Shown here: piece after piece, positions 1 to 64,000 of the stretch | How the letters are laid out: every line of letters begins with the position of its first letter | Numbering within the stretch: position 1 is the stretch's first letter | NCBI GenBank assembly: GCA_029937545.1 | Contig: JAPYPR010000002.1 | Location: 62,001 to 126,000, forward strand | Length of the DNA stretch: 64,000 bases | Direction: 5' to 3' | Origin: Erythrobacter sp. | Lineage (GTDB): Bacteria; Pseudomonadota; Alphaproteobacteria; Sphingomonadales; Sphingomonadaceae | Program-made: the position numbers and the translations under genes | Notes under the pieces: model-generated | The model's database searches: none | Seen by the model: the letters and a program-made list of their open reading frames with translations, nothing else | Told to the model about the DNA's origin: nothing

Positions 1-207
1 TACGATCTCGCCACGATTGCGAAGTGGCTCGAAAATTTCGTGAGGCGCTTCTTTGCCTTCAGCCAGTTCAAGCGCAGCGCCTTGCCCAATGGTCCGAAAG
101 TCAGCGCTGGCGGGGCACTCTCCCCGCGTGGTGACTGGCGCGCGCCGAGCGATGCGGTGGCCGATTTGTGGCTCGATGACCTGAAACGAAACGTACCGGA
201 AAGCTGA
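1..207 (+). CDS. nadE: NAD+ synthase (glutamine-hydrolysing), C-terminal part, truncated by window start
   Basis: Frame 1 reads [51 protein letters not shown]...NVPES*, the typical NadE C-terminus. Confidence 0.85.
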
Positions 208-258
208 TCGAGCTTCCCGGCACGTCGCTGACGCTTAAGGGAGGGGAGGGTCGGAGGA

Positions 259-852
259 TTACGCGGCCAGCCGTTCGACTTCCTGATGGGCCTCGGCGAT
301 CTTCTCTTCGCCGCCTTCGCCCAGGATACCGTCCGCAGCGACTATCCGCACATCGGTCATGCCCAGGAACCCGAGGAAAAACTTCAGCCAGGGCGACATG
401 AAATCGATATCGCTGCCGATCGGCGTTCCGCCGGTCGCTGCTGTAATATAAACCGTCTTGTCGGTGAGCAGGCCTTCCGGTCCGTTTTGCGTGTAGCGGA
501 AGGTCCGCCCGGCGCGCGCGACGAGGTCGGCCCAGGCCTTCAGCGTGGCAGGCACGGTGAAGTTGTAGACCGGCACGCTGAAAACGATCGTATCGGCGGC
601 GTCGAGTTCGTCGATCAGCTCGTCGGCGATCTTCGCAAGACCGTGCTGCGCGTCCGAACGATCGGCATAGGGCGCAAGGTTGGCCGCGTGCCGCTCGGCA
701 TCGATGAAGGGGAGGTCGTTTTTCGCCAGGTCGCGCGTCACGACTGTCGCCTCGTCCTTAATGGCGAGCCTTTTGATGAGCTTGCTCCCGAGGCTGGTCG
801 AAACGCTGTCATCGCCGCGGATGCTGCTGGTGACGTGGAGGATATTGGTCAT
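259..852 (-). CDS. azoR: FMN-dependent NADH-azoreductase
   Basis: MTNILHVTSSIRGDDSVSTSLGSKLI...VFSVPVYNFTVPATLKAWADLVARAGRTFRYT; flavodoxin-like AzoR family. Confidence 0.9.
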   Translation of the reverse strand: MTNILHVTSSIRGDDSVSTSLGSKLIKRLAIKDEATVVTRDLAKNDLPFIDAERHAANLAPYADRSDAQHGLAKIADELIDELDAADTIVFSVPVYNFTVPATLKAWADLVARAGRTFRYTQNGPEGLLTDKTVYITAATGGTPIGSDIDFMSPWLKFFLGFLGMTDVRIVAADGILGEGGEEKIAEAHQEVERLAA

Positions 853-866
853 GGCTCTGTTCCTGC

Positions 867-1583
867 TCAGGCCGCATCGACGAGGACGAGTTCGCTATCC
901 TCGAGCGCGGTAATGGTAATGCTGTATTCCTTGGTGGTGGCGATGCCGTCGCGGGCCTGCGCTTCGATGTCGCCGACGCGGATGCTGCCGGTGGCCGGCA
1001 CAAGATAGAGGTGACGGTCGGCAGTGCGCGGCGTGTAGGTCACGCTTTCGCCGGCCTTGACGGTCGCACCGAGCACGCGGGCATCGGTGCGGATGGGGAG
1101 GGCCCCCTCATCAGCCGTAGAGCCGTCGTTTGCCACGCCGCTGGCGAGGGGCACGAATTGTCCGGCGCGGTCCCCCTTGGGGAACTGTCGCGCGCCCCAG
1201 TCGGGATCGCCGCCGCGCTCCTCCGGGATAATCCAGATCTGGAACAGCGTGGTTTCCTCGTCTTCCAGGTTGAATTCCGAATGCGCGACGCCGCGTCCGG
1301 CGCTCATCACTTGCACGTCGCCTGCTTCCGTTCGGCCTTCGTTGCCCATGCTGTCGCGATGGGTGATGGCCCCGGTGCGGACATAGGTGATGATTTCAAT
1401 GTCATTGTGGGTATGGGTGGGGAAACCGCTCTTGGGCGCGATCCTGTCGTCGTTCCACACGCGCAGCGCGCCCCAGTTGACGCGCGACGGATCGTGGTAG
1501 CCAGCGAAAGAAAAGTGGTGGTTCGCGTCCAGCCAACCATGGTTGGCCTTGCCGAGACTGTCGAAGGGACGGTGTTCGATCAT
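867..1583 (-). CDS. pirin family protein (bicupin)
   Basis: MIEHRPFDSLGKANHGWLDANHHFSFAGYHDP...HTHNDIEIITYV...GDVQVMSAGRGVAHSE; start moved to internal Met. Confidence 0.9.
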   Translation of the reverse strand: MIEHRPFDSLGKANHGWLDANHHFSFAGYHDPSRVNWGALRVWNDDRIAPKSGFPTHTHNDIEIITYVRTGAITHRDSMGNEGRTEAGDVQVMSAGRGVAHSEFNLEDEETTLFQIWIIPEERGGDPDWGARQFPKGDRAGQFVPLASGVANDGSTADEGALPIRTDARVLGATVKAGESVTYTPRTADRHLYLVPATGSIRVGDIEAQARDGIATTKEYSITITALEDSELVLVDAA

Positions 1584-1689
1584 GTGCCTGCTCCTTTGAA
1601 GGAAGTGGTCGCTGGACAAGCAGATAGACCTTGCTGCTTGTTCCGATAACTGCGATAAATAATGGTGAAATGTTCAGGAAATTCGAACA

Positions 1690-2592
1690 GTGAAGGTTGG
1701 CGAGCCTACCCTCGACCAGCTTCGCATCTTTCTTGCTGTGGTCGAGGAGGGCAGCTTCGGCGCGGCAGCGCGCAAGATGGGGCGGGCGGTGTCGGCCGTC
1801 AGCTACGGCGTCTCCCAGATGGAGGCGCAGCTTGGCTTGACGCTGTTTGAGCGTGAAGGGTCTCGCCGCCCGGTGCTGACCGAGGCCGGCAAGGGCCTGC
1901 TGGTCGAAGCCAAGGCGGTGGCCGACGGCATCGATACGCTCCTGGCGAAAACGCAGAGTCTCCATGCGGGCCTCGAAAGCGAGGTCTCGCTGGTCGTCGA
2001 CGTGATGATGCCGGGTGAAGTCACGGCGACTGTCTTGCGTAAATTCCGGACGATGTTCCCGACCACCGCGCTGCGGCTACAGGTCGAAGCATTGGGAGCA
2101 GTGGCCGCATGTCTGCTGGACGGCAGCGCCGACCTTGCCATCGGCGGCCCCGTGTTGGCCAGCCATGAGAAGCTCGAACGTCAGACTATTGGCCGGGTCG
2201 AGCTTGTGCCCGTCGCCGCGCCCGATCATCCCTTGGCGCGATCCGACGTGAAGCCGGGCGAAAGTCGCAAGCACCTGCAACTCGTTCTGTCCGATCGATC
2301 GCCACTGACCGAGGGGAGAGAGTTTTCCGTCCTGTCTCCGCAAAGCTGGCGGCTGGCAGATCTCGGTGCCAAGCACGCGCTGCTTAAGGAGGGTATTGGA
2401 TGGGGCAACATGCCGCGACATATTGTAAGTGCGGATATTTCGGAGGGGCGGTTGTGCGAGCTCGATCTGCCTGAAATGCCAGGCACCGATTACACGCTCA
2501 GTGCCTTGTGGCGGCGGGATGCCCGGCCAAGGACGGCGGCCAGCTGGCTGATCGATGCGATGCGCGATGCCTTGGAGGAATGCGCCGACTGA
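1690..2592 (+). CDS. LysR family transcriptional regulator
   Basis: N-terminal HTH LDQLRIFLAVVEEGSFGAAARKMGRAVSAVSYGVSQMEAQLG, LysR substrate domain; divergent from pirin/azoR. Confidence 0.9.
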   Translation: MKVGEPTLDQLRIFLAVVEEGSFGAAARKMGRAVSAVSYGVSQMEAQLGLTLFEREGSRRPVLTEAGKGLLVEAKAVADGIDTLLAKTQSLHAGLESEVSLVVDVMMPGEVTATVLRKFRTMFPTTALRLQVEALGAVAACLLDGSADLAIGGPVLASHEKLERQTIGRVELVPVAAPDHPLARSDVKPGESRKHLQLVLSDRSPLTEGREFSVLSPQSWRLADLGAKHALLKEGIGWGNMPRHIVSADISEGRLCELDLPEMPGTDYTLSALWRRDARPRTAASWLIDAMRDALEECAD

Positions 2593-2943
2593 TCAGCGGT
2601 TGTCGAAGAATTCGACATTCACATCGGGTGCGACACGCTTGTACCGCATGCGCATCAGCACCGGGGCGCCGTGGATCGCGGTCCGATCAAACCCGAATTG
2701 CTTGGCGGTGCGAAGATAGTGGCCGGTTTTTTCCGCAGTCCCGCGGTCCTGGGGCAAGGAGGTGATGAAATCGCCGAGCGAATAGATCGCCTTGCGCTGT
2801 TTGACCAAAGGCAGGCTGGCCTCGTTAATGCAGGCGAACAATTCGTCGATCGATTGCACGTCCTACAAACCGCCGAAACGATAATGCAGCTTGTCATGCG
2901 CTTCGTCGAGATGGACGGAAACGATGCGTTCGGTCGTGCTCAT
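2593..2943 (-). pseudogene. small hypothetical protein interrupted by in-frame TAG after codon 26
   Basis: Same frame: MSTTERIVSVHLDEAHDKLHYRFGGL-TAG-DVQSIDELFACINEASLPLVKQRKAIYSLGDFITSL...; ORF track only lists the part after the stop. Confidence 0.5.
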
Positions 2944-3000
2944 GGTGCGGAATTTTAGGGCGCAGCCCTTTCAAGAGCGTAAAGCGCACGCCGCCGCATT

Positions 3001-4095
3001 TTACAGCCGCATCACCCAACCTTTGGTATCTTCGATGCGGCCTTTCTGAATGCCGACCAGTTTTTCACGCACCTTGCTGGTCATCTGGCCGGTTCCGCCG
3101 CTGCCGATGGTAAATTCGCCGTCCGGGCCGAGCACCGTACCGACCGGAGTGACGACGGCAGCGGTTCCGCAAGCCATCGTCTCGAGCAATCGACCCTCGG
3201 TGGCGTCGACGCGCCATTGGTCGATGCTGTAGGGTTCTTCGCGTACTTGCAGACCCTCTGCCCGAAGCAATTCGATCAGGCTGTCGCGCGTGATCCCGGG
3301 TAGGATCGTGCCTGTCAGGGGTGGCGTGACAACCGTGCCGTCGTCGAACACGAAGAACAGGTTCATGCCGCCCAGTTCCTCGATCCACTTCTTCTCGACC
3401 GCGTCGAGGAAAACGACTTGGTCGCAGCCGTTTTCGATGCCCTCTGCTTGCGGAACGAGGCTCGCGGCGTAGTTCCCGCCGGTCTTCGCGGCGCCGGTCC
3501 CGCCGGGGGCGGCGCGCGTATAGTTGCGGCTGACCCATATCTTCACCGGCTTGGCGCCGCCCTTGAAATAGGGGCCGACGGGACTGGCGATCAGGATATA
3601 TTTGTACTGCCGGGCCGGGCGCACGCCGAGGAAAGCTTCGGAGGCGAACATGAACGGGCGCAGGTAGAGCGAACCGTCGGGATCGCTCGGCACCCAGTCG
3701 CGGTCGACGCCAACCAGTTGGCGGATCGATTCGAGGAACAGCTCTTCCGGTAATTCGGGCATCGCCATGCGCCGCGCGCTTTCGTTGAAGCGGCGGGCAT
3801 TCTGCTCGGGGCGGAAAAGGGCGAGGCCATCATCGGGTTGCTTGTAGGCTTTCATGCCCTCGAAGATTTCCTGCGCATAATGCAGGACGGCCGCTGCCGG
3901 ATCGAGACCGATCGGCTCGCGCGGGCCGAGCGTCGCCTTGTGCCATCCGCCCCCCACGGCATTTGGAGCGTCCGCATCGTAATCGATCACGACCATGTGG
4001 TCGGTGAAGAGCTTGCCGAAGCCGGGGTCCTGCAATGCCTGCTGGCGAGTCTCGCCGGGAACCGGGGCGGGGTGGGGGAGGTGCTCGAAATCCAT
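3001..4095 (-). CDS. ilvE: branched-chain amino acid aminotransferase
   Basis: MDFEHLPHPAPVPGETRQQALQDPGFGKLFTDHMVVIDYD...HYAQEIFEGMKAYK...; class IV aminotransferase. Confidence 0.92.
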   Translation of the reverse strand: MDFEHLPHPAPVPGETRQQALQDPGFGKLFTDHMVVIDYDADAPNAVGGGWHKATLGPREPIGLDPAAAVLHYAQEIFEGMKAYKQPDDGLALFRPEQNARRFNESARRMAMPELPEELFLESIRQLVGVDRDWVPSDPDGSLYLRPFMFASEAFLGVRPARQYKYILIASPVGPYFKGGAKPVKIWVSRNYTRAAPGGTGAAKTGGNYAASLVPQAEGIENGCDQVVFLDAVEKKWIEELGGMNLFFVFDDGTVVTPPLTGTILPGITRDSLIELLRAEGLQVREEPYSIDQWRVDATEGRLLETMACGTAAVVTPVGTVLGPDGEFTIGSGGTGQMTSKVREKLVGIQKGRIEDTKGWVMRL

Positions 4096-4159
4096 GCCTG
4101 CGCGCCTAAGGCCAGCAGGGATTTTTCGCAAGATTGGGGAGAGAGTCTTTGTTTGGTGC

Positions 4160-4181
4160 GGTCAGGACATCCGTCCTGACC
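4160..4181. repeat. inverted repeat hairpin GGTCAGGAC-atcc-GTCCTGACC
   Basis: Perfect 9-bp stem, 4-nt loop, in the ilvE upstream region. Confidence 0.8.
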
Positions 4182-4230
4182 TTGCGGCGGCACCAGCCCC
4201 GCTCCCGATTCTTTTTTTGGAACAGCTCAA

Positions 4231-4252
4231 GGGCTGGACGGATGTCCGGCCC
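4231..4252. repeat. inverted repeat hairpin GGGCTGGAC-ggat-GTCCGGCCC
   Basis: 9-bp stem (one wobble/mismatch); loop complementary to the neighbouring hairpin loop. Confidence 0.8.
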
Positions 4253-4264
4253 GCACGCTGCACA

Positions 4265-4306
4265 AAATGAGAAGGCCAGCCTCGCCAAAAGGAGAGACTG
4301 GCCTTC
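4265..4306 (-). terminator. rho-independent terminator downstream of the mini-ORF
   Basis: Minus strand GAAGGCCAG...CTGGCCTTC followed by TCATTTTG. Confidence 0.65.
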
Positions 4307-4358
4307 GCATGGTCAGCGGCCGGAAGCGCCGCTCACGTAGCCTTACTCGGCAGGAATG

Positions 4359-4415
4359 TTACCGAATATGCTCCGTAGGGATCTTCACCGACCTCGCTAC
4401 TGAACCATGAGACAT
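4359..4415 (-). CDS. candidate 18-aa peptide MSHGSVARSVKIPTEHIR with maximal Shine-Dalgarno
   Basis: Minus strand GAAAGGAGGTGATCC-g-ATG; 15-nt complement of the conserved 16S 3' end; followed by terminator. Confidence 0.45.
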   Translation of the reverse strand: MSHGSVARSVKIPTEHIR

Positions 4416-4569
4416 CGGATCACCTCCTTTCAAGCTTGTGAGCTAGATCCCCGTTTCACCGGGGGCCAAGACCGCGCTACCCGCTGATCTTGATTGCCAA
4501 TTTGTTGCGCCGCGGCGCGCAATTCAAGGCTTGAAAAAAAGTTTTCCCACGTCAGAATTGATGTTTGTG

Positions 4570-4597
4570 GCCCGGCAGATTTGCACGGGCTTTTTTC
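4570..4597 (+). terminator. rho-independent terminator on + strand
   Basis: GCCCGGCA-gatt-TGCACGGGC followed by TTTTTT. Confidence 0.55.
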
Positions 4598-5158
4598 CTA
4601 TCTTCGGCAGTCCTCGATCACGCGCGTCACCTCTGCCCAGGCAGGGAGATACAGCGCGGGTCGGCCCGGCACCTCCATGGCGAAGCGACCACGGGTAAGC
4701 GCGATGGCATCCAGCAATGGATCGCGTGCCTGAACCGTTGCCACCGTAATAGGCTGCGTACTGCCCGATGCCTGCGCGGCTAGCGTGCGACTCGCTGTTT
4801 CGGTGCGAATAGTGACCGTAGCCGAGCCCGTAGCGCGACCGGCCCGTGCCAAATCGATCACCCGCTCACCCATGCGGCACGAGAGGACCGCCTGCGCTTC
4901 ACCCTGAGTATCAGCGAAAATTGCCAGAGTCTCGCCGGGTTCGCTTACATAGCGCCAGTTGCCGGCGGTCTGCGGGCGGCCAATCCAGTCCGTCTGGACT
5001 GGCGGCGGCAATGGGCTTGCACTGGGTGTGGGGGTAGGAGCCGACGTAGCGGTAGCAACCTGCTCCGGCGCAGGTGTCGAGTCCGGGGCCGGCACACAGG
5101 CGGCGATGGTGAAACTCAGCGCGAGCGCGCCTGCGGCGTGGGCATAGATCGGTTTCAT
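4598..5158 (-). CDS. putative lipoprotein of unknown function
   Basis: MKPIYAHAAGALALSFTIAACVPAP lipobox-like signal peptide, Pro-rich linker. Confidence 0.6.
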   Translation of the reverse strand: MKPIYAHAAGALALSFTIAACVPAPDSTPAPEQVATATSAPTPTPSASPLPPPVQTDWIGRPQTAGNWRYVSEPGETLAIFADTQGEAQAVLSCRMGERVIDLARAGRATGSATVTIRTETASRTLAAQASGSTQPITVATVQARDPLLDAIALTRGRFAMEVPGRPALYLPAWAEVTRVIEDCRR

Positions 5159-5192
5159 ATACCCACAATGCCCGCTAGGCGCTTTCTTTCCG

Positions 5193-5930
5193 ATGCCGAC
5201 AAAGAAACGCCTCGATCAGATGCTGGTGGACCGTGGGCTGGTCGAAAGCCGTAGCCGCGCCCAGGCCTTGGTGATGGCCGGGCTGGTGTTCTCCGGCGAG
5301 CAGAAGCTTGCCAAGCCGGGCCAGCAACTTGCCGAGGATGCGCCGCTCGATGTGCGGGGGCGCGATCACCCGTGGGTGTCGCGCGGCGGTATCAAGCTCG
5401 CCCGTGCGATCGAACATTTCGGGCTCGATCCGCGCGGCGTAACGGCCATGGATATCGGCAGCTCGACCGGCGGCTTCACCGACGTGCTGCTTCAGGGCGG
5501 GGCAAAGCATGTCTTCGCAGTCGACAGCGGCACGAACCAGCTCGCGTGGAAACTACGGCAGGACGAGCGGGTGACCGTGCTGGAGCAAACCAGCGCGCGC
5601 ATCCTGACGCCCGAGATAATCGACCGTCCAGTGGGGTGGGTGGTCTGCGATGCGAGCTTCATCGGCCTTGCCAAGGTGCTGGAGCGCCCGCTCGAACTGG
5701 CCGAACGCGGCTGCCGCCTCGTCGCGCTGATCAAGCCGCAATTCGAAGTGGGGCGCGAAGAAGTCGGCAAGAAGGGCGTGGTCAGCGATCCGGCGCTGCA
5801 CAGCCGTGTCTGCGACGAAGTGCACGAATGGGTCGAGGGTCTCGGCTTCGCAGTTCAGGGCATCGTCGAGAGTCCGATCACCGGTCCGGAGGGCAACGTC
5901 GAATTCCTGATAAGTGCGCTCCGACATTGA
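5193..5930 (+). CDS. tlyA: TlyA family rRNA (cytidine-2'-O)-methyltransferase / hemolysin A
   Basis: KKRLDQMLVDRGLVESRSRAQALVMAGLV S4 domain plus DIGSSTGGFTDVLLQGGAKHVFAVDSGTNQL FtsJ-like methyltransferase. Confidence 0.92.
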   Translation: MPTKKRLDQMLVDRGLVESRSRAQALVMAGLVFSGEQKLAKPGQQLAEDAPLDVRGRDHPWVSRGGIKLARAIEHFGLDPRGVTAMDIGSSTGGFTDVLLQGGAKHVFAVDSGTNQLAWKLRQDERVTVLEQTSARILTPEIIDRPVGWVVCDASFIGLAKVLERPLELAERGCRLVALIKPQFEVGREEVGKKGVVSDPALHSRVCDEVHEWVEGLGFAVQGIVESPITGPEGNVEFLISALRH

Positions 5931-5984
5931 CGCTTCGGCTCGCTCGGCTCTAGGCGCGTCGCCAAGAGATTTCACGGAGAGAGT

Positions 5985-7517
5985 ATGTCCGCCAATATCG
6001 CCGAAATGGAACGTCGCCGCGAAGCTGCCCAGCTGGGCGGCGGGCAGAAACGCATCGATGCGCAGCACGCCAAGGGCAAGCTGACCGCGCGCGAACGGCT
6101 CGATGTGCTGCTCGACGAGGGCAGCTTCGAAGAGCTCGACCGCTATGTCGAACACGACTGCGTCGATTTCGGCATGGAGGACCAGAAAATCCCCGGCGAC
6201 GGGGTGGTGACAGGATCGGGCACGATCAACGGCCGGCTGGTTTACGTTTTCTCTCAAGATTTCACTGTCTTCGGCGGATCTCTTTCCAAGCGGCATGCGG
6301 AGAAGATCTGCAAGGTGATGGACACCGCAATGAAGGTCGGCGCGCCGGTGATCGGCCTCAACGATTCCGGCGGCGCGCGCATCCAGGAAGGCGTGGCCAG
6401 CCTCGGAGGCTACGCCGAGGTATTCCAGCGCAACGTGCTGGCGAGTGGCGTGGTGCCGCAGATCAGCCTCATCATGGGACCGTGCGCGGGCGGGGCGGTC
6501 TACAGCCCTGCGATGACCGACTTCATCTTCATGGTGGAAGACAGCAGCTACATGTTCGTCACCGGCCCCGATGTGGTGAAGACGGTGACCAACGAGGTCG
6601 TGACGCAAGAGGAACTGGGCGGGGCGAAGACTCACACCACCAAGACCTCGGTCGCCGACAATGCGTTCGAGAACGACATCGAGACGCTGCTCGCGACACG
6701 TAATTTTTTCGACTATCTCCCGCTGTCGAACCGCGAAGACGTGCCCGAGCGCCCAACGGCCGATGCTTGGGACCGCGAGGAGCCGAGCCTCGACACGCTG
6801 ATCCCCGACAATGCCAACCAGCCCTATGACATGCACGAGGTCATTCGGAAGACGTTGGACGAGGGCGACTTCTTCGAGATCCAGCCGAACCATGCGGCCA
6901 ACATCATCTGCGGCTTCGGCCGGGTGGAGGGGCGCACGGTGGGCGTAGTGGCGAACCAGCCGATGGTGCTTGCCGGCGTGCTGGACATCGCATCGTCCAA
7001 GAAGGCCGCGCGCTTCGTGCGCTTCTGCGATGCCTTTGAAATCCCGATCCTGACCTTTGTCGATGTGCCCGGCTTCCTTCCCGGCACCGCGCAGGAGCAC
7101 AACGGCATCATCAAGCATGGCGCAAAGCTGCTCTTCGCCTATGCCGAGGCGACCGTGCCGAAGATCACCGTGATTACCCGCAAGGCCTATGGCGGTGCCT
7201 ACGACGTGATGGCTTCGAAGCACCTGCGCGGCGACCTCAACTACGCCTGGCCGACCGCCGAAATCGCCGTGATGGGCGCAAAGGGCGCGGTGGAAATCAT
7301 CTTCCGCCAGGACCGCGACGACCCGGACAAGATCGCGGAGAAGACGAAGGAATACGAAGACCGCTTCGCCAACCCCTTCGTAGCGGCATCGCGCGGCTAT
7401 ATTGACGAAGTGATCTATCCGCACTCGACCCGCAAGCGGATCGCGCTGGGACTACGCAAGCTGCGGACCAAGCAACTCGAGAACCCGTGGAAGAAGCACG
7501 ACAATATTCCTCTCTAG
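5985..7517 (+). CDS. pccB: propionyl-CoA carboxylase beta subunit
   Basis: Carboxyltransferase domain, [72 protein letters not shown]. Confidence 0.93.
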
Positions 7518-7636
7518 GCACGCCGCATGGATGGCCTGCCGGAAGTATCCCGGTAGCTTAGACGTTAGTGGTCACGGCTAGACTCGGTCTGTTCTCCACG
7601 ATAGCTTCTCCCCCGTAATCAGGAGGAGGCATTTCG

Positions 7637-9676
7637 ATGAAGAAGACCTTGCTGGCAGCCTCGGCGCTTGCCGCTTCGACCTTGATGACTGGTGTCGGCC
7701 ATGCCGAGCACCACGCGCTATCCGAATACGAACTGATCGACCGCAGCGAACTGTTCGGCAATCCGGTCGCTTCGCAAGGGCGCATCAGCCCGGATGGCGA
7801 GTGGGTCAGTTGGATCGCGCCCGACGATGGTGTGATGAACGTTTGGGTCGCGCCGGCCTCCGATCCCTCCAACGGCAAGGTCGTCACCGACGACCGCCAT
7901 CGCGGGATTTCCAACCACCTCTGGTCGGTCGACAGCAAATACGTGTTGTTCGTGAAGGACAATAACGGGGACGAGAACTTCCACGTCTACGCCACCGACC
8001 CGCGCACCGGCGAAACGCGCGACCTCACGCCGCTGGAAGATGGCATCCGCGCGCAGTTGATGGGTGCCAGCCGCGACCGGCCGGGCGTGATCCTGGTCGG
8101 CACGAACGAGCGCAATCCGCAGCTGACCGATCTCTACGAATACAATATCGAGACCGGCGAGCGGACGCTGATCGCCGAGAACCCCGGCTATGCGTCCTTC
8201 ATCACCGACAATACCTACAAGCCGCGCATGGCGATGATCCCGCAGCCCGATGGCGGGATGCAGGCAGTCTATCTCAACGAGGACCTGACGCCGGGCGATG
8301 TGTTCGCGGACATTCCCAGCGAGGACATGCTGAACACCAACATCGTCCAGTTCTCGCGCGACAACAACACGGTCTACATGATCGACAGCCGCGACCGGAA
8401 CCTCGCGGCGGGTGTCGCGGTCGACCTTGCGACCGGCGAACGGCGCGTGATCGTGGAGCCGGAGCAGGCCGATCTCAGCAACATCATGGTCGATAACGAT
8501 ACCTACGAGCCGATCGCCTATTCGACCAATTACCTGAAGAGCGAATGGACTCCGCTGACCGACGAGGCGCGGGCCGAACTCGCCTTCCTCGATGCCAATC
8601 TGGAGGGCGAATTCCAGGTCACCTCGCGCTCGCAGGACGATAATACCTGGATCGTCTACGACGGCTCGGCACAAGCGCCCGGCCAGTATTACGTTTACGA
8701 TCGCACCGCCGATACGCTGACCCCGTGGTTCGCCACGCGGCCCGATCTTGCCGATGCGCCGCTGCAGCCGATGCATCCGCTGGAGCTGAAGTCCCGCGAC
8801 GGCAAGACGCTGGTGTCCTATCTCACCCTGCCGCCGGGCAGCGACGCCGATGGCGACGGGCGGCCTGACGAGGCTGTGCCGATGCTGCTGTGGGTTCATG
8901 GCGGCCCGTGGGCGCGCGACGGCTATGGCTACAACACGATCCACCAATGGATGGCCAATCGCGGCTATGCCGTGCTGAGCGTGAATTACCGCGGCTCGAC
9001 CGGCTTCGGGAAGGAATTCACCAATGCCGCGGTCGGCGAATTTGCCGGCAAGATGCACGACGATCTGATCGATGCGGTCGACTGGGCCGTGGGCGAGGGC
9101 ATCGCGCAGGAAGACAAGGTCGCCATCGGCGGCGGCAGCTATGGCGGATACGCTACATTGATCGGCGTCACCTTCACGCCGGACAAGTTTGCCTGCGGTG
9201 TCGATATCGTCGGCCCGTCCAGCCTCGTCACGTTGATCGAAAGCTTCCCCGAATACTGGAAGCCGTTCCTCGCCGGCACCTGGTATCGCTATGTTGGCGA
9301 TCCGAGCGATCCGCAGGCCCGCGAAGACCTGCTGGCCCGCTCTGCCATCAGCCGGATCGACGATATCAGGGTGCCCCTGCTGGTCGGGCAGGGCGGCAAC
9401 GATCCGCGCGTGACCAAGCCTGAAGCCGACAATCTCGTAGCGGCGATGCAGGCGAAGAATCTGCCGGTGACCTATATCAACTATCCCGACGAAGGGCACG
9501 GCTTCCAGAAGCCCGAGAACCGCCAGAGCTTCTTTGCCGCGATGGAAGGTTTCCTCGGCACCTGCCTCGGCGGGCGCGTGCAGCCGATCGGCGACAGCTT
9601 CGAAGGCAGCTCCGCGGAAATCCTCGCGGGCACCGAATATGTCGAAGGACTGGGGGATATCTCCACCGGCGAATGA
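7637..9676 (+). CDS. S9 family peptidase (prolyl oligopeptidase-like), secreted
   Basis: Signal peptide; VHGGPWARDGYGYN, GGGSYGGYATLIGVTFTP nucleophile motif, NYPDEGHGF catalytic His. Confidence 0.9.
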   Translation: MKKTLLAASALAASTLMTGVGHAEHHALSEYELIDRSELFGNPVASQGRISPDGEWVSWIAPDDGVMNVWVAPASDPSNGKVVTDDRHRGISNHLWSVDSKYVLFVKDNNGDENFHVYATDPRTGETRDLTPLEDGIRAQLMGASRDRPGVILVGTNERNPQLTDLYEYNIETGERTLIAENPGYASFITDNTYKPRMAMIPQPDGGMQAVYLNEDLTPGDVFADIPSEDMLNTNIVQFSRDNNTVYMIDSRDRNLAAGVAVDLATGERRVIVEPEQADLSNIMVDNDTYEPIAYSTNYLKSEWTPLTDEARAELAFLDANLEGEFQVTSRSQDDNTWIVYDGSAQAPGQYYVYDRTADTLTPWFATRPDLADAPLQPMHPLELKSRDGKTLVSYLTLPPGSDADGDGRPDEAVPMLLWVHGGPWARDGYGYNTIHQWMANRGYAVLSVNYRGSTGFGKEFTNAAVGEFAGKMHDDLIDAVDWAVGEGIAQEDKVAIGGGSYGGYATLIGVTFTPDKFACGVDIVGPSSLVTLIESFPEYWKPFLAGTWYRYVGDPSDPQAREDLLARSAISRIDDIRVPLLVGQGGNDPRVTKPEADNLVAAMQAKNLPVTYINYPDEGHGFQKPENRQSFFAAMEGFLGTCLGGRVQPIGDSFEGSSAEILAGTEYVEGLGDISTGE

Positions 9677-9756
9677 TTTCGCCCGTATAGGCATTGCAAT
9701 GGGTGGCGCGGTTCCGTTAGCGGGATCCCGCCATTCGTTTTTGCAGGAGTTGGCGC

Positions 9757-10218
9757 ATGAAACTCGGTCGTCTCAACCACATCGGCGTCGCCACGCCCTC
9801 GATCGAGGAATCGATCGCATATTACCGCGACGTCATGGGCGCGACGAAGATCCGCGAGCCGTTCGATCTGGAAGAACAAGGCGTGAAGGTCTGCTTCGTT
9901 GATACGCCCGGCGATCCGACCGAGAGCGGCCCTAGCTTCGGCACGCAGATCGAGCTGATCGAGCCGCTGTCCGATGCCTCGCCCATCGCCGGTTTCCTCG
10001 CCAAGAACCCGGCGGGCGGGCAGCACCACCTGTGCTACGAAGTCGAGGATATCGAGGAAGCGCGCAGCTGGTTCGAGGAGAAGGGCAAGCGTATCCTCGG
10101 TCCCACGCGCATCGGCGCGCATGGCACGCCGATCTTTTTCCTCCACCCCAAAGACATGATGGGCCAGCTGACCGAGATCATGGAAACGCCCAAGGAAACG
10201 ACGCACTGGTCGAATTAG
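9757..10218 (+). CDS. mce: methylmalonyl-CoA epimerase
   Basis: MKLGRLNHIGVATPSIEESIAYYRDVMGA..., vicinal-oxygen-chelate fold; next to mutase. Confidence 0.9.
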   Translation: MKLGRLNHIGVATPSIEESIAYYRDVMGATKIREPFDLEEQGVKVCFVDTPGDPTESGPSFGTQIELIEPLSDASPIAGFLAKNPAGGQHHLCYEVEDIEEARSWFEEKGKRILGPTRIGAHGTPIFFLHPKDMMGQLTEIMETPKETTHWSN

Positions 10219-10228
10219 GGCCAGACCG

Positions 10229-10306
10229 TCCTCCTAGCGAAAGCTGGGATCGAGTGCAGACAGGCGCTAGACCGATAGCGATCCCAGCTTTCTCTGGAAT
10301 GACGTG
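10229..10306. repeat. REP-like palindromic intergenic repeat
   Basis: gcgaaagctgggatcg...cgatcccagctttctctggaatgacg inverted arms. Confidence 0.6.
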
Positions 10307-10308
10307 AG

Positions 10309-12471
10309 ATGGAAATGACCGACAAACCCACCTACGCCGACTGGAAGTCCCTTGCCGACAAGGAGGTGAAGGGCCGCGATCTGACCTGGCACACGCCGGA
10401 AGGGATCGCCGTCAAGCCGCTCTATACTAGCGAGGATACTACCGATCTCGACCCCGGCGTCCCCGGCATCGCGCCATTTACGCGCGGACCCTATGCCTCG
10501 ATGTACACGGGCCGCCCCTGGACGATCCGACAGTACGCGGGCTTTTCGACTGCCGAGGAATCGAACGCCTTCTATCGCCGCAATCTCGCGGCGGGTCAGA
10601 AAGGGCTCTCGGTCGCCTTCGACCTCGCCACGCACCGAGGCTATGACAGCGACCACCCGCGCGTGGTCGGCGATGTGGGCAAGGCGGGCGTTGCGATCGA
10701 CACCGTGCGCGACATGGAGATCCTGTTCGACCAGATCCCGCTCGACACGATGAGCGTATCCATGACGATGAACGGCGCGGTGATTCCCGTGCTCGCCTTC
10801 TACATCGTCGCAGCGGAGCGGCAGGGGGTCAGTCAGGACAAGCTCGCCGGGACCATCCAGAACGACATTCTCAAGGAGTTCATGGTCCGCAACACCTATA
10901 TCTACCCGCCCGAACCGAGCATGCGGATCGTTTCGGACATCATCGCATATACCAGCTCCAACATGCCGAAATTCAACAGTATTTCGATCTCGGGCTACCA
11001 TATGCACGAGGCCGGGGCGACGGCGGTGCAGGAACTGGCCTTCACCATTGCCGACGGCAAGGAATACGCCAAGCGCGCGATGGAAGCGGGTCTCGATATC
11101 GACGCCTTCGCGCCGCGCCTGTCCTTCTTCTGGGGCATCGGCATGAACTTCTTCATGGAGATCGCCAAGATGCGCGCTGCGCGTCATCTGTGGCACGATG
11201 TCATGACCGATCTTGGCGCGCAGAACCCCAAGTCGAAGATGCTGCGCACCCATTGCCAGACCAGCGGCGTGAGCCTGCAGGAGCAGGACCCTTACAACAA
11301 CGTCATCCGCACCACGATCGAGGCGATGGCAGCGGTGCTGGGCGGCACGCAGAGCTTGCACACGAACGCGCTGGACGAGGCCATCGCGCTCCCCACCGAC
11401 TTCTCCGCCCGCATCGCGCGCAACACACAGCTGGTGATCCAGGAAGAGACCGGGATCACCAATGTCGCCGATCCGCTGGGCGGCAGCTATTATATCGAGA
11501 GTCTCACCGCCGCGCTTGTGGAGCAGGCCAAGGCCATGCTCGACGAGGTCGAGGCGGCGGGCGGCATGACCGAATATGTCGCCAGCGGTAAGCCGAAGGC
11601 GCAGATCGAGGAGGCTGCCGCGGCCAAGCAGGCCAGCGTCGACCGGGGCGAGACCGTGATCGTCGGCGTCAACAAGTACCGCCGCGACAAGGAAGACGAG
11701 ATCGACACGCTCGATATCGACAACCACGCCGTGCGCCAGAGCCAGATCGCCCGCCTCGAAAAGGTCCGCGCGGGTCGCGACGAATTCGCCTGCAAGGCCG
11801 CGCTCGACGCGCTGGCACGCGGCGCGGCGCAGCGGGAGGGTAACTTGCTTGCGCTGGCAGTCGAAGCCGCGCGCCACGATGCGACGCTGGGTGAAATCAG
11901 CCAGGCGATGGAAGACGCCTATGGCCGCTACGATACCATGCCGAAGCCTGTGCGCGGCGTGTATTCCGAAGCCTATTCGGACGACGATCGCTATGCTCAG
12001 GTGGTCGAGGGCGTGAAGGCGGTCGAGCGCCGCTTGGGCCGCGCGCCCAAGCTGATGGTCGCGAAGATGGGTCAGGATGGCCACGACCGCGGCGCGAACG
12101 TGATCGCATCCGCCTTTGCCGACATGGGCTTCGAGGTCGTGTCCGGGCCGCTGTTCCAGACCCCGCAGGAAACGCGCGACATGGCGCTGCAAAACGATGT
12201 GGATGCCATCGGCGCGAGCAGTCTCGCAGCGGGCCACAAAACCCTCATCCCCGAACTGATCGGCCTACTGAAAGATGCGGGCCGCAGCGACATCAAGGTG
12301 ATCGCCGGCGGCGTGATCCCGCAGAAGGATTACGACTTCCTCCGCGATGCCGGGGTGCAGGGCATCTACGGACCGGGCAGCAACGTGGTCGAATGCGCGG
12401 CGGACGTGCTGCGGTTGCTGGGGCACAATATGCCGCCCGCGGGCGAGAATCTGGACGAGGCGGCGGAGTGA
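10309..12471 (+). CDS. scpA: methylmalonyl-CoA mutase, single chain with B12-binding domain
   Basis: [55 protein letters not shown]-terminal [26 protein letters not shown]12 motif. Confidence 0.95.
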
Positions 12472-12713
12472 GCTTCTCAGATCGCCCTGATGGTTTCAGC
12501 CTAAGGAAATCAGGCTTCTTCCTACTGATGCTCATCCTTGGCATCGCAACCATCTTCCTGCTCATGGCGTGGTCGATGTCCTTCTACGACTTGGACTTAG
12601 TGGAAGCGCCGAGAAGCCTTGATGTCGCCGATCTCGTTATCCCCGCAGCTTGGGTAATTTCTGCTGCTCTGCTCTGGCTCTATTTTCGACTTTTCATGCG
12701 AGACAAAAATTGA
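12468..12713 (+). CDS. small membrane protein
   Basis: GTG start overlapping the mutase stop; two hydrophobic segments [17 protein letters not shown] and [11 protein letters not shown]. Confidence 0.5.
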
Positions 12714-13726
12714 CCCAAATCCGCACCGACTGGACCCGCGAGGAAATCGCGGACCTCTTCGACCTCCCCTTCACCGAACTGCTTTTCCGTGCAGCCACGG
12801 TCCACCGCGAATTCCATCCGCCCGAGCAGATCCAGCTTTGCACGCTGCTGTCGATCAAGACCGGCGGGTGTCCGGAGGATTGCGGCTATTGCTCGCAGTC
12901 GGTGAAGGCCGACAGCGGCGTCGAGCCGACCAAGCTGATGGAGGTGCAGTCTGTTCTCCAGCGCGCGGCTCAGGCGAAGGATGCAGGCAGCCAGCGCTTC
13001 TGCATGGGCGCGGCGTGGCGCAACCCCAAGGACCGCGATATGCCTGCGATCGTCGAGATCGTGAAGGGCGTGCGCGCAATGGGGCTGGAGACCTGCATGA
13101 CGCTGGGCATGCTGACGCCGAAACAGGCGGATATGCTGAAGGACGCCGGGCTCGACTACTATAATCACAATGTCGACACCGGGCCGGAATATTACGAGCG
13201 CGTGATCTCGACTCGCAACTATCAGGACCGGCTCGATACGCTGCAAAACGTGCGCGACGCGGGCATCAATGTGTGCAGCGGCGGGATCGTGGGCATGGGC
13301 GAAACGCGGGAGGACCGCGTCGGCTTCGTCCACACGCTCGCCACGCTGGAACGCCATCCCGAAAGCGTGCCGGTCAACGCGTTGGTGCCGGTCAAGGGCA
13401 CGGTGCTGGGCGACATGCTGGCCGACACCCCGCTCGCCAAGATCGACGATATCGAGTTCGTGCGCACCGTGGCGGTGGCGCGCATCTGTATGCCGATGAG
13501 CATGGTGCGCCTTTCTGCGGGCCGCGAGTCGATGTCCGAAGCGACGCAGGCGCTGTGCTTCATGGCGGGTGCGAATTCCATTTTCACCGGCGACAAGCTG
13601 CTGACCACACCCAATGCGGGCGACGATAGCGACGGCGCGCTGCTCACCAAGCTCGGCATGACGGCGCTGCAGCAGGAAGAACCTATGCGGGCTTGCAAGG
13701 TGGCGGAGCGAGAGCCGGCTGAGTGA
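12710..13726 (+). CDS. bioB: biotin synthase
   Basis: TTG start; [22 protein letters not shown] radical-SAM cluster, full BioB signature. Confidence 0.95.
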
Positions 13727-13740
13727 TAGCCTCATTACTT

Positions 13741-13828
13741 CGTCGCCCCGGCCCCCGAGCCGGGGTCCAGCTGCCGTTCGGCGCAGCGCTCAAAGGAAGC
13801 TGGACCCCGGATCAAGTCCGGGGTGACG
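13741..13828. repeat. REP-like inverted repeat (CCGGGGTCCAGCT...AGCTGGACCCCGG)
   Basis: cgtcgccccggcccccgagccggggtccagct ... agctggaccccggatcaagtccggggtgacg. Confidence 0.75.
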
Positions 13829-13835
13829 GTGGTGT

Positions 13836-14630
13836 TTGCCTTTAGGCTTCTCTGTCGACGAACTGCTGCCCCGCGCTCGGGGTGGAGGCGTGCTCAAGAT
13901 GGGGCTTGCCAAATTGCACGAGGGCGAGTGGCTCCAACCCGATCCCGACCTTGAAGCGCGCGCGGCAGGCTTCGCGGCCTACCCCGAGGGCATCCAGCTT
14001 TCCCCGCAAGGCGAGGCACCCGGGGCAGAACTCGCTGCCATGCTCTGTCTTTCCGGCAGCCTTCCCGAAGCGGCTCGTGCGCATCACGAGGATATGTGCC
14101 TCCTCACCCTGCGTCCCGGCGACAAGCAATACCGCCTCGTTGGCGCGGCGGTCGCTTGGCCTTCCGACTGGACGCCAGCCGACAAGCTGGGCCTGCCATT
14201 GCGCGCGCTTCATGCCCCAATACAAGGTTACGAGGAGCAGCTCGCCAGCGGGGTCGACAACTTCATGGGCAAGCTCAAGCCAGACGCGATTTACGGCCGT
14301 TGCAACTGGTTTGTGGCTGCTACCGGAAAGCCCCGCTGGGTCGCCGAGCCGCCCGAACGAGCCTTCGCCCATGTCACTCCCGAGAACGCTGGCGAGACGC
14401 TGTTCGTGCGCTCCGAGCGCCAGACGCTGCGCCGCCTGCCACAGACCGGCGCAATCCTCTTCACGGTCGGTGTTTACGTTGCGCCATTCGGACAGCTCTC
14501 GCAGCCGAATCGCCAACGCCTCGCCGCGGCTGTCGCCAGCCTCGTCGAAGGCGAGGGCGACCGGCGCGGCACAGGGGCTTACGCTGGCGCCTTAATCGGC
14601 TATGCGAACCGGAGAGAGGAAACGTCATGA
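13836..14630 (+). CDS. DUF3445 / heme-dependent oxidative N-demethylase-like protein
   Basis: DWTPADKLGLPLRALHAPIQGYEEQLASGVDNFMGKL...RCNWFV...LFVRSERQTLRRLPQTGAILFTV. Confidence 0.75.
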   Translation: MPLGFSVDELLPRARGGGVLKMGLAKLHEGEWLQPDPDLEARAAGFAAYPEGIQLSPQGEAPGAELAAMLCLSGSLPEAARAHHEDMCLLTLRPGDKQYRLVGAAVAWPSDWTPADKLGLPLRALHAPIQGYEEQLASGVDNFMGKLKPDAIYGRCNWFVAATGKPRWVAEPPERAFAHVTPENAGETLFVRSERQTLRRLPQTGAILFTVGVYVAPFGQLSQPNRQRLAAAVASLVEGEGDRRGTGAYAGALIGYANRREETS

Positions 14631-15043
14631 GCCTAATCGCCGCTGCGCTGGTCATCGCCGCGCAGGCCACTAAGCCCGATCCGCTGCCGCCGTGCGACCG
14701 CGCACGGGCCGAGCGCGGGGTGCAAAGCGCGATGAATTTCTGCGCGCACCGCGACTATCTCAAGGCCGATCGTGCGCTGAATGTCCAGTGGACAAAGACC
14801 GCCGCGGCAATGCGCGCCATGGATAGGGGCGACTTCGTGCCTGACGACGGCAGGCCGGGCTATTTCGACACGCTGCTGAAGTCCCAGCGCGCCTGGATCG
14901 CCTATCGCAACGCGCATTGCACCAGCGCGGGCTATCAGGCACGGGGCGGCACTATGGAACCTATGCTGGTGAGCTTTTGCCTCACCGACCTGACCGAACA
15001 ACGAATCAAGCAATTGCGCCAGCTGGCGGAGAAACCCGAATAA
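14627..15043 (+). CDS. LprI/DUF1311-like secreted protein
   Basis: MSLIAAALVIAAQATKPDPLPPCDRA...MRAMD...GYFDTLLKSQRAWIAYRNAHC; ATGA overlap with upstream gene. Confidence 0.7.
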   Translation: MSLIAAALVIAAQATKPDPLPPCDRARAERGVQSAMNFCAHRDYLKADRALNVQWTKTAAAMRAMDRGDFVPDDGRPGYFDTLLKSQRAWIAYRNAHCTSAGYQARGGTMEPMLVSFCLTDLTEQRIKQLRQLAEKPE

Positions 15044-17100
15044 TGTTCTCGAAAATCCTGATTGCCAACCGCGGCGAAATCGCCTGCCGCGTCATCAAGA
15101 CTGCCCGGCGCATGGGGATCGCCACCGTTGCGGTCTATTCCGATGCAGACGCTCGCGCGCCTTTCGTACGCATGGCGGACGAGGCTGTGCATATCGGCCC
15201 GGCGCAGGCGTCGGAAAGCTACCTCGTCGCGGACAAGATCATCGCCGCGTGCAAGCAGACCGGGGCCGAGGCGGTTCATCCGGGCTATGGCTTCCTGTCC
15301 GAGCGTGCGAGCTTCGTCGAGGCGCTCGCTGCCGAAAATATCGCCTTTATCGGCCCGCCGGCCGATGTGATCGCTGCGATGGGCGACAAGATCGAATCCA
15401 AGAAGATCGCTCGCGAAGCTGGCGTAAACGTCGTCCCCGGCTTTGTCGGCGAAATCCGCGATACGGACCACGCGGTCGAGATCAGCGACGACATCGGCTA
15501 TCCGGTGATGATGAAGGCCAGCGCGGGCGGCGGGGGCAAGGGTATGCGCCTCGCCTATAGTGAGAAGGACGTCCGCGAAGGGTTCGAAGCGACCAAGCGC
15601 GAAGGCCTCAACAGCTTCGGCGACGACCGCGTCTTCATCGAGAAATTCATCGAGGATCCGCGACACATCGAAATCCAGATCCTCGGCGACAAGCACGGCA
15701 ATGTGCTCTATCTCAACGAACGCGAATGCAGCATCCAGCGCCGCCACCAGAAGGTGGTGGAAGAAGCGCCGTCTCCCTTCGTCACACCAAAGATGCGCAA
15801 GGCCATGGGCGAGCAGTGCGTCGCGCTGTCGAAGGCCGTCGGTTATCACAGCGCCGGCACGGTCGAACTGATCGTCAGCGGAGCGGACAAGACCGGCGAG
15901 AGCTTTTATTTCCTCGAAATGAACACCCGGCTGCAGGTCGAACATCCGGTCACAGAGATGATCACCGGCGTCGATCTGGTCGAATGGATGATTCGCGTGG
16001 CGGCGGGCGAGAAGCTCGCCATGACGCAGGACGATATCAAGATCGACGGGTGGGCGATCGAGAACCGCGTTTATGCCGAAGATCCCTACCGCGGGTTCCT
16101 CCCGAGCATCGGACGGCTGGTCCATTATCAGCCGCCGGTCGAACCCTGGACCGACGACGGCTCCGCAAACGGCCGGCGCGGTGTCGACGGTATCCGCGTC
16201 GACGATGGTGTCTACGAGGGCGGCGAGGTCTCGATCCACTACGACCCGATGATCGCCAAGCTGGTGACCTGGGGTGAGACGCGCGACGAGGCGGCGGACC
16301 TGCAGGTCAAGGCGCTCGATGCTTTCCGGATCGAAGGGCTGGGCCATAACGTCGATTTCCTCAGCGCGATCATGCAGCACCCGCGCTTTCGCTCGGGCGA
16401 GCTGACAACCGGCTTTATCGCCGAGGAATATCCCGAGGGCTTCGAAGGGGCGCCTGCGGACGAACGCCTTACCCGCGTTCTCGCAGCGGTCGGCGGCGTG
16501 ATTGCGACCGCCGATGCCGATCGGGCGCGGCGGATCGATCAGCAGCTCGACGGCGATTTCTACGCGCCGGGCGACTGGAGCATCCGTATAGGCGAACGCG
16601 AGGAAGGCTCGACTACTCACGAAGTCAGACTGGTCGAGGACGCGATTAGCGTCGACGGCGAGCCGGTGGTGCTCGAGATGGAATACACTCCGGGCGAGAC
16701 CATGGTCGAGGTTGCGCTCTACGGAGAGGATTCCGCTGAGTCCGAAGCAACCTACACGCTCCAGCTATCGCCGACGCGCACCGGCTATGCCGTCACCACC
16801 CGCGGTGCGACGCACCAACTGCGTATCCTGCAGAGCCGCATCGCCCAACTTGCGGGTCACATGATCGAGAAGGAGCCGCCCGATCTTTCCAAGATGCTCA
16901 TCTGTCCGATGCCGGGCCTGCTTGTAAAATTGCATGTCGGTGAGGGCGACGAAGTCCAGCCGGGCCAGCCGCTCGCAACCGTTGAAGCAATGAAGATGGA
17001 AAACATCCTGCGCGCCGAGAAAGAGGCCGTCGTCAGCAGGATCAACGCGGGAGAAGGCGATAGTCTCGCAGTCGATGAGGTCATCTTGGAGCTCGAATAG
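15043..17100 (+). CDS. pccA: acetyl/propionyl-CoA carboxylase alpha subunit (biotin carboxylase + BCCP)
   Basis: MFSKILIANRGEIACRVIKTARRMG...; C-terminal VEAMKMENILRAEKE biotinyl motif. Confidence 0.95.
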   Translation: MFSKILIANRGEIACRVIKTARRMGIATVAVYSDADARAPFVRMADEAVHIGPAQASESYLVADKIIAACKQTGAEAVHPGYGFLSERASFVEALAAENIAFIGPPADVIAAMGDKIESKKIAREAGVNVVPGFVGEIRDTDHAVEISDDIGYPVMMKASAGGGGKGMRLAYSEKDVREGFEATKREGLNSFGDDRVFIEKFIEDPRHIEIQILGDKHGNVLYLNERECSIQRRHQKVVEEAPSPFVTPKMRKAMGEQCVALSKAVGYHSAGTVELIVSGADKTGESFYFLEMNTRLQVEHPVTEMITGVDLVEWMIRVAAGEKLAMTQDDIKIDGWAIENRVYAEDPYRGFLPSIGRLVHYQPPVEPWTDDGSANGRRGVDGIRVDDGVYEGGEVSIHYDPMIAKLVTWGETRDEAADLQVKALDAFRIEGLGHNVDFLSAIMQHPRFRSGELTTGFIAEEYPEGFEGAPADERLTRVLAAVGGVIATADADRARRIDQQLDGDFYAPGDWSIRIGEREEGSTTHEVRLVEDAISVDGEPVVLEMEYTPGETMVEVALYGEDSAESEATYTLQLSPTRTGYAVTTRGATHQLRILQSRIAQLAGHMIEKEPPDLSKMLICPMPGLLVKLHVGEGDEVQPGQPLATVEAMKMENILRAEKEAVVSRINAGEGDSLAVDEVILELE

Positions 17101-17280
17101 ATCAGCCAGTCTGCCGGAAGACATCGGCCTGCCGAAAGAATGTTGCCGGAATTCGCCATCGTGCGATTATTTTGTCTCGGTGCGGGGCAAACGTGGTCAA
17201 CGCGCTTTAAAAGATTCGCCGTCAGACCGATACTGTGCGCCTTCGGATCGCTTCTGAGGCACTAGGCACAGGAGTTACGC

Positions 17281-17541
17281 ATGGCACACAAGGGAACAGG
17301 ATTCTTCGATACGCGGGGCAATTATCATAAGACCCCGGAGGACGCGACGATCGCGGACCTCGCAGGCATTCTCGGCAAGATCGGCGATGGCGACAGCCTC
17401 GCCCCCGGCATTGCGCAAATGCTGTTGGAGCGGCGCAGCGAGATCGAGCGGTTGTTCGCCGAACACGATACGATGATGGCGGACTACCAGCCTGTCGGCG
17501 CCGGGGCGAAGGTCACCCGGCTCGAACCACGAGCTAGCTGA
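17281..17541 (+). CDS. hypothetical protein
   Basis: MAHKGTGFFDTRGNYHKTPEDATIADLAGILGKIGDGD...; ORF with plausible spacing. Confidence 0.55.
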   Translation: MAHKGTGFFDTRGNYHKTPEDATIADLAGILGKIGDGDSLAPGIAQMLLERRSEIERLFAEHDTMMADYQPVGAGAKVTRLEPRAS

Positions 17542-17998
17542 TCAGTCGACTATCGCGACTGCGCGAATCCAACCCGCGCTGGCGCGTTCGATCTTGACCG
17601 GGAAGCAACTGACGGTGAAGCCATGCGCGGGCAGTGCGGCGAGATTAGTGAGCTTCTCGATCTGGTAATACGGCCGGATGCGACCGGCTTTGTGGCCTTC
17701 CCAGATGATTGCCGGATCGCGCTCCTGCGGCCAGCGCTTCGCCGTGTGGCTGAAAGGCGCATCCCAGCTCCAGGCATCGGTACCGACGACTTCGACGCCG
17801 CGTTCGGTCAACCATGGAGTGGTCTCCACGCCGAGGCCGACGCCTTGGTCGGTCGTTCTTTTCGAGTCCGGGAAAGAACATCGCGATCTACCCCCACGTG
17901 CTGTCGTGGGTCATGTACTGGATCTTCGGCCGCATCCCTTCGGGATCGGATAAGACGTCATTTTTGATGGGGATCGAAAGGTCGATGAAGCGCGGCAT
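17542..17998 (-). pseudogene. cyclase/kynurenine-formamidase-like protein, decayed (in-frame TAG plus internal deletion)
   Basis: MPRFIDLSIPIKNDVLSDPEGMRPKIQYMTHDSTWG-TAG-IAMFFPGLEKND ... frameshift/deletion ... VGLGVETTPWLTERGVEVVGTDAWSWDAPFSHTAKRW...GFTVSCFPVKIERASAGWIRAVAIVD. Confidence 0.85.
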
Positions 17999-18030
17999 GC
18001 TGCGCAGCATGGGCGCAGCATTTTCGCCCG

Positions 18031-19152
18031 TCAATGCGCCTGCAATTGCGCGTCGAGGAAGGCGGCGATGTCTGCCAGATCGACGTCTTTCGCGAGGTAC
18101 GCCTCGCCGATAGCGCGGAGCAAGATGAAGGGCAGGGTGCCGCCCGCATCCATCTTCTTGTCGTGCAGCATGTGTGCCACCAGCGCGCTGCCATCGCACT
18201 CGAGCCCGAGTGCCGCGATCTCTGCGGGCAGCCCAGCTTTGTCGATAGCGCGAGTCATGCGTGCAGCATCGTCATCGGCGATTTCGCCGCGCCGTGCCGA
18301 ATAGCGGGCCGCGAGCACCATGCCGAGCGCAACGCCTTCTCCGTGCAGCAGGCGGTCGGAAAAGCCGGTCTCCGCTTCGAGCGCATGGCCGAAGGTGTGG
18401 CCGAGATTGAGCAGCGCGCGGATACCGGTCGTCTCGCGCTCGTCTTCGGCGACGATGCGGGCCTTCGCGGCGACGCTGGTGGCGACGGCGTGTTCGAGCG
18501 GCGCTTCTTCGAGGGCGAGCACTTCGCTGCCATGGACCTCCAGCCAGTCGAGAAAAGCCTCGTCTCCGAGCATGCCGTATTTCAGCACCTCGGCATAACC
18601 TGCTCGCATTTCTCGCTCGGGCAAAGTCGCCAGCGCGTCGAGATCGGCAAGGACTAGCGAGGGCTGGTGGAACGCGCCGACGAGATTCTTGCCCGCTGAA
18701 GTGTTGATGGCGGTTTTGCCGCCGACCGAACTGTCGACCTGGGCGAGGAGCGTCGTAGGCAATTGCACGAAGCCACAGCCGCGCTTGACGATGGCGCAGG
18801 CGAAGCCGGTGAGGTCGCCAACCACCCCGCCGCCAAGGGCGAAGACGTGATCGCCGCGCGTTATGCCAAGGCCAAGCAGCCAGTCGACAAGATCCTGCAA
18901 GCCTGCCCAGCTTTTCGCCGCCTCGCCGGGCTCGACGAGGTACCAGGCGATTTCGAAACCTTCGGATGCGAGTGAATGCGCGAGGCGCTCGCCATGGTGC
19001 TTCAACGCATTGCGATCGGCGACGATCGGTACTTTGCGGCCATGATAAGGCTCTATGAAGTCACGAGCGAGAGAAAGCGCTTCGTCCAGCAACCCCTTGC
19101 CGACATGCACTTCGTAGCTTCGGCCCGCGAGTTCGACCGGGATCACAGCCAT
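18031..19152 (-). CDS. aroB: 3-dehydroquinate synthase
   Basis: [25 protein letters not shown]...[61 protein letters not shown]. Confidence 0.95.
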
Positions 19153-19709
19153 GCGTTTATCGCCTCCAAGATACGAAGCGCAGTCTGGTGATGCGGGCCG
19201 TCGTCGGTCACCACATGCAGTTGTGCTTGCGCATAGGCGCCACTGCGCTGGTCCTTCAGATTGGTTAGTATTTCTCTCGGGTCGCCCTTTTTCAGCAGGG
19301 GGCGTGTGTTGCGCCTGCCGGTCCGCTCGACCAGCGTATCGATGTCGCAATCGAGCCACACTGCGATGGCCTTATCGACGATCAGCGCCCGGGTCTCGGC
19401 ATCGATGAATGCCCCGCCGCCTGTTGCGATGACGCCGTGATCCTCCTCCATTAGCCGCGCGATCACCCGGCGCTCGCCTTCACGGAAATAGGCTTCCCCG
19501 TGCGCCTCGAAAATTTCTGCGATGCTGCGGTCTGCCGCGCGCTCGATCTCGTTGTCTGCATCGATAAAGTCGGTTTGCATCAATGATGCCAGCCGTCGCC
19601 CGACAGTGGATTTGCCGACTCCCATCAAGCCGACCAGCACGACCGGCCGGTCGATCCGCCGTGCGATGGCGGAAATGGCATCTTGTGTGATGGCAGGCGC
19701 TTCGGTCAT
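19143..19709 (-). CDS. aroK: shikimate kinase
   Basis: [65 protein letters not shown]; overlaps aroB start. Confidence 0.95.
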
Positions 19710-19784
19710 TGCCGCCGTGCCTAGAGATGGGCTAGGGTGCGGGCAAGGTATCAGCACTTGAAGCGGGACGCGAAAAACTTGGTC

Positions 19785-19919
19785 ATGGACAGCAAGCGGA
19801 TCGGAGGCATCGCGGTGTTGATTATCGTCGCGCTCTGCGTCCTGGCCTGGATCGATGGCGGGGAAGAGCCGCTGCATCCGATCGAGCAGGAGATCACGCT
19901 GCCGGGAGCCGCGCGATGA
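19785..19919 (+). CDS. short membrane protein
   Basis: MDSKRIGGIAVLIIVALCVLAWIDGGEEPLHPIEQEITLPGAAR; overlaps next ORF by ATGA. Confidence 0.55.
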   Translation: MDSKRIGGIAVLIIVALCVLAWIDGGEEPLHPIEQEITLPGAAR

Positions 19920-21766
19920 AGGCCGCTTGGCTGGCGGGCGGCGCGGCACTGGCGTTGTGTTCTTCGCTCGTGCTCGCGCAATCCGCGCCGACCGATCTTC
20001 TGCCACCGGGCTTCGACGAACCTGCGCCGACGCCTACCCCTTCGACCCGGCCTACTCCGGCACCTTCTGCCACGCCTGGTTCCGGTTCGATGTCCTCCGG
20101 TCGGTCTGGAGAGATCGTTCAGCCGATCCCCGATCAGCCAGCCGAAAGCTCCAGTTCCCCTTCGAGCAGGCTCGACCTTTCTCGTCTGCCGACGCTGGAA
20201 CAGCTGGAAGATATGTCGATCGACGAACTCGACGAGCTTCTCGGCCTGAAACCCAAATTCGACATTCCGCCCGCCGCCCGGCGCTCGACCGAGCGTGCGG
20301 GAGTGATTTCGACGGCCGAAGGCGGCTTGCCCGGTGCATCGCTGGCGCGACAGCCCGCCGCTCTCGTCCGCGCCGCACTTGCCGGGACGCAGGCACCGCC
20401 GGTCTCACGGTGGGGCCACATCCTGCTTCGCCGTGCGCTCGCCAGCCGCCTGGCAGCGCCCGAGGGCATGGACCCGATCGAGTTTGCTACGCTGCGAGTG
20501 CGAGCCCTGAACGCGATGGGCGAATACGCGGTCGCGCGCGCGTTGGTGCAGGATATCGACACGGCGAACTATTCGCCCGCGCTCGTCGATGCCGCGATCG
20601 ATGCCTATATCGGTACGGCCGATATCGTCGGCGCCTGTCCGGCGGTACGGCTGGTCGATACCGACCGCGAAGATCCGCAATGGAACATGCTGGCGGGCAT
20701 CTGCAATGCCTATGCCGGCGAGGCCACACGGGCGCAGAACGATCTGCGCCGCCTGCAGTCGCGCGGGCAGGGCGAAACGATCGATATCCTTTTCGCACAA
20801 CGTTTTGCGGGGGCGGCAGGAGATGGCCGGCGTGCGGTCACCATCGAGTGGGATGGCGTTGAGCAGGTCACACCGTGGCGCTTTGCCATGGCCAACGCGC
20901 TAGGCGAGCCGATCCCCGAAGACCTCATGGAAGGGCTGGGTCCGCAGCTCTTGAAGAGCGCGGCTCTCACCCCGGCACTTGGCGCTGCCGAGCGGATTGA
21001 GGCAGCCGACATTGCGGCGCAGAGTGGCATTTTCTCGGCGAATGCAATGGTCGATCTGTATGGCCAGATTTTCGCCGATGGGGGCGAGGACAGCGAAGCC
21101 TACCGCCGCGCCTCGCGCTTGCGCGACGCCTATGTCGGGAGCGATCCTTCCACTCGCCTCGGCGCAATTCGCGATGTGTGGGAAGATGGCGGCGACTTTG
21201 GATATGGACGCCGGGTGCTGACCGCATATGCCGCAGCGCGCCTGCCCGCCGACGATGCGCTGGAAGAGGAAGCAGGCGAGCTCATCGCTTCTATGCTAGC
21301 CGCTGGCTTGGACCGCGACGCGATGCGCTGGTCGGGTGTTGTCGACGAGGGAAGCCTCGGCTGGGCATTGCTGGCCTTGGCCGCTCCGACGCGCGGCGAA
21401 GCTGTTACCGATGGCGAACTCGACAGCTTCGCCGATGCCGATGAGTCGGGCGGCCAGCGCAAGTCGCGCATGTTTCTTGCCGGGCTTGCCGGTTTGGGGC
21501 GCATGGGATCGGGTGAGATCGACGATTATAGCCGTCGGCTTTCCATCAGCTTGGGCGGCCAGACGCGCTGGACCCGGGCTATCGATGCAGCGGCGAACGC
21601 GGGCAATCCGGCGCTGGTCGCCATTCTCGCCGGCCTTGGCATGCAGGGCCACAGCTGGGACAGTATGACGGCGCGGCACCTCTACCATATCGTGTCCGCG
21701 CTGCGACGCGTGGGGCTGGAAGCCGAAGCGCGCATGATCGCCGCGGAGGCGGTCGCGCGGGCCTGA
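19916..21766 (+). CDS. exported protein of unknown function, helical-repeat-like
   Basis: Signal peptide MKAAWLAGGAALALCSSLVLA, Pro/Thr/Ser-rich linker, long Ala-rich helical body. Confidence 0.65.
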   Translation: MKAAWLAGGAALALCSSLVLAQSAPTDLLPPGFDEPAPTPTPSTRPTPAPSATPGSGSMSSGRSGEIVQPIPDQPAESSSSPSSRLDLSRLPTLEQLEDMSIDELDELLGLKPKFDIPPAARRSTERAGVISTAEGGLPGASLARQPAALVRAALAGTQAPPVSRWGHILLRRALASRLAAPEGMDPIEFATLRVRALNAMGEYAVARALVQDIDTANYSPALVDAAIDAYIGTADIVGACPAVRLVDTDREDPQWNMLAGICNAYAGEATRAQNDLRRLQSRGQGETIDILFAQRFAGAAGDGRRAVTIEWDGVEQVTPWRFAMANALGEPIPEDLMEGLGPQLLKSAALTPALGAAERIEAADIAAQSGIFSANAMVDLYGQIFADGGEDSEAYRRASRLRDAYVGSDPSTRLGAIRDVWEDGGDFGYGRRVLTAYAAARLPADDALEEEAGELIASMLAAGLDRDAMRWSGVVDEGSLGWALLALAAPTRGEAVTDGELDSFADADESGGQRKSRMFLAGLAGLGRMGSGEIDDYSRRLSISLGGQTRWTRAIDAAANAGNPALVAILAGLGMQGHSWDSMTARHLYHIVSALRRVGLEAEARMIAAEAVARA

Positions 21767-21775
21767 GGGCGGGCC

Positions 21776-22654
21776 GTGAATGCGATCGACGATTTTCTGG
21801 CGATGCTCTCTGCAGAACGCGGAGCGGCTGAAAACACGATCCTCGCCTATGGCCGCGATCTCGAACAGGCGGAGGAAATGCTCAGCGCCGAGCTGGCGCA
21901 GGCGCAACCCGCCCAATTGGCGAAGCTGGCTCGAGGCTGGGCCACGCTCGCCCCGTCGACGGTCGCGCGCAAGATGTCCGCGCTGAGGCAGTTTTTCGGC
22001 TTTCTCGTCGACGAAGGCCTGCGATCGGACGATCCGACCCATGCCCTGCCGCGTCCGACGACGCGGCGACCGCTACCAAAGATACTGTCCCACGAGGAAA
22101 TCGAGCGACTGTTCGCGACTGCCGAAGACGAAGCCGCGGGCGGTTCCCCGAAGGCAATCCGCATGCTCGTCTTGCTGGAGATGCTTTACGGCTCGGGATT
22201 GCGCGCGACCGAGCTGGTCTCGCTACCGCTTGCCGCCGTCCCGCGCGATGCGCCGTTCCTGACGGTGACGGGTAAGGGCGGACAGGCGCGCATGGTGCCG
22301 GTCAGTCGCCGTGCCAAGGCTGCCCTGTCGCGCTGGCTGGCGGTCCGGCCCGATGGCTCGCCATGGCTCTTTCCGTCGCGCAGCGGGCATCTGTCGCGCG
22401 TTCGCCTGTTCCAGCTGGTCAAGGCGCTGGCAGCCCGCGCGGATCTCGCGCCGGAGAGGCTCAGCCCGCATGTGTTGCGCCACGCCTTTGCGACGCATCT
22501 ATTGGAGGGCGGGGCGGACCTGCGCGCTCTCCAGACCCTGCTGGGTCATGCCGACATTTCCACTACGGAGATCTACACGCATGTCGATGCCGCCCGGCTG
22601 GTCGAACTTGTCAACCAGCGCCACCCGCTTGCGAAAGCGCGCGCATCGGACTAG
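21776..22654 (+). CDS. xerD: site-specific tyrosine recombinase
   Basis: SAM-like N-terminus, HVLRHAFATHLLEGGADLRALQTLLGHADISTTEIYTHV catalytic box. Confidence 0.9.
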   Translation: MNAIDDFLAMLSAERGAAENTILAYGRDLEQAEEMLSAELAQAQPAQLAKLARGWATLAPSTVARKMSALRQFFGFLVDEGLRSDDPTHALPRPTTRRPLPKILSHEEIERLFATAEDEAAGGSPKAIRMLVLLEMLYGSGLRATELVSLPLAAVPRDAPFLTVTGKGGQARMVPVSRRAKAALSRWLAVRPDGSPWLFPSRSGHLSRVRLFQLVKALAARADLAPERLSPHVLRHAFATHLLEGGADLRALQTLLGHADISTTEIYTHVDAARLVELVNQRHPLAKARASD

Positions 22655-22663
22655 CGGAGCGCG

Positions 22664-23608
22664 ATGATTTCCTACCTCGAATTCGAGAAGCCGGTCGCCG
22701 AGCTTGAACAGCGCATCGCCGAATTGCGCGCCGCTGCGGAAGGCGACGACGTGGACATTTCCAACGAGTTGCAGCGTCTCGAGCTGAAGAGCGCAGCTCT
22801 TCTAAAAAGCACCTACGAAACGCTGACGCCGTGGCAGAAGACACAGGTCGCCCGCCACCCCTCGCGTCCGCATTTCCGCGATTATGTGGAGTACGCGTTC
22901 GATGAGTTCGTACCCCTCGGCGGGGATCGGTCCTTCGGCGAGGACGAGGCGATCCTCGGCGGCTTCGCCAAGCTCGATGGGCGCAAGGTCGTGCTGATAG
23001 GCCACGAAAAGGGCAACGACACGGCCAGTCGCCTGCGCCACAATTTCGGCATGGGCAAGCCGGAAGGCTATCGCAAGGCGATCCGCCTTATGGAACTGGC
23101 GGGGCGGTTCGATCTGCCCGTCGTCACCTTGGTCGATACCTCGGGCGCGTTTCCCGGCGTAGAGGCCGAAGAGCGCGGGCAGGCGGAAGCCATCGCCCGC
23201 TCGACCGAGGCATGCCTCGCGCTACCGGTGCCAATGGTTGCCGCAATCGTGGGTGAGGGCGGGTCGGGCGGTGCCGTGGCTCTCGCAAGTGCCGAGCGGG
23301 TGCTGATGATGGAGCATGCGGTCTATTCGGTGATTTCGCCTGAAGGTTGCGCTTCGATCCTTTGGCGCACGGCCGAAAAGGCGCCCGATGCAGCCGAGGC
23401 GATGAAGGTGACGGCGCAGGATCTCGAAGGCCTCGGCGTTATCGATCGTATCGTCGCCGAACCCGTCGGTGGTGCCCATCGCGATTCGCGTGCAGCGGCA
23501 ACTTCGCTGGGCGATGCGATTGCCAAAGAATTGGACAAGCTCGGTCGCCATTCACCCGAGGAATTGAAGCGGATGCGCGAGGAGCGCTTTCTTCGTATCG
23601 CCGGTTAG
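22664..23608 (+). CDS. accA: acetyl-CoA carboxylase carboxyltransferase subunit alpha
   Basis: LEFEKPVAELEQRIAELR...GKPEGYRKAIRLMELAGRFDLPVVTLVDTSGAFPGVEAEERGQAEAIARS. Confidence 0.95.
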   Translation: MISYLEFEKPVAELEQRIAELRAAAEGDDVDISNELQRLELKSAALLKSTYETLTPWQKTQVARHPSRPHFRDYVEYAFDEFVPLGGDRSFGEDEAILGGFAKLDGRKVVLIGHEKGNDTASRLRHNFGMGKPEGYRKAIRLMELAGRFDLPVVTLVDTSGAFPGVEAEERGQAEAIARSTEACLALPVPMVAAIVGEGGSGGAVALASAERVLMMEHAVYSVISPEGCASILWRTAEKAPDAAEAMKVTAQDLEGLGVIDRIVAEPVGGAHRDSRAAATSLGDAIAKELDKLGRHSPEELKRMREERFLRIAG

Positions 23609-23713
23609 CAGCGCTTTCTCTCGGCGGGAACAAAGCGACCCGCCACCATGTTCTCCTCTGCGTACACGAACTTAGACCGCCAACCGGCGCTCGTTACGCA
23701 AGGGGAACACCTC

Positions 23714-25189
23714 ATGTCGCGCTCCAAGTCCATACTCGCTGCAACAACCGCATCGCTGTCGCTCGCCCTCGCGGGCTGCGCGGCCGTCGGTGGCGGCCCG
23801 ATCCCCGATTCGTCGGCTCCGATTACGCAGAGCGAGGCGCAGATGGGTGCCGAGGCGCATCCGCAACTGCTGAGCGAATTCGGCGGCGCTATGACCGGGT
23901 CGCAAGCGCAATATGTCGAACAGGTCGGCCAGAATATCGCGGTGCAGTCGGGGCTGGGCAATGCCCGCAGCGCGTTCACAGTGTCGCTGCTCAACAGCTC
24001 GGTAAACAACGCTTTCGCGATTCCTGGCGGTTATGTTTACACCACGCGGCAGTTGGTAGCCTTGATGAACAACGAGGCCGAACTCGCCGGAGTTCTCGGT
24101 CATGAAGTCGGCCATGTGGCCGCGCGTCATTCGCAGCGCCGCCAGCAGGCTGCGCAGCGCAACACATTGTTCGGAGCGGCTGGCGCGATCCTGTCGGGGA
24201 TTCTTCTCGGCAATTCCGGGCTTGGCCAGCAGGTCGGGCAGACGCTGCTCCAGGGTTCGCAGCTTCTGACCCTGCGCTTCTCGCGCTCGCAGGAACTGGA
24301 GGCCGATGAACTCGGCATTCGCTATCTCAACCAGGCCGGCTACGACCCGCGTGCGATGGCAACTGTGCTGAATAGTCTCGCCCAGCAGAACGCGCTTGAT
24401 GCCCGTGTCCAGGGTCGAGACAATGCGACCGTTCCCGAATGGGCTTCGACCCACCCCGATCCGGCCAGCCGTGTGCAGACCGCGCTGTCCAAGGCGCAGG
24501 GCATGACCGGCGTCACCAATCGCGACACTTTCCTCAGCCGGATCGACGGTTTGCTCTATGGCGACGATCCGCAGCAGGGCGTGATCGAGGGGCGCGAGTT
24601 CATTCATCCCGAACTTCGCCTCGCCTTCAGCGCGCCGCAGGGTTTCTACATGGTCAACGGCACAAGCGCCGTGACCATCAACGGGCAGAGCGGCCGCGCG
24701 CAATTCACCCTCGCGCCCTACAACGGCGACCTCAATTCTTACGTCTCTACGGTATTTGCCAATCTGAGCACGGAGCAGAATCTGCGTCCGCAGTCGATCC
24801 AGCGCACGACGGTGAATGGATTGCCTGCAGCGTATGGCTCCACGCGCGTTCAGTCGGGCAATGGGCAGGTCGATGTGACTGTGTTTGCCTACGAGTTCGC
24901 CGACGATCGCGCCTATCACTTTTTGGCAATTACGCCGGCGGGGCAGACAAGCGCATTCAACGCGATGTTCTCGTCCATGCGACGCATCAGCGCGCAACAA
25001 GCGGGTAGCGTAATTCCGCGTGTCGTCGATGTCGTGACCGTTCGCAGCGGCGATTCGGTGGCATCGCTCGCCCGCAACATGGCTTATGACGACAACCAGA
25101 TCGCGCGCTTCCGCGTCCTGAACGGGCTTTCCTCCAACGAGGAAGTCACGGCTGGCCAGAAAGTAAAGGTCGTCGTACGCGGCCGGTAA
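23714..25189 (+). CDS. M48 family metalloprotease with C-terminal LysM, lipoprotein
   Basis: MSRSKSILAATTASLSLALAGCAA lipobox; GVLGHEVGHVAARHSQ zinc motif; VRSGDSVASLARNM...VLNGL LysM. Confidence 0.9.
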   Translation: MSRSKSILAATTASLSLALAGCAAVGGGPIPDSSAPITQSEAQMGAEAHPQLLSEFGGAMTGSQAQYVEQVGQNIAVQSGLGNARSAFTVSLLNSSVNNAFAIPGGYVYTTRQLVALMNNEAELAGVLGHEVGHVAARHSQRRQQAAQRNTLFGAAGAILSGILLGNSGLGQQVGQTLLQGSQLLTLRFSRSQELEADELGIRYLNQAGYDPRAMATVLNSLAQQNALDARVQGRDNATVPEWASTHPDPASRVQTALSKAQGMTGVTNRDTFLSRIDGLLYGDDPQQGVIEGREFIHPELRLAFSAPQGFYMVNGTSAVTINGQSGRAQFTLAPYNGDLNSYVSTVFANLSTEQNLRPQSIQRTTVNGLPAAYGSTRVQSGNGQVDVTVFAYEFADDRAYHFLAITPAGQTSAFNAMFSSMRRISAQQAGSVIPRVVDVVTVRSGDSVASLARNMAYDDNQIARFRVLNGLSSNEEVTAGQKVKVVVRGR

Positions 25190-25224
25190 TTTTTAAAGCG
25201 GGACACATTCAGACAAAAAAAGGC

Positions 25225-25251
25225 GGCGGGGAAGTGCCCCGCCGCCTCTTC
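25225..25251. terminator. hairpin terminator between convergent genes
   Basis: ggcggcgggg-aagtg-ccccgccgcc followed by tcttcttct; A-run on the other flank. Confidence 0.7.
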
Positions 25252-25272
25252 TTCTGCTGTAATCCGCTAGGA

Positions 25273-25446
25273 TTAGGCGTTGGCGTCAGCCATGGTGGTG
25301 TCGAGCGTGTTGAACGTGGTCGACAGTTCTTCACCGAGGCTCTGCATTGCAGTGATGGCAGCAACTGCGATCAGAGCAGCAATCAGGCCGTATTCGATAG
25401 CGGTGGCGCCTTCTTCATTGCGGCGCAGCTTGTTGAGAAACTTCAT
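25273..25446 (-). CDS. Flp family type IVb pilin
   Basis: Below ORF-track length cutoff; MKFLNKLRRNEEGATAIEYGLIAALIAVAAITAMQSLGEELSTTFNTLDTTMADANA. Confidence 0.92.
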   Translation of the reverse strand: MKFLNKLRRNEEGATAIEYGLIAALIAVAAITAMQSLGEELSTTFNTLDTTMADANA

Positions 25447-25564
25447 GTCATGTCTCCTGGTTCAGTCTTCATTCCCGGCCCTCTCCGACTTGGCGGTTCG
25501 AGCGATCTTGCTTTTGCAGGTGAGGTGTTGAGAAATCCCTAATGCCTCGACCAACAAATCTGCC

Positions 25565-25744
25565 TCATGCTCCCGTGGCAGTGACGACTGCAGCGGTGAT
25601 GTCGGTCCACATATCGATGGCCCCTTCACCAAATGCTTGTACGGCACCCACCATCGCGAAGAAGATGAGAGCAGCGATCAGCCCGTATTCGATAGCAGTG
25701 GCACCGCTTTCGTCGCGTCCCAGGTTTTTCAGGAAATCGACCAT
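25565..25744 (-). CDS. Flp family type IVb pilin (second copy)
   Basis: MVDFLKNLGRDESGATAIEYGLIAALIFFAMVGAVQAFGEGAIDMWTDITAAVVTATGA. Confidence 0.92.
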   Translation of the reverse strand: MVDFLKNLGRDESGATAIEYGLIAALIFFAMVGAVQAFGEGAIDMWTDITAAVVTATGA

Positions 25745-25836
25745 TGAAACCGTTGCCCCATCCGTCTGTTTGTCGAAGCTGACATCGGCGGGATACGGGC
25801 TCGACCGTTAAGAAAAAGTTGAGGAGGCAAACGGAA

Positions 25837-26259
25837 TTGGAAAAAATCCCGACATGGCTCCCCGTGGTTGCCCTCGCTCTAGCTGACGCGAAGGGGCGCT
25901 GGCTCATGCATCGTCGACCGGCCGGCAAGGCTCATGCTGGACTATGGGAATTTCCCGGCGGCAAGGTCGAGAAGGGCGAAAATCCGGCGCAAGCGCTGGT
26001 TCGCGAAATTGAGGAAGAGCTTGCGTACAGGCTGGATAGCGAAACTCTGCTGCCCGCCGGATTCGCTCAGGAGCCGGCTTCGGCGGGAAGCGCTCAGATT
26101 GTCATCCTTCTTTACACATCGCTGTGGAACGGCAGCCCGCTGTCGGCGCAGGAGGGCGGCAAAGTCGACTGGTTCCGGCCCGAGGAGATTGCGATGCTGG
26201 ACAAGCCGCCTCTGGACGTGGCGCTAGCCCGGGGGCTGTTCGAAAAAGCTTTGCTTTAG
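25837..26259 (+). CDS. mutT: (deoxy)nucleoside triphosphate pyrophosphohydrolase, NUDIX/MutT
   Basis: TTG start with SD gaggagg; GLWEFPGGKVEKGENPAQALVREIEEEL Nudix box. Confidence 0.88.
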   Translation: MEKIPTWLPVVALALADAKGRWLMHRRPAGKAHAGLWEFPGGKVEKGENPAQALVREIEEELAYRLDSETLLPAGFAQEPASAGSAQIVILLYTSLWNGSPLSAQEGGKVDWFRPEEIAMLDKPPLDVALARGLFEKALL

Positions 26260-26303
26260 GGATTGCCAAGGGATGACGCCCCCCTTATGTGGCCCCCTCC
26301 AAC

Positions 26304-26380
26304 GCGCCAGTAGCTCAGCTGGATAGAGTACCTGACTACGAATCAGGCGGTCGGAGGTTCGAATCCTTCCTGGCGCGCCA
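26304..26380 (+). tRNA. tRNA-Arg(ACG)
   Basis: GCGCCAG acceptor, CTGACTACGAATCAG anticodon arm (ACG), GGAGGTTCGAATCCTTC T-arm, encoded CCA. Confidence 0.93.
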
Positions 26381-26417
26381 AAAAAGCCCATGACCTTTAA
26401 GGGTCGTGGGCTTTTTT
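26380..26417 (+). terminator. rho-independent terminator of tRNA-Arg
   Basis: AAAAAAGCCCATGACC-tttaa-GGGTCGTGGGCTTTTTT. Confidence 0.85.
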
Positions 26418-26503
26418 GGTGGGTCGGTATGATGGAGCGAGCCTTTCGGAGTCGCAGCCGCGGAGCGGCGGAGACGGCCAGAGCCGCTAAGCGGCGGCGG
26501 CCG

Positions 26504-26521
26504 ATCCTTCCTGGCGCGCCA
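26504..26521 (+). repeat. direct repeat of tRNA-Arg 3' end (18 bp)
   Basis: atccttcctggcgcgcca identical at 26363-26380 and 26504-26521. Confidence 0.9.
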
Positions 26522-26560
26522 TTAAAGGCCATCCCGTGCAAGAGGGGTGGCCTTTAATGG
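26519..26560. terminator. near-perfect inverted repeat after the duplicated tRNA tail
   Basis: CCATTAAAGGCCATCCC-gtgcaaga-GGGGTGGCCTTTAATGG. Confidence 0.7.
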
Positions 26561-26641
26561 TTCTGCCCTGCGGAATGTTCGATATCGGGGCCGCGTGCCC
26601 ACAACCGGCATTTAAAGCGGTACGCCTAGGAGGGCGCACCT

Positions 26642-27034
26642 TCAGGCATCGTCCTCGAGACGATGCATGTCGTCGTCGCTGAAGCCGAAATGATGACCTG
26701 CCTCGTGCACCACCACGTGGCGGACTAGGTCTTCCATGCGCACGCCCGTCGCGCGCCATTCGGCAATCAGCGGCTCTCTGAATAGCCAGATGCGGGCCGG
26801 CATGCGTCCGCTGCTCCAGATCGACCGATCGGGCAACGCCTCGCCTTCGTAGAGTCCGGTCAGTTCCCATTTGTCCGATAAGTCGACCGCTTCGAGTTGC
26901 TCGGGTGTCGCGAAATCTTCGACCTGAAGAACGATGTCCTGCATTTGCTTGCGAAACTCGCCGGGGAGAGCGCGCACTACCGCTTCTGCCATCTGCTGCA
27001 TCTGGACTGCGGTGGGGCCCGGGCGGTGGTGCAT
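26642..27034 (-). CDS. zincin-like metallopeptidase family protein
   Basis: MHHRPGPTAVQMQQMAEAVVRALPGEFRKQM...RHVVVHEAGHHFGFSDDDMHRLEDDA; HExxH-type motif. Larger ORF-track extension is antisense read-through. Confidence 0.85.
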   Translation of the reverse strand: MHHRPGPTAVQMQQMAEAVVRALPGEFRKQMQDIVLQVEDFATPEQLEAVDLSDKWELTGLYEGEALPDRSIWSSGRMPARIWLFREPLIAEWRATGVRMEDLVRHVVVHEAGHHFGFSDDDMHRLEDDA

Positions 27035-27127
27035 CGTGCTTCCGAGTATGGGAGGCGCGGGCGCTGCATACAAGCTAGCGGAACCTGCGCCACCTAAACC
27101 TGTTTGATAGCCAAAGGAGACAATCCC

Positions 27128-27619
27128 ATGGCCACGAACGCAGAAATATTCGACCGCCTCAAGCAGGATCACGACACGCATCGCGAGTTGCTGGACAAGC
27201 TGCTGGAGACGAGCGGCGACAGCAACGAACGGGAAGAGCTCTTCACCGAACTGACCAAGGAGCTGAAAAGCCACGCCGCGGCGGAAGAGCAGGCCCTCTA
27301 TTCGACCATGCTTCGCAAGCCGCCCACGACCGACGAGACTCGCCATTCGGTGGCCGAACATCACGAAATCGACGAGGCGCTGAACGATCTTGCCGCTACT
27401 GAGATGTCCTCGAGCGCCTGGTTGACGAAGTTCAAGGAATTCGATCACCAGTACCGCCATCACATCGACGAGGAAGAAGAAGACCATTTCCCGGACTTCG
27501 AGAATTACCTCGACGACAAGGACCGCGCGCACATGGAAAAGGTCTTCGAACGCCGTAAGGAAGAGGAAAAGGCCGAGGCCGAGGTGACCCCGGAAAAGAA
27601 GGAAGACGCCAAGGAATAG
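27128..27619 (+). CDS. hemerythrin domain-containing protein
   Basis: MATNAEIFDRLKQDHDTHRELLDKLLE...HAAAEEQALYSTM...EHHEIDEAL...YRHHIDEEEEDHFPDF. Confidence 0.88.
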   Translation: MATNAEIFDRLKQDHDTHRELLDKLLETSGDSNEREELFTELTKELKSHAAAEEQALYSTMLRKPPTTDETRHSVAEHHEIDEALNDLAATEMSSSAWLTKFKEFDHQYRHHIDEEEEDHFPDFENYLDDKDRAHMEKVFERRKEEEKAEAEVTPEKKEDAKE

Positions 27620-27634
27620 GCTCGGCGGGGGGGT

Positions 27635-29173
27635 ATGGATACGCACGAGCAGGACCCGACACAGGTCACCCGGCTGGACGATGGCGTCGAGCCGGGTGTC
27701 TGGCGTTACGAGAAGGTCGAACGCGCTGCCGTCATCATCGATGCGGCCGATTATTTCTCCGCAATGCAGGCTGCGATGCTGGAGGCCAGGCACCGCATCT
27801 TCCTGATCGGCTGGGATTTCGATACGCGAATCCACCTGGCCGAGGGGCGGCACTGGTGGCAGCGCGGTTTCAAGGACAAATACCCGGCGCGACTCGGAAG
27901 CTTCTTCTCGTGGCTGATGCGCAATCGGCCGACGCTGGAAATCCGCATCCTGAAATGGAGCTTCGGGGTCTTCAAATTCGTCGTGCGCGGATCGATGTGG
28001 TGGGATCTGGTCCGCTGGGCGCGCCACCGCCGGATCGATTTCAAGTTCGACAAAGCCCATCCCATCGGCTGCAGTCACCACCAGAAGATCGCGGTTCTCG
28101 ACAATTCGCTGGCGGTGTGCGGCGGGATCGACATGACCGTGAAGCGCTGGGACACGCGGGAACATGAAGAAGGCAATCCGCTTCGCACAACCCCGCGCGG
28201 CGATCCTTACGAACCGTGGCATGACGCCTCGATGATGATGGAAGGCGATATCGCCGAAGCCTTGAGCGAATTGGGTCGCGACCGCTGGATTCGCGCCGGC
28301 GGCACGCCGTTGCTGCCGATCCAGAAACGGGAAGAAAGCCTCTGGCCGGAGGGGCTGGAAGCCACTTTTGAAGACGTCGAGATCGGTATCGCCCGCACGC
28401 GCGCCGAATATCGCGACTGGAAGGAAGTCCGAGAGATCGAGACTCTGTTCGTCGAGCATATCAAGCGGGCGAAGAAATTCATCTACGCGGAGAGCCAGTA
28501 TTTCGCATCGCGCGCGATCGCCGAGGCGATACTGGAGCGTGTGCAGGAGGACGATCCGCCGGAAATCGTCATCGTCCATCCGGCGCACGCCGATGGCTGG
28601 CTGGAACAGCAGGCGATGGACCACGCCCGTGCCGAATTGGTCAAATGTATCGAAGATAACGACAAGAAGGGCCGCTTCAGCATCTGGACGCCCGTCAGCG
28701 GTACCACGCATATTTATGTCCATGCCAAGATGATGATCGTCGATGACGAGATCTTCCGCATCGGTTCGGCCAATATGAACAATCGCTCGATGGGTCTCGA
28801 TAGCGAGTGCGATGTGTTCGTCGATTGTAAACGCGAAGGCAATGAGCATGCTCGCGAGGCGATTGCGAGAATTCGCTACTCGCTGCTTGCCGAACATTGC
28901 GGGTTGGAGGAAGACGAGGTGCCTGAACTCCTGAAACAGCAGGGCTCCATGACGGCCATGATCGATCATTCCATTACCGAGGACGGTCGCAACCTCATCC
29001 GGTATCACCCACCCGAGCTAAACGACGTCCAGGAAGAAGTCGCCGAAAGCGGTATGCTCGATCCTGAACGTCCGGACGATCTATTCGAGCCGTTTGCCAA
29101 AACCGGCCTTTTCCGCAAAGGGAGCAGGCTCGGACGGGCTCGCAATCGATGGAAAGGCAAGTGGCGTAAATGA
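27635..29173 (+). CDS. phospholipase D-like / cardiolipin synthase-like protein
   Basis: Two HKD-type motifs: GCSHHQKIAVLDNSLAVCGGIDMT and THIYVHAKMMIVDDEIFRIGSANMNNRSMGLDSE. Confidence 0.9.
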   Translation: MDTHEQDPTQVTRLDDGVEPGVWRYEKVERAAVIIDAADYFSAMQAAMLEARHRIFLIGWDFDTRIHLAEGRHWWQRGFKDKYPARLGSFFSWLMRNRPTLEIRILKWSFGVFKFVVRGSMWWDLVRWARHRRIDFKFDKAHPIGCSHHQKIAVLDNSLAVCGGIDMTVKRWDTREHEEGNPLRTTPRGDPYEPWHDASMMMEGDIAEALSELGRDRWIRAGGTPLLPIQKREESLWPEGLEATFEDVEIGIARTRAEYRDWKEVREIETLFVEHIKRAKKFIYAESQYFASRAIAEAILERVQEDDPPEIVIVHPAHADGWLEQQAMDHARAELVKCIEDNDKKGRFSIWTPVSGTTHIYVHAKMMIVDDEIFRIGSANMNNRSMGLDSECDVFVDCKREGNEHAREAIARIRYSLLAEHCGLEEDEVPELLKQQGSMTAMIDHSITEDGRNLIRYHPPELNDVQEEVAESGMLDPERPDDLFEPFAKTGLFRKGSRLGRARNRWKGKWRK

Positions 29174-29781
29174 GTAGCCTGGTTGGACCGGATGAAGACG
29201 ATCCGCGCGGCAAGCCGCCGGTCCCTGAAAACGTGCAGGATGCCATTCGCACGCTGATCGAATGGACGGGCGATGATCCAACACGCGAAGGATTGCTGGA
29301 TACGCCCGCGCGCGTAGCACGCGCCTGGAAGGAATATTGCCTCGGCTATACCGAAGATCCGGCGATTCATCTCGATCGCGTATTCGAGGAAGTGGGCGGA
29401 TATAACGAGATCGTCCTGCTCAAGGACGTCCCGTTCCAGTCGCATTGCGAACACCATATGGCCCCGATCATCGGCAAGGCAGCGATCGCTTACCTGCCGA
29501 AGGACCGCGTAGTCGGCATATCCAAGCTCGCGCGCGTCTTGCATGGCTTCGCGCGCCGCCTCCAGGTCCAGGAGCGGCTGACCGCAGAGGTTGCCGACTG
29601 CATCTGGAAGAACCTCGATCCCGAAGGCGTTGCGGTGGTAATCGAAGCGTCGCACAGTTGCATGACGGCGCGCGGTGTCCGAACGCCGGGTGTCGGCATG
29701 ATCACCAGCCGGATGATGGGCACGTTTCTCGAAGACCAGCGCAGCCGCAAGGAAGTGCTGAGCCTGATGGGCTACGGCTGA
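29170..29781 (+). CDS. folE: GTP cyclohydrolase I
   Basis: VPFQSHCEHHMAPIIGKAAIAYLPKDRVVGISKLARVLHGFARRLQVQERLT. Confidence 0.95.
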   Translation: MSSLVGPDEDDPRGKPPVPENVQDAIRTLIEWTGDDPTREGLLDTPARVARAWKEYCLGYTEDPAIHLDRVFEEVGGYNEIVLLKDVPFQSHCEHHMAPIIGKAAIAYLPKDRVVGISKLARVLHGFARRLQVQERLTAEVADCIWKNLDPEGVAVVIEASHSCMTARGVRTPGVGMITSRMMGTFLEDQRSRKEVLSLMGYG

Positions 29782-29796
29782 CCGTTCAGTCGCCGA

Positions 29797-30069
29797 TCAG
29801 CTTTTCCAGAAAACCGCGGACTTGCGCTTCGGCGCGGTCTCGCCGGCGAGACCGTACAGATAGTTGCCGAGCTGCACTGCCTGTTCCCGCGTCAGGAAAT
29901 AGCGGAAATCGCGTACATCGTCGGGCTGGTCCGGCTTCTTCCGGGCGCTCTGCATCAGCAGCGCGATGCGCTGACCTGCCGGGCTCGAAACCCACCCTAG
30001 CAGAACGCCAGAGTCCTCATCGGTGGACGGCGCAGTCGCTTTTCCGGTCTCGTTTTTCTTCGCTCCCAT
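29797..30069 (-). CDS. hypothetical protein
   Basis: MGAKKNETGKATAPSTDEDSGVLLGWVSSPAGQRIALLMQSARKK...FRYFLTREQAVQLGNYLYGLAGE. Confidence 0.65.
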   Translation of the reverse strand: MGAKKNETGKATAPSTDEDSGVLLGWVSSPAGQRIALLMQSARKKPDQPDDVRDFRYFLTREQAVQLGNYLYGLAGETAPKRKSAVFWKS

Positions 30070-30147
30070 GCGAAAACGACTGCGCCCCGCCCTGCGATTC
30101 GGGCAAGGCGGGGCGCGGTATTGTCCGCATCCCGGACGGCTCAGATA

Positions 30148-30627
30148 TCAGAGCTGGCCGAGCATATGCTCCGCGCTGGAGACCGAAAAATCGCCCGGCG
30201 CTTCGACGTTGAGCTCTTTCACGACACCGTCTTCGATGACCATCGAATAGCGCTGACCGCGCTTGCCCATGCCGAAGCCCGAGCCGTCCATGGTGAGGCC
30301 GACCGCTTCCGCGAAATCGCCATTGCCGTCGGCGAGCATGGTGATGTCGTCACTGCCGGCAGAGGATTTCCACGCCCCCATGACAAAGGCATCGTTAACG
30401 GCCGTGGCCACGATTTCGTCCACGCCCTTGGCTTTCAACTCGTCGGCCTTGTCGACATAGCCCGGAAGGTGGCGCGCCGAACAGGTAGGGGTGAACGCCC
30501 CCGGTACCGAGAACAGAGCTACCGTCTTGCCCTTGAAATACTCGCCGGACTGAACCTGCTCAGGGCCGTTTTCCGTCGCCTTGACCAGTGTCACGTCGGG
30601 CAGCTTGTCGCCCACCGAAATCGTCAT
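30148..30627 (-). CDS. peroxiredoxin (Prx5-like)
   Basis: MTISVGDKLPDVTLVKATENG...VALFSVPGAFTPTCSARHLPGYVDKADELKAKGVDEI. Confidence 0.92.
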   Translation of the reverse strand: MTISVGDKLPDVTLVKATENGPEQVQSGEYFKGKTVALFSVPGAFTPTCSARHLPGYVDKADELKAKGVDEIVATAVNDAFVMGAWKSSAGSDDITMLADGNGDFAEAVGLTMDGSGFGMGKRGQRYSMVIEDGVVKELNVEAPGDFSVSSAEHMLGQL

Positions 30628-30682
30628 CGCTGAATTCCTTGTCTGTCCCGTCCGCTGCCGAGGTAGGCGGCACGTGCTGCCC

Positions 30683-30770
30683 ATGCAACCGGAGTGCCAG
30701 TGAAAATTCGCTACCGGGCACGCGCCCGGCGACAACCCGATTGGCGGGTGCCGTGAATTGCTTTCGTCCG
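30683..30770 (+). promoter_or_regulatory. structured ahcY leader, candidate SAM-I/IV-clan-like riboswitch
   Basis: CCGGGC-acgc-GCCCGG-CGACAACCC-gattggc-GGGTGCC-gtgAATTGC resembles the S-box P2/P3 core (GCAACC...GGUGCnAAUUCC). Confidence 0.4.
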
Positions 30771-30850
30771 AGGGAGGGGGTAGGGGCGGCGCCATACGGC
30801 ATCGCCCCTTCTGCGTGCGAGGCCATTCTCTTCAAATATATCTCGAGGAC

Positions 30851-32266
30851 ATGAGCGTGACCGCATTTTCCGACTACGTCATCAAGGACATTGCGCTGGC
30901 CGATTACGGCCGCGCCGAAATCAATATCGCCGAAACCGAAATGCCGGGCCTGATGGCTTTGCGCGAGGAATACGGCAAGGAGCAGCCCCTGAAGGGCGCG
31001 CGCATCACCGGCTCGCTGCACATGACCATCCAGACCGCCGTGTTGATCGAAACCCTCGTCGCTCTGGGCGCCGATGTGCGCTGGGCGACCTGCAACATCT
31101 TCTCGACGCAGGACCATGCGGCAGCGGCCGTTGCGGCGCAGGACATTCCCGTTTTCGCTATCAAAGGCGAGAGCCTGGCCGATTACTGGGACTATGTCGG
31201 CAAGATTTTCGACTGGTCCACGGAAGAGAACCCCGACCAGACCGCCAACATCATCCTCGACGATGGCGGCGATGCGACCATGTTCGCCCTCTGGGGTGCT
31301 CGCGTCGAAGCCGGCGAGGAACTTCCAGAGCCGCAGAATGCCGAGGAAATCGAATTCCAGCGTGCGCTCAAGGCTTTCCTGAAGGACCGCCCGGGCTATC
31401 TCACCAATTCGGTGAAGAACATCGTTGGCGTTTCGGAAGAGACCACGACCGGCGTCCACCGCCTCTATCACCTCGCCAAACAGGGCAAGCTGCCGTTCCC
31501 GGCGATTAACGTGAACGACAGCGTGACCAAGTCGAAGTTCGACAATCTCTACGGCTGCCGCGAATCGCTGGTCGATGCCATCCGCCGCGCGACGGACGTG
31601 ATGCTGTCGGGCAAGGTCGCCTGCGTCGCCGGCTTCGGCGATGTCGGGAAGGGCTCGGCCCAGTCGCTCCGCAATGGCGGCGCGCGCGTGCTCGTGACGG
31701 AAATCGATCCCATCTGCGCGCTGCAGGCGGCGATGGACGGCTTCGAAGTCGTGACCATGGAAGAGGCCGTGAAAGTTGCAGACATCTTTTGCACCGCCAC
31801 CGGCAACGAACACGTCATCACCGCCGAACACATGAAGGCGATGAAGGACAAGGCGATCGTCTGCAATATCGGCCATTTCGACAGCGAGATCCAGATTTCG
31901 GCGCTGGACAATTACGAGTGGACCGAACTCAAGCCCGGCACCGACCTGGTGAAGTTCCCCGACGGCAAGGAAATCATCGTGCTTGGCCAGGGCCGCCTGG
32001 TCAACCTCGCCTGCGCGACCGGCCACCCGAGCTTCGTGATGAGCTTCAGCTTCACAAACCAGACACTGGCGCAGATCGAGCTGTGGACCAAGGGCGACGA
32101 GTACAAGAACGACGTCTACGTCCTGCCCAAGCACCTCGACGAGAAGGTCGCTGCGCTGCATCTCGACAAGCTCGGCGTGAAGCTGACCCAGCTCAGCCAG
32201 AAGCAGGCCGATTACATCGGCGTTCCGGTCGAAGGGCCGTTCAAGCCCGAACATTATCGCTACTGA
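30851..32266 (+). CDS. ahcY: adenosylhomocysteinase
   Basis: [42 protein letters not shown]...[33 protein letters not shown]...PFKPEHYRY. Confidence 0.97.
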
Positions 32267-32279
32267 TCGATGATCCTTT

Positions 32280-32315
32280 GCGGGGAGTTGCAATGGCTTG
32301 CCATTGCATCCCCGC
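32280..32315. repeat. 16-bp hairpin between ahcY and histidine kinase
   Basis: GCGGGGA-gt-TGCAATGGC-tt-GCCATTGCA-TCCCCGC; no T-run. Confidence 0.75.
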
Positions 32316-32339
32316 GACAGGCGGCATAGCTGGCAGGTA

Positions 32340-34682
32340 ATGGAAATATCGCCTGCATTGCTGGCCCTTGTCGGGTTGTTGCTTGCGCTCTGGACCGCTG
32401 CGGCGGTCTGGGTGATGCTGCGCGCAAGCGGGCGGGAGCAGAAGTTCGCTTCCACCCGCAAGTCGGCGCTGCGCATGGCGCGAATGCTGGAGGAATCGCC
32501 TGCGGTTCCGTTGCTCGTGCGGATCGATGGCCGGATAGAAGCGCCCGACCGTTTTGCCCGCTGGCTTGGCCTCGCGAAGGTGCCGGAATTCCTCAGCGAG
32601 CTGACCGGAGCCGATAGCAATGGCCTCAGTGAAGAACAGGTCGAAGAACTGACGAGCAAGGTTCGTCGCACGCAGAAGACTGCCAAGCCCTTCCGTATGT
32701 CGGTCGCCGTGCCGGGATCGGAGCGCGCGCTAACACTTAGCGGAACGCTGGCCGACCCGGCCGTCTCGCCCAACGGTGCCGCGTTGGTATGGGTATTCGA
32801 CTATAGCGAGAGCCAGACCGAGCTCAGCCAGCTGCGCGAGGAAGCGGCTCGCGCGAAGGACGATTTCGGCGCACTCGTCGGCCTGATCGAAGCGGCGCCG
32901 ATGCCCATGTGGTTCCGCGGCGGCGACATGAAGCTTCGCCTAGTCAATCGCGCTTATGTCGAAGCTGTCGGCGCGCAGAGCGCGGACGAGGTAGTGACCA
33001 AGCAGGTCGAACTGGTCGAAACGGTCGGCGGTCGTAGCGCCTCGCAAGTCGCGCAGCAGGCGGCCGACCGCCGCCAGCCGATCGAGCGCATCGTGTCGGC
33101 CACTATCAACGAAGCCCGTCGCACCATTCGCGTAACTGATCTGCCGTTGGTCGGCGAGGGCATCGCCGGTTACGCGGTAGATATCGAGGAAATGGAAGAG
33201 CAGGCCCGCGAATTCCGGGCCTTCCGCGAAGCGCAGCGCTCCATGCTCGACCAGCTCTCCATCGGCGTGGCGCAGTTCGATGCGCAGCACCGCATGACCT
33301 TTGCCAACCAGCCGTTCCACCGTGTTTTCGCCTTGCCGCCGGGCGTGGTGAACGATCGCACGACGTTCGAGCACATGCTGCTGATCGCGCGCGAGGCGGG
33401 GCGCATTCCGGAAGTCCGCGATTTCCCGTCTTGGCGCAACGAACTCGTGAACTGGTTCCAACGTGACGAGCCGCACGAGGAGGCATGGCCGCTTTCCGAC
33501 AGCACGCACTTGCGCGTCGTCGCCCAACCGCTGCCCGATGGCGGCCTGGTGATGATTGCCGAAGACCGGACCGAGCAACTGGCTCTGTCGGCTACCCGCG
33601 ACACGCTGTTGCGCACGCGCACCGCGACGTTCGACAGCCTGTTCGAGGCTCTTGCAGTCTTTGCTCCGGATGGGCACCTCGAGCTGTGGAACCGCAGCTT
33701 CCCCGGCGCCTGGGGGCTGGAACCGGAAGTCGTCGATGGCCACCCGCAGGCGGAAGACTTGCTCGAAGCGATCGCAGGCAATCTCGCCGACTCAGAGGCT
33801 ATCGACGTGGTCGGCAATACCATCCGCTCGGCAACGCTGGACCGCAAGAAGCGCACGGCAAGGGTCGAACTCGCGGATGGGCGCACGCTCGATCTCGAAG
33901 GGGTCCCACTGCCCGACGGCAACGGCCTCCTCACCGTGCTCGACGTGACCGCTTCGCAGCAGGCCGAAGAGGCGCTGCGCGAACGCAATCGGGCGCTGGA
34001 GGAAGCGGACGCGGTGATGACGCGCTTTCTGGCCAATATGAGCTACGAGTTCCGCACGCCCCTGACCTCCATCGGCGGATTTGCCGAATTGCTCTCCAGC
34101 GGCATCGCCGGCGAACTCAGTCCGCAGGCAATGGAATATGTGCAGGCCATTTCCCTGTCGGTCGGCAAGCTGACCGAGCAGGTCGAGAACGTGCTGGACT
34201 TGTCGCAGAGCGAAGCGGGGCTGATGCCGCTGAACACAGAAAAGATCGAGCTGCTGCCCTTCATCACGCAAGTGGTGCGGGCCGAGGAAAAACGGATCGT
34301 CGAGGGCGGACTCACGCTCGATCTCAAGGGTGGGGCAGGTAAGGTCGTGACCGCCGATCCGCAGCAGCTCCGCCGCGCAATCGCCAATCTGCTCGACAAC
34401 GCGATTTCGGCGACCCCGCAGGGAGGCCGCATTCTTGTCGAACTCGGCAAATCGCGCGGCGAGACGAAAATCGTTATCTCGGACAACGGCCGCGGGATGA
34501 ACCAGCATGAACTGGCCCGCGCGCTCGAAGGAATCCGGATGGCGGCTGACGGCAAGGGGATCGAGCGTCGCCACGGGCTCGGGATCCCGCTCGCGCGGCA
34601 GCTGATCGAGGCGCATGACGGCAAGCTCGAAATCGTCAGCCGCCCGAGTTCCGGCACGACCGCGACAATCACGCTGCCGTGA
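32340..34682 (+). CDS. PAS-domain sensor histidine kinase, membrane anchored
   Basis: N-terminal TM; PAS regions; FLANMSYEFRTPLTSIGGFAELL H-box; NLLDNAISATPQGG...SDNGRGM...HGLGIPLARQLIEAHDG. Confidence 0.9.
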   Translation: MEISPALLALVGLLLALWTAAAVWVMLRASGREQKFASTRKSALRMARMLEESPAVPLLVRIDGRIEAPDRFARWLGLAKVPEFLSELTGADSNGLSEEQVEELTSKVRRTQKTAKPFRMSVAVPGSERALTLSGTLADPAVSPNGAALVWVFDYSESQTELSQLREEAARAKDDFGALVGLIEAAPMPMWFRGGDMKLRLVNRAYVEAVGAQSADEVVTKQVELVETVGGRSASQVAQQAADRRQPIERIVSATINEARRTIRVTDLPLVGEGIAGYAVDIEEMEEQAREFRAFREAQRSMLDQLSIGVAQFDAQHRMTFANQPFHRVFALPPGVVNDRTTFEHMLLIAREAGRIPEVRDFPSWRNELVNWFQRDEPHEEAWPLSDSTHLRVVAQPLPDGGLVMIAEDRTEQLALSATRDTLLRTRTATFDSLFEALAVFAPDGHLELWNRSFPGAWGLEPEVVDGHPQAEDLLEAIAGNLADSEAIDVVGNTIRSATLDRKKRTARVELADGRTLDLEGVPLPDGNGLLTVLDVTASQQAEEALRERNRALEEADAVMTRFLANMSYEFRTPLTSIGGFAELLSSGIAGELSPQAMEYVQAISLSVGKLTEQVENVLDLSQSEAGLMPLNTEKIELLPFITQVVRAEEKRIVEGGLTLDLKGGAGKVVTADPQQLRRAIANLLDNAISATPQGGRILVELGKSRGETKIVISDNGRGMNQHELARALEGIRMAADGKGIERRHGLGIPLARQLIEAHDGKLEIVSRPSSGTTATITLP

Positions 34683-35116
34683 CGATTGCCTTACCCGATC
34701 TCGCCGCGATGGAAGCGCTGGGTGCGCGGATTGCAGGCTTGCTCCAGCCGGGCGACGTCGTTGCGCTGACCGGCGACCTCGGCACCGGAAAGACGACGCT
34801 GGCGCGGGCTATCATTGCCGCTCTCGGTCACAAGAGCGAAGTGCCGTCTCCGACTTTCACGATCATCGAGACCTATGACGCCTTACACCCGCCCATAGTG
34901 CATGCCGATTTCTACCGCCTGCGCCATCCGGACGAAGTGCACGAGCTGGGCCTCGACGACTACCGTGAGGGCGCAGCGCTCATCGCGGAATGGCCCGATC
35001 ATGCGGGCGGGTTCGCCCATGAGCCGGGTTGCCTTTCCATCGTGCTCGAAAAAGTGGGCGAAGGGCGCGAAGCCGTTGTAACCGCAGGCGAGACTTGGCA
35101 AAGCCGCTGGCCATGA
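34679..35116 (+). CDS. tsaE: tRNA threonylcarbamoyladenosine biosynthesis ATPase
   Basis: LTGDLGTGKTTLARAIIAALGHKSEVPSPTFTIIETYD...HADFYRLRHPDEVHELGLDDY. Confidence 0.93.
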   Translation: MTIALPDLAAMEALGARIAGLLQPGDVVALTGDLGTGKTTLARAIIAALGHKSEVPSPTFTIIETYDALHPPIVHADFYRLRHPDEVHELGLDDYREGAALIAEWPDHAGGFAHEPGCLSIVLEKVGEGREAVVTAGETWQSRWP

Positions 35117-36102
35117 GCGCAACGCTACCCCACGGGCTTCACGCATTTCTGGGCGACACCGAATGGGAGGGCGCCGAGATCGCCCCGCTCGTCGGCGATG
35201 CCAGCTTTCGCTGCTACTTCCGCCTCCGCCTGGGCGATCGCAGCGCGATGCTTATGCACGCTCCGCCGCCGCAGGAAGACCCCGCGCCGTTCCTGCATGT
35301 GGCCGACTGGCTCACGGCAAATGGAATGCGCGGGCCGGAAATCTATCTGCAGGATGCAGAGGCTGGATGGGTGCTGACCGAGGACTTCGGCGATCACCGC
35401 GTGCGCGAGTGGATCGACGACCATCCCGACGACGAGCACGACATCTATGCCGGTGCGATCGAGGCGCTGGTCAAGCTGCATACGCTGCCGCCGGGTCCGT
35501 TTCCGCCCTACGACATGGCGACCTATCTGCGCGAAGTGGACCTTTTCACCGAATGGTACTGTCCCGCCGCAGGTCTCGAGGTCGATCAGGTAGGATGGAC
35601 CGCAGCCTGGCGCGAGGTTCTGGAGCCATTGCTGTCGCGCCAGTACCCGGGCGTCACCGTTCTGCGCGACTATCATGCGGAGAACATCATGCTGCTCGAG
35701 CCCGGGAAACTCGGCGGCGAGCAAGGATTGATCGATTTCCAGGACGCGCTGGTTGGTCACCCGGCCTACGATCTCGTCAGCCTGCTGCAGGATGCGCGGC
35801 GCGACGTCTCGCAGCAGCTGGAGCATGACATGCTGTGCCGCTACCGCGCCGCAGCCGATCCGGGCGAGCATTTCGAGGCCGATTACGCAAGGCTCGGCGC
35901 GCAGCGGAATGCGAAGATTGTCGGCATTTTTGCTCGCCTCTACAAGCGCGATGGCAAGTCACGCTATCTCTCCATGATCCCGCGCGTGTGGCGCGCCATG
36001 GAACGGGACCTCGCGCATCCGGTCGCGGTGCCCCTCGCGGCGTGGTTCGCGGCGAACATCCCGGCGCACCTTCGCGAGAATGGGGGCGGCGCAATCACAT
36101 GA
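35113..36102 (+). CDS. amgK: aminoglycoside phosphotransferase family, AmgK-like MurNAc/GlcNAc kinase
   Basis: VLRDYHAENIMLL...GLIDFQDALVGHPAYDLVSLLQDARRDVS; between tsaE and MurU-like gene. Confidence 0.85.
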   Translation: MSATLPHGLHAFLGDTEWEGAEIAPLVGDASFRCYFRLRLGDRSAMLMHAPPPQEDPAPFLHVADWLTANGMRGPEIYLQDAEAGWVLTEDFGDHRVREWIDDHPDDEHDIYAGAIEALVKLHTLPPGPFPPYDMATYLREVDLFTEWYCPAAGLEVDQVGWTAAWREVLEPLLSRQYPGVTVLRDYHAENIMLLEPGKLGGEQGLIDFQDALVGHPAYDLVSLLQDARRDVSQQLEHDMLCRYRAAADPGEHFEADYARLGAQRNAKIVGIFARLYKRDGKSRYLSMIPRVWRAMERDLAHPVAVPLAAWFAANIPAHLRENGGGAIT

Positions 36103-36821
36103 GCGATCTCGTCTCCGACACCGCGATGCTGATGGCCGCCGGGCTCGGTAAGCGGATGCGCCCGCTGACGGCCACGACGCCAAAGCCCTTGGTGCGGGTG
36201 GCAGGCAAGCCGCTGATCGACCGCGCGCTCGACCGGATCCAGGATGCGGGCATCGAGAAGGCACTGGTCAATGTCCATTACCTCGCCGATGCGATCGAGG
36301 CGCATGTCGGACCGCGCAAGGTGCCGGCGGTCAGCTTCTCCGACGAGCGCGAGCAATTGCTCGAAACCGGCGGCGGCATGGTCAAGGCGCAGGCTGCCGG
36401 GCAGCTGCCCGACCCGTTCTTCGCCTGCAATGCCGACAGTATCTGGCTCGACGGGCCGCGCAACGCTTTCGCCGAACTTTCGGCGCGCTGGGACCCCGAG
36501 CGGATGGATGCGCTGCTGCTGGTCGTCAGCCACGTCCGGGCTTTCAATTTCGACGGCACGGGTGATTTCTACATGGATGCTGCCGGTCGATTGACCCGCA
36601 AACGGCCGGAACGGATCGCGCCTTTCATCTATACAGGCATCCAAGTCGTGTCGCACCGTCTCCTAAGGGACGCCCCCGAGGGCAAGTTTTCGACCAATAT
36701 ACTGTGGGATCGCGCGATCGAGGAAGGGCGGCTGTTCGGTCTCGCTTTCACCGGCGAATGGTACGAAGTCGGCACGCCGCAGCACATCGCGCCGACCGAG
36801 GAAGCGTTGCGGGGTGGCTGA
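36099..36821 (+). CDS. murU: MurU-like nucleotidyltransferase (N-acetylmuramate-1-P uridylyltransferase)
   Basis: AMLMAAGLGKRMRPLTATTPKPLVRVAGKPLIDRALDRI; coupled to amgK. Confidence 0.85.
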   Translation: MSDLVSDTAMLMAAGLGKRMRPLTATTPKPLVRVAGKPLIDRALDRIQDAGIEKALVNVHYLADAIEAHVGPRKVPAVSFSDEREQLLETGGGMVKAQAAGQLPDPFFACNADSIWLDGPRNAFAELSARWDPERMDALLLVVSHVRAFNFDGTGDFYMDAAGRLTRKRPERIAPFIYTGIQVVSHRLLRDAPEGKFSTNILWDRAIEEGRLFGLAFTGEWYEVGTPQHIAPTEEALRGG

Positions 36822-39819
36822 GCGCCCCGAACCCAGCATCTATTCCATCGCCGCGCATCGCGGGTTTGCCGACGCACTAGTGGCCGGCCTCGTGCCGCGC
36901 TATCGCGAGCCGGACTTCGGCCTCGCGCGCCTGACTTTACTGTTGCCGAGCAGCCGTGCGCGCCGCACGATCTCCGAGGCCTTCATCCGCCAAGCGGGTG
37001 AGGCTGGCGAGAACGGTCTGCTCATGCCGCGCATGGCGGTGATCGGCGATCTCGATCTCGACGAGACGCTCGGCCCGCTGCTCGATCCGCTTGGCGCGAG
37101 CGAGATCCCCCCGGCCATCGATCCGCAGCGGCGGCTGTTCCGGTTGGCGCAGCTGGTCGGCGTGGAACTGGGCGAGAAGGCACCGGGCGGCACGGGTCTG
37201 TTGCGGCTTGCGCGGGAGGCCGCATCGACCATGGACCGCCTCCTGGTCGAAGGGGTCGGCCCGGAGGAGTTGGTCGGCGATAAGGTGCTCGACCTGTTCG
37301 GCTCGCTCGCCTCGCATTGGCAGGACGGCCTGCGCCTTTTCGCGACCGTCCAGGCCAAATGGCTCGCCGAACTGGACACGCTTGGCATGCTCGATCAGGC
37401 CGCGCGGCGGAACCGGCTGTTCGATCACGCCGCGGCCTTGTGGCGCAGTGAGCCGCCCGCCACGCCGGTGATCGCAGCAGGTGTGACCAGCGCAGCCCCG
37501 TCGCTCGCGAACCTCCTGCGCGTGATCTCCCATATGCCGCAGGGAGCGGTCATACTTCCCGATTTCGATCTGACGATGGATCAAGCGACCTGGGACGAAC
37601 TGGGCAGGGCCGGCGCCGCGCCCGAGCCGGGCGACACGCCGTTCGCGAAGGATGACGCGGTCACCCACCCGCAATACCACCTCAAACTGCTGCTCAATCG
37701 CATGGCAATCCGGCGTGAGGAGGTGCAACCGTGGCACCGCAAGGGCATGTCCGCCGCTCCGCCCGAGCGCAGCCATGCGATCGGCTCCCTGTTCCTCCCC
37801 CCGGAGGCAAGCAAGAGCTGGATCGACCTCCCGGCTGAGAAGCGACGCCTCTCCGGCGTAAGATTGATGATGACGGCCAATCCGGAGGAAGAGGCGCAGG
37901 CGATCGCGCTGCTGGTACGCGAGGCGGTCGAGAAGCCTGAGCAGCGGGTAGCGGTCGTGACCCCGGATCGCGGTCTGGCACGGCGGGTCGTCCATCATCT
38001 GGAACGGTGGAACATCGCGGCCGACGATTCCGCGGGACGGCCGCTGTCGTCGACTGCGGCGGGCCGGCTGCTGCTACTGCTCGCCGAAGTGATGGCGGAG
38101 GATGCCGCGCCGGTTCCGCTGATGGCGCTGCTTGGCCATCCGCTGGTTCGCGGCGACATGGAGCGCGGGACATGGCTGCGCCAGCTGCGCCGGGTCGAGC
38201 GCGACCTGCGCGGACCCCGCATGACCGGCGGTTTCGGACCGGTACGCAAGATCGTCGAGAGACTTGCGGAGAGCCATCCCAGGGTCGCTGAGTGGTTCGC
38301 GCAGGTCGAGAACGTTCTCCTCCCCTTGCTGGACTTGCCGGAAGAGATGGCGCTTGCCGATTTGCTCGACGTTCTGGTGCGCGCGGGAGAAGCGCTTTGC
38401 AGTGAGTTTCTTTGGGCTCGCGAGGACGGGCGCTCGCTCGCTCAGTTCGTCGAGGATATGCGGGCCAATGCGCGCGAAACGGACTTCGTGCTGGCGCGGA
38501 AAGAAGCTGCCATTGCCCTTCGCGATGCGATGGAGCAGGTCGCGGTTCGGCCACCCTATGGCGGCCACGCACGCGTTCAGGTGCTCGGTCTGCTGGAAAG
38601 CCGCATGAACCGCGCGGATCTCGTTATTTGCGGCGGCCTCAACGAAGGAAGCTGGCCGCCTCGGGGTAGCGTGGACTCCTTGTTGGCACCGCCTTTGCTC
38701 CGCGCACTCGGCGTTCCCGGAGGCGACTTCCGGCTCGGCCTGTCCGCACACGATCTCGCCGGGGCGCTCGGCGCGCCGCAGGTGGTATTGAGCCGGGCCG
38801 AGCGCGACGAGAGCGGCCCGACCATCCCTTCGCGTTTCCTCCTCCGGGTCGAAGCGTTGCTCGGCAGTCTCGCGGAGGATCATCGCGAACGCCGCATGGT
38901 GGAACTTTCGCGCGCAATGGGGCGTGCCATCCCGGCCCAGTCACACCCGCGGCCCGCGCCGACGCCGACTGCGGAGCAACGCGATGTCGACATCTCGGCC
39001 ACCGCGCTCGACCGGTTGCTCGGCGATCCGTATCAGTTCTACGCGCAGAAGATCCTGCAGCTGTCGGATCTCGATGCGCTCGATGCCGAACCGGGGCCGC
39101 TCTGGCAGGGCAATGCCGCCCACCTCATCCTCCAGCGCTGGCACGAAGCGCGCGAGACCGACCCGTCTGCCCCTCTCGCCCCGATCATGGACGCGGTGCT
39201 GGAAGAGGAAGGCACCGATCCGGTGACGCGCGGGCTATGGCAACCGCGGCTGGAGGCAGCGCTGCGCTGGATAGAGGAGCAAGTCGATGCTGCGCCGGAA
39301 CGCAAGGTGCTGGCAGTCGAGAAAAAAGGCGCGATGATCTACGACGATGTCCGCGTCCACGGTCGGGCGGACCGGATTGACAGGCTGCCCGATGGCGGCC
39401 TTGCCATCGTCGATTACAAGACGGGATCGCCGCCCAGCGCTGCCATGGTCGAGGAGGGTTTCGCGCTACAACTCGGCATCCTCGGCCTGATTGCGGAACG
39501 CGGCGGGTTCGACGGCCTCGCGGGCGATCCGGAGAGCTACGAATACTGGTCGCTCGGCAAGGCCAAGGGCGAGAATGCGCATGGCTTCGGCTATGTCGAA
39601 GTGCCGCTGAAAGTGGGCAACAAGCGCAGCGGTGTTGCGCCCGAGGAGTTCCTGCCGCTGACCGCTGCCAAGCTTTCCGAAGCGATTGCCCGGTTTGTCA
39701 AGGGCTCCGATCCCTTCACGGCGCGCGAGAACCCCGACTATCCGGCCTATGATACTTACGACCAGCTGATGCGCCTCGACGAATGGATTGCGACACAGGA
39801 TGGAGAGGGCGCGGCATGA
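36814..39819 (+). CDS. addB: double-strand break repair protein AddB
   Basis: Alphaproteobacterial AddB; C-terminal VHGRADRIDRLPDGGLAIVDYKTGSPPS nuclease motif; followed by addA. Confidence 0.93.
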   Translation: MAERPEPSIYSIAAHRGFADALVAGLVPRYREPDFGLARLTLLLPSSRARRTISEAFIRQAGEAGENGLLMPRMAVIGDLDLDETLGPLLDPLGASEIPPAIDPQRRLFRLAQLVGVELGEKAPGGTGLLRLAREAASTMDRLLVEGVGPEELVGDKVLDLFGSLASHWQDGLRLFATVQAKWLAELDTLGMLDQAARRNRLFDHAAALWRSEPPATPVIAAGVTSAAPSLANLLRVISHMPQGAVILPDFDLTMDQATWDELGRAGAAPEPGDTPFAKDDAVTHPQYHLKLLLNRMAIRREEVQPWHRKGMSAAPPERSHAIGSLFLPPEASKSWIDLPAEKRRLSGVRLMMTANPEEEAQAIALLVREAVEKPEQRVAVVTPDRGLARRVVHHLERWNIAADDSAGRPLSSTAAGRLLLLLAEVMAEDAAPVPLMALLGHPLVRGDMERGTWLRQLRRVERDLRGPRMTGGFGPVRKIVERLAESHPRVAEWFAQVENVLLPLLDLPEEMALADLLDVLVRAGEALCSEFLWAREDGRSLAQFVEDMRANARETDFVLARKEAAIALRDAMEQVAVRPPYGGHARVQVLGLLESRMNRADLVICGGLNEGSWPPRGSVDSLLAPPLLRALGVPGGDFRLGLSAHDLAGALGAPQVVLSRAERDESGPTIPSRFLLRVEALLGSLAEDHRERRMVELSRAMGRAIPAQSHPRPAPTPTAEQRDVDISATALDRLLGDPYQFYAQKILQLSDLDALDAEPGPLWQGNAAHLILQRWHEARETDPSAPLAPIMDAVLEEEGTDPVTRGLWQPRLEAALRWIEEQVDAAPERKVLAVEKKGAMIYDDVRVHGRADRIDRLPDGGLAIVDYKTGSPPSAAMVEEGFALQLGILGLIAERGGFDGLAGDPESYEYWSLGKAKGENAHGFGYVEVPLKVGNKRSGVAPEEFLPLTAAKLSEAIARFVKGSDPFTARENPDYPAYDTYDQLMRLDEWIATQDGEGAA

Positions 39820-42800
39820 GCGGCATTGTCCATCCCCTGCAGGGCAAGCAGCGCCCGGCGGTCGAGCCACAGGACAGCGTGTGGCTCTCGGCCAGCGCGG
39901 GCACCGGTAAAACACAGGTCCTCTCGGCTCGCGTGCTTCGGCTACTGCTGGAGCCGGGAGCGGACCCTTCGCAGATTTTATGCTTGACCTTCACCAAGGC
40001 TGGCGCGGCGGAAATGGCGGTGCGCGTCAATTCCGTGCTGGCCCGCTGGGTGCGGATGGATGCGGTCAGGCTTGCCGAGGAGCTGGGCTATCTAGGCGCT
40101 CCAATCGATCCGGAAACCCAATCGCGCGCCCGTGCTCTGTTCGCGCGGGTCCTCGATTGTCCGGGCGGCGGGCTGCGGATCGATACGATCCATGCCTTTG
40201 CGCAATATCTGCTGGCGGCCTTTCCCGGCGAGGCGGGACTGTTGCCGGGATCGCGCCCGATGGAAGACCGCGAGCGCGATTTGCTGAGCCGCGAGGTGCT
40301 GCACGACCTGCTGCAGGAGGCCGATCGCCGCACCCTCGAAGCGGTTGGCGAGATGAGCCGGCGCAAGGGTCCGGACGCCGTACGCGGATGGCTGATGCGT
40401 TGCGCGCGCCATATGGACTTGTGGGAAGGACCGGGGAGTTGGCAACCGCCCATGCAGCCCCGCGTTCGTCAACTGCTCGGCATTCCGAGCGATGCCGACG
40501 AGGAATGGGTCGCCGACGCCTGCTCGGACGACGCATTTCCTATCGGAGACCTGCTCGCTTGCAGCAGGGCCAACGCGGAGTGGGGAACGCCGACGGGGCT
40601 CAAGAATGCTGACATCGCCGCATCCTGGCTGGCGGCTGGTCCGGAACAGCGACTAGCGACCATCGATGGCTTCTTCGGCACCCTCCTGACGAAGAAGGGC
40701 GAGCCGAGCAGGCTGTCGAACCTCGAGAAGATCGATCCGGCCTATCCGGGGTTGATCGCCAGCGTTGTCGATGGCGTCCGGCTGGTGAGCGAACGCAAGG
40801 CGCTGCTCGATCTTGCGAAGTTTCTCGCGCCGCAACTGGAAGTGGGCCGGGCTTTTGCGCTTAAATGGCAGGAGGCAAAGCAGCTCGAGGGGCTGGTCGA
40901 CTTCGACGATCTGATCGCGCGGGCTGCCGAGCTTCTTTCGCGAAGCGATATGGCGGACTGGATTCGCTACAAGCTCGACCGCAGCTTCGATCATATCCTC
41001 GTCGACGAAGCGCAGGACACCAACAGCGCGCAATGGGCGATCATCAAGGCGCTGACGGACGACTATTTCTCCGGCGAAGGTGCCCGCGGAAATGCGGTCC
41101 GCACGATCTTCACCGTGGGCGACTACAAGCAGGCGATCTTCGGCTTCCAGGGCACGAGCCCGGAGAATTTCCGCAGCGCACGCGATTGGTTCCGCGACCG
41201 CATGGATGCGACGGCCGCTGCGGCCGAGGCCCTGTGGGACGCGCCGCGCCCCCGGCGGCTCGAGGAATACGGGCTGGAACGCAGCTATCGCACCAATGCG
41301 GTCGTTCTCGGTTTCGTCGACCGCGCGATTGATGCGATCGGCTATGACGGTCTCGGTCTCGATCGCCGGGACGAGCCGCACGTCGGCAGCGACAAGCCCG
41401 GACTGGTGACGCTGTGGAAGGATGTAGGTGTCACGGAGGATGCTGCGGAGGATGGCGAAGACGGGAAGGGCTGGCTAGCGCGCCACGACCGGATGATGGC
41501 GGACAAGATCGCGCGGCAGGTCAAGCAATGGTTGGACGCGGACGGACCGGGCTTCACCCTATCCAAAGGCGAGCCGCGCCGCGCCACGGCAGGCGACATC
41601 ATGATCCTCGTTCAGAAACGGCGCGAGCTTGCCGCCCTGATCGTGGCGCGCCTCTATCGCCATGGCGTGCCGGTGGCGGGCGTCGATCGCTTGCGGCTGG
41701 GTAATCCGCTTGCGGTCAAGGATCTGATGGCGGCCATCCGTTTTGCAGCCCAGCCGCTGGACGATCTCACCCTTGCTTCGCTGCTGGTGTCGCCACTGGT
41801 CGGCTGGTCGCAGGAGGAGTTGCTCGAACACGGCTTCCGGCCAGCGAAGGTGCGCCTGTGGGAGCATCTGCGCGAGAGCGAGGCGCCGCTGGTGCAAGAA
41901 ACGGTTGCGTCTTTGCGCGAAATCCTGCGCCGCGCCGACTTCGACAGCCCGCAGCAATTGCTCCACTGGATGCTCGTCGGGCCGATGGATGGTCGCCGCA
42001 AGCTTGTCGCAAGACTCGGTCGCGAGGCGAACGATCCGATCGACGAATTGCTTAACGCCGCGAATGCTTATGCCAGCGCGCACGCCGCCAGCCTCCAGGG
42101 CTTCATCCGCTGGTTCGATGCGGGCGACGGCGAGCTGAAGCGCGAGGCGGGGGAGGGCGGCGACCAGGTGCGGGTGATGACCGTGCACGGCTCGAAGGGG
42201 CTGCAAGCACCGATCGTGATACTCGCCGATGCGGCCATCCGCCCCGATGGCGCAGGAGAGCTGGCGCTGGAGGACCGTCCGCTGGGTGCGGACCGAGCCC
42301 GCGCTGTTCCCCTGCCCGGGCTTACGAAAGACGAGAAGGTCGGGCCTGTCGCCGAGGTCGATGCGGCTGAAACGGCCAAGGCAATGCAGGAGCATTGGCG
42401 CCTGCTCTATGTCGCGATGACCCGCGCGGAGGAGGCGCTGTTCATCGGCGGATCGCTCGGACCGCGCGATGCGAGGAACGGGCCGCATGAGGATAGCTGG
42501 TATGCGCGGCTGCGCGACCTGTTCGATGCGGACGAGGGGCTGGAGGACGAGATCTGGGGCGCACGGTGGGAGATCGGCGGGCTGGGGCCATCGGTGCCGC
42601 CAAGTGCCGAAGCCGAGAACAATGCCATCCCGCAGCTACCGGCTTGGGCGACTGCTCCGGTCGGCCCGGAACCGCGCCCGCCACGCCCCCTCTCGCCCTC
42701 GGGCCTCGGCGAAGTGGAGGGGAGCGATCCGCCGCTGCCGCCCGATCATGCGGCGCAAGCGGCGCGGCGGGGCACGCTGATCCACGCACTGCTCGAGCGA

Positions 42801-43295
42801 ATGCCGCAGGTTGCGCCCGAAGAGCGCGCCGATCGCGCGCGCGAGTGGCTTGCACGGCAGGGCGGTGACTTCGATGTCGAGGCGCGCGAGGAGATGCTCG
42901 ATCGGGCACTGGCGGTTCTCGACCATCCGGATTTCAGGGCGATCTTCGGATCGGAAGCGCTGGCCGAAATACCTTTGGCCGCTACGGTAGAGGGGCAGGT
43001 CGTCATAGGCGCGGCCGACCGACTGCTGGTGACAGCCGACAAGGTGACGGTCGTCGATTTCAAGACCGCTCGGCGGCCGCCATCGAATATCGATGAAGTC
43101 CCGGAAAGCACGATGCGCCAGATGGCGGCCTATGTCGCTGCGCTGGAAGTGATCTACCCGGGGCGCGAAATCGCAGCTGCCGTGCTCTATACCCAGACGC
43201 CGCAGTTGATCGCCTTGCCGCCCGCGCGCCTCGATGCATACAAGGGCGCGTTTGCAGCGCGGCAGGAAAGCTTTGCCCTGCCATCCGTTGAGTAA
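39816..43295 (+). CDS. addA: double-strand break repair helicase AddA
   Basis: SVWLSASAGTGKTQVLSARVLRLLL Walker A; DHILVDEAQDTNSAQW; VRVMTVHGSKGLQAPIVIL; C-terminal VVDFKTARRPP. Confidence 0.95.
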   Translation: MSGIVHPLQGKQRPAVEPQDSVWLSASAGTGKTQVLSARVLRLLLEPGADPSQILCLTFTKAGAAEMAVRVNSVLARWVRMDAVRLAEELGYLGAPIDPETQSRARALFARVLDCPGGGLRIDTIHAFAQYLLAAFPGEAGLLPGSRPMEDRERDLLSREVLHDLLQEADRRTLEAVGEMSRRKGPDAVRGWLMRCARHMDLWEGPGSWQPPMQPRVRQLLGIPSDADEEWVADACSDDAFPIGDLLACSRANAEWGTPTGLKNADIAASWLAAGPEQRLATIDGFFGTLLTKKGEPSRLSNLEKIDPAYPGLIASVVDGVRLVSERKALLDLAKFLAPQLEVGRAFALKWQEAKQLEGLVDFDDLIARAAELLSRSDMADWIRYKLDRSFDHILVDEAQDTNSAQWAIIKALTDDYFSGEGARGNAVRTIFTVGDYKQAIFGFQGTSPENFRSARDWFRDRMDATAAAAEALWDAPRPRRLEEYGLERSYRTNAVVLGFVDRAIDAIGYDGLGLDRRDEPHVGSDKPGLVTLWKDVGVTEDAAEDGEDGKGWLARHDRMMADKIARQVKQWLDADGPGFTLSKGEPRRATAGDIMILVQKRRELAALIVARLYRHGVPVAGVDRLRLGNPLAVKDLMAAIRFAAQPLDDLTLASLLVSPLVGWSQEELLEHGFRPAKVRLWEHLRESEAPLVQETVASLREILRRADFDSPQQLLHWMLVGPMDGRRKLVARLGREANDPIDELLNAANAYASAHAASLQGFIRWFDAGDGELKREAGEGGDQVRVMTVHGSKGLQAPIVILADAAIRPDGAGELALEDRPLGADRARAVPLPGLTKDEKVGPVAEVDAAETAKAMQEHWRLLYVAMTRAEEALFIGGSLGPRDARNGPHEDSWYARLRDLFDADEGLEDEIWGARWEIGGLGPSVPPSAEAENNAIPQLPAWATAPVGPEPRPPRPLSPSGLGEVEGSDPPLPPDHAAQAARRGTLIHALLERMPQVAPEERADRAREWLARQGGDFDVEAREEMLDRALAVLDHPDFRAIFGSEALAEIPLAATVEGQVVIGAADRLLVTADKVTVVDFKTARRPPSNIDEVPESTMRQMAAYVAALEVIYPGREIAAAVLYTQTPQLIALPPARLDAYKGAFAARQESFALPSVE

Positions 43296-43348
43296 TCGCT
43301 GCCCACCCCCAAATGGGCTCGCGACAGAGAATTTCAGGAGATACCCCC

Positions 43349-43669
43349 ATGGCCACTACTGCCGTAACCGACGCCAGCTTCAAGTCCGACGTGCTGGAAA
43401 GCGACAAGCCCGTACTCGTCGATTTCTGGGCCGACTGGTGTGGCCCGTGCAAGATGATCGCACCCGCACTCGAGGAATTGAGCGAAGAATTGGGCGACAA
43501 GGTCACCATTGCCAAGATGGACATCATGGAAAACCCCGAGGTGCCGGGCGGCATGGGCGTCCAGTCGATCCCCTATCTGGTGCTGTTCAAGAACGGCGAA
43601 CCGGCAGCGCACATGCGCGGCGCCGCGCCCAAGGGCCAGCTCAAGCAGTGGCTCGAAGGCGAGCTTTAA
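43349..43669 (+). CDS. trxA: thioredoxin
   Basis: MATTAVTDASFKSDVLESDKPVLVDFWADWCGPCKMIAPALEEL. Confidence 0.97.
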   Translation: MATTAVTDASFKSDVLESDKPVLVDFWADWCGPCKMIAPALEELSEELGDKVTIAKMDIMENPEVPGGMGVQSIPYLVLFKNGEPAAHMRGAAPKGQLKQWLEGEL

Positions 43670-44475
43670 TCCAGTTTCGCATAGCGTTCGGCCAGCTCGT
43701 CCCACAGGGCGGGGCTGGCCGCACCCAGCAGGCCCGTTCGGCCAACCTCGTCCACGCGATAGGGTGAGCCGTCGGGCCGCGCTGCTTTTCCGCCCGCTTC
43801 GTTGAGCCACAGCGCTCCGGTGGCGTGGTCCCAGGCCAGCGTCCGTTCGAAGATCGACACGTCGTTCACACCCAGGGCCAGCCGCGGATACTGCTCCGCC
43901 GCGCAATAGGGGATGTCGACTAGGTCGTAATGCGGCGCGATATGCGCCTTTGTGGCCTCGCGTCGCGCTTGTTCCATGAAGACGAGCGAGATAGCCGCCA
44001 CCGGTCGAGTGCCGTCCGTCGTTTGCGCTGACACCTTCTGGCCATCGATGAACGCGCCTTTCCCGCGATGCGCGGTGCAGAGACGGCGCGTCAGGCAATC
44101 GTAGATCCAGCCGGTATGCGCCTCGCCGCCAGAGGCCATCGCAATCAGGATGCCGAAGGGCGGTTTCCCGGCTGCGAAGTTGCGGGTTCCGTCGATCGGA
44201 TCGACGATCCAGCAATCGCCGGACAAGCGGTCGAGGACAGCCGGATCGGCATGGGCCGCCTCCTCGCCGACTACGGGCAAGCCCGGAATGATCCACGACA
44301 ATCCCTCGCTCAACATCTCCTCGCTTTCGCGATCTGCAATGGTGACCGGGTCGTTGCCGCCCTTGTCCTCGATATCGCCTTCCGCGAGATTGCGGTAATG
44401 CGGGAGGATCGCCTTCTCGGTCGTTTCCCGCAGCAATCGCTCGACTGCCGAATGAAGAGCGTCGATGTCGCTCAC
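43666..44475 (-). CDS. inositol monophosphatase family (histidinol-phosphatase-like)
   Basis: VGEEAAHADPAVLDRLSGDCWIVDPIDGTRNFAAGKPPFGILIAM; GTG start overlapping argJ stop. Confidence 0.88.
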   Translation of the reverse strand: MSDIDALHSAVERLLRETTEKAILPHYRNLAEGDIEDKGGNDPVTIADRESEEMLSEGLSWIIPGLPVVGEEAAHADPAVLDRLSGDCWIVDPIDGTRNFAAGKPPFGILIAMASGGEAHTGWIYDCLTRRLCTAHRGKGAFIDGQKVSAQTTDGTRPVAAISLVFMEQARREATKAHIAPHYDLVDIPYCAAEQYPRLALGVNDVSIFERTLAWDHATGALWLNEAGGKAARPDGSPYRVDEVGRTGLLGAASPALWDELAERYAKLD

Positions 44476-45698
44476 GAGCGATAGTCGGCGTTGATCGAGA
44501 TGTAACTGTGCGTGAGATCGCAGGTCCACACCGTCGCGCGGCCTTCGCCGATCCCGAGATCGACGTCCATTCGGATTTCCTGTCCGGCGAGATGCTCTGC
44601 GACCGGGCCTTCGTCGTAATCGGGCAGGGGCTGCCCGTCCTTCGCCGCCCAAGTCCCGCCGAAGCCGATGGAAAGCCGGTCGCGGTCTGCGGGTTCACCG
44701 GCCTTGCCCACTGCCATCACGACGCGCCCCCAATTCGCATCGCCACCCGCGATAGCCGTCTTCACCAGCGGCGAATTGGCAATGGCGAGACCTACACGGC
44801 GCGCACTGTCATCGCTCTCCGCGCCCGAAACCGCGATCTCGATGAATTTTTGCGCCCCCTCGCCGTCGCGCACGACCAGTTGTGCAAGCGTGCGGCAGAC
44901 CTCGAGCAAGGCGGCGTAGAATGCGTCGGCACCGGCATCGTCCCATCCTGCCAGCGTCGCATTCCCGGCTTTCCCGGTTGCGAAGACCAGTACCGTGTCG
45001 CTGGTCGAAGTATCGCCATCTACGGTGATGCAGGAGAAGGTCGCGGCGTTCGCTTTGTCCAGCATCTCCTGCAGGATTGCGGGCTCTACCACCGCATCGG
45101 TAAAGACGTAGCCGAGCATCGTCGCCATGTCGGGCGCGATCATGCCGCTACCTTTGATGATCCCCGCCAATTCAACGCGCTTTTCGGCGAGGATCGCCGA
45201 AGCAATGGCACCTTTTGCGAAAGTATCGGTCGTGCCGATGGCATCGGTGGCATCACGCCAGCCGCAAGGTTCGGCCACGAGGGCGGCCTCGACCCCCGCG
45301 CGTGCCTTGTCCTTCGGCAGCGGAACGCCGATGACTCCGGTCGACGAAACGAATACGTCGCTCGGCTCGCAATCTAGCGCGCCAGCCACCTGGGCCATGA
45401 TCTGCTCGACCGCTTCGCGCCCGCGATGGCCGGTAAAGGCATTGGAATTGCCTGCGTTGACGACCAGCGCACGGGCTTCGCCCAGCCTTACCTGCTCACG
45501 GCCGAGTTCGACCTCGCTGGAGGCGCAGGCGCTCTTGGTGAAGACGCCCGCAACACTTGTTCCCGGCGACAGCTCGACAAGTGTCAGATCGCAGCGGTCC
45601 CAGTCCTTGTAACGCGCCCGGGCGACACGCAGGGTTACGCCCTCGATGCTAGGCAGTTCGGGAAAGGAAACGGCGAGGGGGGAGCGGGCGAGATCCAT
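44472..45698 (-). CDS. argJ: bifunctional glutamate N-acetyltransferase/ornithine acetyltransferase
   Basis: GVFTKSACASSEVELGREQ...VVNAGNSNAFTGHRG...GSGMIAPDMATMLGYVFTDA autoproteolysis motif. Confidence 0.94.
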   Translation of the reverse strand: MDLARSPLAVSFPELPSIEGVTLRVARARYKDWDRCDLTLVELSPGTSVAGVFTKSACASSEVELGREQVRLGEARALVVNAGNSNAFTGHRGREAVEQIMAQVAGALDCEPSDVFVSSTGVIGVPLPKDKARAGVEAALVAEPCGWRDATDAIGTTDTFAKGAIASAILAEKRVELAGIIKGSGMIAPDMATMLGYVFTDAVVEPAILQEMLDKANAATFSCITVDGDTSTSDTVLVFATGKAGNATLAGWDDAGADAFYAALLEVCRTLAQLVVRDGEGAQKFIEIAVSGAESDDSARRVGLAIANSPLVKTAIAGGDANWGRVVMAVGKAGEPADRDRLSIGFGGTWAAKDGQPLPDYDEGPVAEHLAGQEIRMDVDLGIGEGRATVWTCDLTHSYISINADYRS

Positions 45699-45737
45699 GC
45701 CCCGCGCGCTACCCCCCGTTTTTCCCTTTGCCAAGCA

Positions 45738-47798
45738 TCAGGCTGTGCGGGCGGCCCCGCGCGGCACCAGCCAGAAGGCGAGGCCGTAGAGCAGCAGCGT
45801 CGCAATCAGCAGGTTGTTGTACCCGCTGAACAGCGCGAGATACTCGAGGCAGCCGCCGACGATCGTCCCGATCAGGTTCAGTGCGAAGGCACTCTGCGAA
45901 TTCGACGACTCGCGGAAGCGCTTCGCGAAGGCGATATTCGCGAGATAGATCGGCAGGAAGGCCAGAACCGTTCCCGCTATCAGGCGCGGCCAGAAGGACA
46001 GCGCGAGCAGCCATTCGGGCTTGATTACCCATGCCGCGGCCAGCGACACCGCAATAGCGGCAAAGACGACCTTCAAAGGGGGAGTCTTGAACTTGCGCTC
46101 GGTCTCGACTGCAGCCAGCACCACGACCAGCACGCCTGCGAAGACGAGCGCGTTCACGAACCAGGTGGTGCCGAACAGCAGCGCGAAGGTCGCAATGTTC
46201 TTCGTCTCGAGCAGCAGGAAGGCTGCGCCCATGAAGAACAGGTCCGCATAGGGGCGCATTTCCTTCAGCGGCCCACCCAGAACGCGCACGGTCAGCACGG
46301 TGACGGCGAGGATGCCGAACAGCGTGATCGCATAGAGCGGCGGGAAGCCGTTGCCGCGGAAGTAGAGGAACGGCGCATCGTCGCTGACCGTACCGACTTC
46401 TTCGGCGGACGCCCCGGGTGTCCACGCCGTGCCGCAGGTCTGCGACGACTGTTGCTTGGCAACCGAGATGACGGCCTGCTGACCCGCGAACGTATCGACG
46501 CAGGGCGCATGGCCGAAGGCCTTGGCGGCGGTCCCGGCCAGGCGGTCGATCAACCAGTCCTCGCGGTAATAGTTGTACATGGCGAAGGCACCGTCCTCGG
46601 TCAGCACACGGTTGACCGATTGCAGCGCTTCGTCGGTGAAGAGGAAGCTTTCGAGGCGGATCTGCGACGCGCCGCTCACCAGCGTCAGCGAGTCGGGTAG
46701 GGCGAAGAGCACCAGATCGTATTTCTTGTCGGTGTTCTGCAGGAATGCGCGGCCATCATCGACATGGCGGGTGACGCGCGGATCGCCATAGGGGCGATCG
46801 ATATTGTGCGCCGCGCCCAGTTCCATGATGACCGGATCGATATCGACCGCATCGACCGATTTTGCGCCCTTGGACAAGGCAATGGCCACGTCCGAGCCGG
46901 ACCCTGCGCCGATTATCAGGACATTGCCGAGATCGCCGACCGGCAGGCGGTTGTATGGCATCTCGTAGATGTGTTCGCCCTGCTCGATCTTCCACTGGGC
47001 GGGTGCCATCAGCTGGTGCGGCACCCGGTTGGCGCGGATTTCCATGAAGCCCGGCATGCCGTCCTTGGCCGTGGTTTCGACCTTGTAATAGGGCGACCAG
47101 TAGATGTTGTCGCGCAGGCTCTCTTGGCCCAGCGGCACCAGCAGCGCGACGCACCACGCGAGGCTGACCAGACGGCGCTTGGGATCGGTGAGCACAAGAT
47201 ACGGCACGATGGCCATCAGGCCCCACACGATCGACGGCGCGCGCAGGAAGCTGAGCGCGGTAAAGGTCAGGATGCCGGCGAGCGAGCCGATCAGGTCCCA
47301 GCGATAGGCGGTAAGCGGGGTAAGCTTGGCAAAACAGCGCCCGACCAGCTCGGCCGGACCGGCGAGGATGGCGGCGACGGTGACGAAGACCAAGGGGAGC
47401 GCGATCCACGCAGGCGGGCCGTAAACCTTGAGCGAGGAGAAATAAATGATGTCCGAGCCGCTCTGCTCGATCGTGACCGGGAATTTGACTACGGCGATGA
47501 CCAGCACCGCGAGCAAGGGCAGCGAGAACGGCCAGATCGACCAGCTCTTGCGGCTGATCAGGAAACCGGCGCCGATACCCAGGAAGGAGCCGAGCAGGAC
47601 GAAATTCGAGAAATAGGACAGGTGCACGACATTGGCGCCCAGCCAGCGGATCAGCGCCAGCTCCACGAACAGCATGGTGAATGCGGCAAGGATCAGGCGG
47701 CGGACTACGGCCGGATTGTCGTCGATCGCTTTCTCCGCAGTCGCTTGAGATCCATTGCCGCCAGCGAATGCGGCGTTGTCGGCAGTGATGTCGGTCAA
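45738..47798 (-). CDS. membrane-embedded spermidine-synthase-like protein
   Basis: Multiple TM segments flanking VLIIGAGSGSDVAIALSKGAKSVDAVDIDPVIMELGAAHN SAM-binding motif; likely TTG start. Confidence 0.8.
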   Translation of the reverse strand: MTDITADNAAFAGGNGSQATAEKAIDDNPAVVRRLILAAFTMLFVELALIRWLGANVVHLSYFSNFVLLGSFLGIGAGFLISRKSWSIWPFSLPLLAVLVIAVVKFPVTIEQSGSDIIYFSSLKVYGPPAWIALPLVFVTVAAILAGPAELVGRCFAKLTPLTAYRWDLIGSLAGILTFTALSFLRAPSIVWGLMAIVPYLVLTDPKRRLVSLAWCVALLVPLGQESLRDNIYWSPYYKVETTAKDGMPGFMEIRANRVPHQLMAPAQWKIEQGEHIYEMPYNRLPVGDLGNVLIIGAGSGSDVAIALSKGAKSVDAVDIDPVIMELGAAHNIDRPYGDPRVTRHVDDGRAFLQNTDKKYDLVLFALPDSLTLVSGASQIRLESFLFTDEALQSVNRVLTEDGAFAMYNYYREDWLIDRLAGTAAKAFGHAPCVDTFAGQQAVISVAKQQSSQTCGTAWTPGASAEEVGTVSDDAPFLYFRGNGFPPLYAITLFGILAVTVLTVRVLGGPLKEMRPYADLFFMGAAFLLLETKNIATFALLFGTTWFVNALVFAGVLVVVLAAVETERKFKTPPLKVVFAAIAVSLAAAWVIKPEWLLALSFWPRLIAGTVLAFLPIYLANIAFAKRFRESSNSQSAFALNLIGTIVGGCLEYLALFSGYNNLLIATLLLYGLAFWLVPRGAARTA

Positions 47799-47960
47799 TT
47801 CATGTCCCCCCGGTGTCGGGCGTGCATCGCCCACCGTTTGCCGGGTGCTATCGGATGTATGGTTACCAGCGGGTAAAGGATCGCGAAATACCGCCGAGCG
47901 CTTGTGGGTCTACGGGCAAGCGGTGGACAATTCGGCATGTGTCGCTATCTTGAGAGGCCT

Positions 47961-48233
47961 ATGCTGAAGCGCCTGCTCACATTTCTGGCAATCATCACGG
48001 GCCTGACCGCGATCGGTGCACCAGTGCATGTGTCTGCGGCAGGTACGCTCGGCGTCGCGCTGGAGCAGAGCCAGCGGGCCGATCAGCCGGCCAAGTGTGA
48101 CACCGCCGCGTGCGTAGAGCGCGATCGGCGGCGTAAGGCACGCGGCGAGAAAGCGCGGCCCTGCCGCCCGGCCAGTACCGTCACCGTCTTCATCCCGACG
48201 GTCATGTTCGGTCCCGACCGCGCCTACGAATAA
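47961..48233 (+). CDS. small secreted hypothetical protein
   Basis: [26 protein letters not shown] signal peptide; Cys/Arg-rich remainder. Confidence 0.5.
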
Positions 48234-48331
48234 GGTCCTTACCGCGCCAGTATTCCAAGACCCGGCACCGCAGGCGTGCGCGGGTTTTCATCGATAGACA
48301 CAGCCTACCAGATTCAGGGGCACCCCGTTCC

Positions 48332-51097
<2,766 letters not shown>

Positions 51098-51115
51098 TGG
51101 TCAGCAGCCTCGCAG

Positions 51116-51222
51116 CTAGGTGTTGCGGGGCTGCCGGACCATGGGGATGAGGGGCGGGGTGCCCTCGTCCGGAACGATCGGCTCACCCATTTCCTCGAAC
51201 CTGCAACTGGCGTAGAAATCGC
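51116..51222 (-). pseudogene. C-terminal remnant of a GNAT-type acetyltransferase
   Basis: Minus strand DFYASCRFEEMGEPIVPDEGTPPLIPMVRQPRNT*, no upstream coding part. Confidence 0.6.
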
Positions 51223-51261
51223 AAGCTAGCGGCACGGGTCTGGGCGGTCTAGTCGGATCAC

Positions 51262-51999
51262 ATGCCGCTTTTGATCCTCGCCTTCTTCGTCACTGCGCTG
51301 CTTTACGCCAGCGTCGGCTTCGGCGGCGGCTCCACCTACACTGCGCTCCTGGCGCTGTCCGGCTTGGATTACCGGGTCCTTCCGTTACTCTCACTCTCCT
51401 GCAACATCGTCGTAGTCGCCGGGAGCACCGTGCGGTTCGCGCGGGCCCGCGTTACGCCTTGGCGTAGCGCGGGCCTTCTCACAGCGCTTGCTGCACCCGC
51501 CGCTCTGGTGGGAGGATTGACCCCGATCTCCGAGACGCTCTTCCTCACTCTCTTGGGCATGAGCTTGCTGTTTGCCGGTGGAGCCTTGCTCCTGAAACAG
51601 GGCGTATCGTCGGCGGGGCCAACCAAGGCAGCGCGCTTCATGCCGTTTGTCGCAGTTCCGCTCGGCTATCTTGCGGGACTGGTGGGGATCGGCGGCGGTA
51701 TTTTCCTCGCTCCGATACTGCATCTCGTGCGCTGGAATTCGGCCAAGGCTGTAGCTGCCACCGCCAGCCTGTTCATTTTGGTGAACTCAGTGTTTGGGCT
51801 GGCTGGCCAGACCATCAAAGGTGGTACGGGACGGATCGCCGCTGCCATCGAGTTGGGTCTGCCGCTGCTGGTAGCCGTCGCTATCGGAGGGCAAATCGGC
51901 AGCCTGCTGGCGCTCAAATATTTTCCCCAAAACTGGATACGGCTTGGCACTGCGGCGCTGACAATCTGGGTCGGCGCACGCCTGCTGCTGACGATGTAA
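51262..51999 (+). CDS. TauE/SafE family sulfite exporter-like permease
   Basis: MPLLILAFFVTALLYASVGFGGGSTYTALLALSGLDYRVLPLLSLSCNIVVV...GYLAGLVGIGGGIFLAPIL. Confidence 0.9.
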   Translation: MPLLILAFFVTALLYASVGFGGGSTYTALLALSGLDYRVLPLLSLSCNIVVVAGSTVRFARARVTPWRSAGLLTALAAPAALVGGLTPISETLFLTLLGMSLLFAGGALLLKQGVSSAGPTKAARFMPFVAVPLGYLAGLVGIGGGIFLAPILHLVRWNSAKAVAATASLFILVNSVFGLAGQTIKGGTGRIAAAIELGLPLLVAVAIGGQIGSLLALKYFPQNWIRLGTAALTIWVGARLLLTM

Positions 52000-52003
52000 A
52001 GAA

Positions 52004-52029
52004 AATGGCTCCCCGAGTGGGATTGCAAC
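52004..52029 (-). repeat. tRNA-Asn 3'-end-like fragment (putative att site)
   Basis: AATGGCTCCCCGAGT identical to the 3' end of tRNA-Asn at 62388-62402, followed by GGATT and AAC. Confidence 0.65.
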
Positions 52030-52426
52030 TCTTGCCTATACCTGCTCGTCTCCCCAGCCGGGGCGAAGTCGTGGGTCTTGCGGGTGCAGGTCGGTGGAAG
52101 GCGCACAGACATCGGGTTGGGTTCGCTCGGGGCCTATGGGCTGGCGGAGGCTCGGGACCGGTCGCGCGAATTGCGGAAGGCAGCAAAGCAAGGGCGCGAT
52201 CCGGTTGCGGAACGGGATAAAGACCGCCGCCGCGTTCCTCTCGATGCATGTTCATCCGAAGATCGGCAATTTACGGGTCGATGGTATTGTAGAGCGCGAT
52301 GTCGCTGCGGCCCTGTCGCCTGTATGGCAAACGAAGCCCGCGCTCGCGAAGAAGCTACGTCACCGTATCAGGCTTGTTCTCGATGCTTGGGGACGGTATG
52401 CCGCTGCGCAAGGCGCTCTCGCTTAG
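52027..52426 (+). pseudogene. decayed phage-type tyrosine integrase (DUF4102/P4-like N-terminal region)
   Basis: NSCLYLLVSPAGAKSWVLRVQVGGRRTDIGLGSLGAYGLAEARDRSRELRKAAKQGRDPVAERDKDR, frameshift, then MHVHPKIGNLRVDGIVERDVAAALSPVWQTKPALAKKLRHRIRLVLDAW; catalytic domain absent. Confidence 0.85.
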
Positions 52427-52496
52427 TCTGCTAGGCCGAGCGAGACTTCCCAAATTGTCCCGCTCGATCAACGCGCCGTCGGATGGGAGGATTTTA

Positions 52497-52791
52497 GGTT
52501 TCGTGGACAAAGCATGACCGGGGACTCGGTCGCTGATTCAAGGCTGGCTTTTGGAGGCGGGCTTGGGCGAGCGGATCGGCTTTACAGACGAGGAATGGGA
52601 CCTGATCGGGCCGCTGTTGCCGCCTGAGCATGGTCGTGGATGTCGACCAGCGCAGGATAACCGAGCGGCTGTTCAACAGACTCAAGAACTGGCGCAGGGT
52701 CGCGACACGCTACGACAAGACCAGGGAATCCTACCTCGGCTTCGTCGCGCTCGCCTCAGGCAAACTATGGATACCCTTTGTCCACAAAACC
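52497..52791 (+). mobile_element. internally deleted IS5/IS427-like element (about 295 bp)
   Basis: Terminal IRs GGTTTCGTGGACAAAG / CTTTGTCCACAAAACC flanked by TA; inside, ERIGFTDEEWDLIGPLLPPEHGRG and RRITERLFNRLKNWRRVATRYDKTRESYLGFVALA transposase ends. Confidence 0.85.
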
Positions 52792-52805
52792 TAGCAGTGA
52801 CGTGC

Positions 52806-54407
52806 TCAGTCGACAACGGCCTCGAAGGTAATGGCGATGGTTTCGCCGGCCGCCAGGCTATCGAGGCTCGCGCGGATCTCGCCGCTGGTAAGATAGGCGG
52901 CCCCTACCGGATCCGTTTCATCGGCGCCGGCTGCATCATCGTCTTCCGCAATGGTGGTGGTGTCGCACGCTGAACCGGACCGCAGGGTTCCGTTTGAGTA
53001 TGTGACCCCTGCCGGCAGGGTATCAGTCATGAGAACGCCAGATGCTGCCGTGTCGCCGGTGTTCGATGCGATAAGGCAATACTCGATGCGCGCTCCCGGG
53101 ATGTAAAAATCAGTATCTCCGATTTCTACTGGGTCGCCGAGAAGCCTGCTTGTCTTGTCGAGCAATACCGTCGTCGTCGGACGACAGAATGTGATGTCGT
53201 GGATGGCGATCCCTTGCTGCCCCGGGTCGGCCGGCGCCGCGGAATGATTGCCGTAGGAAACGATGATCCGGTCGACCGGCTGACTGAAGGTAACGACGAC
53301 GTTCCCGAAGCTGGAATCACTGTCGGACGCGCCGTCACCATACGCACTGTTTCCGATCACGTAGTTCGAATTGCCATTCGTGAGCGTGGGAACAACATTT
53401 GCCCCTTGATACCGCCCTTCTACGGTCACGAGATCCGCAAACTGCCCCGGGTTGCTGTCGACATCGAATATGGTGAATTGGGCCCCACGCATGATCGCGG
53501 GCAAAGTAATGGTCGTAACGGCGCGCCCGGCCCTCGATGGCTGGTCTGCGACCTGCCCGAGCGAGAACTGGGCGGGGGATATGCCTCCCGTGAACCCGTT
53601 CTGCCTAGCCGGAGACTGCCCGCCGAACGTCGCATTATTGAGCCAAGTTCCGTCGGTTGTCAGGTTGAAGCCGATGTTCCCAAGGGCACCGAGTGGATAG
53701 GTGTTGCTCGTTGTGCCCGCAGTCCAAGTAACCGCATCCCAATCAAATAGGATCGTCTGGTTGGGGCAGGTTAGCGCTGGCGCGACTCCAGCTTCGCGAA
53801 CCGAGTCTAGATATAGGTCAGACCGTAAAAACGTCCCGTTGTATGCAGTCGGGGAAAGGTCGCAAATTTCTAGACGCCAGGTTCCAGCTGCATTCTGGCC
53901 GTTGAAAGCCGAGAGGGCTGCCCGCGGGCGAAACGTGTTCTGGTAGGGAGGAGCCGTCGTAGCATGGCTAGCCCATGCGCGGTCGCTATTCACCAATTGC
54001 GTTGCGGCGTCGTCTAGCAGGACGTTAAAATTATTGCCCCTGACATTGCTCGTATCGTCGTTGGTCAGTTGCACGCGCGTACCCGTAGGGGATTGCAAAG
54101 TGAATTGCAGGTCTCCACGCCAAGTATGCGTAGCCAGAATGCCGATGTTTACATCTGCGACTGTAGCACTCGAGGTCACGATGAAGTTGCGTACCAAAGG
54201 ATTGGTGCAAACGGTCGTGCCGTCGATGGTGCCGTTCGTCGTATTCGAATACGTCGACGAAATCTGAGCCGCCGCCGGGGTCGCGTTCAGCATCATCGAA
54301 AGGCCGAGAACCAATAGTGCAATCAAGTATCCGAGATGAACTCGAAGCCTCGATACCGGGGCGCAACAAGAATGTGGTTGGCGGTCGATCGTCGTCAGCG
54401 TGTTCAT
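52806..54407 (-). CDS. secreted P-domain (proprotein convertase P/Homo B) + DUF11-like protein
   Basis: ADVNIGILATHTWRGDLQFTLQSPTGTRVQLTNDD...AAGTWRLEICDLSPTAYNGTFLRSDLYL; C-terminal ARIEYCLIASNTGDTAASGVLMTDTLPAGVTYSNGTL...IAITFEAVVD*. Confidence 0.8.
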   Translation of the reverse strand: MNTLTTIDRQPHSCCAPVSRLRVHLGYLIALLVLGLSMMLNATPAAAQISSTYSNTTNGTIDGTTVCTNPLVRNFIVTSSATVADVNIGILATHTWRGDLQFTLQSPTGTRVQLTNDDTSNVRGNNFNVLLDDAATQLVNSDRAWASHATTAPPYQNTFRPRAALSAFNGQNAAGTWRLEICDLSPTAYNGTFLRSDLYLDSVREAGVAPALTCPNQTILFDWDAVTWTAGTTSNTYPLGALGNIGFNLTTDGTWLNNATFGGQSPARQNGFTGGISPAQFSLGQVADQPSRAGRAVTTITLPAIMRGAQFTIFDVDSNPGQFADLVTVEGRYQGANVVPTLTNGNSNYVIGNSAYGDGASDSDSSFGNVVVTFSQPVDRIIVSYGNHSAAPADPGQQGIAIHDITFCRPTTTVLLDKTSRLLGDPVEIGDTDFYIPGARIEYCLIASNTGDTAASGVLMTDTLPAGVTYSNGTLRSGSACDTTTIAEDDDAAGADETDPVGAAYLTSGEIRASLDSLAAGETIAITFEAVVD

Positions 54408-57400
54408 CGGCCTAGTCCTAGGAAGCTGAAGCTGTCGGCATCGAACTTCAGGCGGAAGCTGGCGTAAACACCCTCGTCGGTGTTACGCGCGGCGCTGAAG
54501 TCCTCGTCGCGGAAGCCGGACACATTGTAGCCGACGCTCAGCAGCATATCGTCTGCCGGAACGAAGCCGATTTCCGGACCGAATGCGAAGCTGGTGTAGC
54601 CATCGGTAAGGCCGCTGCGCACAGTCGCTCGCCCGCCGACTTCGAAGCGCTCGCCGATGCCGATACGGGCATCCAGTCCGCCGAGCAGCGTCCAGCCCGA
54701 AGCGTCGTAGCCTTCGAAGCTGTCGAAATTGTATCGCGTGCCGACAAACACGCCGATTTCGGTGCGCTGGAAAAGTCCGCCATCGTCTTGGTCGTAGCCG
54801 CGCGGCGACCAGTTCGTCGAGAGGCTGCCGATAAGACGGCGCGATTTTGCCTCGCCATCCACAGTCAGGGCCGTCCGTCCAGCTGGCCCGGTCTCGCCCG
54901 CGACCGCGCCGCGCACTTCGTCGCTACGGTATTCGATCTTGGCGAGGAAAGCGAAGGGCGACTCGTCCGGGCGATGGGCGATCGCGATCGCGCCGTCCAT
55001 GATCTCGCTCATCGCACCGAAATCGTCTTCGGCATTGGTCCAGGTAAAGCCGGAGCCGACCACGCTGCCTTCACCGAGCTGGCGGATAGCGCCGAAGGTC
55101 AGGCCCTTGCGATCGGCCTGTTCGCCATCGCGATACTCGCCGCGGAAATTGGCGGCCCAGCGATCTTTGCGCCAGGTCCCGCCGGCGGTGATGGCGACAA
55201 AGTCCTCGAACAGCTGGCCGTCCTGGCCAAGATGACCGCCACTGGCGACCGGGTGGAGCGGATTGATCGCCTTGCCCGGATCGACGCCGCCGATCTGTCG
55301 GTTTCCATCGACGGTGAAGTCGACCGTGAGGTTGCTGGTCACAGGCAGGCTTTGCGCCAGCCCGAAGGCAGCGAAGGAGCGGGGACCGTATTCGGAGATC
55401 GTTTGTTGGCCCAAGGTGCCGGTGACGCGTGCGCCCGCCCACGGAGCGAGCTCGATGCCGCCCTGCACCGTGCGTGCGTCGATCGCTTCACCCTCGGCAA
55501 TCTCGTAGCTACCGATCAGGCGGATGGCATTGGTCAACGCATAGCGCGCGCCGAAGCGGTGGCGGGTCGGAAGATCGATGGAATCGGTATTCTCGAGCGC
55601 GATGCTGGTGCTGGCGTTCAGTTCCAGCCGGTTGTCGAGCAAGCGCTGGCTGGCGCCTGCTTCGAGCACGGTCGAGGAACCGGTCGTGCCGTCCTGGAAA
55701 CGATCGGAGAAGTGGGCGATGCCGAGGCGCAGGTCGGTCGCCTGCGAACGCCAGGTCGCCTGCACCTGCACCGCATTGCGGCGCGCCGCGTCGGTAAGGC
55801 TGTCGTCGCGCCAGGCACTGCCGGTCACGATGAGTTCCTCGGTGACCGAATAACGTGCATCGACACCCACCTTGGTGCGGCCCCGCTCGACGGCGTTCTG
55901 CTGTTCGACACCGTAGCCTTCTTCGATGCTGCGAGCATACGCTAGCACATCGAGCTTGCCTGTGTGATGTTCGGCTTCGACCTGCCAGGCAGCCTTGGTT
56001 TCGCCTTCGCTTCGGCTGGCGCCGATCTCGGCACGGACTTCGGTCGCAGAGCCGATCCGGGCGCGCACATCGGCGGCGACGATTTCGGTCCGCGGACCGT
56101 CGCCCTTGTCGGTAACGGCGCTGGCGCCGATGCGCAGGTTGCCGTCCGCCAAGGTGACGTCGGTGCGAACGCCGGCGTTGAGCTCGCCCGACGAGGTCAG
56201 CTGGTCGATTTCGTAATCGATGACGATGAATTGCGGGTTGAGATCGAAATCGCGGCTCAGGACCGGTTGCGTAAAGGTAATCGTGCCGGACAGGATGTCG
56301 ATGTCGTAATCGACGAACCGCTCGAGTTCGCGGCGTTCGACGATGATTTCCGAGCGGAAGCGGTCGCGGGTCTCGATGGCAACGCGTTCGGAATTAATGA
56401 CGATCGCGCGGCTGGACAGGCGGTAGGGGCCTGACAGACCGTTGCCCTGGATCTCGTCGCGGCGGAAGCGGGTCTCGGTTTCGGCTGCGAAACCCTGGAC
56501 GTGCAGCTTGCCGAACCGGCCTTCCGCTTTCACGCCGGTGGCGGCGCGGTCGTAACGGGCGAGGTCGGTCTGGTCGAAACCGGTGCGGAAGTCGCCGTAG
56601 ATTGCGTAGAAGCTCTCGGTTTCGACGCGGACGTAAAGCTTGCCGCGGCTGGCGGCATCGAAGCGGCGCGTGGAGCCATCGCCGTATACAGTGTAATAGG
56701 CGTTGGGATCGATCGTGCCTTCGAGGCGCTGCTCTTCGCGCTGCTTGGCGCTGTCATAGGCGGCCGTGACGAGGAATTTACCGAGCACGCGGCCCTTCGC
56801 ATAAAGCGCCACGCGGGCCTCGTCGCCAAGATCGCTGTCGAAGCGCCCGGTACGCTGCATGTTGTCCGCGACGGTGCGCGCGCCCGCCGAGCCTTCGGCA
56901 AGGCCGACGACCGTCCAGGGCTGGTCACCCGGCACCATCCAGCCCTCGATTTCCTGGGTGCGCGTAATCTGGCGGTCGGTAAAGCTGAACTGCAGATGGA
57001 GCGGGCCGCTGACCATCGTCGGTGCCAGTTCGATCAAGGCTACGCCGTCATCGCCTTCGACCGTCCAGGTCGGCGATGCGCCGCCGAGGCCGGTCAGCTG
57101 GCGCAGCTGCATTGCTTCGATCGCCTGCGCGCTCTCGTAGGGCGCATTGATGGCAACGCTGCCGCTGACGCCGCTGCGAACCGGGCGGCCCTTGCGGTCG
57201 GTGATACGCACCGCGAGCACCGGCTTGTTTTCACCGTCGGCCACCAGACGCGAGCGAGCGTCGATGAGTTCGGCCTTGGCAGGGGCGGCGGCGAAATTGA
57301 CGCTACGCTCAAGTGCGGCAATCTCTTCGCCGTTTGCGGAAAGGACGCGCGCGGTCAGGCTTGTGACCTCGGATTCCAGGGCGACGCCGCGCCAGACGCT

Positions 57401-59449
57401 GACCGCATAAGTGCCATCGGCGGACTTCTTCACGCCGTCGAAAGCCAGCGGATCGACGCGCTCGCCATTGGCCGACAGTTCGACCTTCTCGCCGACCTCA
57501 TGGCGGATCGCCACACGCACCGCCGGAGCGCGCGGATTGTGGCCGACTTCGGGGAAGAGAAATTCGGTCGGCCCATCGCCAACAGCGGTCCAATCGATGT
57601 CTGCGCCGGCGGCGGCCGCGTCCTCGAGGGGGGTTTCATCGCCTTCGGGGGAGGGCGGAGCCCAATCCGCAGGCAGTGTCGCATGAAAATCCGCGACCAC
57701 GAGGCTGCCGCCTTGACCACGCACGAAGCGCGAGTTCGTCGCCCCCGCGTTGGCCGTCGAGCGGCTGCAATCGACGAACGTACCGCCGTCGGGAAGGGTC
57801 TGCTCTTGCGCCTGGACCACATGCGTGCCGGGCATCAGCCCCTCGAAGTGATAGCGGCCGTCGCGGTCGGTGATGGCGAAGCTGCCGTCCTCGAGCATGA
57901 CTCGCACACCCGGGATCCCGCGCCGCGCGTCTTTCAACACGCAGTCGCCTTCGGTGATCCGTCCGATCAGCGTCATGCGATCGGCAATGATGTCACGCTC
58001 CACCCGCAGGCTGGCCGTGGCCGTAGTCACGTCTCCGCGACTGTCGACGATGTCGGCTCGGTTCTCGATCACCCCGGGAGGCGCATCTGCACGAATGGTC
58101 ATGGCATAGGTTGCGCGGCGGCTCTCTCCGGCAGGGATGTCACCGAACGCGATCTTGAGTTCGCGGCCATCCGGGCTGATTGCAACCTGATCGTCCTCCT
58201 CTTCGCCATCGATACGAATACTGTCACGGCGGAGGCGCAACCAGGGGGAGGGCCTATCGGTGACGATGACATCGCGTTTTGTGCCGATCGTATCCGGATT
58301 GGAGACCGTGACCACATAAAACACGACGTCGCCGGGCGCGGCGATCTGGCGCGACGCGGTCTTGGTGATGTCGAGCGTGACCAGCGGACGATCAAGCGGG
58401 ATATCGAACTCTACTGGCCCCCCGTCGGCCAGGGTGAAAGCGTTCGAATAGGAACCGTCAGTGATGATGTAGCTCTCGCCATCGGGACGGTTGAACGGCG
58501 CAAGTTCTGCCGGTGTCGCTTCCGAAGGCGCCGTGTATGGCGCAGGAGGCTGGATCAGCAGACGATAGGTTCCAGCCGAAAGCACCGGGAAGCGGTACTC
58601 ACCCGGCGCCAGCGGGAAGGTGCTGCCATCGGCGAGCGGAATGGCGCTGCCGCTGACTACGGTGGAGGGCCACGCGGTTACACCGTCGTCTGCAAAAACG
58701 GTCGCAGGCTGGCCGGTCGCGGCGTCGATGATCGTGACACGCGCCCCATTCACCAGGTTTCCGTCTTGGCTGTCGAAAACATAACCAAACGGGTTCGAAA
58801 TTGCAGCGACGATGGTGGAAACGATCGGATTGCCGGTCGGACCGGGGTACGAAATCGTAATGTCGTCGCCGGAGCGCAGCGAGAGGACGCAGTCGCCCTG
58901 CCCCGGCGCCGGCGGGATCGAAGTCGTGGGAACTGCACCGACAAATTCACCCGTATTCTCGCCGGTTTCAAAGATTGTCAGCCGCTCTTCGTCGCCGGAT
59001 TGGGTGGAGATCACAACTTCGATGGAATCGATGGCGGAGGGGTCGCGATTGGCTCTCCTGGTGTTGATGCTAAAAAACAGCGTCTGACCGATGCGAATTT
59101 CATTAGTAGCATCGAGCGCGATCGGTGCGGTGTTGGCCGCTCCGCCGGTCATGAACGACATGTCGATCGGCGTTCCACCACACAGCGACGGAGATAACGG
59201 GTACTGCACGCCGCCGGTTGGCGAAGGCACGAATGTGCCGATTGTCACCGGGGTATCGTCGATTTCCAGGGTAACTTCGTTGGAGGTTGTCGCGCCCGGA
59301 AGGTCGCCGCTGCGCCAGCTGGCTTCGGCGATATTCGTAATGACACGAACACCGTCCGCGGTTTGAGCATAGGCCGGAACCAGCACGAAAAGCAGCAGCA
59401 ATCCGAGGAATGCCACTGCCTTTCGCGAGAGGTTCAGGTCGACGACCAC
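54404..59449 (-). CDS. 1681-aa surface protein: DUF11/Ig-like modules, carboxypeptidase-regulatory-like domain and C-terminal outer-membrane beta-barrel
   Basis: Signal peptide; VTLDITKTASRQIAAPGDVVFYVVTVSNPD DUF11; GIPGVRVMLEDGSFAITDRDGRYHFEGLMPGTHVV; YYTVYGDGSTRRFDAASRGKLYVRVETESFYAIYGDF; alternating C-terminus ending GVYASFRLKFDADSFSFLGLGR. Confidence 0.8.
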   Translation of the reverse strand: MVVDLNLSRKAVAFLGLLLLFVLVPAYAQTADGVRVITNIAEASWRSGDLPGATTSNEVTLEIDDTPVTIGTFVPSPTGGVQYPLSPSLCGGTPIDMSFMTGGAANTAPIALDATNEIRIGQTLFFSINTRRANRDPSAIDSIEVVISTQSGDEERLTIFETGENTGEFVGAVPTTSIPPAPGQGDCVLSLRSGDDITISYPGPTGNPIVSTIVAAISNPFGYVFDSQDGNLVNGARVTIIDAATGQPATVFADDGVTAWPSTVVSGSAIPLADGSTFPLAPGEYRFPVLSAGTYRLLIQPPAPYTAPSEATPAELAPFNRPDGESYIITDGSYSNAFTLADGGPVEFDIPLDRPLVTLDITKTASRQIAAPGDVVFYVVTVSNPDTIGTKRDVIVTDRPSPWLRLRRDSIRIDGEEEDDQVAISPDGRELKIAFGDIPAGESRRATYAMTIRADAPPGVIENRADIVDSRGDVTTATASLRVERDIIADRMTLIGRITEGDCVLKDARRGIPGVRVMLEDGSFAITDRDGRYHFEGLMPGTHVVQAQEQTLPDGGTFVDCSRSTANAGATNSRFVRGQGGSLVVADFHATLPADWAPPSPEGDETPLEDAAAAGADIDWTAVGDGPTEFLFPEVGHNPRAPAVRVAIRHEVGEKVELSANGERVDPLAFDGVKKSADGTYAVSVWRGVALESEVTSLTARVLSANGEEIAALERSVNFAAAPAKAELIDARSRLVADGENKPVLAVRITDRKGRPVRSGVSGSVAINAPYESAQAIEAMQLRQLTGLGGASPTWTVEGDDGVALIELAPTMVSGPLHLQFSFTDRQITRTQEIEGWMVPGDQPWTVVGLAEGSAGARTVADNMQRTGRFDSDLGDEARVALYAKGRVLGKFLVTAAYDSAKQREEQRLEGTIDPNAYYTVYGDGSTRRFDAASRGKLYVRVETESFYAIYGDFRTGFDQTDLARYDRAATGVKAEGRFGKLHVQGFAAETETRFRRDEIQGNGLSGPYRLSSRAIVINSERVAIETRDRFRSEIIVERRELERFVDYDIDILSGTITFTQPVLSRDFDLNPQFIVIDYEIDQLTSSGELNAGVRTDVTLADGNLRIGASAVTDKGDGPRTEIVAADVRARIGSATEVRAEIGASRSEGETKAAWQVEAEHHTGKLDVLAYARSIEEGYGVEQQNAVERGRTKVGVDARYSVTEELIVTGSAWRDDSLTDAARRNAVQVQATWRSQATDLRLGIAHFSDRFQDGTTGSSTVLEAGASQRLLDNRLELNASTSIALENTDSIDLPTRHRFGARYALTNAIRLIGSYEIAEGEAIDARTVQGGIELAPWAGARVTGTLGQQTISEYGPRSFAAFGLAQSLPVTSNLTVDFTVDGNRQIGGVDPGKAINPLHPVASGGHLGQDGQLFEDFVAITAGGTWRKDRWAANFRGEYRDGEQADRKGLTFGAIRQLGEGSVVGSGFTWTNAEDDFGAMSEIMDGAIAIAHRPDESPFAFLAKIEYRSDEVRGAVAGETGPAGRTALTVDGEAKSRRLIGSLSTNWSPRGYDQDDGGLFQRTEIGVFVGTRYNFDSFEGYDASGWTLLGGLDARIGIGERFEVGGRATVRSGLTDGYTSFAFGPEIGFVPADDMLLSVGYNVSGFRDEDFSAARNTDEGVYASFRLKFDADSFSFLGLGR

Positions 59450-59462
59450 GATCCAGGAGCCG

Positions 59463-60530
59463 TCAGTCTATGATGGCCTGGAAGATCAACGTGCGGGTTT
59501 CGCCCGCAGCGATGTTATCGAGCGTACCGGACACACGAGGATCCGCGTAGGACCCGGTTCCGGTTGCGCCGCCAACATCACAATCGGTGCTGTTGGTGCT
59601 GACCGGGAAGTTGGCATCAGTATAGGAGAGGTCTGCCGGCACGTCGTCGGTCACGGTGACGCCGGTTGCCGTGGCACTCCCCGCCGAGTTCGTTACGGCG
59701 ATACAATACTGGATCGTCGCTCCCGGAATGGCCTTGGGGTTGCTGGTGCCGCTGACAGGATCTTCGACGACGAAACTCGTCTTGGTGACTGTCAGATCGG
59801 CCGCCGAAACGACATAGTCGTCAGCTGCCGAGAAAGAGCCATCGTACTGGGCGTCCGTTTCGCCAGCGCCGTCGGCGAGCACGGTATCGACCACAGCCGC
59901 ATCGTTAGTGGCGGAGGTGGTCAGGAGCGCACCCTGGCTTCCCGGAGTATTGCCGGCATAGGCCGTCGCCGTCAGGATAACCGTGGCGACATCGCCGCTT
60001 GCGAGCGGTGTGGTACCCGGGGGACGGGTGGCCGGAATATTGGCGACCACGAATACCGTCCGGGTTTCGTCTGCCGCTAATTCGTCGATGTATGTGACCG
60101 GTGTCTCGTCGTTCCAATCGCCATCATTGTCGGTGTCGATATAGAACGTTTCGCCGGTCGTATTGAAATTGTCCGTCCCGTCGATTGCGCCCGCGCCGCC
60201 ATCCTGCTGAGCAACGCTGAGCTCGAAGTCGGCGACATCGTTCGACAGGTTGGTAACCTGGAAAGTCGTCACCTGCTGGGTCGCACCCGGTGCGACGATG
60301 GTTTGCGTTCCACCAACCTCTACAACGGTCAGATCGACCTTGCGGTCGACGAGAAATTCATCGGTGTCTTCCTGGTCATCCTGCGCGACACCGCCAACCG
60401 AGTAAGACACCGTCACGGTGTTCTGGATGGATGTGCCGGCATCAGTCCCCGCGGCCAAGGCCGGGGAGGCGCCGAGAGCGACAAGTGGTATTGCACTTAC
60501 CGCACCCAGCAATTTGCTGGTACGTTTCAT
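59463..60530 (-). CDS. secreted DUF11-like repeat protein
   Basis: MKRTSKLLGAVSAIPLVALGASPALA; DLTVTKTSFVVEDP...GATIQYCIAVTNSAGSATATGVTVTDDVPADLSY; ends RTLIFQAIID*. Confidence 0.8.
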   Translation of the reverse strand: MKRTSKLLGAVSAIPLVALGASPALAAGTDAGTSIQNTVTVSYSVGGVAQDDQEDTDEFLVDRKVDLTVVEVGGTQTIVAPGATQQVTTFQVTNLSNDVADFELSVAQQDGGAGAIDGTDNFNTTGETFYIDTDNDGDWNDETPVTYIDELAADETRTVFVVANIPATRPPGTTPLASGDVATVILTATAYAGNTPGSQGALLTTSATNDAAVVDTVLADGAGETDAQYDGSFSAADDYVVSAADLTVTKTSFVVEDPVSGTSNPKAIPGATIQYCIAVTNSAGSATATGVTVTDDVPADLSYTDANFPVSTNSTDCDVGGATGTGSYADPRVSGTLDNIAAGETRTLIFQAIID

Positions 60531-60601
60531 GGTCTCGAACCCTCTGTTTTAATGGTCGCGCCTGTCAGCGCCCGCGACCTGCGGCGCGTTTCCTCCGCCG
60601 G

Positions 60602-61072
60602 TTAGCGGACGATCCCGTAATAGCTGAGTTCACCGCTTTCGCCCGGCGCGACCTGTGCCAGGACCCAGCGGATGTGCGTCACGTCGGAGAGCTCCGCAGG
60701 TCGCCGGCCAGCGTCGGAATCCGGAACGGCGAGGCGATCGAGAGTGGCAAAGGTTCCCCCCCCGTCGACCGACACTTCGAAACTGTCGTCCAGTTCGGCG
60801 AGCCGCACTGCCGAAGGCAGCGGATTGGTCACGACGAAGTTCTCTGCCGCCGCGCTTCCGCCGTTCGCATAGCTGGTGGTGAAAAGAAGGCGGTCGCCCG
60901 GAACCACGCCCTCGGGGGCGGCAAGGGTCGTGCGTGATTGCCCGTTTTCGACCGTCGTGCGCTCAACTTTGACATCGCTCGACAGAGCCACATCGTTCTG
61001 CGCGGTCGCGGGGGCGGAAAAGCCGAGCGTCATGCAGGCCAGACCGAAGCTAAGTGCGAGTTTCTTGTTCAT
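60602..61072 (-). CDS. small secreted DUF11-like protein
   Basis: MNKKLALSFGLACMTLGFSAPATAQ; VVPGDRLLFTTSYANGGSAAAENFVVTNPLPSAVRLAE. Confidence 0.75.
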   Translation of the reverse strand: MNKKLALSFGLACMTLGFSAPATAQNDVALSSDVKVERTTVENGQSRTTLAAPEGVVPGDRLLFTTSYANGGSAAAENFVVTNPLPSAVRLAELDDSFEVSVDGGGTFATLDRLAVPDSDAGRRPAELSDVTHIRWVLAQVAPGESGELSYYGIVR

Positions 61073-61093
61073 GTTGATTTCCTTGCGGTCGAA

Positions 61094-62071
61094 TTAGTCG
61101 ACGACGACGTCGAAGGTGACGGTGTAGTCGTTGCCGGAGGTCACGGTCCCGACATCGACGCTGACCCCCGTTGCACTGGCTTCGCCCGCATCCGCGTCGG
61201 CGGCGTCGGTCAGTGCCGCACCGTCGAGCGTCAGTGTGCCGGCTTCGTAAGACGTGAAGGTCGGGAAATCGTCGGTGATTACGAAGTTGTCGAACGACCC
61301 GGTGCCCGTGACTTCCGCCACGATGGTGAAGGTCACGATTGCGCCTGGAACCGCTTCGGTACCGCCGAAGGGATCGGCGACGGTGGCCGATTTCACGAGC
61401 GAGACCTGCGCGACGCGAGCGATCAGCGAGCCGTCTGCATCTGCATCAGCATTGGTTAAACCGACTACGGCATCGCTGCCACCTTCGCCTTGGCCTGCAA
61501 ACGTCGTACCCGGGGTACCGGTGCCGGTGACTGCTTCTGCAAGCAGATTTACATCGCTCGTCTGCCCATCGGTCACGCCACCGGGGGACGATACAAGGAC
61601 GAAGACGGTTAGCGCTTCGTCGGCATCGAGCACGGGCGAAGCCTCGCCTGCGCCCAGCACGACATCGACACCTTCGTCGTAGACGCCATTTCCGTTCGTA
61701 TCGTAAGCTATGCCGTCGATAGTAACATCGAAGTCATTTCCGGTTCGACCGGGATCGGCAGTGAGATTGAATGCTTCCGGTCCATTGCCGGTATTGGTAA
61801 CTTCATAGGTGAGGACTGCGGAAGCATTGCCGATGGGCACGGCGCTGCCATCTTGCCACGTCGTAGTGACGTTCAGCAGTTCGTCCACCTGGACTTCGAC
61901 CGGGTTCGAGACGACGGTGCGCGGCGTCACCCCGCCATCGTCATAAGTCGCAGTCGCGATGTTTTCGATGATCGAGCCTGCAGGCACGCCATCGGCAAGT
62001 GCGGGCGAGGCAGCAAGGAGGGTGGCAAGGGCCAGCGTGCTGGCGGCGAGCTGATGGTGATGGTTCTTCAT
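61094..62071 (-). CDS. secreted DUF11-like repeat protein
   Basis: MKNHHHQLAASTLALATLLAASPALA; SLVKSATVADPFGG...GAIVTFTIVAEVTGTGSFDNFVITDDFPTFTSYEAGTL; ends YTVTFDVVVD*. Confidence 0.8.
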   Translation of the reverse strand: MKNHHHQLAASTLALATLLAASPALADGVPAGSIIENIATATYDDGGVTPRTVVSNPVEVQVDELLNVTTTWQDGSAVPIGNASAVLTYEVTNTGNGPEAFNLTADPGRTGNDFDVTIDGIAYDTNGNGVYDEGVDVVLGAGEASPVLDADEALTVFVLVSSPGGVTDGQTSDVNLLAEAVTGTGTPGTTFAGQGEGGSDAVVGLTNADADADGSLIARVAQVSLVKSATVADPFGGTEAVPGAIVTFTIVAEVTGTGSFDNFVITDDFPTFTSYEAGTLTLDGAALTDAADADAGEASATGVSVDVGTVTSGNDYTVTFDVVVD

Positions 62072-62360
62072 GCAGCCGTAGTGCATGAAAAGGGTAAACG
62101 AACCGTTAGAAAGTACGCGTTTTCACCTAGGGTGCCGGTAAAGGGGGTCTAATATTTTGCTGCCAGCGCATGGCAGAGCGCGTTGCGCACCTGCTCAACC
62201 CATTTTCGAGATCGAATGCAGACAGTCGGCTCTCCACTCAAACCCAGACATTCGCACATCTTCTGGGCCCAGCCCAAAGAGCACTCCGAAACCGAGAAAC
62301 ATTCCCTGCCCGATGTGGTAAACAAGGTGGGAGCGAATTGTTGTAGAGCCTGCGTCGGCG

Positions 62361-62390
62361 ATTCATTTCAACGCCTTAGCGGAAATGAAT
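62361..62390. repeat. inverted repeat directly abutting tRNA-Asn 3' end
   Basis: ATTCATTTC-aacgccttagcg-GAAATGAAT. Confidence 0.7.
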
Positions 62391-62464
62391 GGCTCCCCGA
62401 GTTGGATTCGAACCAACGACCAAGTGATTAACAGTCACCTACTCTACCGCTGAGCTATCGGGGA
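62390..62464 (-). tRNA. tRNA-Asn(GTT)
   Basis: Minus strand TCCCCGATAGCTCAGCGGTAGAGTAGGTGACTGTTAATCACTTGGTCGTTGGTTCGAATCCAACTCGGGGAGCCA. Confidence 0.95.
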
Positions 62465-62574
62465 GCAGCCCCCAAGCGGTATTGGGCGGGGGCAGGCCGC
62501 GCGTATATGGGGGCGATTCCGGTTTTGCAAGCGGGCAATTGGCAAAAATTCGCAGCTCTTCCGGGCCGTGGCGC

Positions 62575-63354
62575 TCAGACTACGAATTGCTCGGCTACGA
62601 TGCGTTCGTCGAGGGCGTGGCCGGGATCGAACAGGAGCGTCAATTCGCTGTCCTGAGCGATCTCCAGGCTGACTTCGGCGACGTCGCGCAGCTCCTTTTG
62701 ATCGGCCACCGCACTGACCGGGCGCTTGTTGGGCTCGTTCACACGGAAGGTTACTCGGCTACGATCCGGGAGAATCGCGCCCTTCCAGCGCCTCGGTCGA
62801 AATGCCGAAATCGGGGTAAGGGCTAACAGCCGCGAATCCAGCGGCAGGATCGGGCCGTCGGCGGAAAGATTGTAGGCGGTCGAGCCTGCGGGGGTCGCCA
62901 GAAGCACACCGTCGCAGACCAGTTCCTTGATCCGTGCCTTACCATCCACGCTGACCTCGATCTTCGCGGTCTGGCGCGTTTCGCGCAGCAGGGAGACCTC
63001 GTTGATGGCGCAGAAGCGATGCTGGGTGCCGTCCTGCGTAGTAGCCTGCATCGACAGGGGAGAGATCGTGACGGGTTTTGCCCGACCGATACGAGCCAGC
63101 AATGTGTCGGGATTGCGGTTGCGGTTCATCAGGAAGCCGACCGTCCCGACATTGAGGCCATAGACCGGGATTACACGGTCGCTATCCAGCATGGCATGCA
63201 AGGTTTGCAGCATGAAGCCATCGCCCCCCAGCACGACGGCAGCATCGGCCTCATCGATCGGCACCCAATCTGCAATACCGCGAAAACCGACGGCAGCCTC
63301 CTGCGCGCGCTCCGTATCCGACACCAGCAAAGCCAGACGGCGATATTCGGTCAT
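62575..63354 (-). CDS. nadK: NAD kinase
   Basis: DAAVVLGGDGFMLQTLHAMLDSDRVIPVYGLNVGTVGFLMN...CDGVLLATPAGSTAYNLSADGPI. Confidence 0.94.
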   Translation of the reverse strand: MTEYRRLALLVSDTERAQEAAVGFRGIADWVPIDEADAAVVLGGDGFMLQTLHAMLDSDRVIPVYGLNVGTVGFLMNRNRNPDTLLARIGRAKPVTISPLSMQATTQDGTQHRFCAINEVSLLRETRQTAKIEVSVDGKARIKELVCDGVLLATPAGSTAYNLSADGPILPLDSRLLALTPISAFRPRRWKGAILPDRSRVTFRVNEPNKRPVSAVADQKELRDVAEVSLEIAQDSELTLLFDPGHALDERIVAEQFVV

Positions 63355-63484
63355 GGTGCGGCGCGTGCTCCGATCCGCAGGCAGGTCGCCCGGTGTGGCG
63401 CGCTACCTATGGCCGCACGTCCCATTTGGCAACAGAGCCAAATGACTGGATTAAATTGCCGACAAAGGGGATAGGAACGTTCCC

Positions 63485-64000
63485 ATGGCAACGGTGCCCC
63501 AAGACAACACAAGAGAGTCGCGCGATAGCCTGACCGGCCTGGCCGATCTGGAGGAAGCACGCGCGACCATTGCGCGGTGGCAGCGCGAGTGGCCGCGGGA
63601 CACGATCCCGTGCCCGATCCATGCGATGATGATCACGCTCGGCCGGATCGATACGGTCAATGTCGCTTTCGGCGAAAGCGCGGGCGATGGCGCGCTGGTC
63701 GAGGTGGCGCAGCGGATCAAGCACTTCGCCGCCGACGAGCTCGACAGCATGGCCTGGCTGGCTGCGCGGATCAGCGGGGGGAGCTTCCTTCTCCTGTCGC
63801 GTCAGCAATGCAGCCGCGAACGTTGGGAATGGCTCGCCGAAGCGTTGGCCGATGCGATCGCCATGCCGATCGCCAGCCCGGGGGACGATGTCGGCAGCCT
63901 GCGCCTGTGGCCGCGCGTGGTCTTGCTCCGTGCAACGGAAGACGACTCTCCTGAGCGAATATTCGATCGCCTGTCGGAAATGGCGAACCGTATGCGGCAG
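63485..64000 (+). CDS. degenerate GGDEF-like domain protein, truncated by window end
   Basis: DSLTGLADLEEARATIARW...ITLGRIDTVNVAFGESAGDGALVEVAQRIKHF...ARISGGSFLLLS; no canonical GGDEF motif. Confidence 0.6.
   Translation, partial: MATVPQDNTRESRDSLTGLADLEEARATIARWQREWPRDTIPCPIHAMMITLGRIDTVNVAFGESAGDGALVEVAQRIKHFAADELDSMAWLAARISGGSFLLLSRQQCSRERWEWLAEALADAIAMPIASPGDDVGSLRLWPRVVLLRATEDDSPERIFDRLSEMANRMRQ

Follow-up and report, generated by a model that had tools for sequence, protein, structure and literature searches.

The 64,000-nucleotide stretch of DNA analysed here (the window; all coordinates are positions within it) comes from a marine Erythrobacter-like bacterium and contains five consecutive minus-strand open reading frames (ORFs), here called g1 to g5 (Table 1). 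The intergenic gaps calculated from the coordinates are 21, 71 and 13 nt for g1/g2, g2/g3 and g3/g4, respectively, and g4 and g5 overlap by 4 nt (ATGA); an alternative ATG start for g1 is located at 62086. The N termini of all five proteins are signal-peptide-like, as read by eye, and searches with Pfam and NCBIfam place DUF11 domains over or close to the cut-off in g2, g3, g4 and g5. The DUF11 domain of g1 is sub-threshold in these searches (TIGR01451, 23.3 bits vs a cut-off of 24), while the median score of g1 orthologues is 36 bits with a tandem-DUF11 profile made from other proteins. A preliminary description of the locus as five consecutive minus-strand genes with short gaps and an ATGA overlap, each encoding a signal peptide and DUF11-type modules, is consistent with these results. 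All the Pfam DUF11 matches in this genome lie within this cluster.

Table 1. Genes of the cluster and the domain regions discussed in the text, with positions in the window
Feature	Position	Strand	Description	Basis
g1	61094..62071	-	Secreted two-domain subunit, 325 aa; putative donor hairpin, Ig-like domain and C-terminal incomplete DUF11 as putative acceptor	ORF; 51/51 synteny
g2	60602..61072	-	Secreted single-domain protein, 156 aa; predicted incomplete DUF11 only	
g3	59463..60530	-	Secreted two-domain subunit, 355 aa; putative donor and acceptor	
g4	54404..59449	-	Putative donor-only protein, 1681 aa	
g5	52806..54407	-	Putative acceptor-only protein, 533 aa; P-domain, linker region and C-terminal DUF11, predicted incomplete	
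g1 putative donor hairpin	61871..61996	-	Residues 26-67	Hairpin profile
g3 putative donor hairpin	60333..60455	-		Hairpin profile, hhalign, completion test
g4 putative donor hairpin	59255..59353	-	N terminus of mature protein, residues 33-65	Hairpin profile
g1 putative acceptor	61097..61417	-	C-terminal DUF11, apparently without last hairpin	
g3 putative acceptor	59466..59804	-	C-terminal DUF11, apparently without last hairpin	
g4 internal complete DUF11	57974..58390	-	Positions 2-104 of 114	Pfam, just under cut-off
g4 outer-membrane barrel region	54407..57007	-		AlphaFold2 model, Foldseek, Pfam MtrB_PioB

The order g1-g2-g3-g4, on one strand, was observed at all 51 same-family loci examined. 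Full-type g4 homologues are present in 64 of 201 same-family genomes, nine further genomes having only paralogous-barrel or fragment matches to g4, and a g3 profile applied at a cut-off of E ≤ 1e-20 also selects 64 of the 201; on comparing the lists by eye, the two sets of genomes are identical. The invariant order and the identical distribution of g3 and g4 place the cluster far beyond chance. A genome scan yielded 483 confirmed g4 relatives, and among 80 named Sphingomonadales loci, from Erythrobacter, Qipengyuania, Novosphingobium, Parerythrobacter, Pontixanthobacter and others, departures from the g1-g2-g3-g4 order were due to contig ends or to a few copies that are broken. Among the named relatives, the one nearest to the window g4 comes from an uncultured Erythrobacter and is 97% identical over 1062 aa. 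Full-length g4 was also found, in a phylum-wide sample, in another class, which is probably the Gammaproteobacteria; there the four genes occur in order at two loci (L181 and L182), and a variant arrangement, g2-g3-g3-g4, also exists. Co-occurrence in a fixed order holds for g1 to g4, which make up the conserved unit; g5, the fifth gene, is variable and can be unlinked. One genome (G015) has two unlinked g1-g4 cassettes (L043 and L044). At locus L048, and apparently also at L135, g1 is in two reading frames, and at L154 g1-g3 are broken up with g4 still open; these cases possibly represent decay.

The operon in the window lies entirely within a 10.4-kb segment bounded by a 26-nt direct repeat (88%) of the 3' end of tRNA-Asn, at 52004-52029 and 62388-62413. 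Integrase remnants (Arm-DNA-bind_3, Phage_int_M) are present at 52078-52434, and the segment looks like a decayed tRNA-associated island. The remnant of an IS4/5-family transposase, with apparent inverted ends, is located directly 3' of g5, at about 52514-52795. At the loci numbered L031-L089 the cassette is often near a tRNA gene, the type of which (Pro, Thr, Tyr, Met, Asp or Ser) differs by genome, suggesting repeated mobility.

Comparison of the DUF11 domains of the cluster with complete ones, using a 144-position profile of 43 tandem domains taken from other proteins, reveals that the C-terminal domains of g1, g3 and g2 end at median positions 97, 97 and 93, respectively. In g5-type proteins the median end position is 127 for internal DUF11 copies but 97 (maximum 105) for those at the C terminus, which leave a median of 1 residue to the end of the protein; internal and C-terminal copies of the g5 type differ likewise with Pfam. 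In the window itself, the Pfam DUF11 model is matched over positions 8-83 of 114 by the g3 C-terminal domain, 15-74 by that of g5 and, under the cut-off, 13-72 by g2. The internal DUF11 of g4 orthologues matches a 140-position profile from end to end. The same pattern was found in the other class, in which most of the subunit C-terminal domains stop at 97-98 of 144 and the domain of g4, being complete, runs to 135-139. Judged from these alignments, the C-terminal DUF11 domains of g1, g2, g3 and g5 are incomplete, ending ahead of the last β-hairpin. The last residues of the subunits form a β-strand, which has the C-terminal motif F-x-x-x-[IV]-[DN]-COOH; the g3 acceptor domain ends with this motif. 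The same g3 domain contains two almost invariant cysteines, suggesting a disulfide, and both g1 and g3 have acidic DxNxNG-type loops (e.g. DTNGNGVYDEGVD in g1 and DTDNDGDWNDE in g3) that look like calcium-binding loops.

The mature N termini of g1, g3 and g4 share a motif, approximately G..I.NtA.a.Y..gG....SN.V...V, and the hairpins that contain it are homologous by hhalign (E values of 1.7e-13 for g1-g3, 6e-14 for g1-g4 and 3.4e-8 for g3-g4). Because the motif resembles the pattern in which complete DUF11 domains end (consensus '...GDHTNTANAESSTDDGDPVNNTATATVTV'), the N-terminal hairpin was tested for its ability to supply what the C-terminal domain lacks, by appending the g1, g3 and g4 hairpins to acceptors from the same genome, with shuffled hairpins and random segments as controls. 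The mean gains with the g1, g3 and g4 hairpins, respectively, were +8.6, +5.1 and +3.3 bits for the g1 acceptor, +8.0, +4.2 and +2.5 bits for the g3 acceptor, and +10.5, +6.6 and +3.3 bits for the g2 acceptor, with the end of the match being shifted by about 34-43 profile positions; shuffled hairpins changed the score by -1.7 to +0.9 bits and random segments by -0.8 to +0.6 bits. With Pfam DUF11, the C-terminal domain of the window g3 scored 37.0 bits alone, 40.8, 41.6 and 39.8 bits with the three hairpins and 35.1 bits with a control segment, the match end moving from position 83 to 99-100 of 114 on adding the hairpins. When a profile of the g4-internal DUF11 was used, the gain with the g1 hairpin held, that with the g3 hairpin was small or absent on some acceptors, and there was none with the g4 hairpin. 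A short hairpin-only profile, run on g1 and g3, was not discriminating, and hhalign comparison of the hairpins alone, which are short, with the DUF11 profile gave no significant match; the g1 hairpin showed a weak alignment (E 0.074) to positions 110-138, where it was expected. The significance of the hairpins derives from completion and from the homology among them, not from standalone scores.

A profile of the hairpin matches 52 of 52 g1, g3 and g4 proteins, as it must by construction, and at E < 1e-3 none of 52 g2 proteins, none of 29 g5 proteins and none of the unlinked homologues of g5 described below. Since a complete DUF11 match is regained on joining the segments in silico, but not with the controls, the proteins can be partitioned such that g1 and g3 look like donor plus acceptor, g4 like a donor only, and g2 and g5 like acceptors only. 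The split of the domain, its register, this partition and the strict co-occurrence of the genes are the elements that have support from the sequences. The finding that g1 and g3 each hold both halves of a DUF11 domain also accords with an intramolecular permutation, in which the hairpin of g1 or g3 completes the DUF11 domain of its own chain. The products would be closed monomers, present around the barrel as individual periplasmic or surface proteins and not as a polymer. In either subunit the hairpin could indeed fold back onto the C-terminal domain of its chain, and the AlphaFold2 model of mature g3, which is all-β, is confident, also in the hairpin region (pLDDT 94.4; Foldseek matches are mainly generic Ig-domain proteins, e.g. 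integrins). Mean-field coevolution analysis with 122-125 sequences gave a noisy mixture of hairpin-D1 and hairpin-D2 pairs. An intramolecular permutation leaves g2 and g5, which have no hairpin, and g4, which has no unfinished end, unaccounted for; further, a two-domain subunit of a tandem array would be expected to have its ends at opposite poles. We therefore regard closed monomers as unlikely. As intramolecular pairing fits g1 and g3 only, and the remaining proteins require partners, a chain is the simplest reading, with g5 or g2 as the tip, g1/g3 as the shaft and g4 as the base.

The fifth gene is a variable component of the system. In many genomes a g5 of about 390-860 aa, shorter in a few, lies 3' of g4; in some Novosphingobium loci a g5-like gene is upstream of g1, and elsewhere none is present at the locus. 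Several genomes lacking an adjacent g5 have an unlinked gene, encoding about 640-730 aa, in which the match to g3 is limited to the C-terminal domain. The N termini of g5 proteins comprise a P-domain, a complete DUF11, a Calx-beta-like domain or an unassigned region; the window g5 has a Pfam P_proprotein match at 84-188. In g5, which has no hairpin, this variable N terminus may be a tip adhesin. The window g5 appears to be without one internal DUF11 found in its relatives; we rejected truncation by the insertion-sequence remnant that follows it, because the protein ends with the C-terminal motif of the family.

The g4 protein consists of the hairpin, an Ig-like region, the complete DUF11, a CarboxypepD_reg/SdrD_B domain, an Ig-like domain and a large C-terminal barrel. 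The preliminary description had the 1681-aa protein apparently ending in an outer-membrane barrel, and this is supported by a weak Pfam MtrB_PioB match at the C terminus, just over the cut-off, by an AlphaFold2 model of residues 620-1681 from 51 sequences (mean pLDDT 78), which has about 30 long strands, and by the best PDB matches of the model with Foldseek, which are large outer-membrane barrels (SlpA/SDBC, LptD, SprA, MtrB and FimD). With TM scores near 0.2, these matches support the fold class only. Searches of PDB sequences gave nothing useful, and the orientation of the barrel was not evident from the loop lengths in its model. Residues of about 1000-1080 form a highly conserved insertion, located in the portion that g4 has in common with the paralogous barrels; this insertion might, speculatively and by analogy, act as a plug. 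These paralogues occur at two-gene loci (L077-L084, L090 and L193-L197) in several families and another class, where a large SdrD_B/DUF11 protein adjoins a barrel protein of about 1200-1500 aa that is a part-length relative of g4; the pair is a two-gene relative of the fused g4.

The nature of the barrel bears on three further readings of the locus. That its top Foldseek matches are Deinococcus SlpA/SDBC chains would suit a coat, in which g4 forms an SlpA/SDBC-like barrel complex and the small Ig proteins make up a layer rather than a fibre; given that the TM score is about 0.2, that the architecture differs and that the donor/acceptor partition suits linear polymerisation better, we consider such a coat quite unlikely. 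It is improbable, too, that g4 is a self-contained, autotransporter-like adhesin with its own Ig/DUF11 passenger, and with g1-g3 and g5 as accessory or folding factors: although it has the passenger-then-barrel order of classical autotransporters, and a large SdrD_B/DUF11 protein adjoins a related barrel at the paralogous loci, its barrel has about 30 strands vs 12, it matches no autotransporter family, g3 is as obligatory as g4, and the subunits carry the hairpin of g4. The MtrB_PioB match might be taken to indicate ordinary transport, with g4 as an MtrB/PioB-type large porin or electron conduit and its neighbours unrelated. The cluster contains no cytochrome gene, the N-terminal half of g4 is an Ig/DUF11 region, and its linkage to the DUF11 subunits is invariable, all of which makes a transport role highly improbable.

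Overall, we think it probable that the cluster encodes a head-to-tail fibre of split DUF11 domains, with g4 as the base, g1 and g3 as the shaft and g5 as the tip. After the signal peptide, g1 and g3 would each start with a β-hairpin that matches the final two strands of a DUF11 domain, and the DUF11 domain at their C terminus would be missing this pair of strands, such that the hairpin of one subunit would fit the unfinished C-terminal domain of the next to give a continuous string of complete DUF11 domains. The base would be g4, because it has a hairpin, no unfinished end and a large outer-membrane barrel at its C terminus; g5 and its unlinked homologues, having an unfinished domain and no hairpin, would be placed only at the far end, as tip adhesins. 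The lone unfinished domain of g2 might serve as a cap, or as a periplasmic protector of the hairpins. We infer that the pairing is intermolecular, that its product is a surface fibre and that the g4 barrel functions in anchoring or export. The earlier suggestion of the barrel protein as an anchor for the small subunits thus gains partial support, the N terminus of g4 carrying the hairpin that is common to g1 and g3. An isopeptide bond between the strand-A lysine, which is invariant in g1 and g3, and the C-terminal Asp/Asn (37/52 g1, 45/52 g3) is a guess, since complete DUF11 domains, too, have this lysine as their consensus and some of the C termini are Glu/Gln.

The proposed arrangement resembles the chaperone-usher pili (type 1 and P pili), which have incomplete Ig-fold subunits, each completed by the N-terminal donor of the subunit that follows it, a donor-less two-domain tip adhesin and a large barrel at the base, with the same polarity. 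The differences are that the donor is one strand there and a proposed two-strand hairpin here, that the subunits are pilins there and DUF11 proteins here, and that, unlike in those pili, the barrel protein (g4) itself carries a donor. The PapD-type chaperone (PF00345), for which a control search was positive in E. coli, and the usher (PF00577) are both absent from the whole genome; g4 has no usher match with Pfam, FimD being only a distant Foldseek neighbour. Unfinished Ig subunits usually require a dedicated periplasmic chaperone; the cluster system has none. Nor was there a match to an autotransporter family (type Va, Pfam) in the cluster, or to sortases or sorting signals among the five genes with Pfam and NCBIfam, consistent with the preliminary reading that no sortase or usher gene is adjacent. 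Type V pili of the Bacteroidales are donor-strand-based fibres at the outer membrane, formed from lipoprotein precursors by protease-activated donor strands. The donor-strand idea is alike, but the lipidated precursors and the families are without counterpart here: none of the five genes has a Pfam match to the FimA/Mfa1-type families, and, on inspection of the sequences, their predicted cleavage sites lack a lipobox cysteine. SprA of the T9SS translocon and Deinococcus SlpA/SDBC are, like g4, very large outer-membrane barrels, without useful sequence similarity in PDB searches.

DUF11 is described as a stalk-type domain of fibrillar adhesins and secreted surface proteins (PMC9210967); fibrillar adhesins are single-chain, vs the split subunits here. 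The protein GhlA of Litorilinea aerophila is a giant single chain with 49 DUF11 domains, which are ten-stranded, that forms an extracellular filament, and related grappling-hook proteins are giant proteins that form beads-on-a-string DUF11 filaments (PMC13319060). A string of DUF11 domains is proposed here too, but the present system would use short split-domain subunits and a barrel. Archaeal threads (Saci_0406) are built by head-to-tail donor-strand complementation, with an assembly thought to be distinct from chaperone-usher (PMC9715654); they belong to another protein family, their donor is an N-terminal tail and not a DUF11 hairpin, and neither an outer membrane nor a barrel is involved. 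We found no published account of the cluster system in the open-access literature, in keeping with its initial classification as a candidate undescribed system. Tentatively, and with less confidence than in the fibre itself, it may constitute a separate fibre class, with split DUF11 domains completed by hairpin donors, no PapD chaperone, a barrel of ~30 strands as both base and assembly platform, and interchangeable acceptor-only tips that are possibly encoded elsewhere.

Given the 483 confirmed g4 relatives, it seems that an envelope system which is both conserved and widespread has stayed unnamed. If the split-domain reading is true, it represents an independent route to donor-complemented fibres and would give each gene of the cluster a role, as base, shaft, cap or tip. 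The signature that it defines, i.e. an unfinished C-terminal DUF11 and a matching N-terminal hairpin, would then reveal the tip adhesins of Erythrobacter, Novosphingobium and their relatives.
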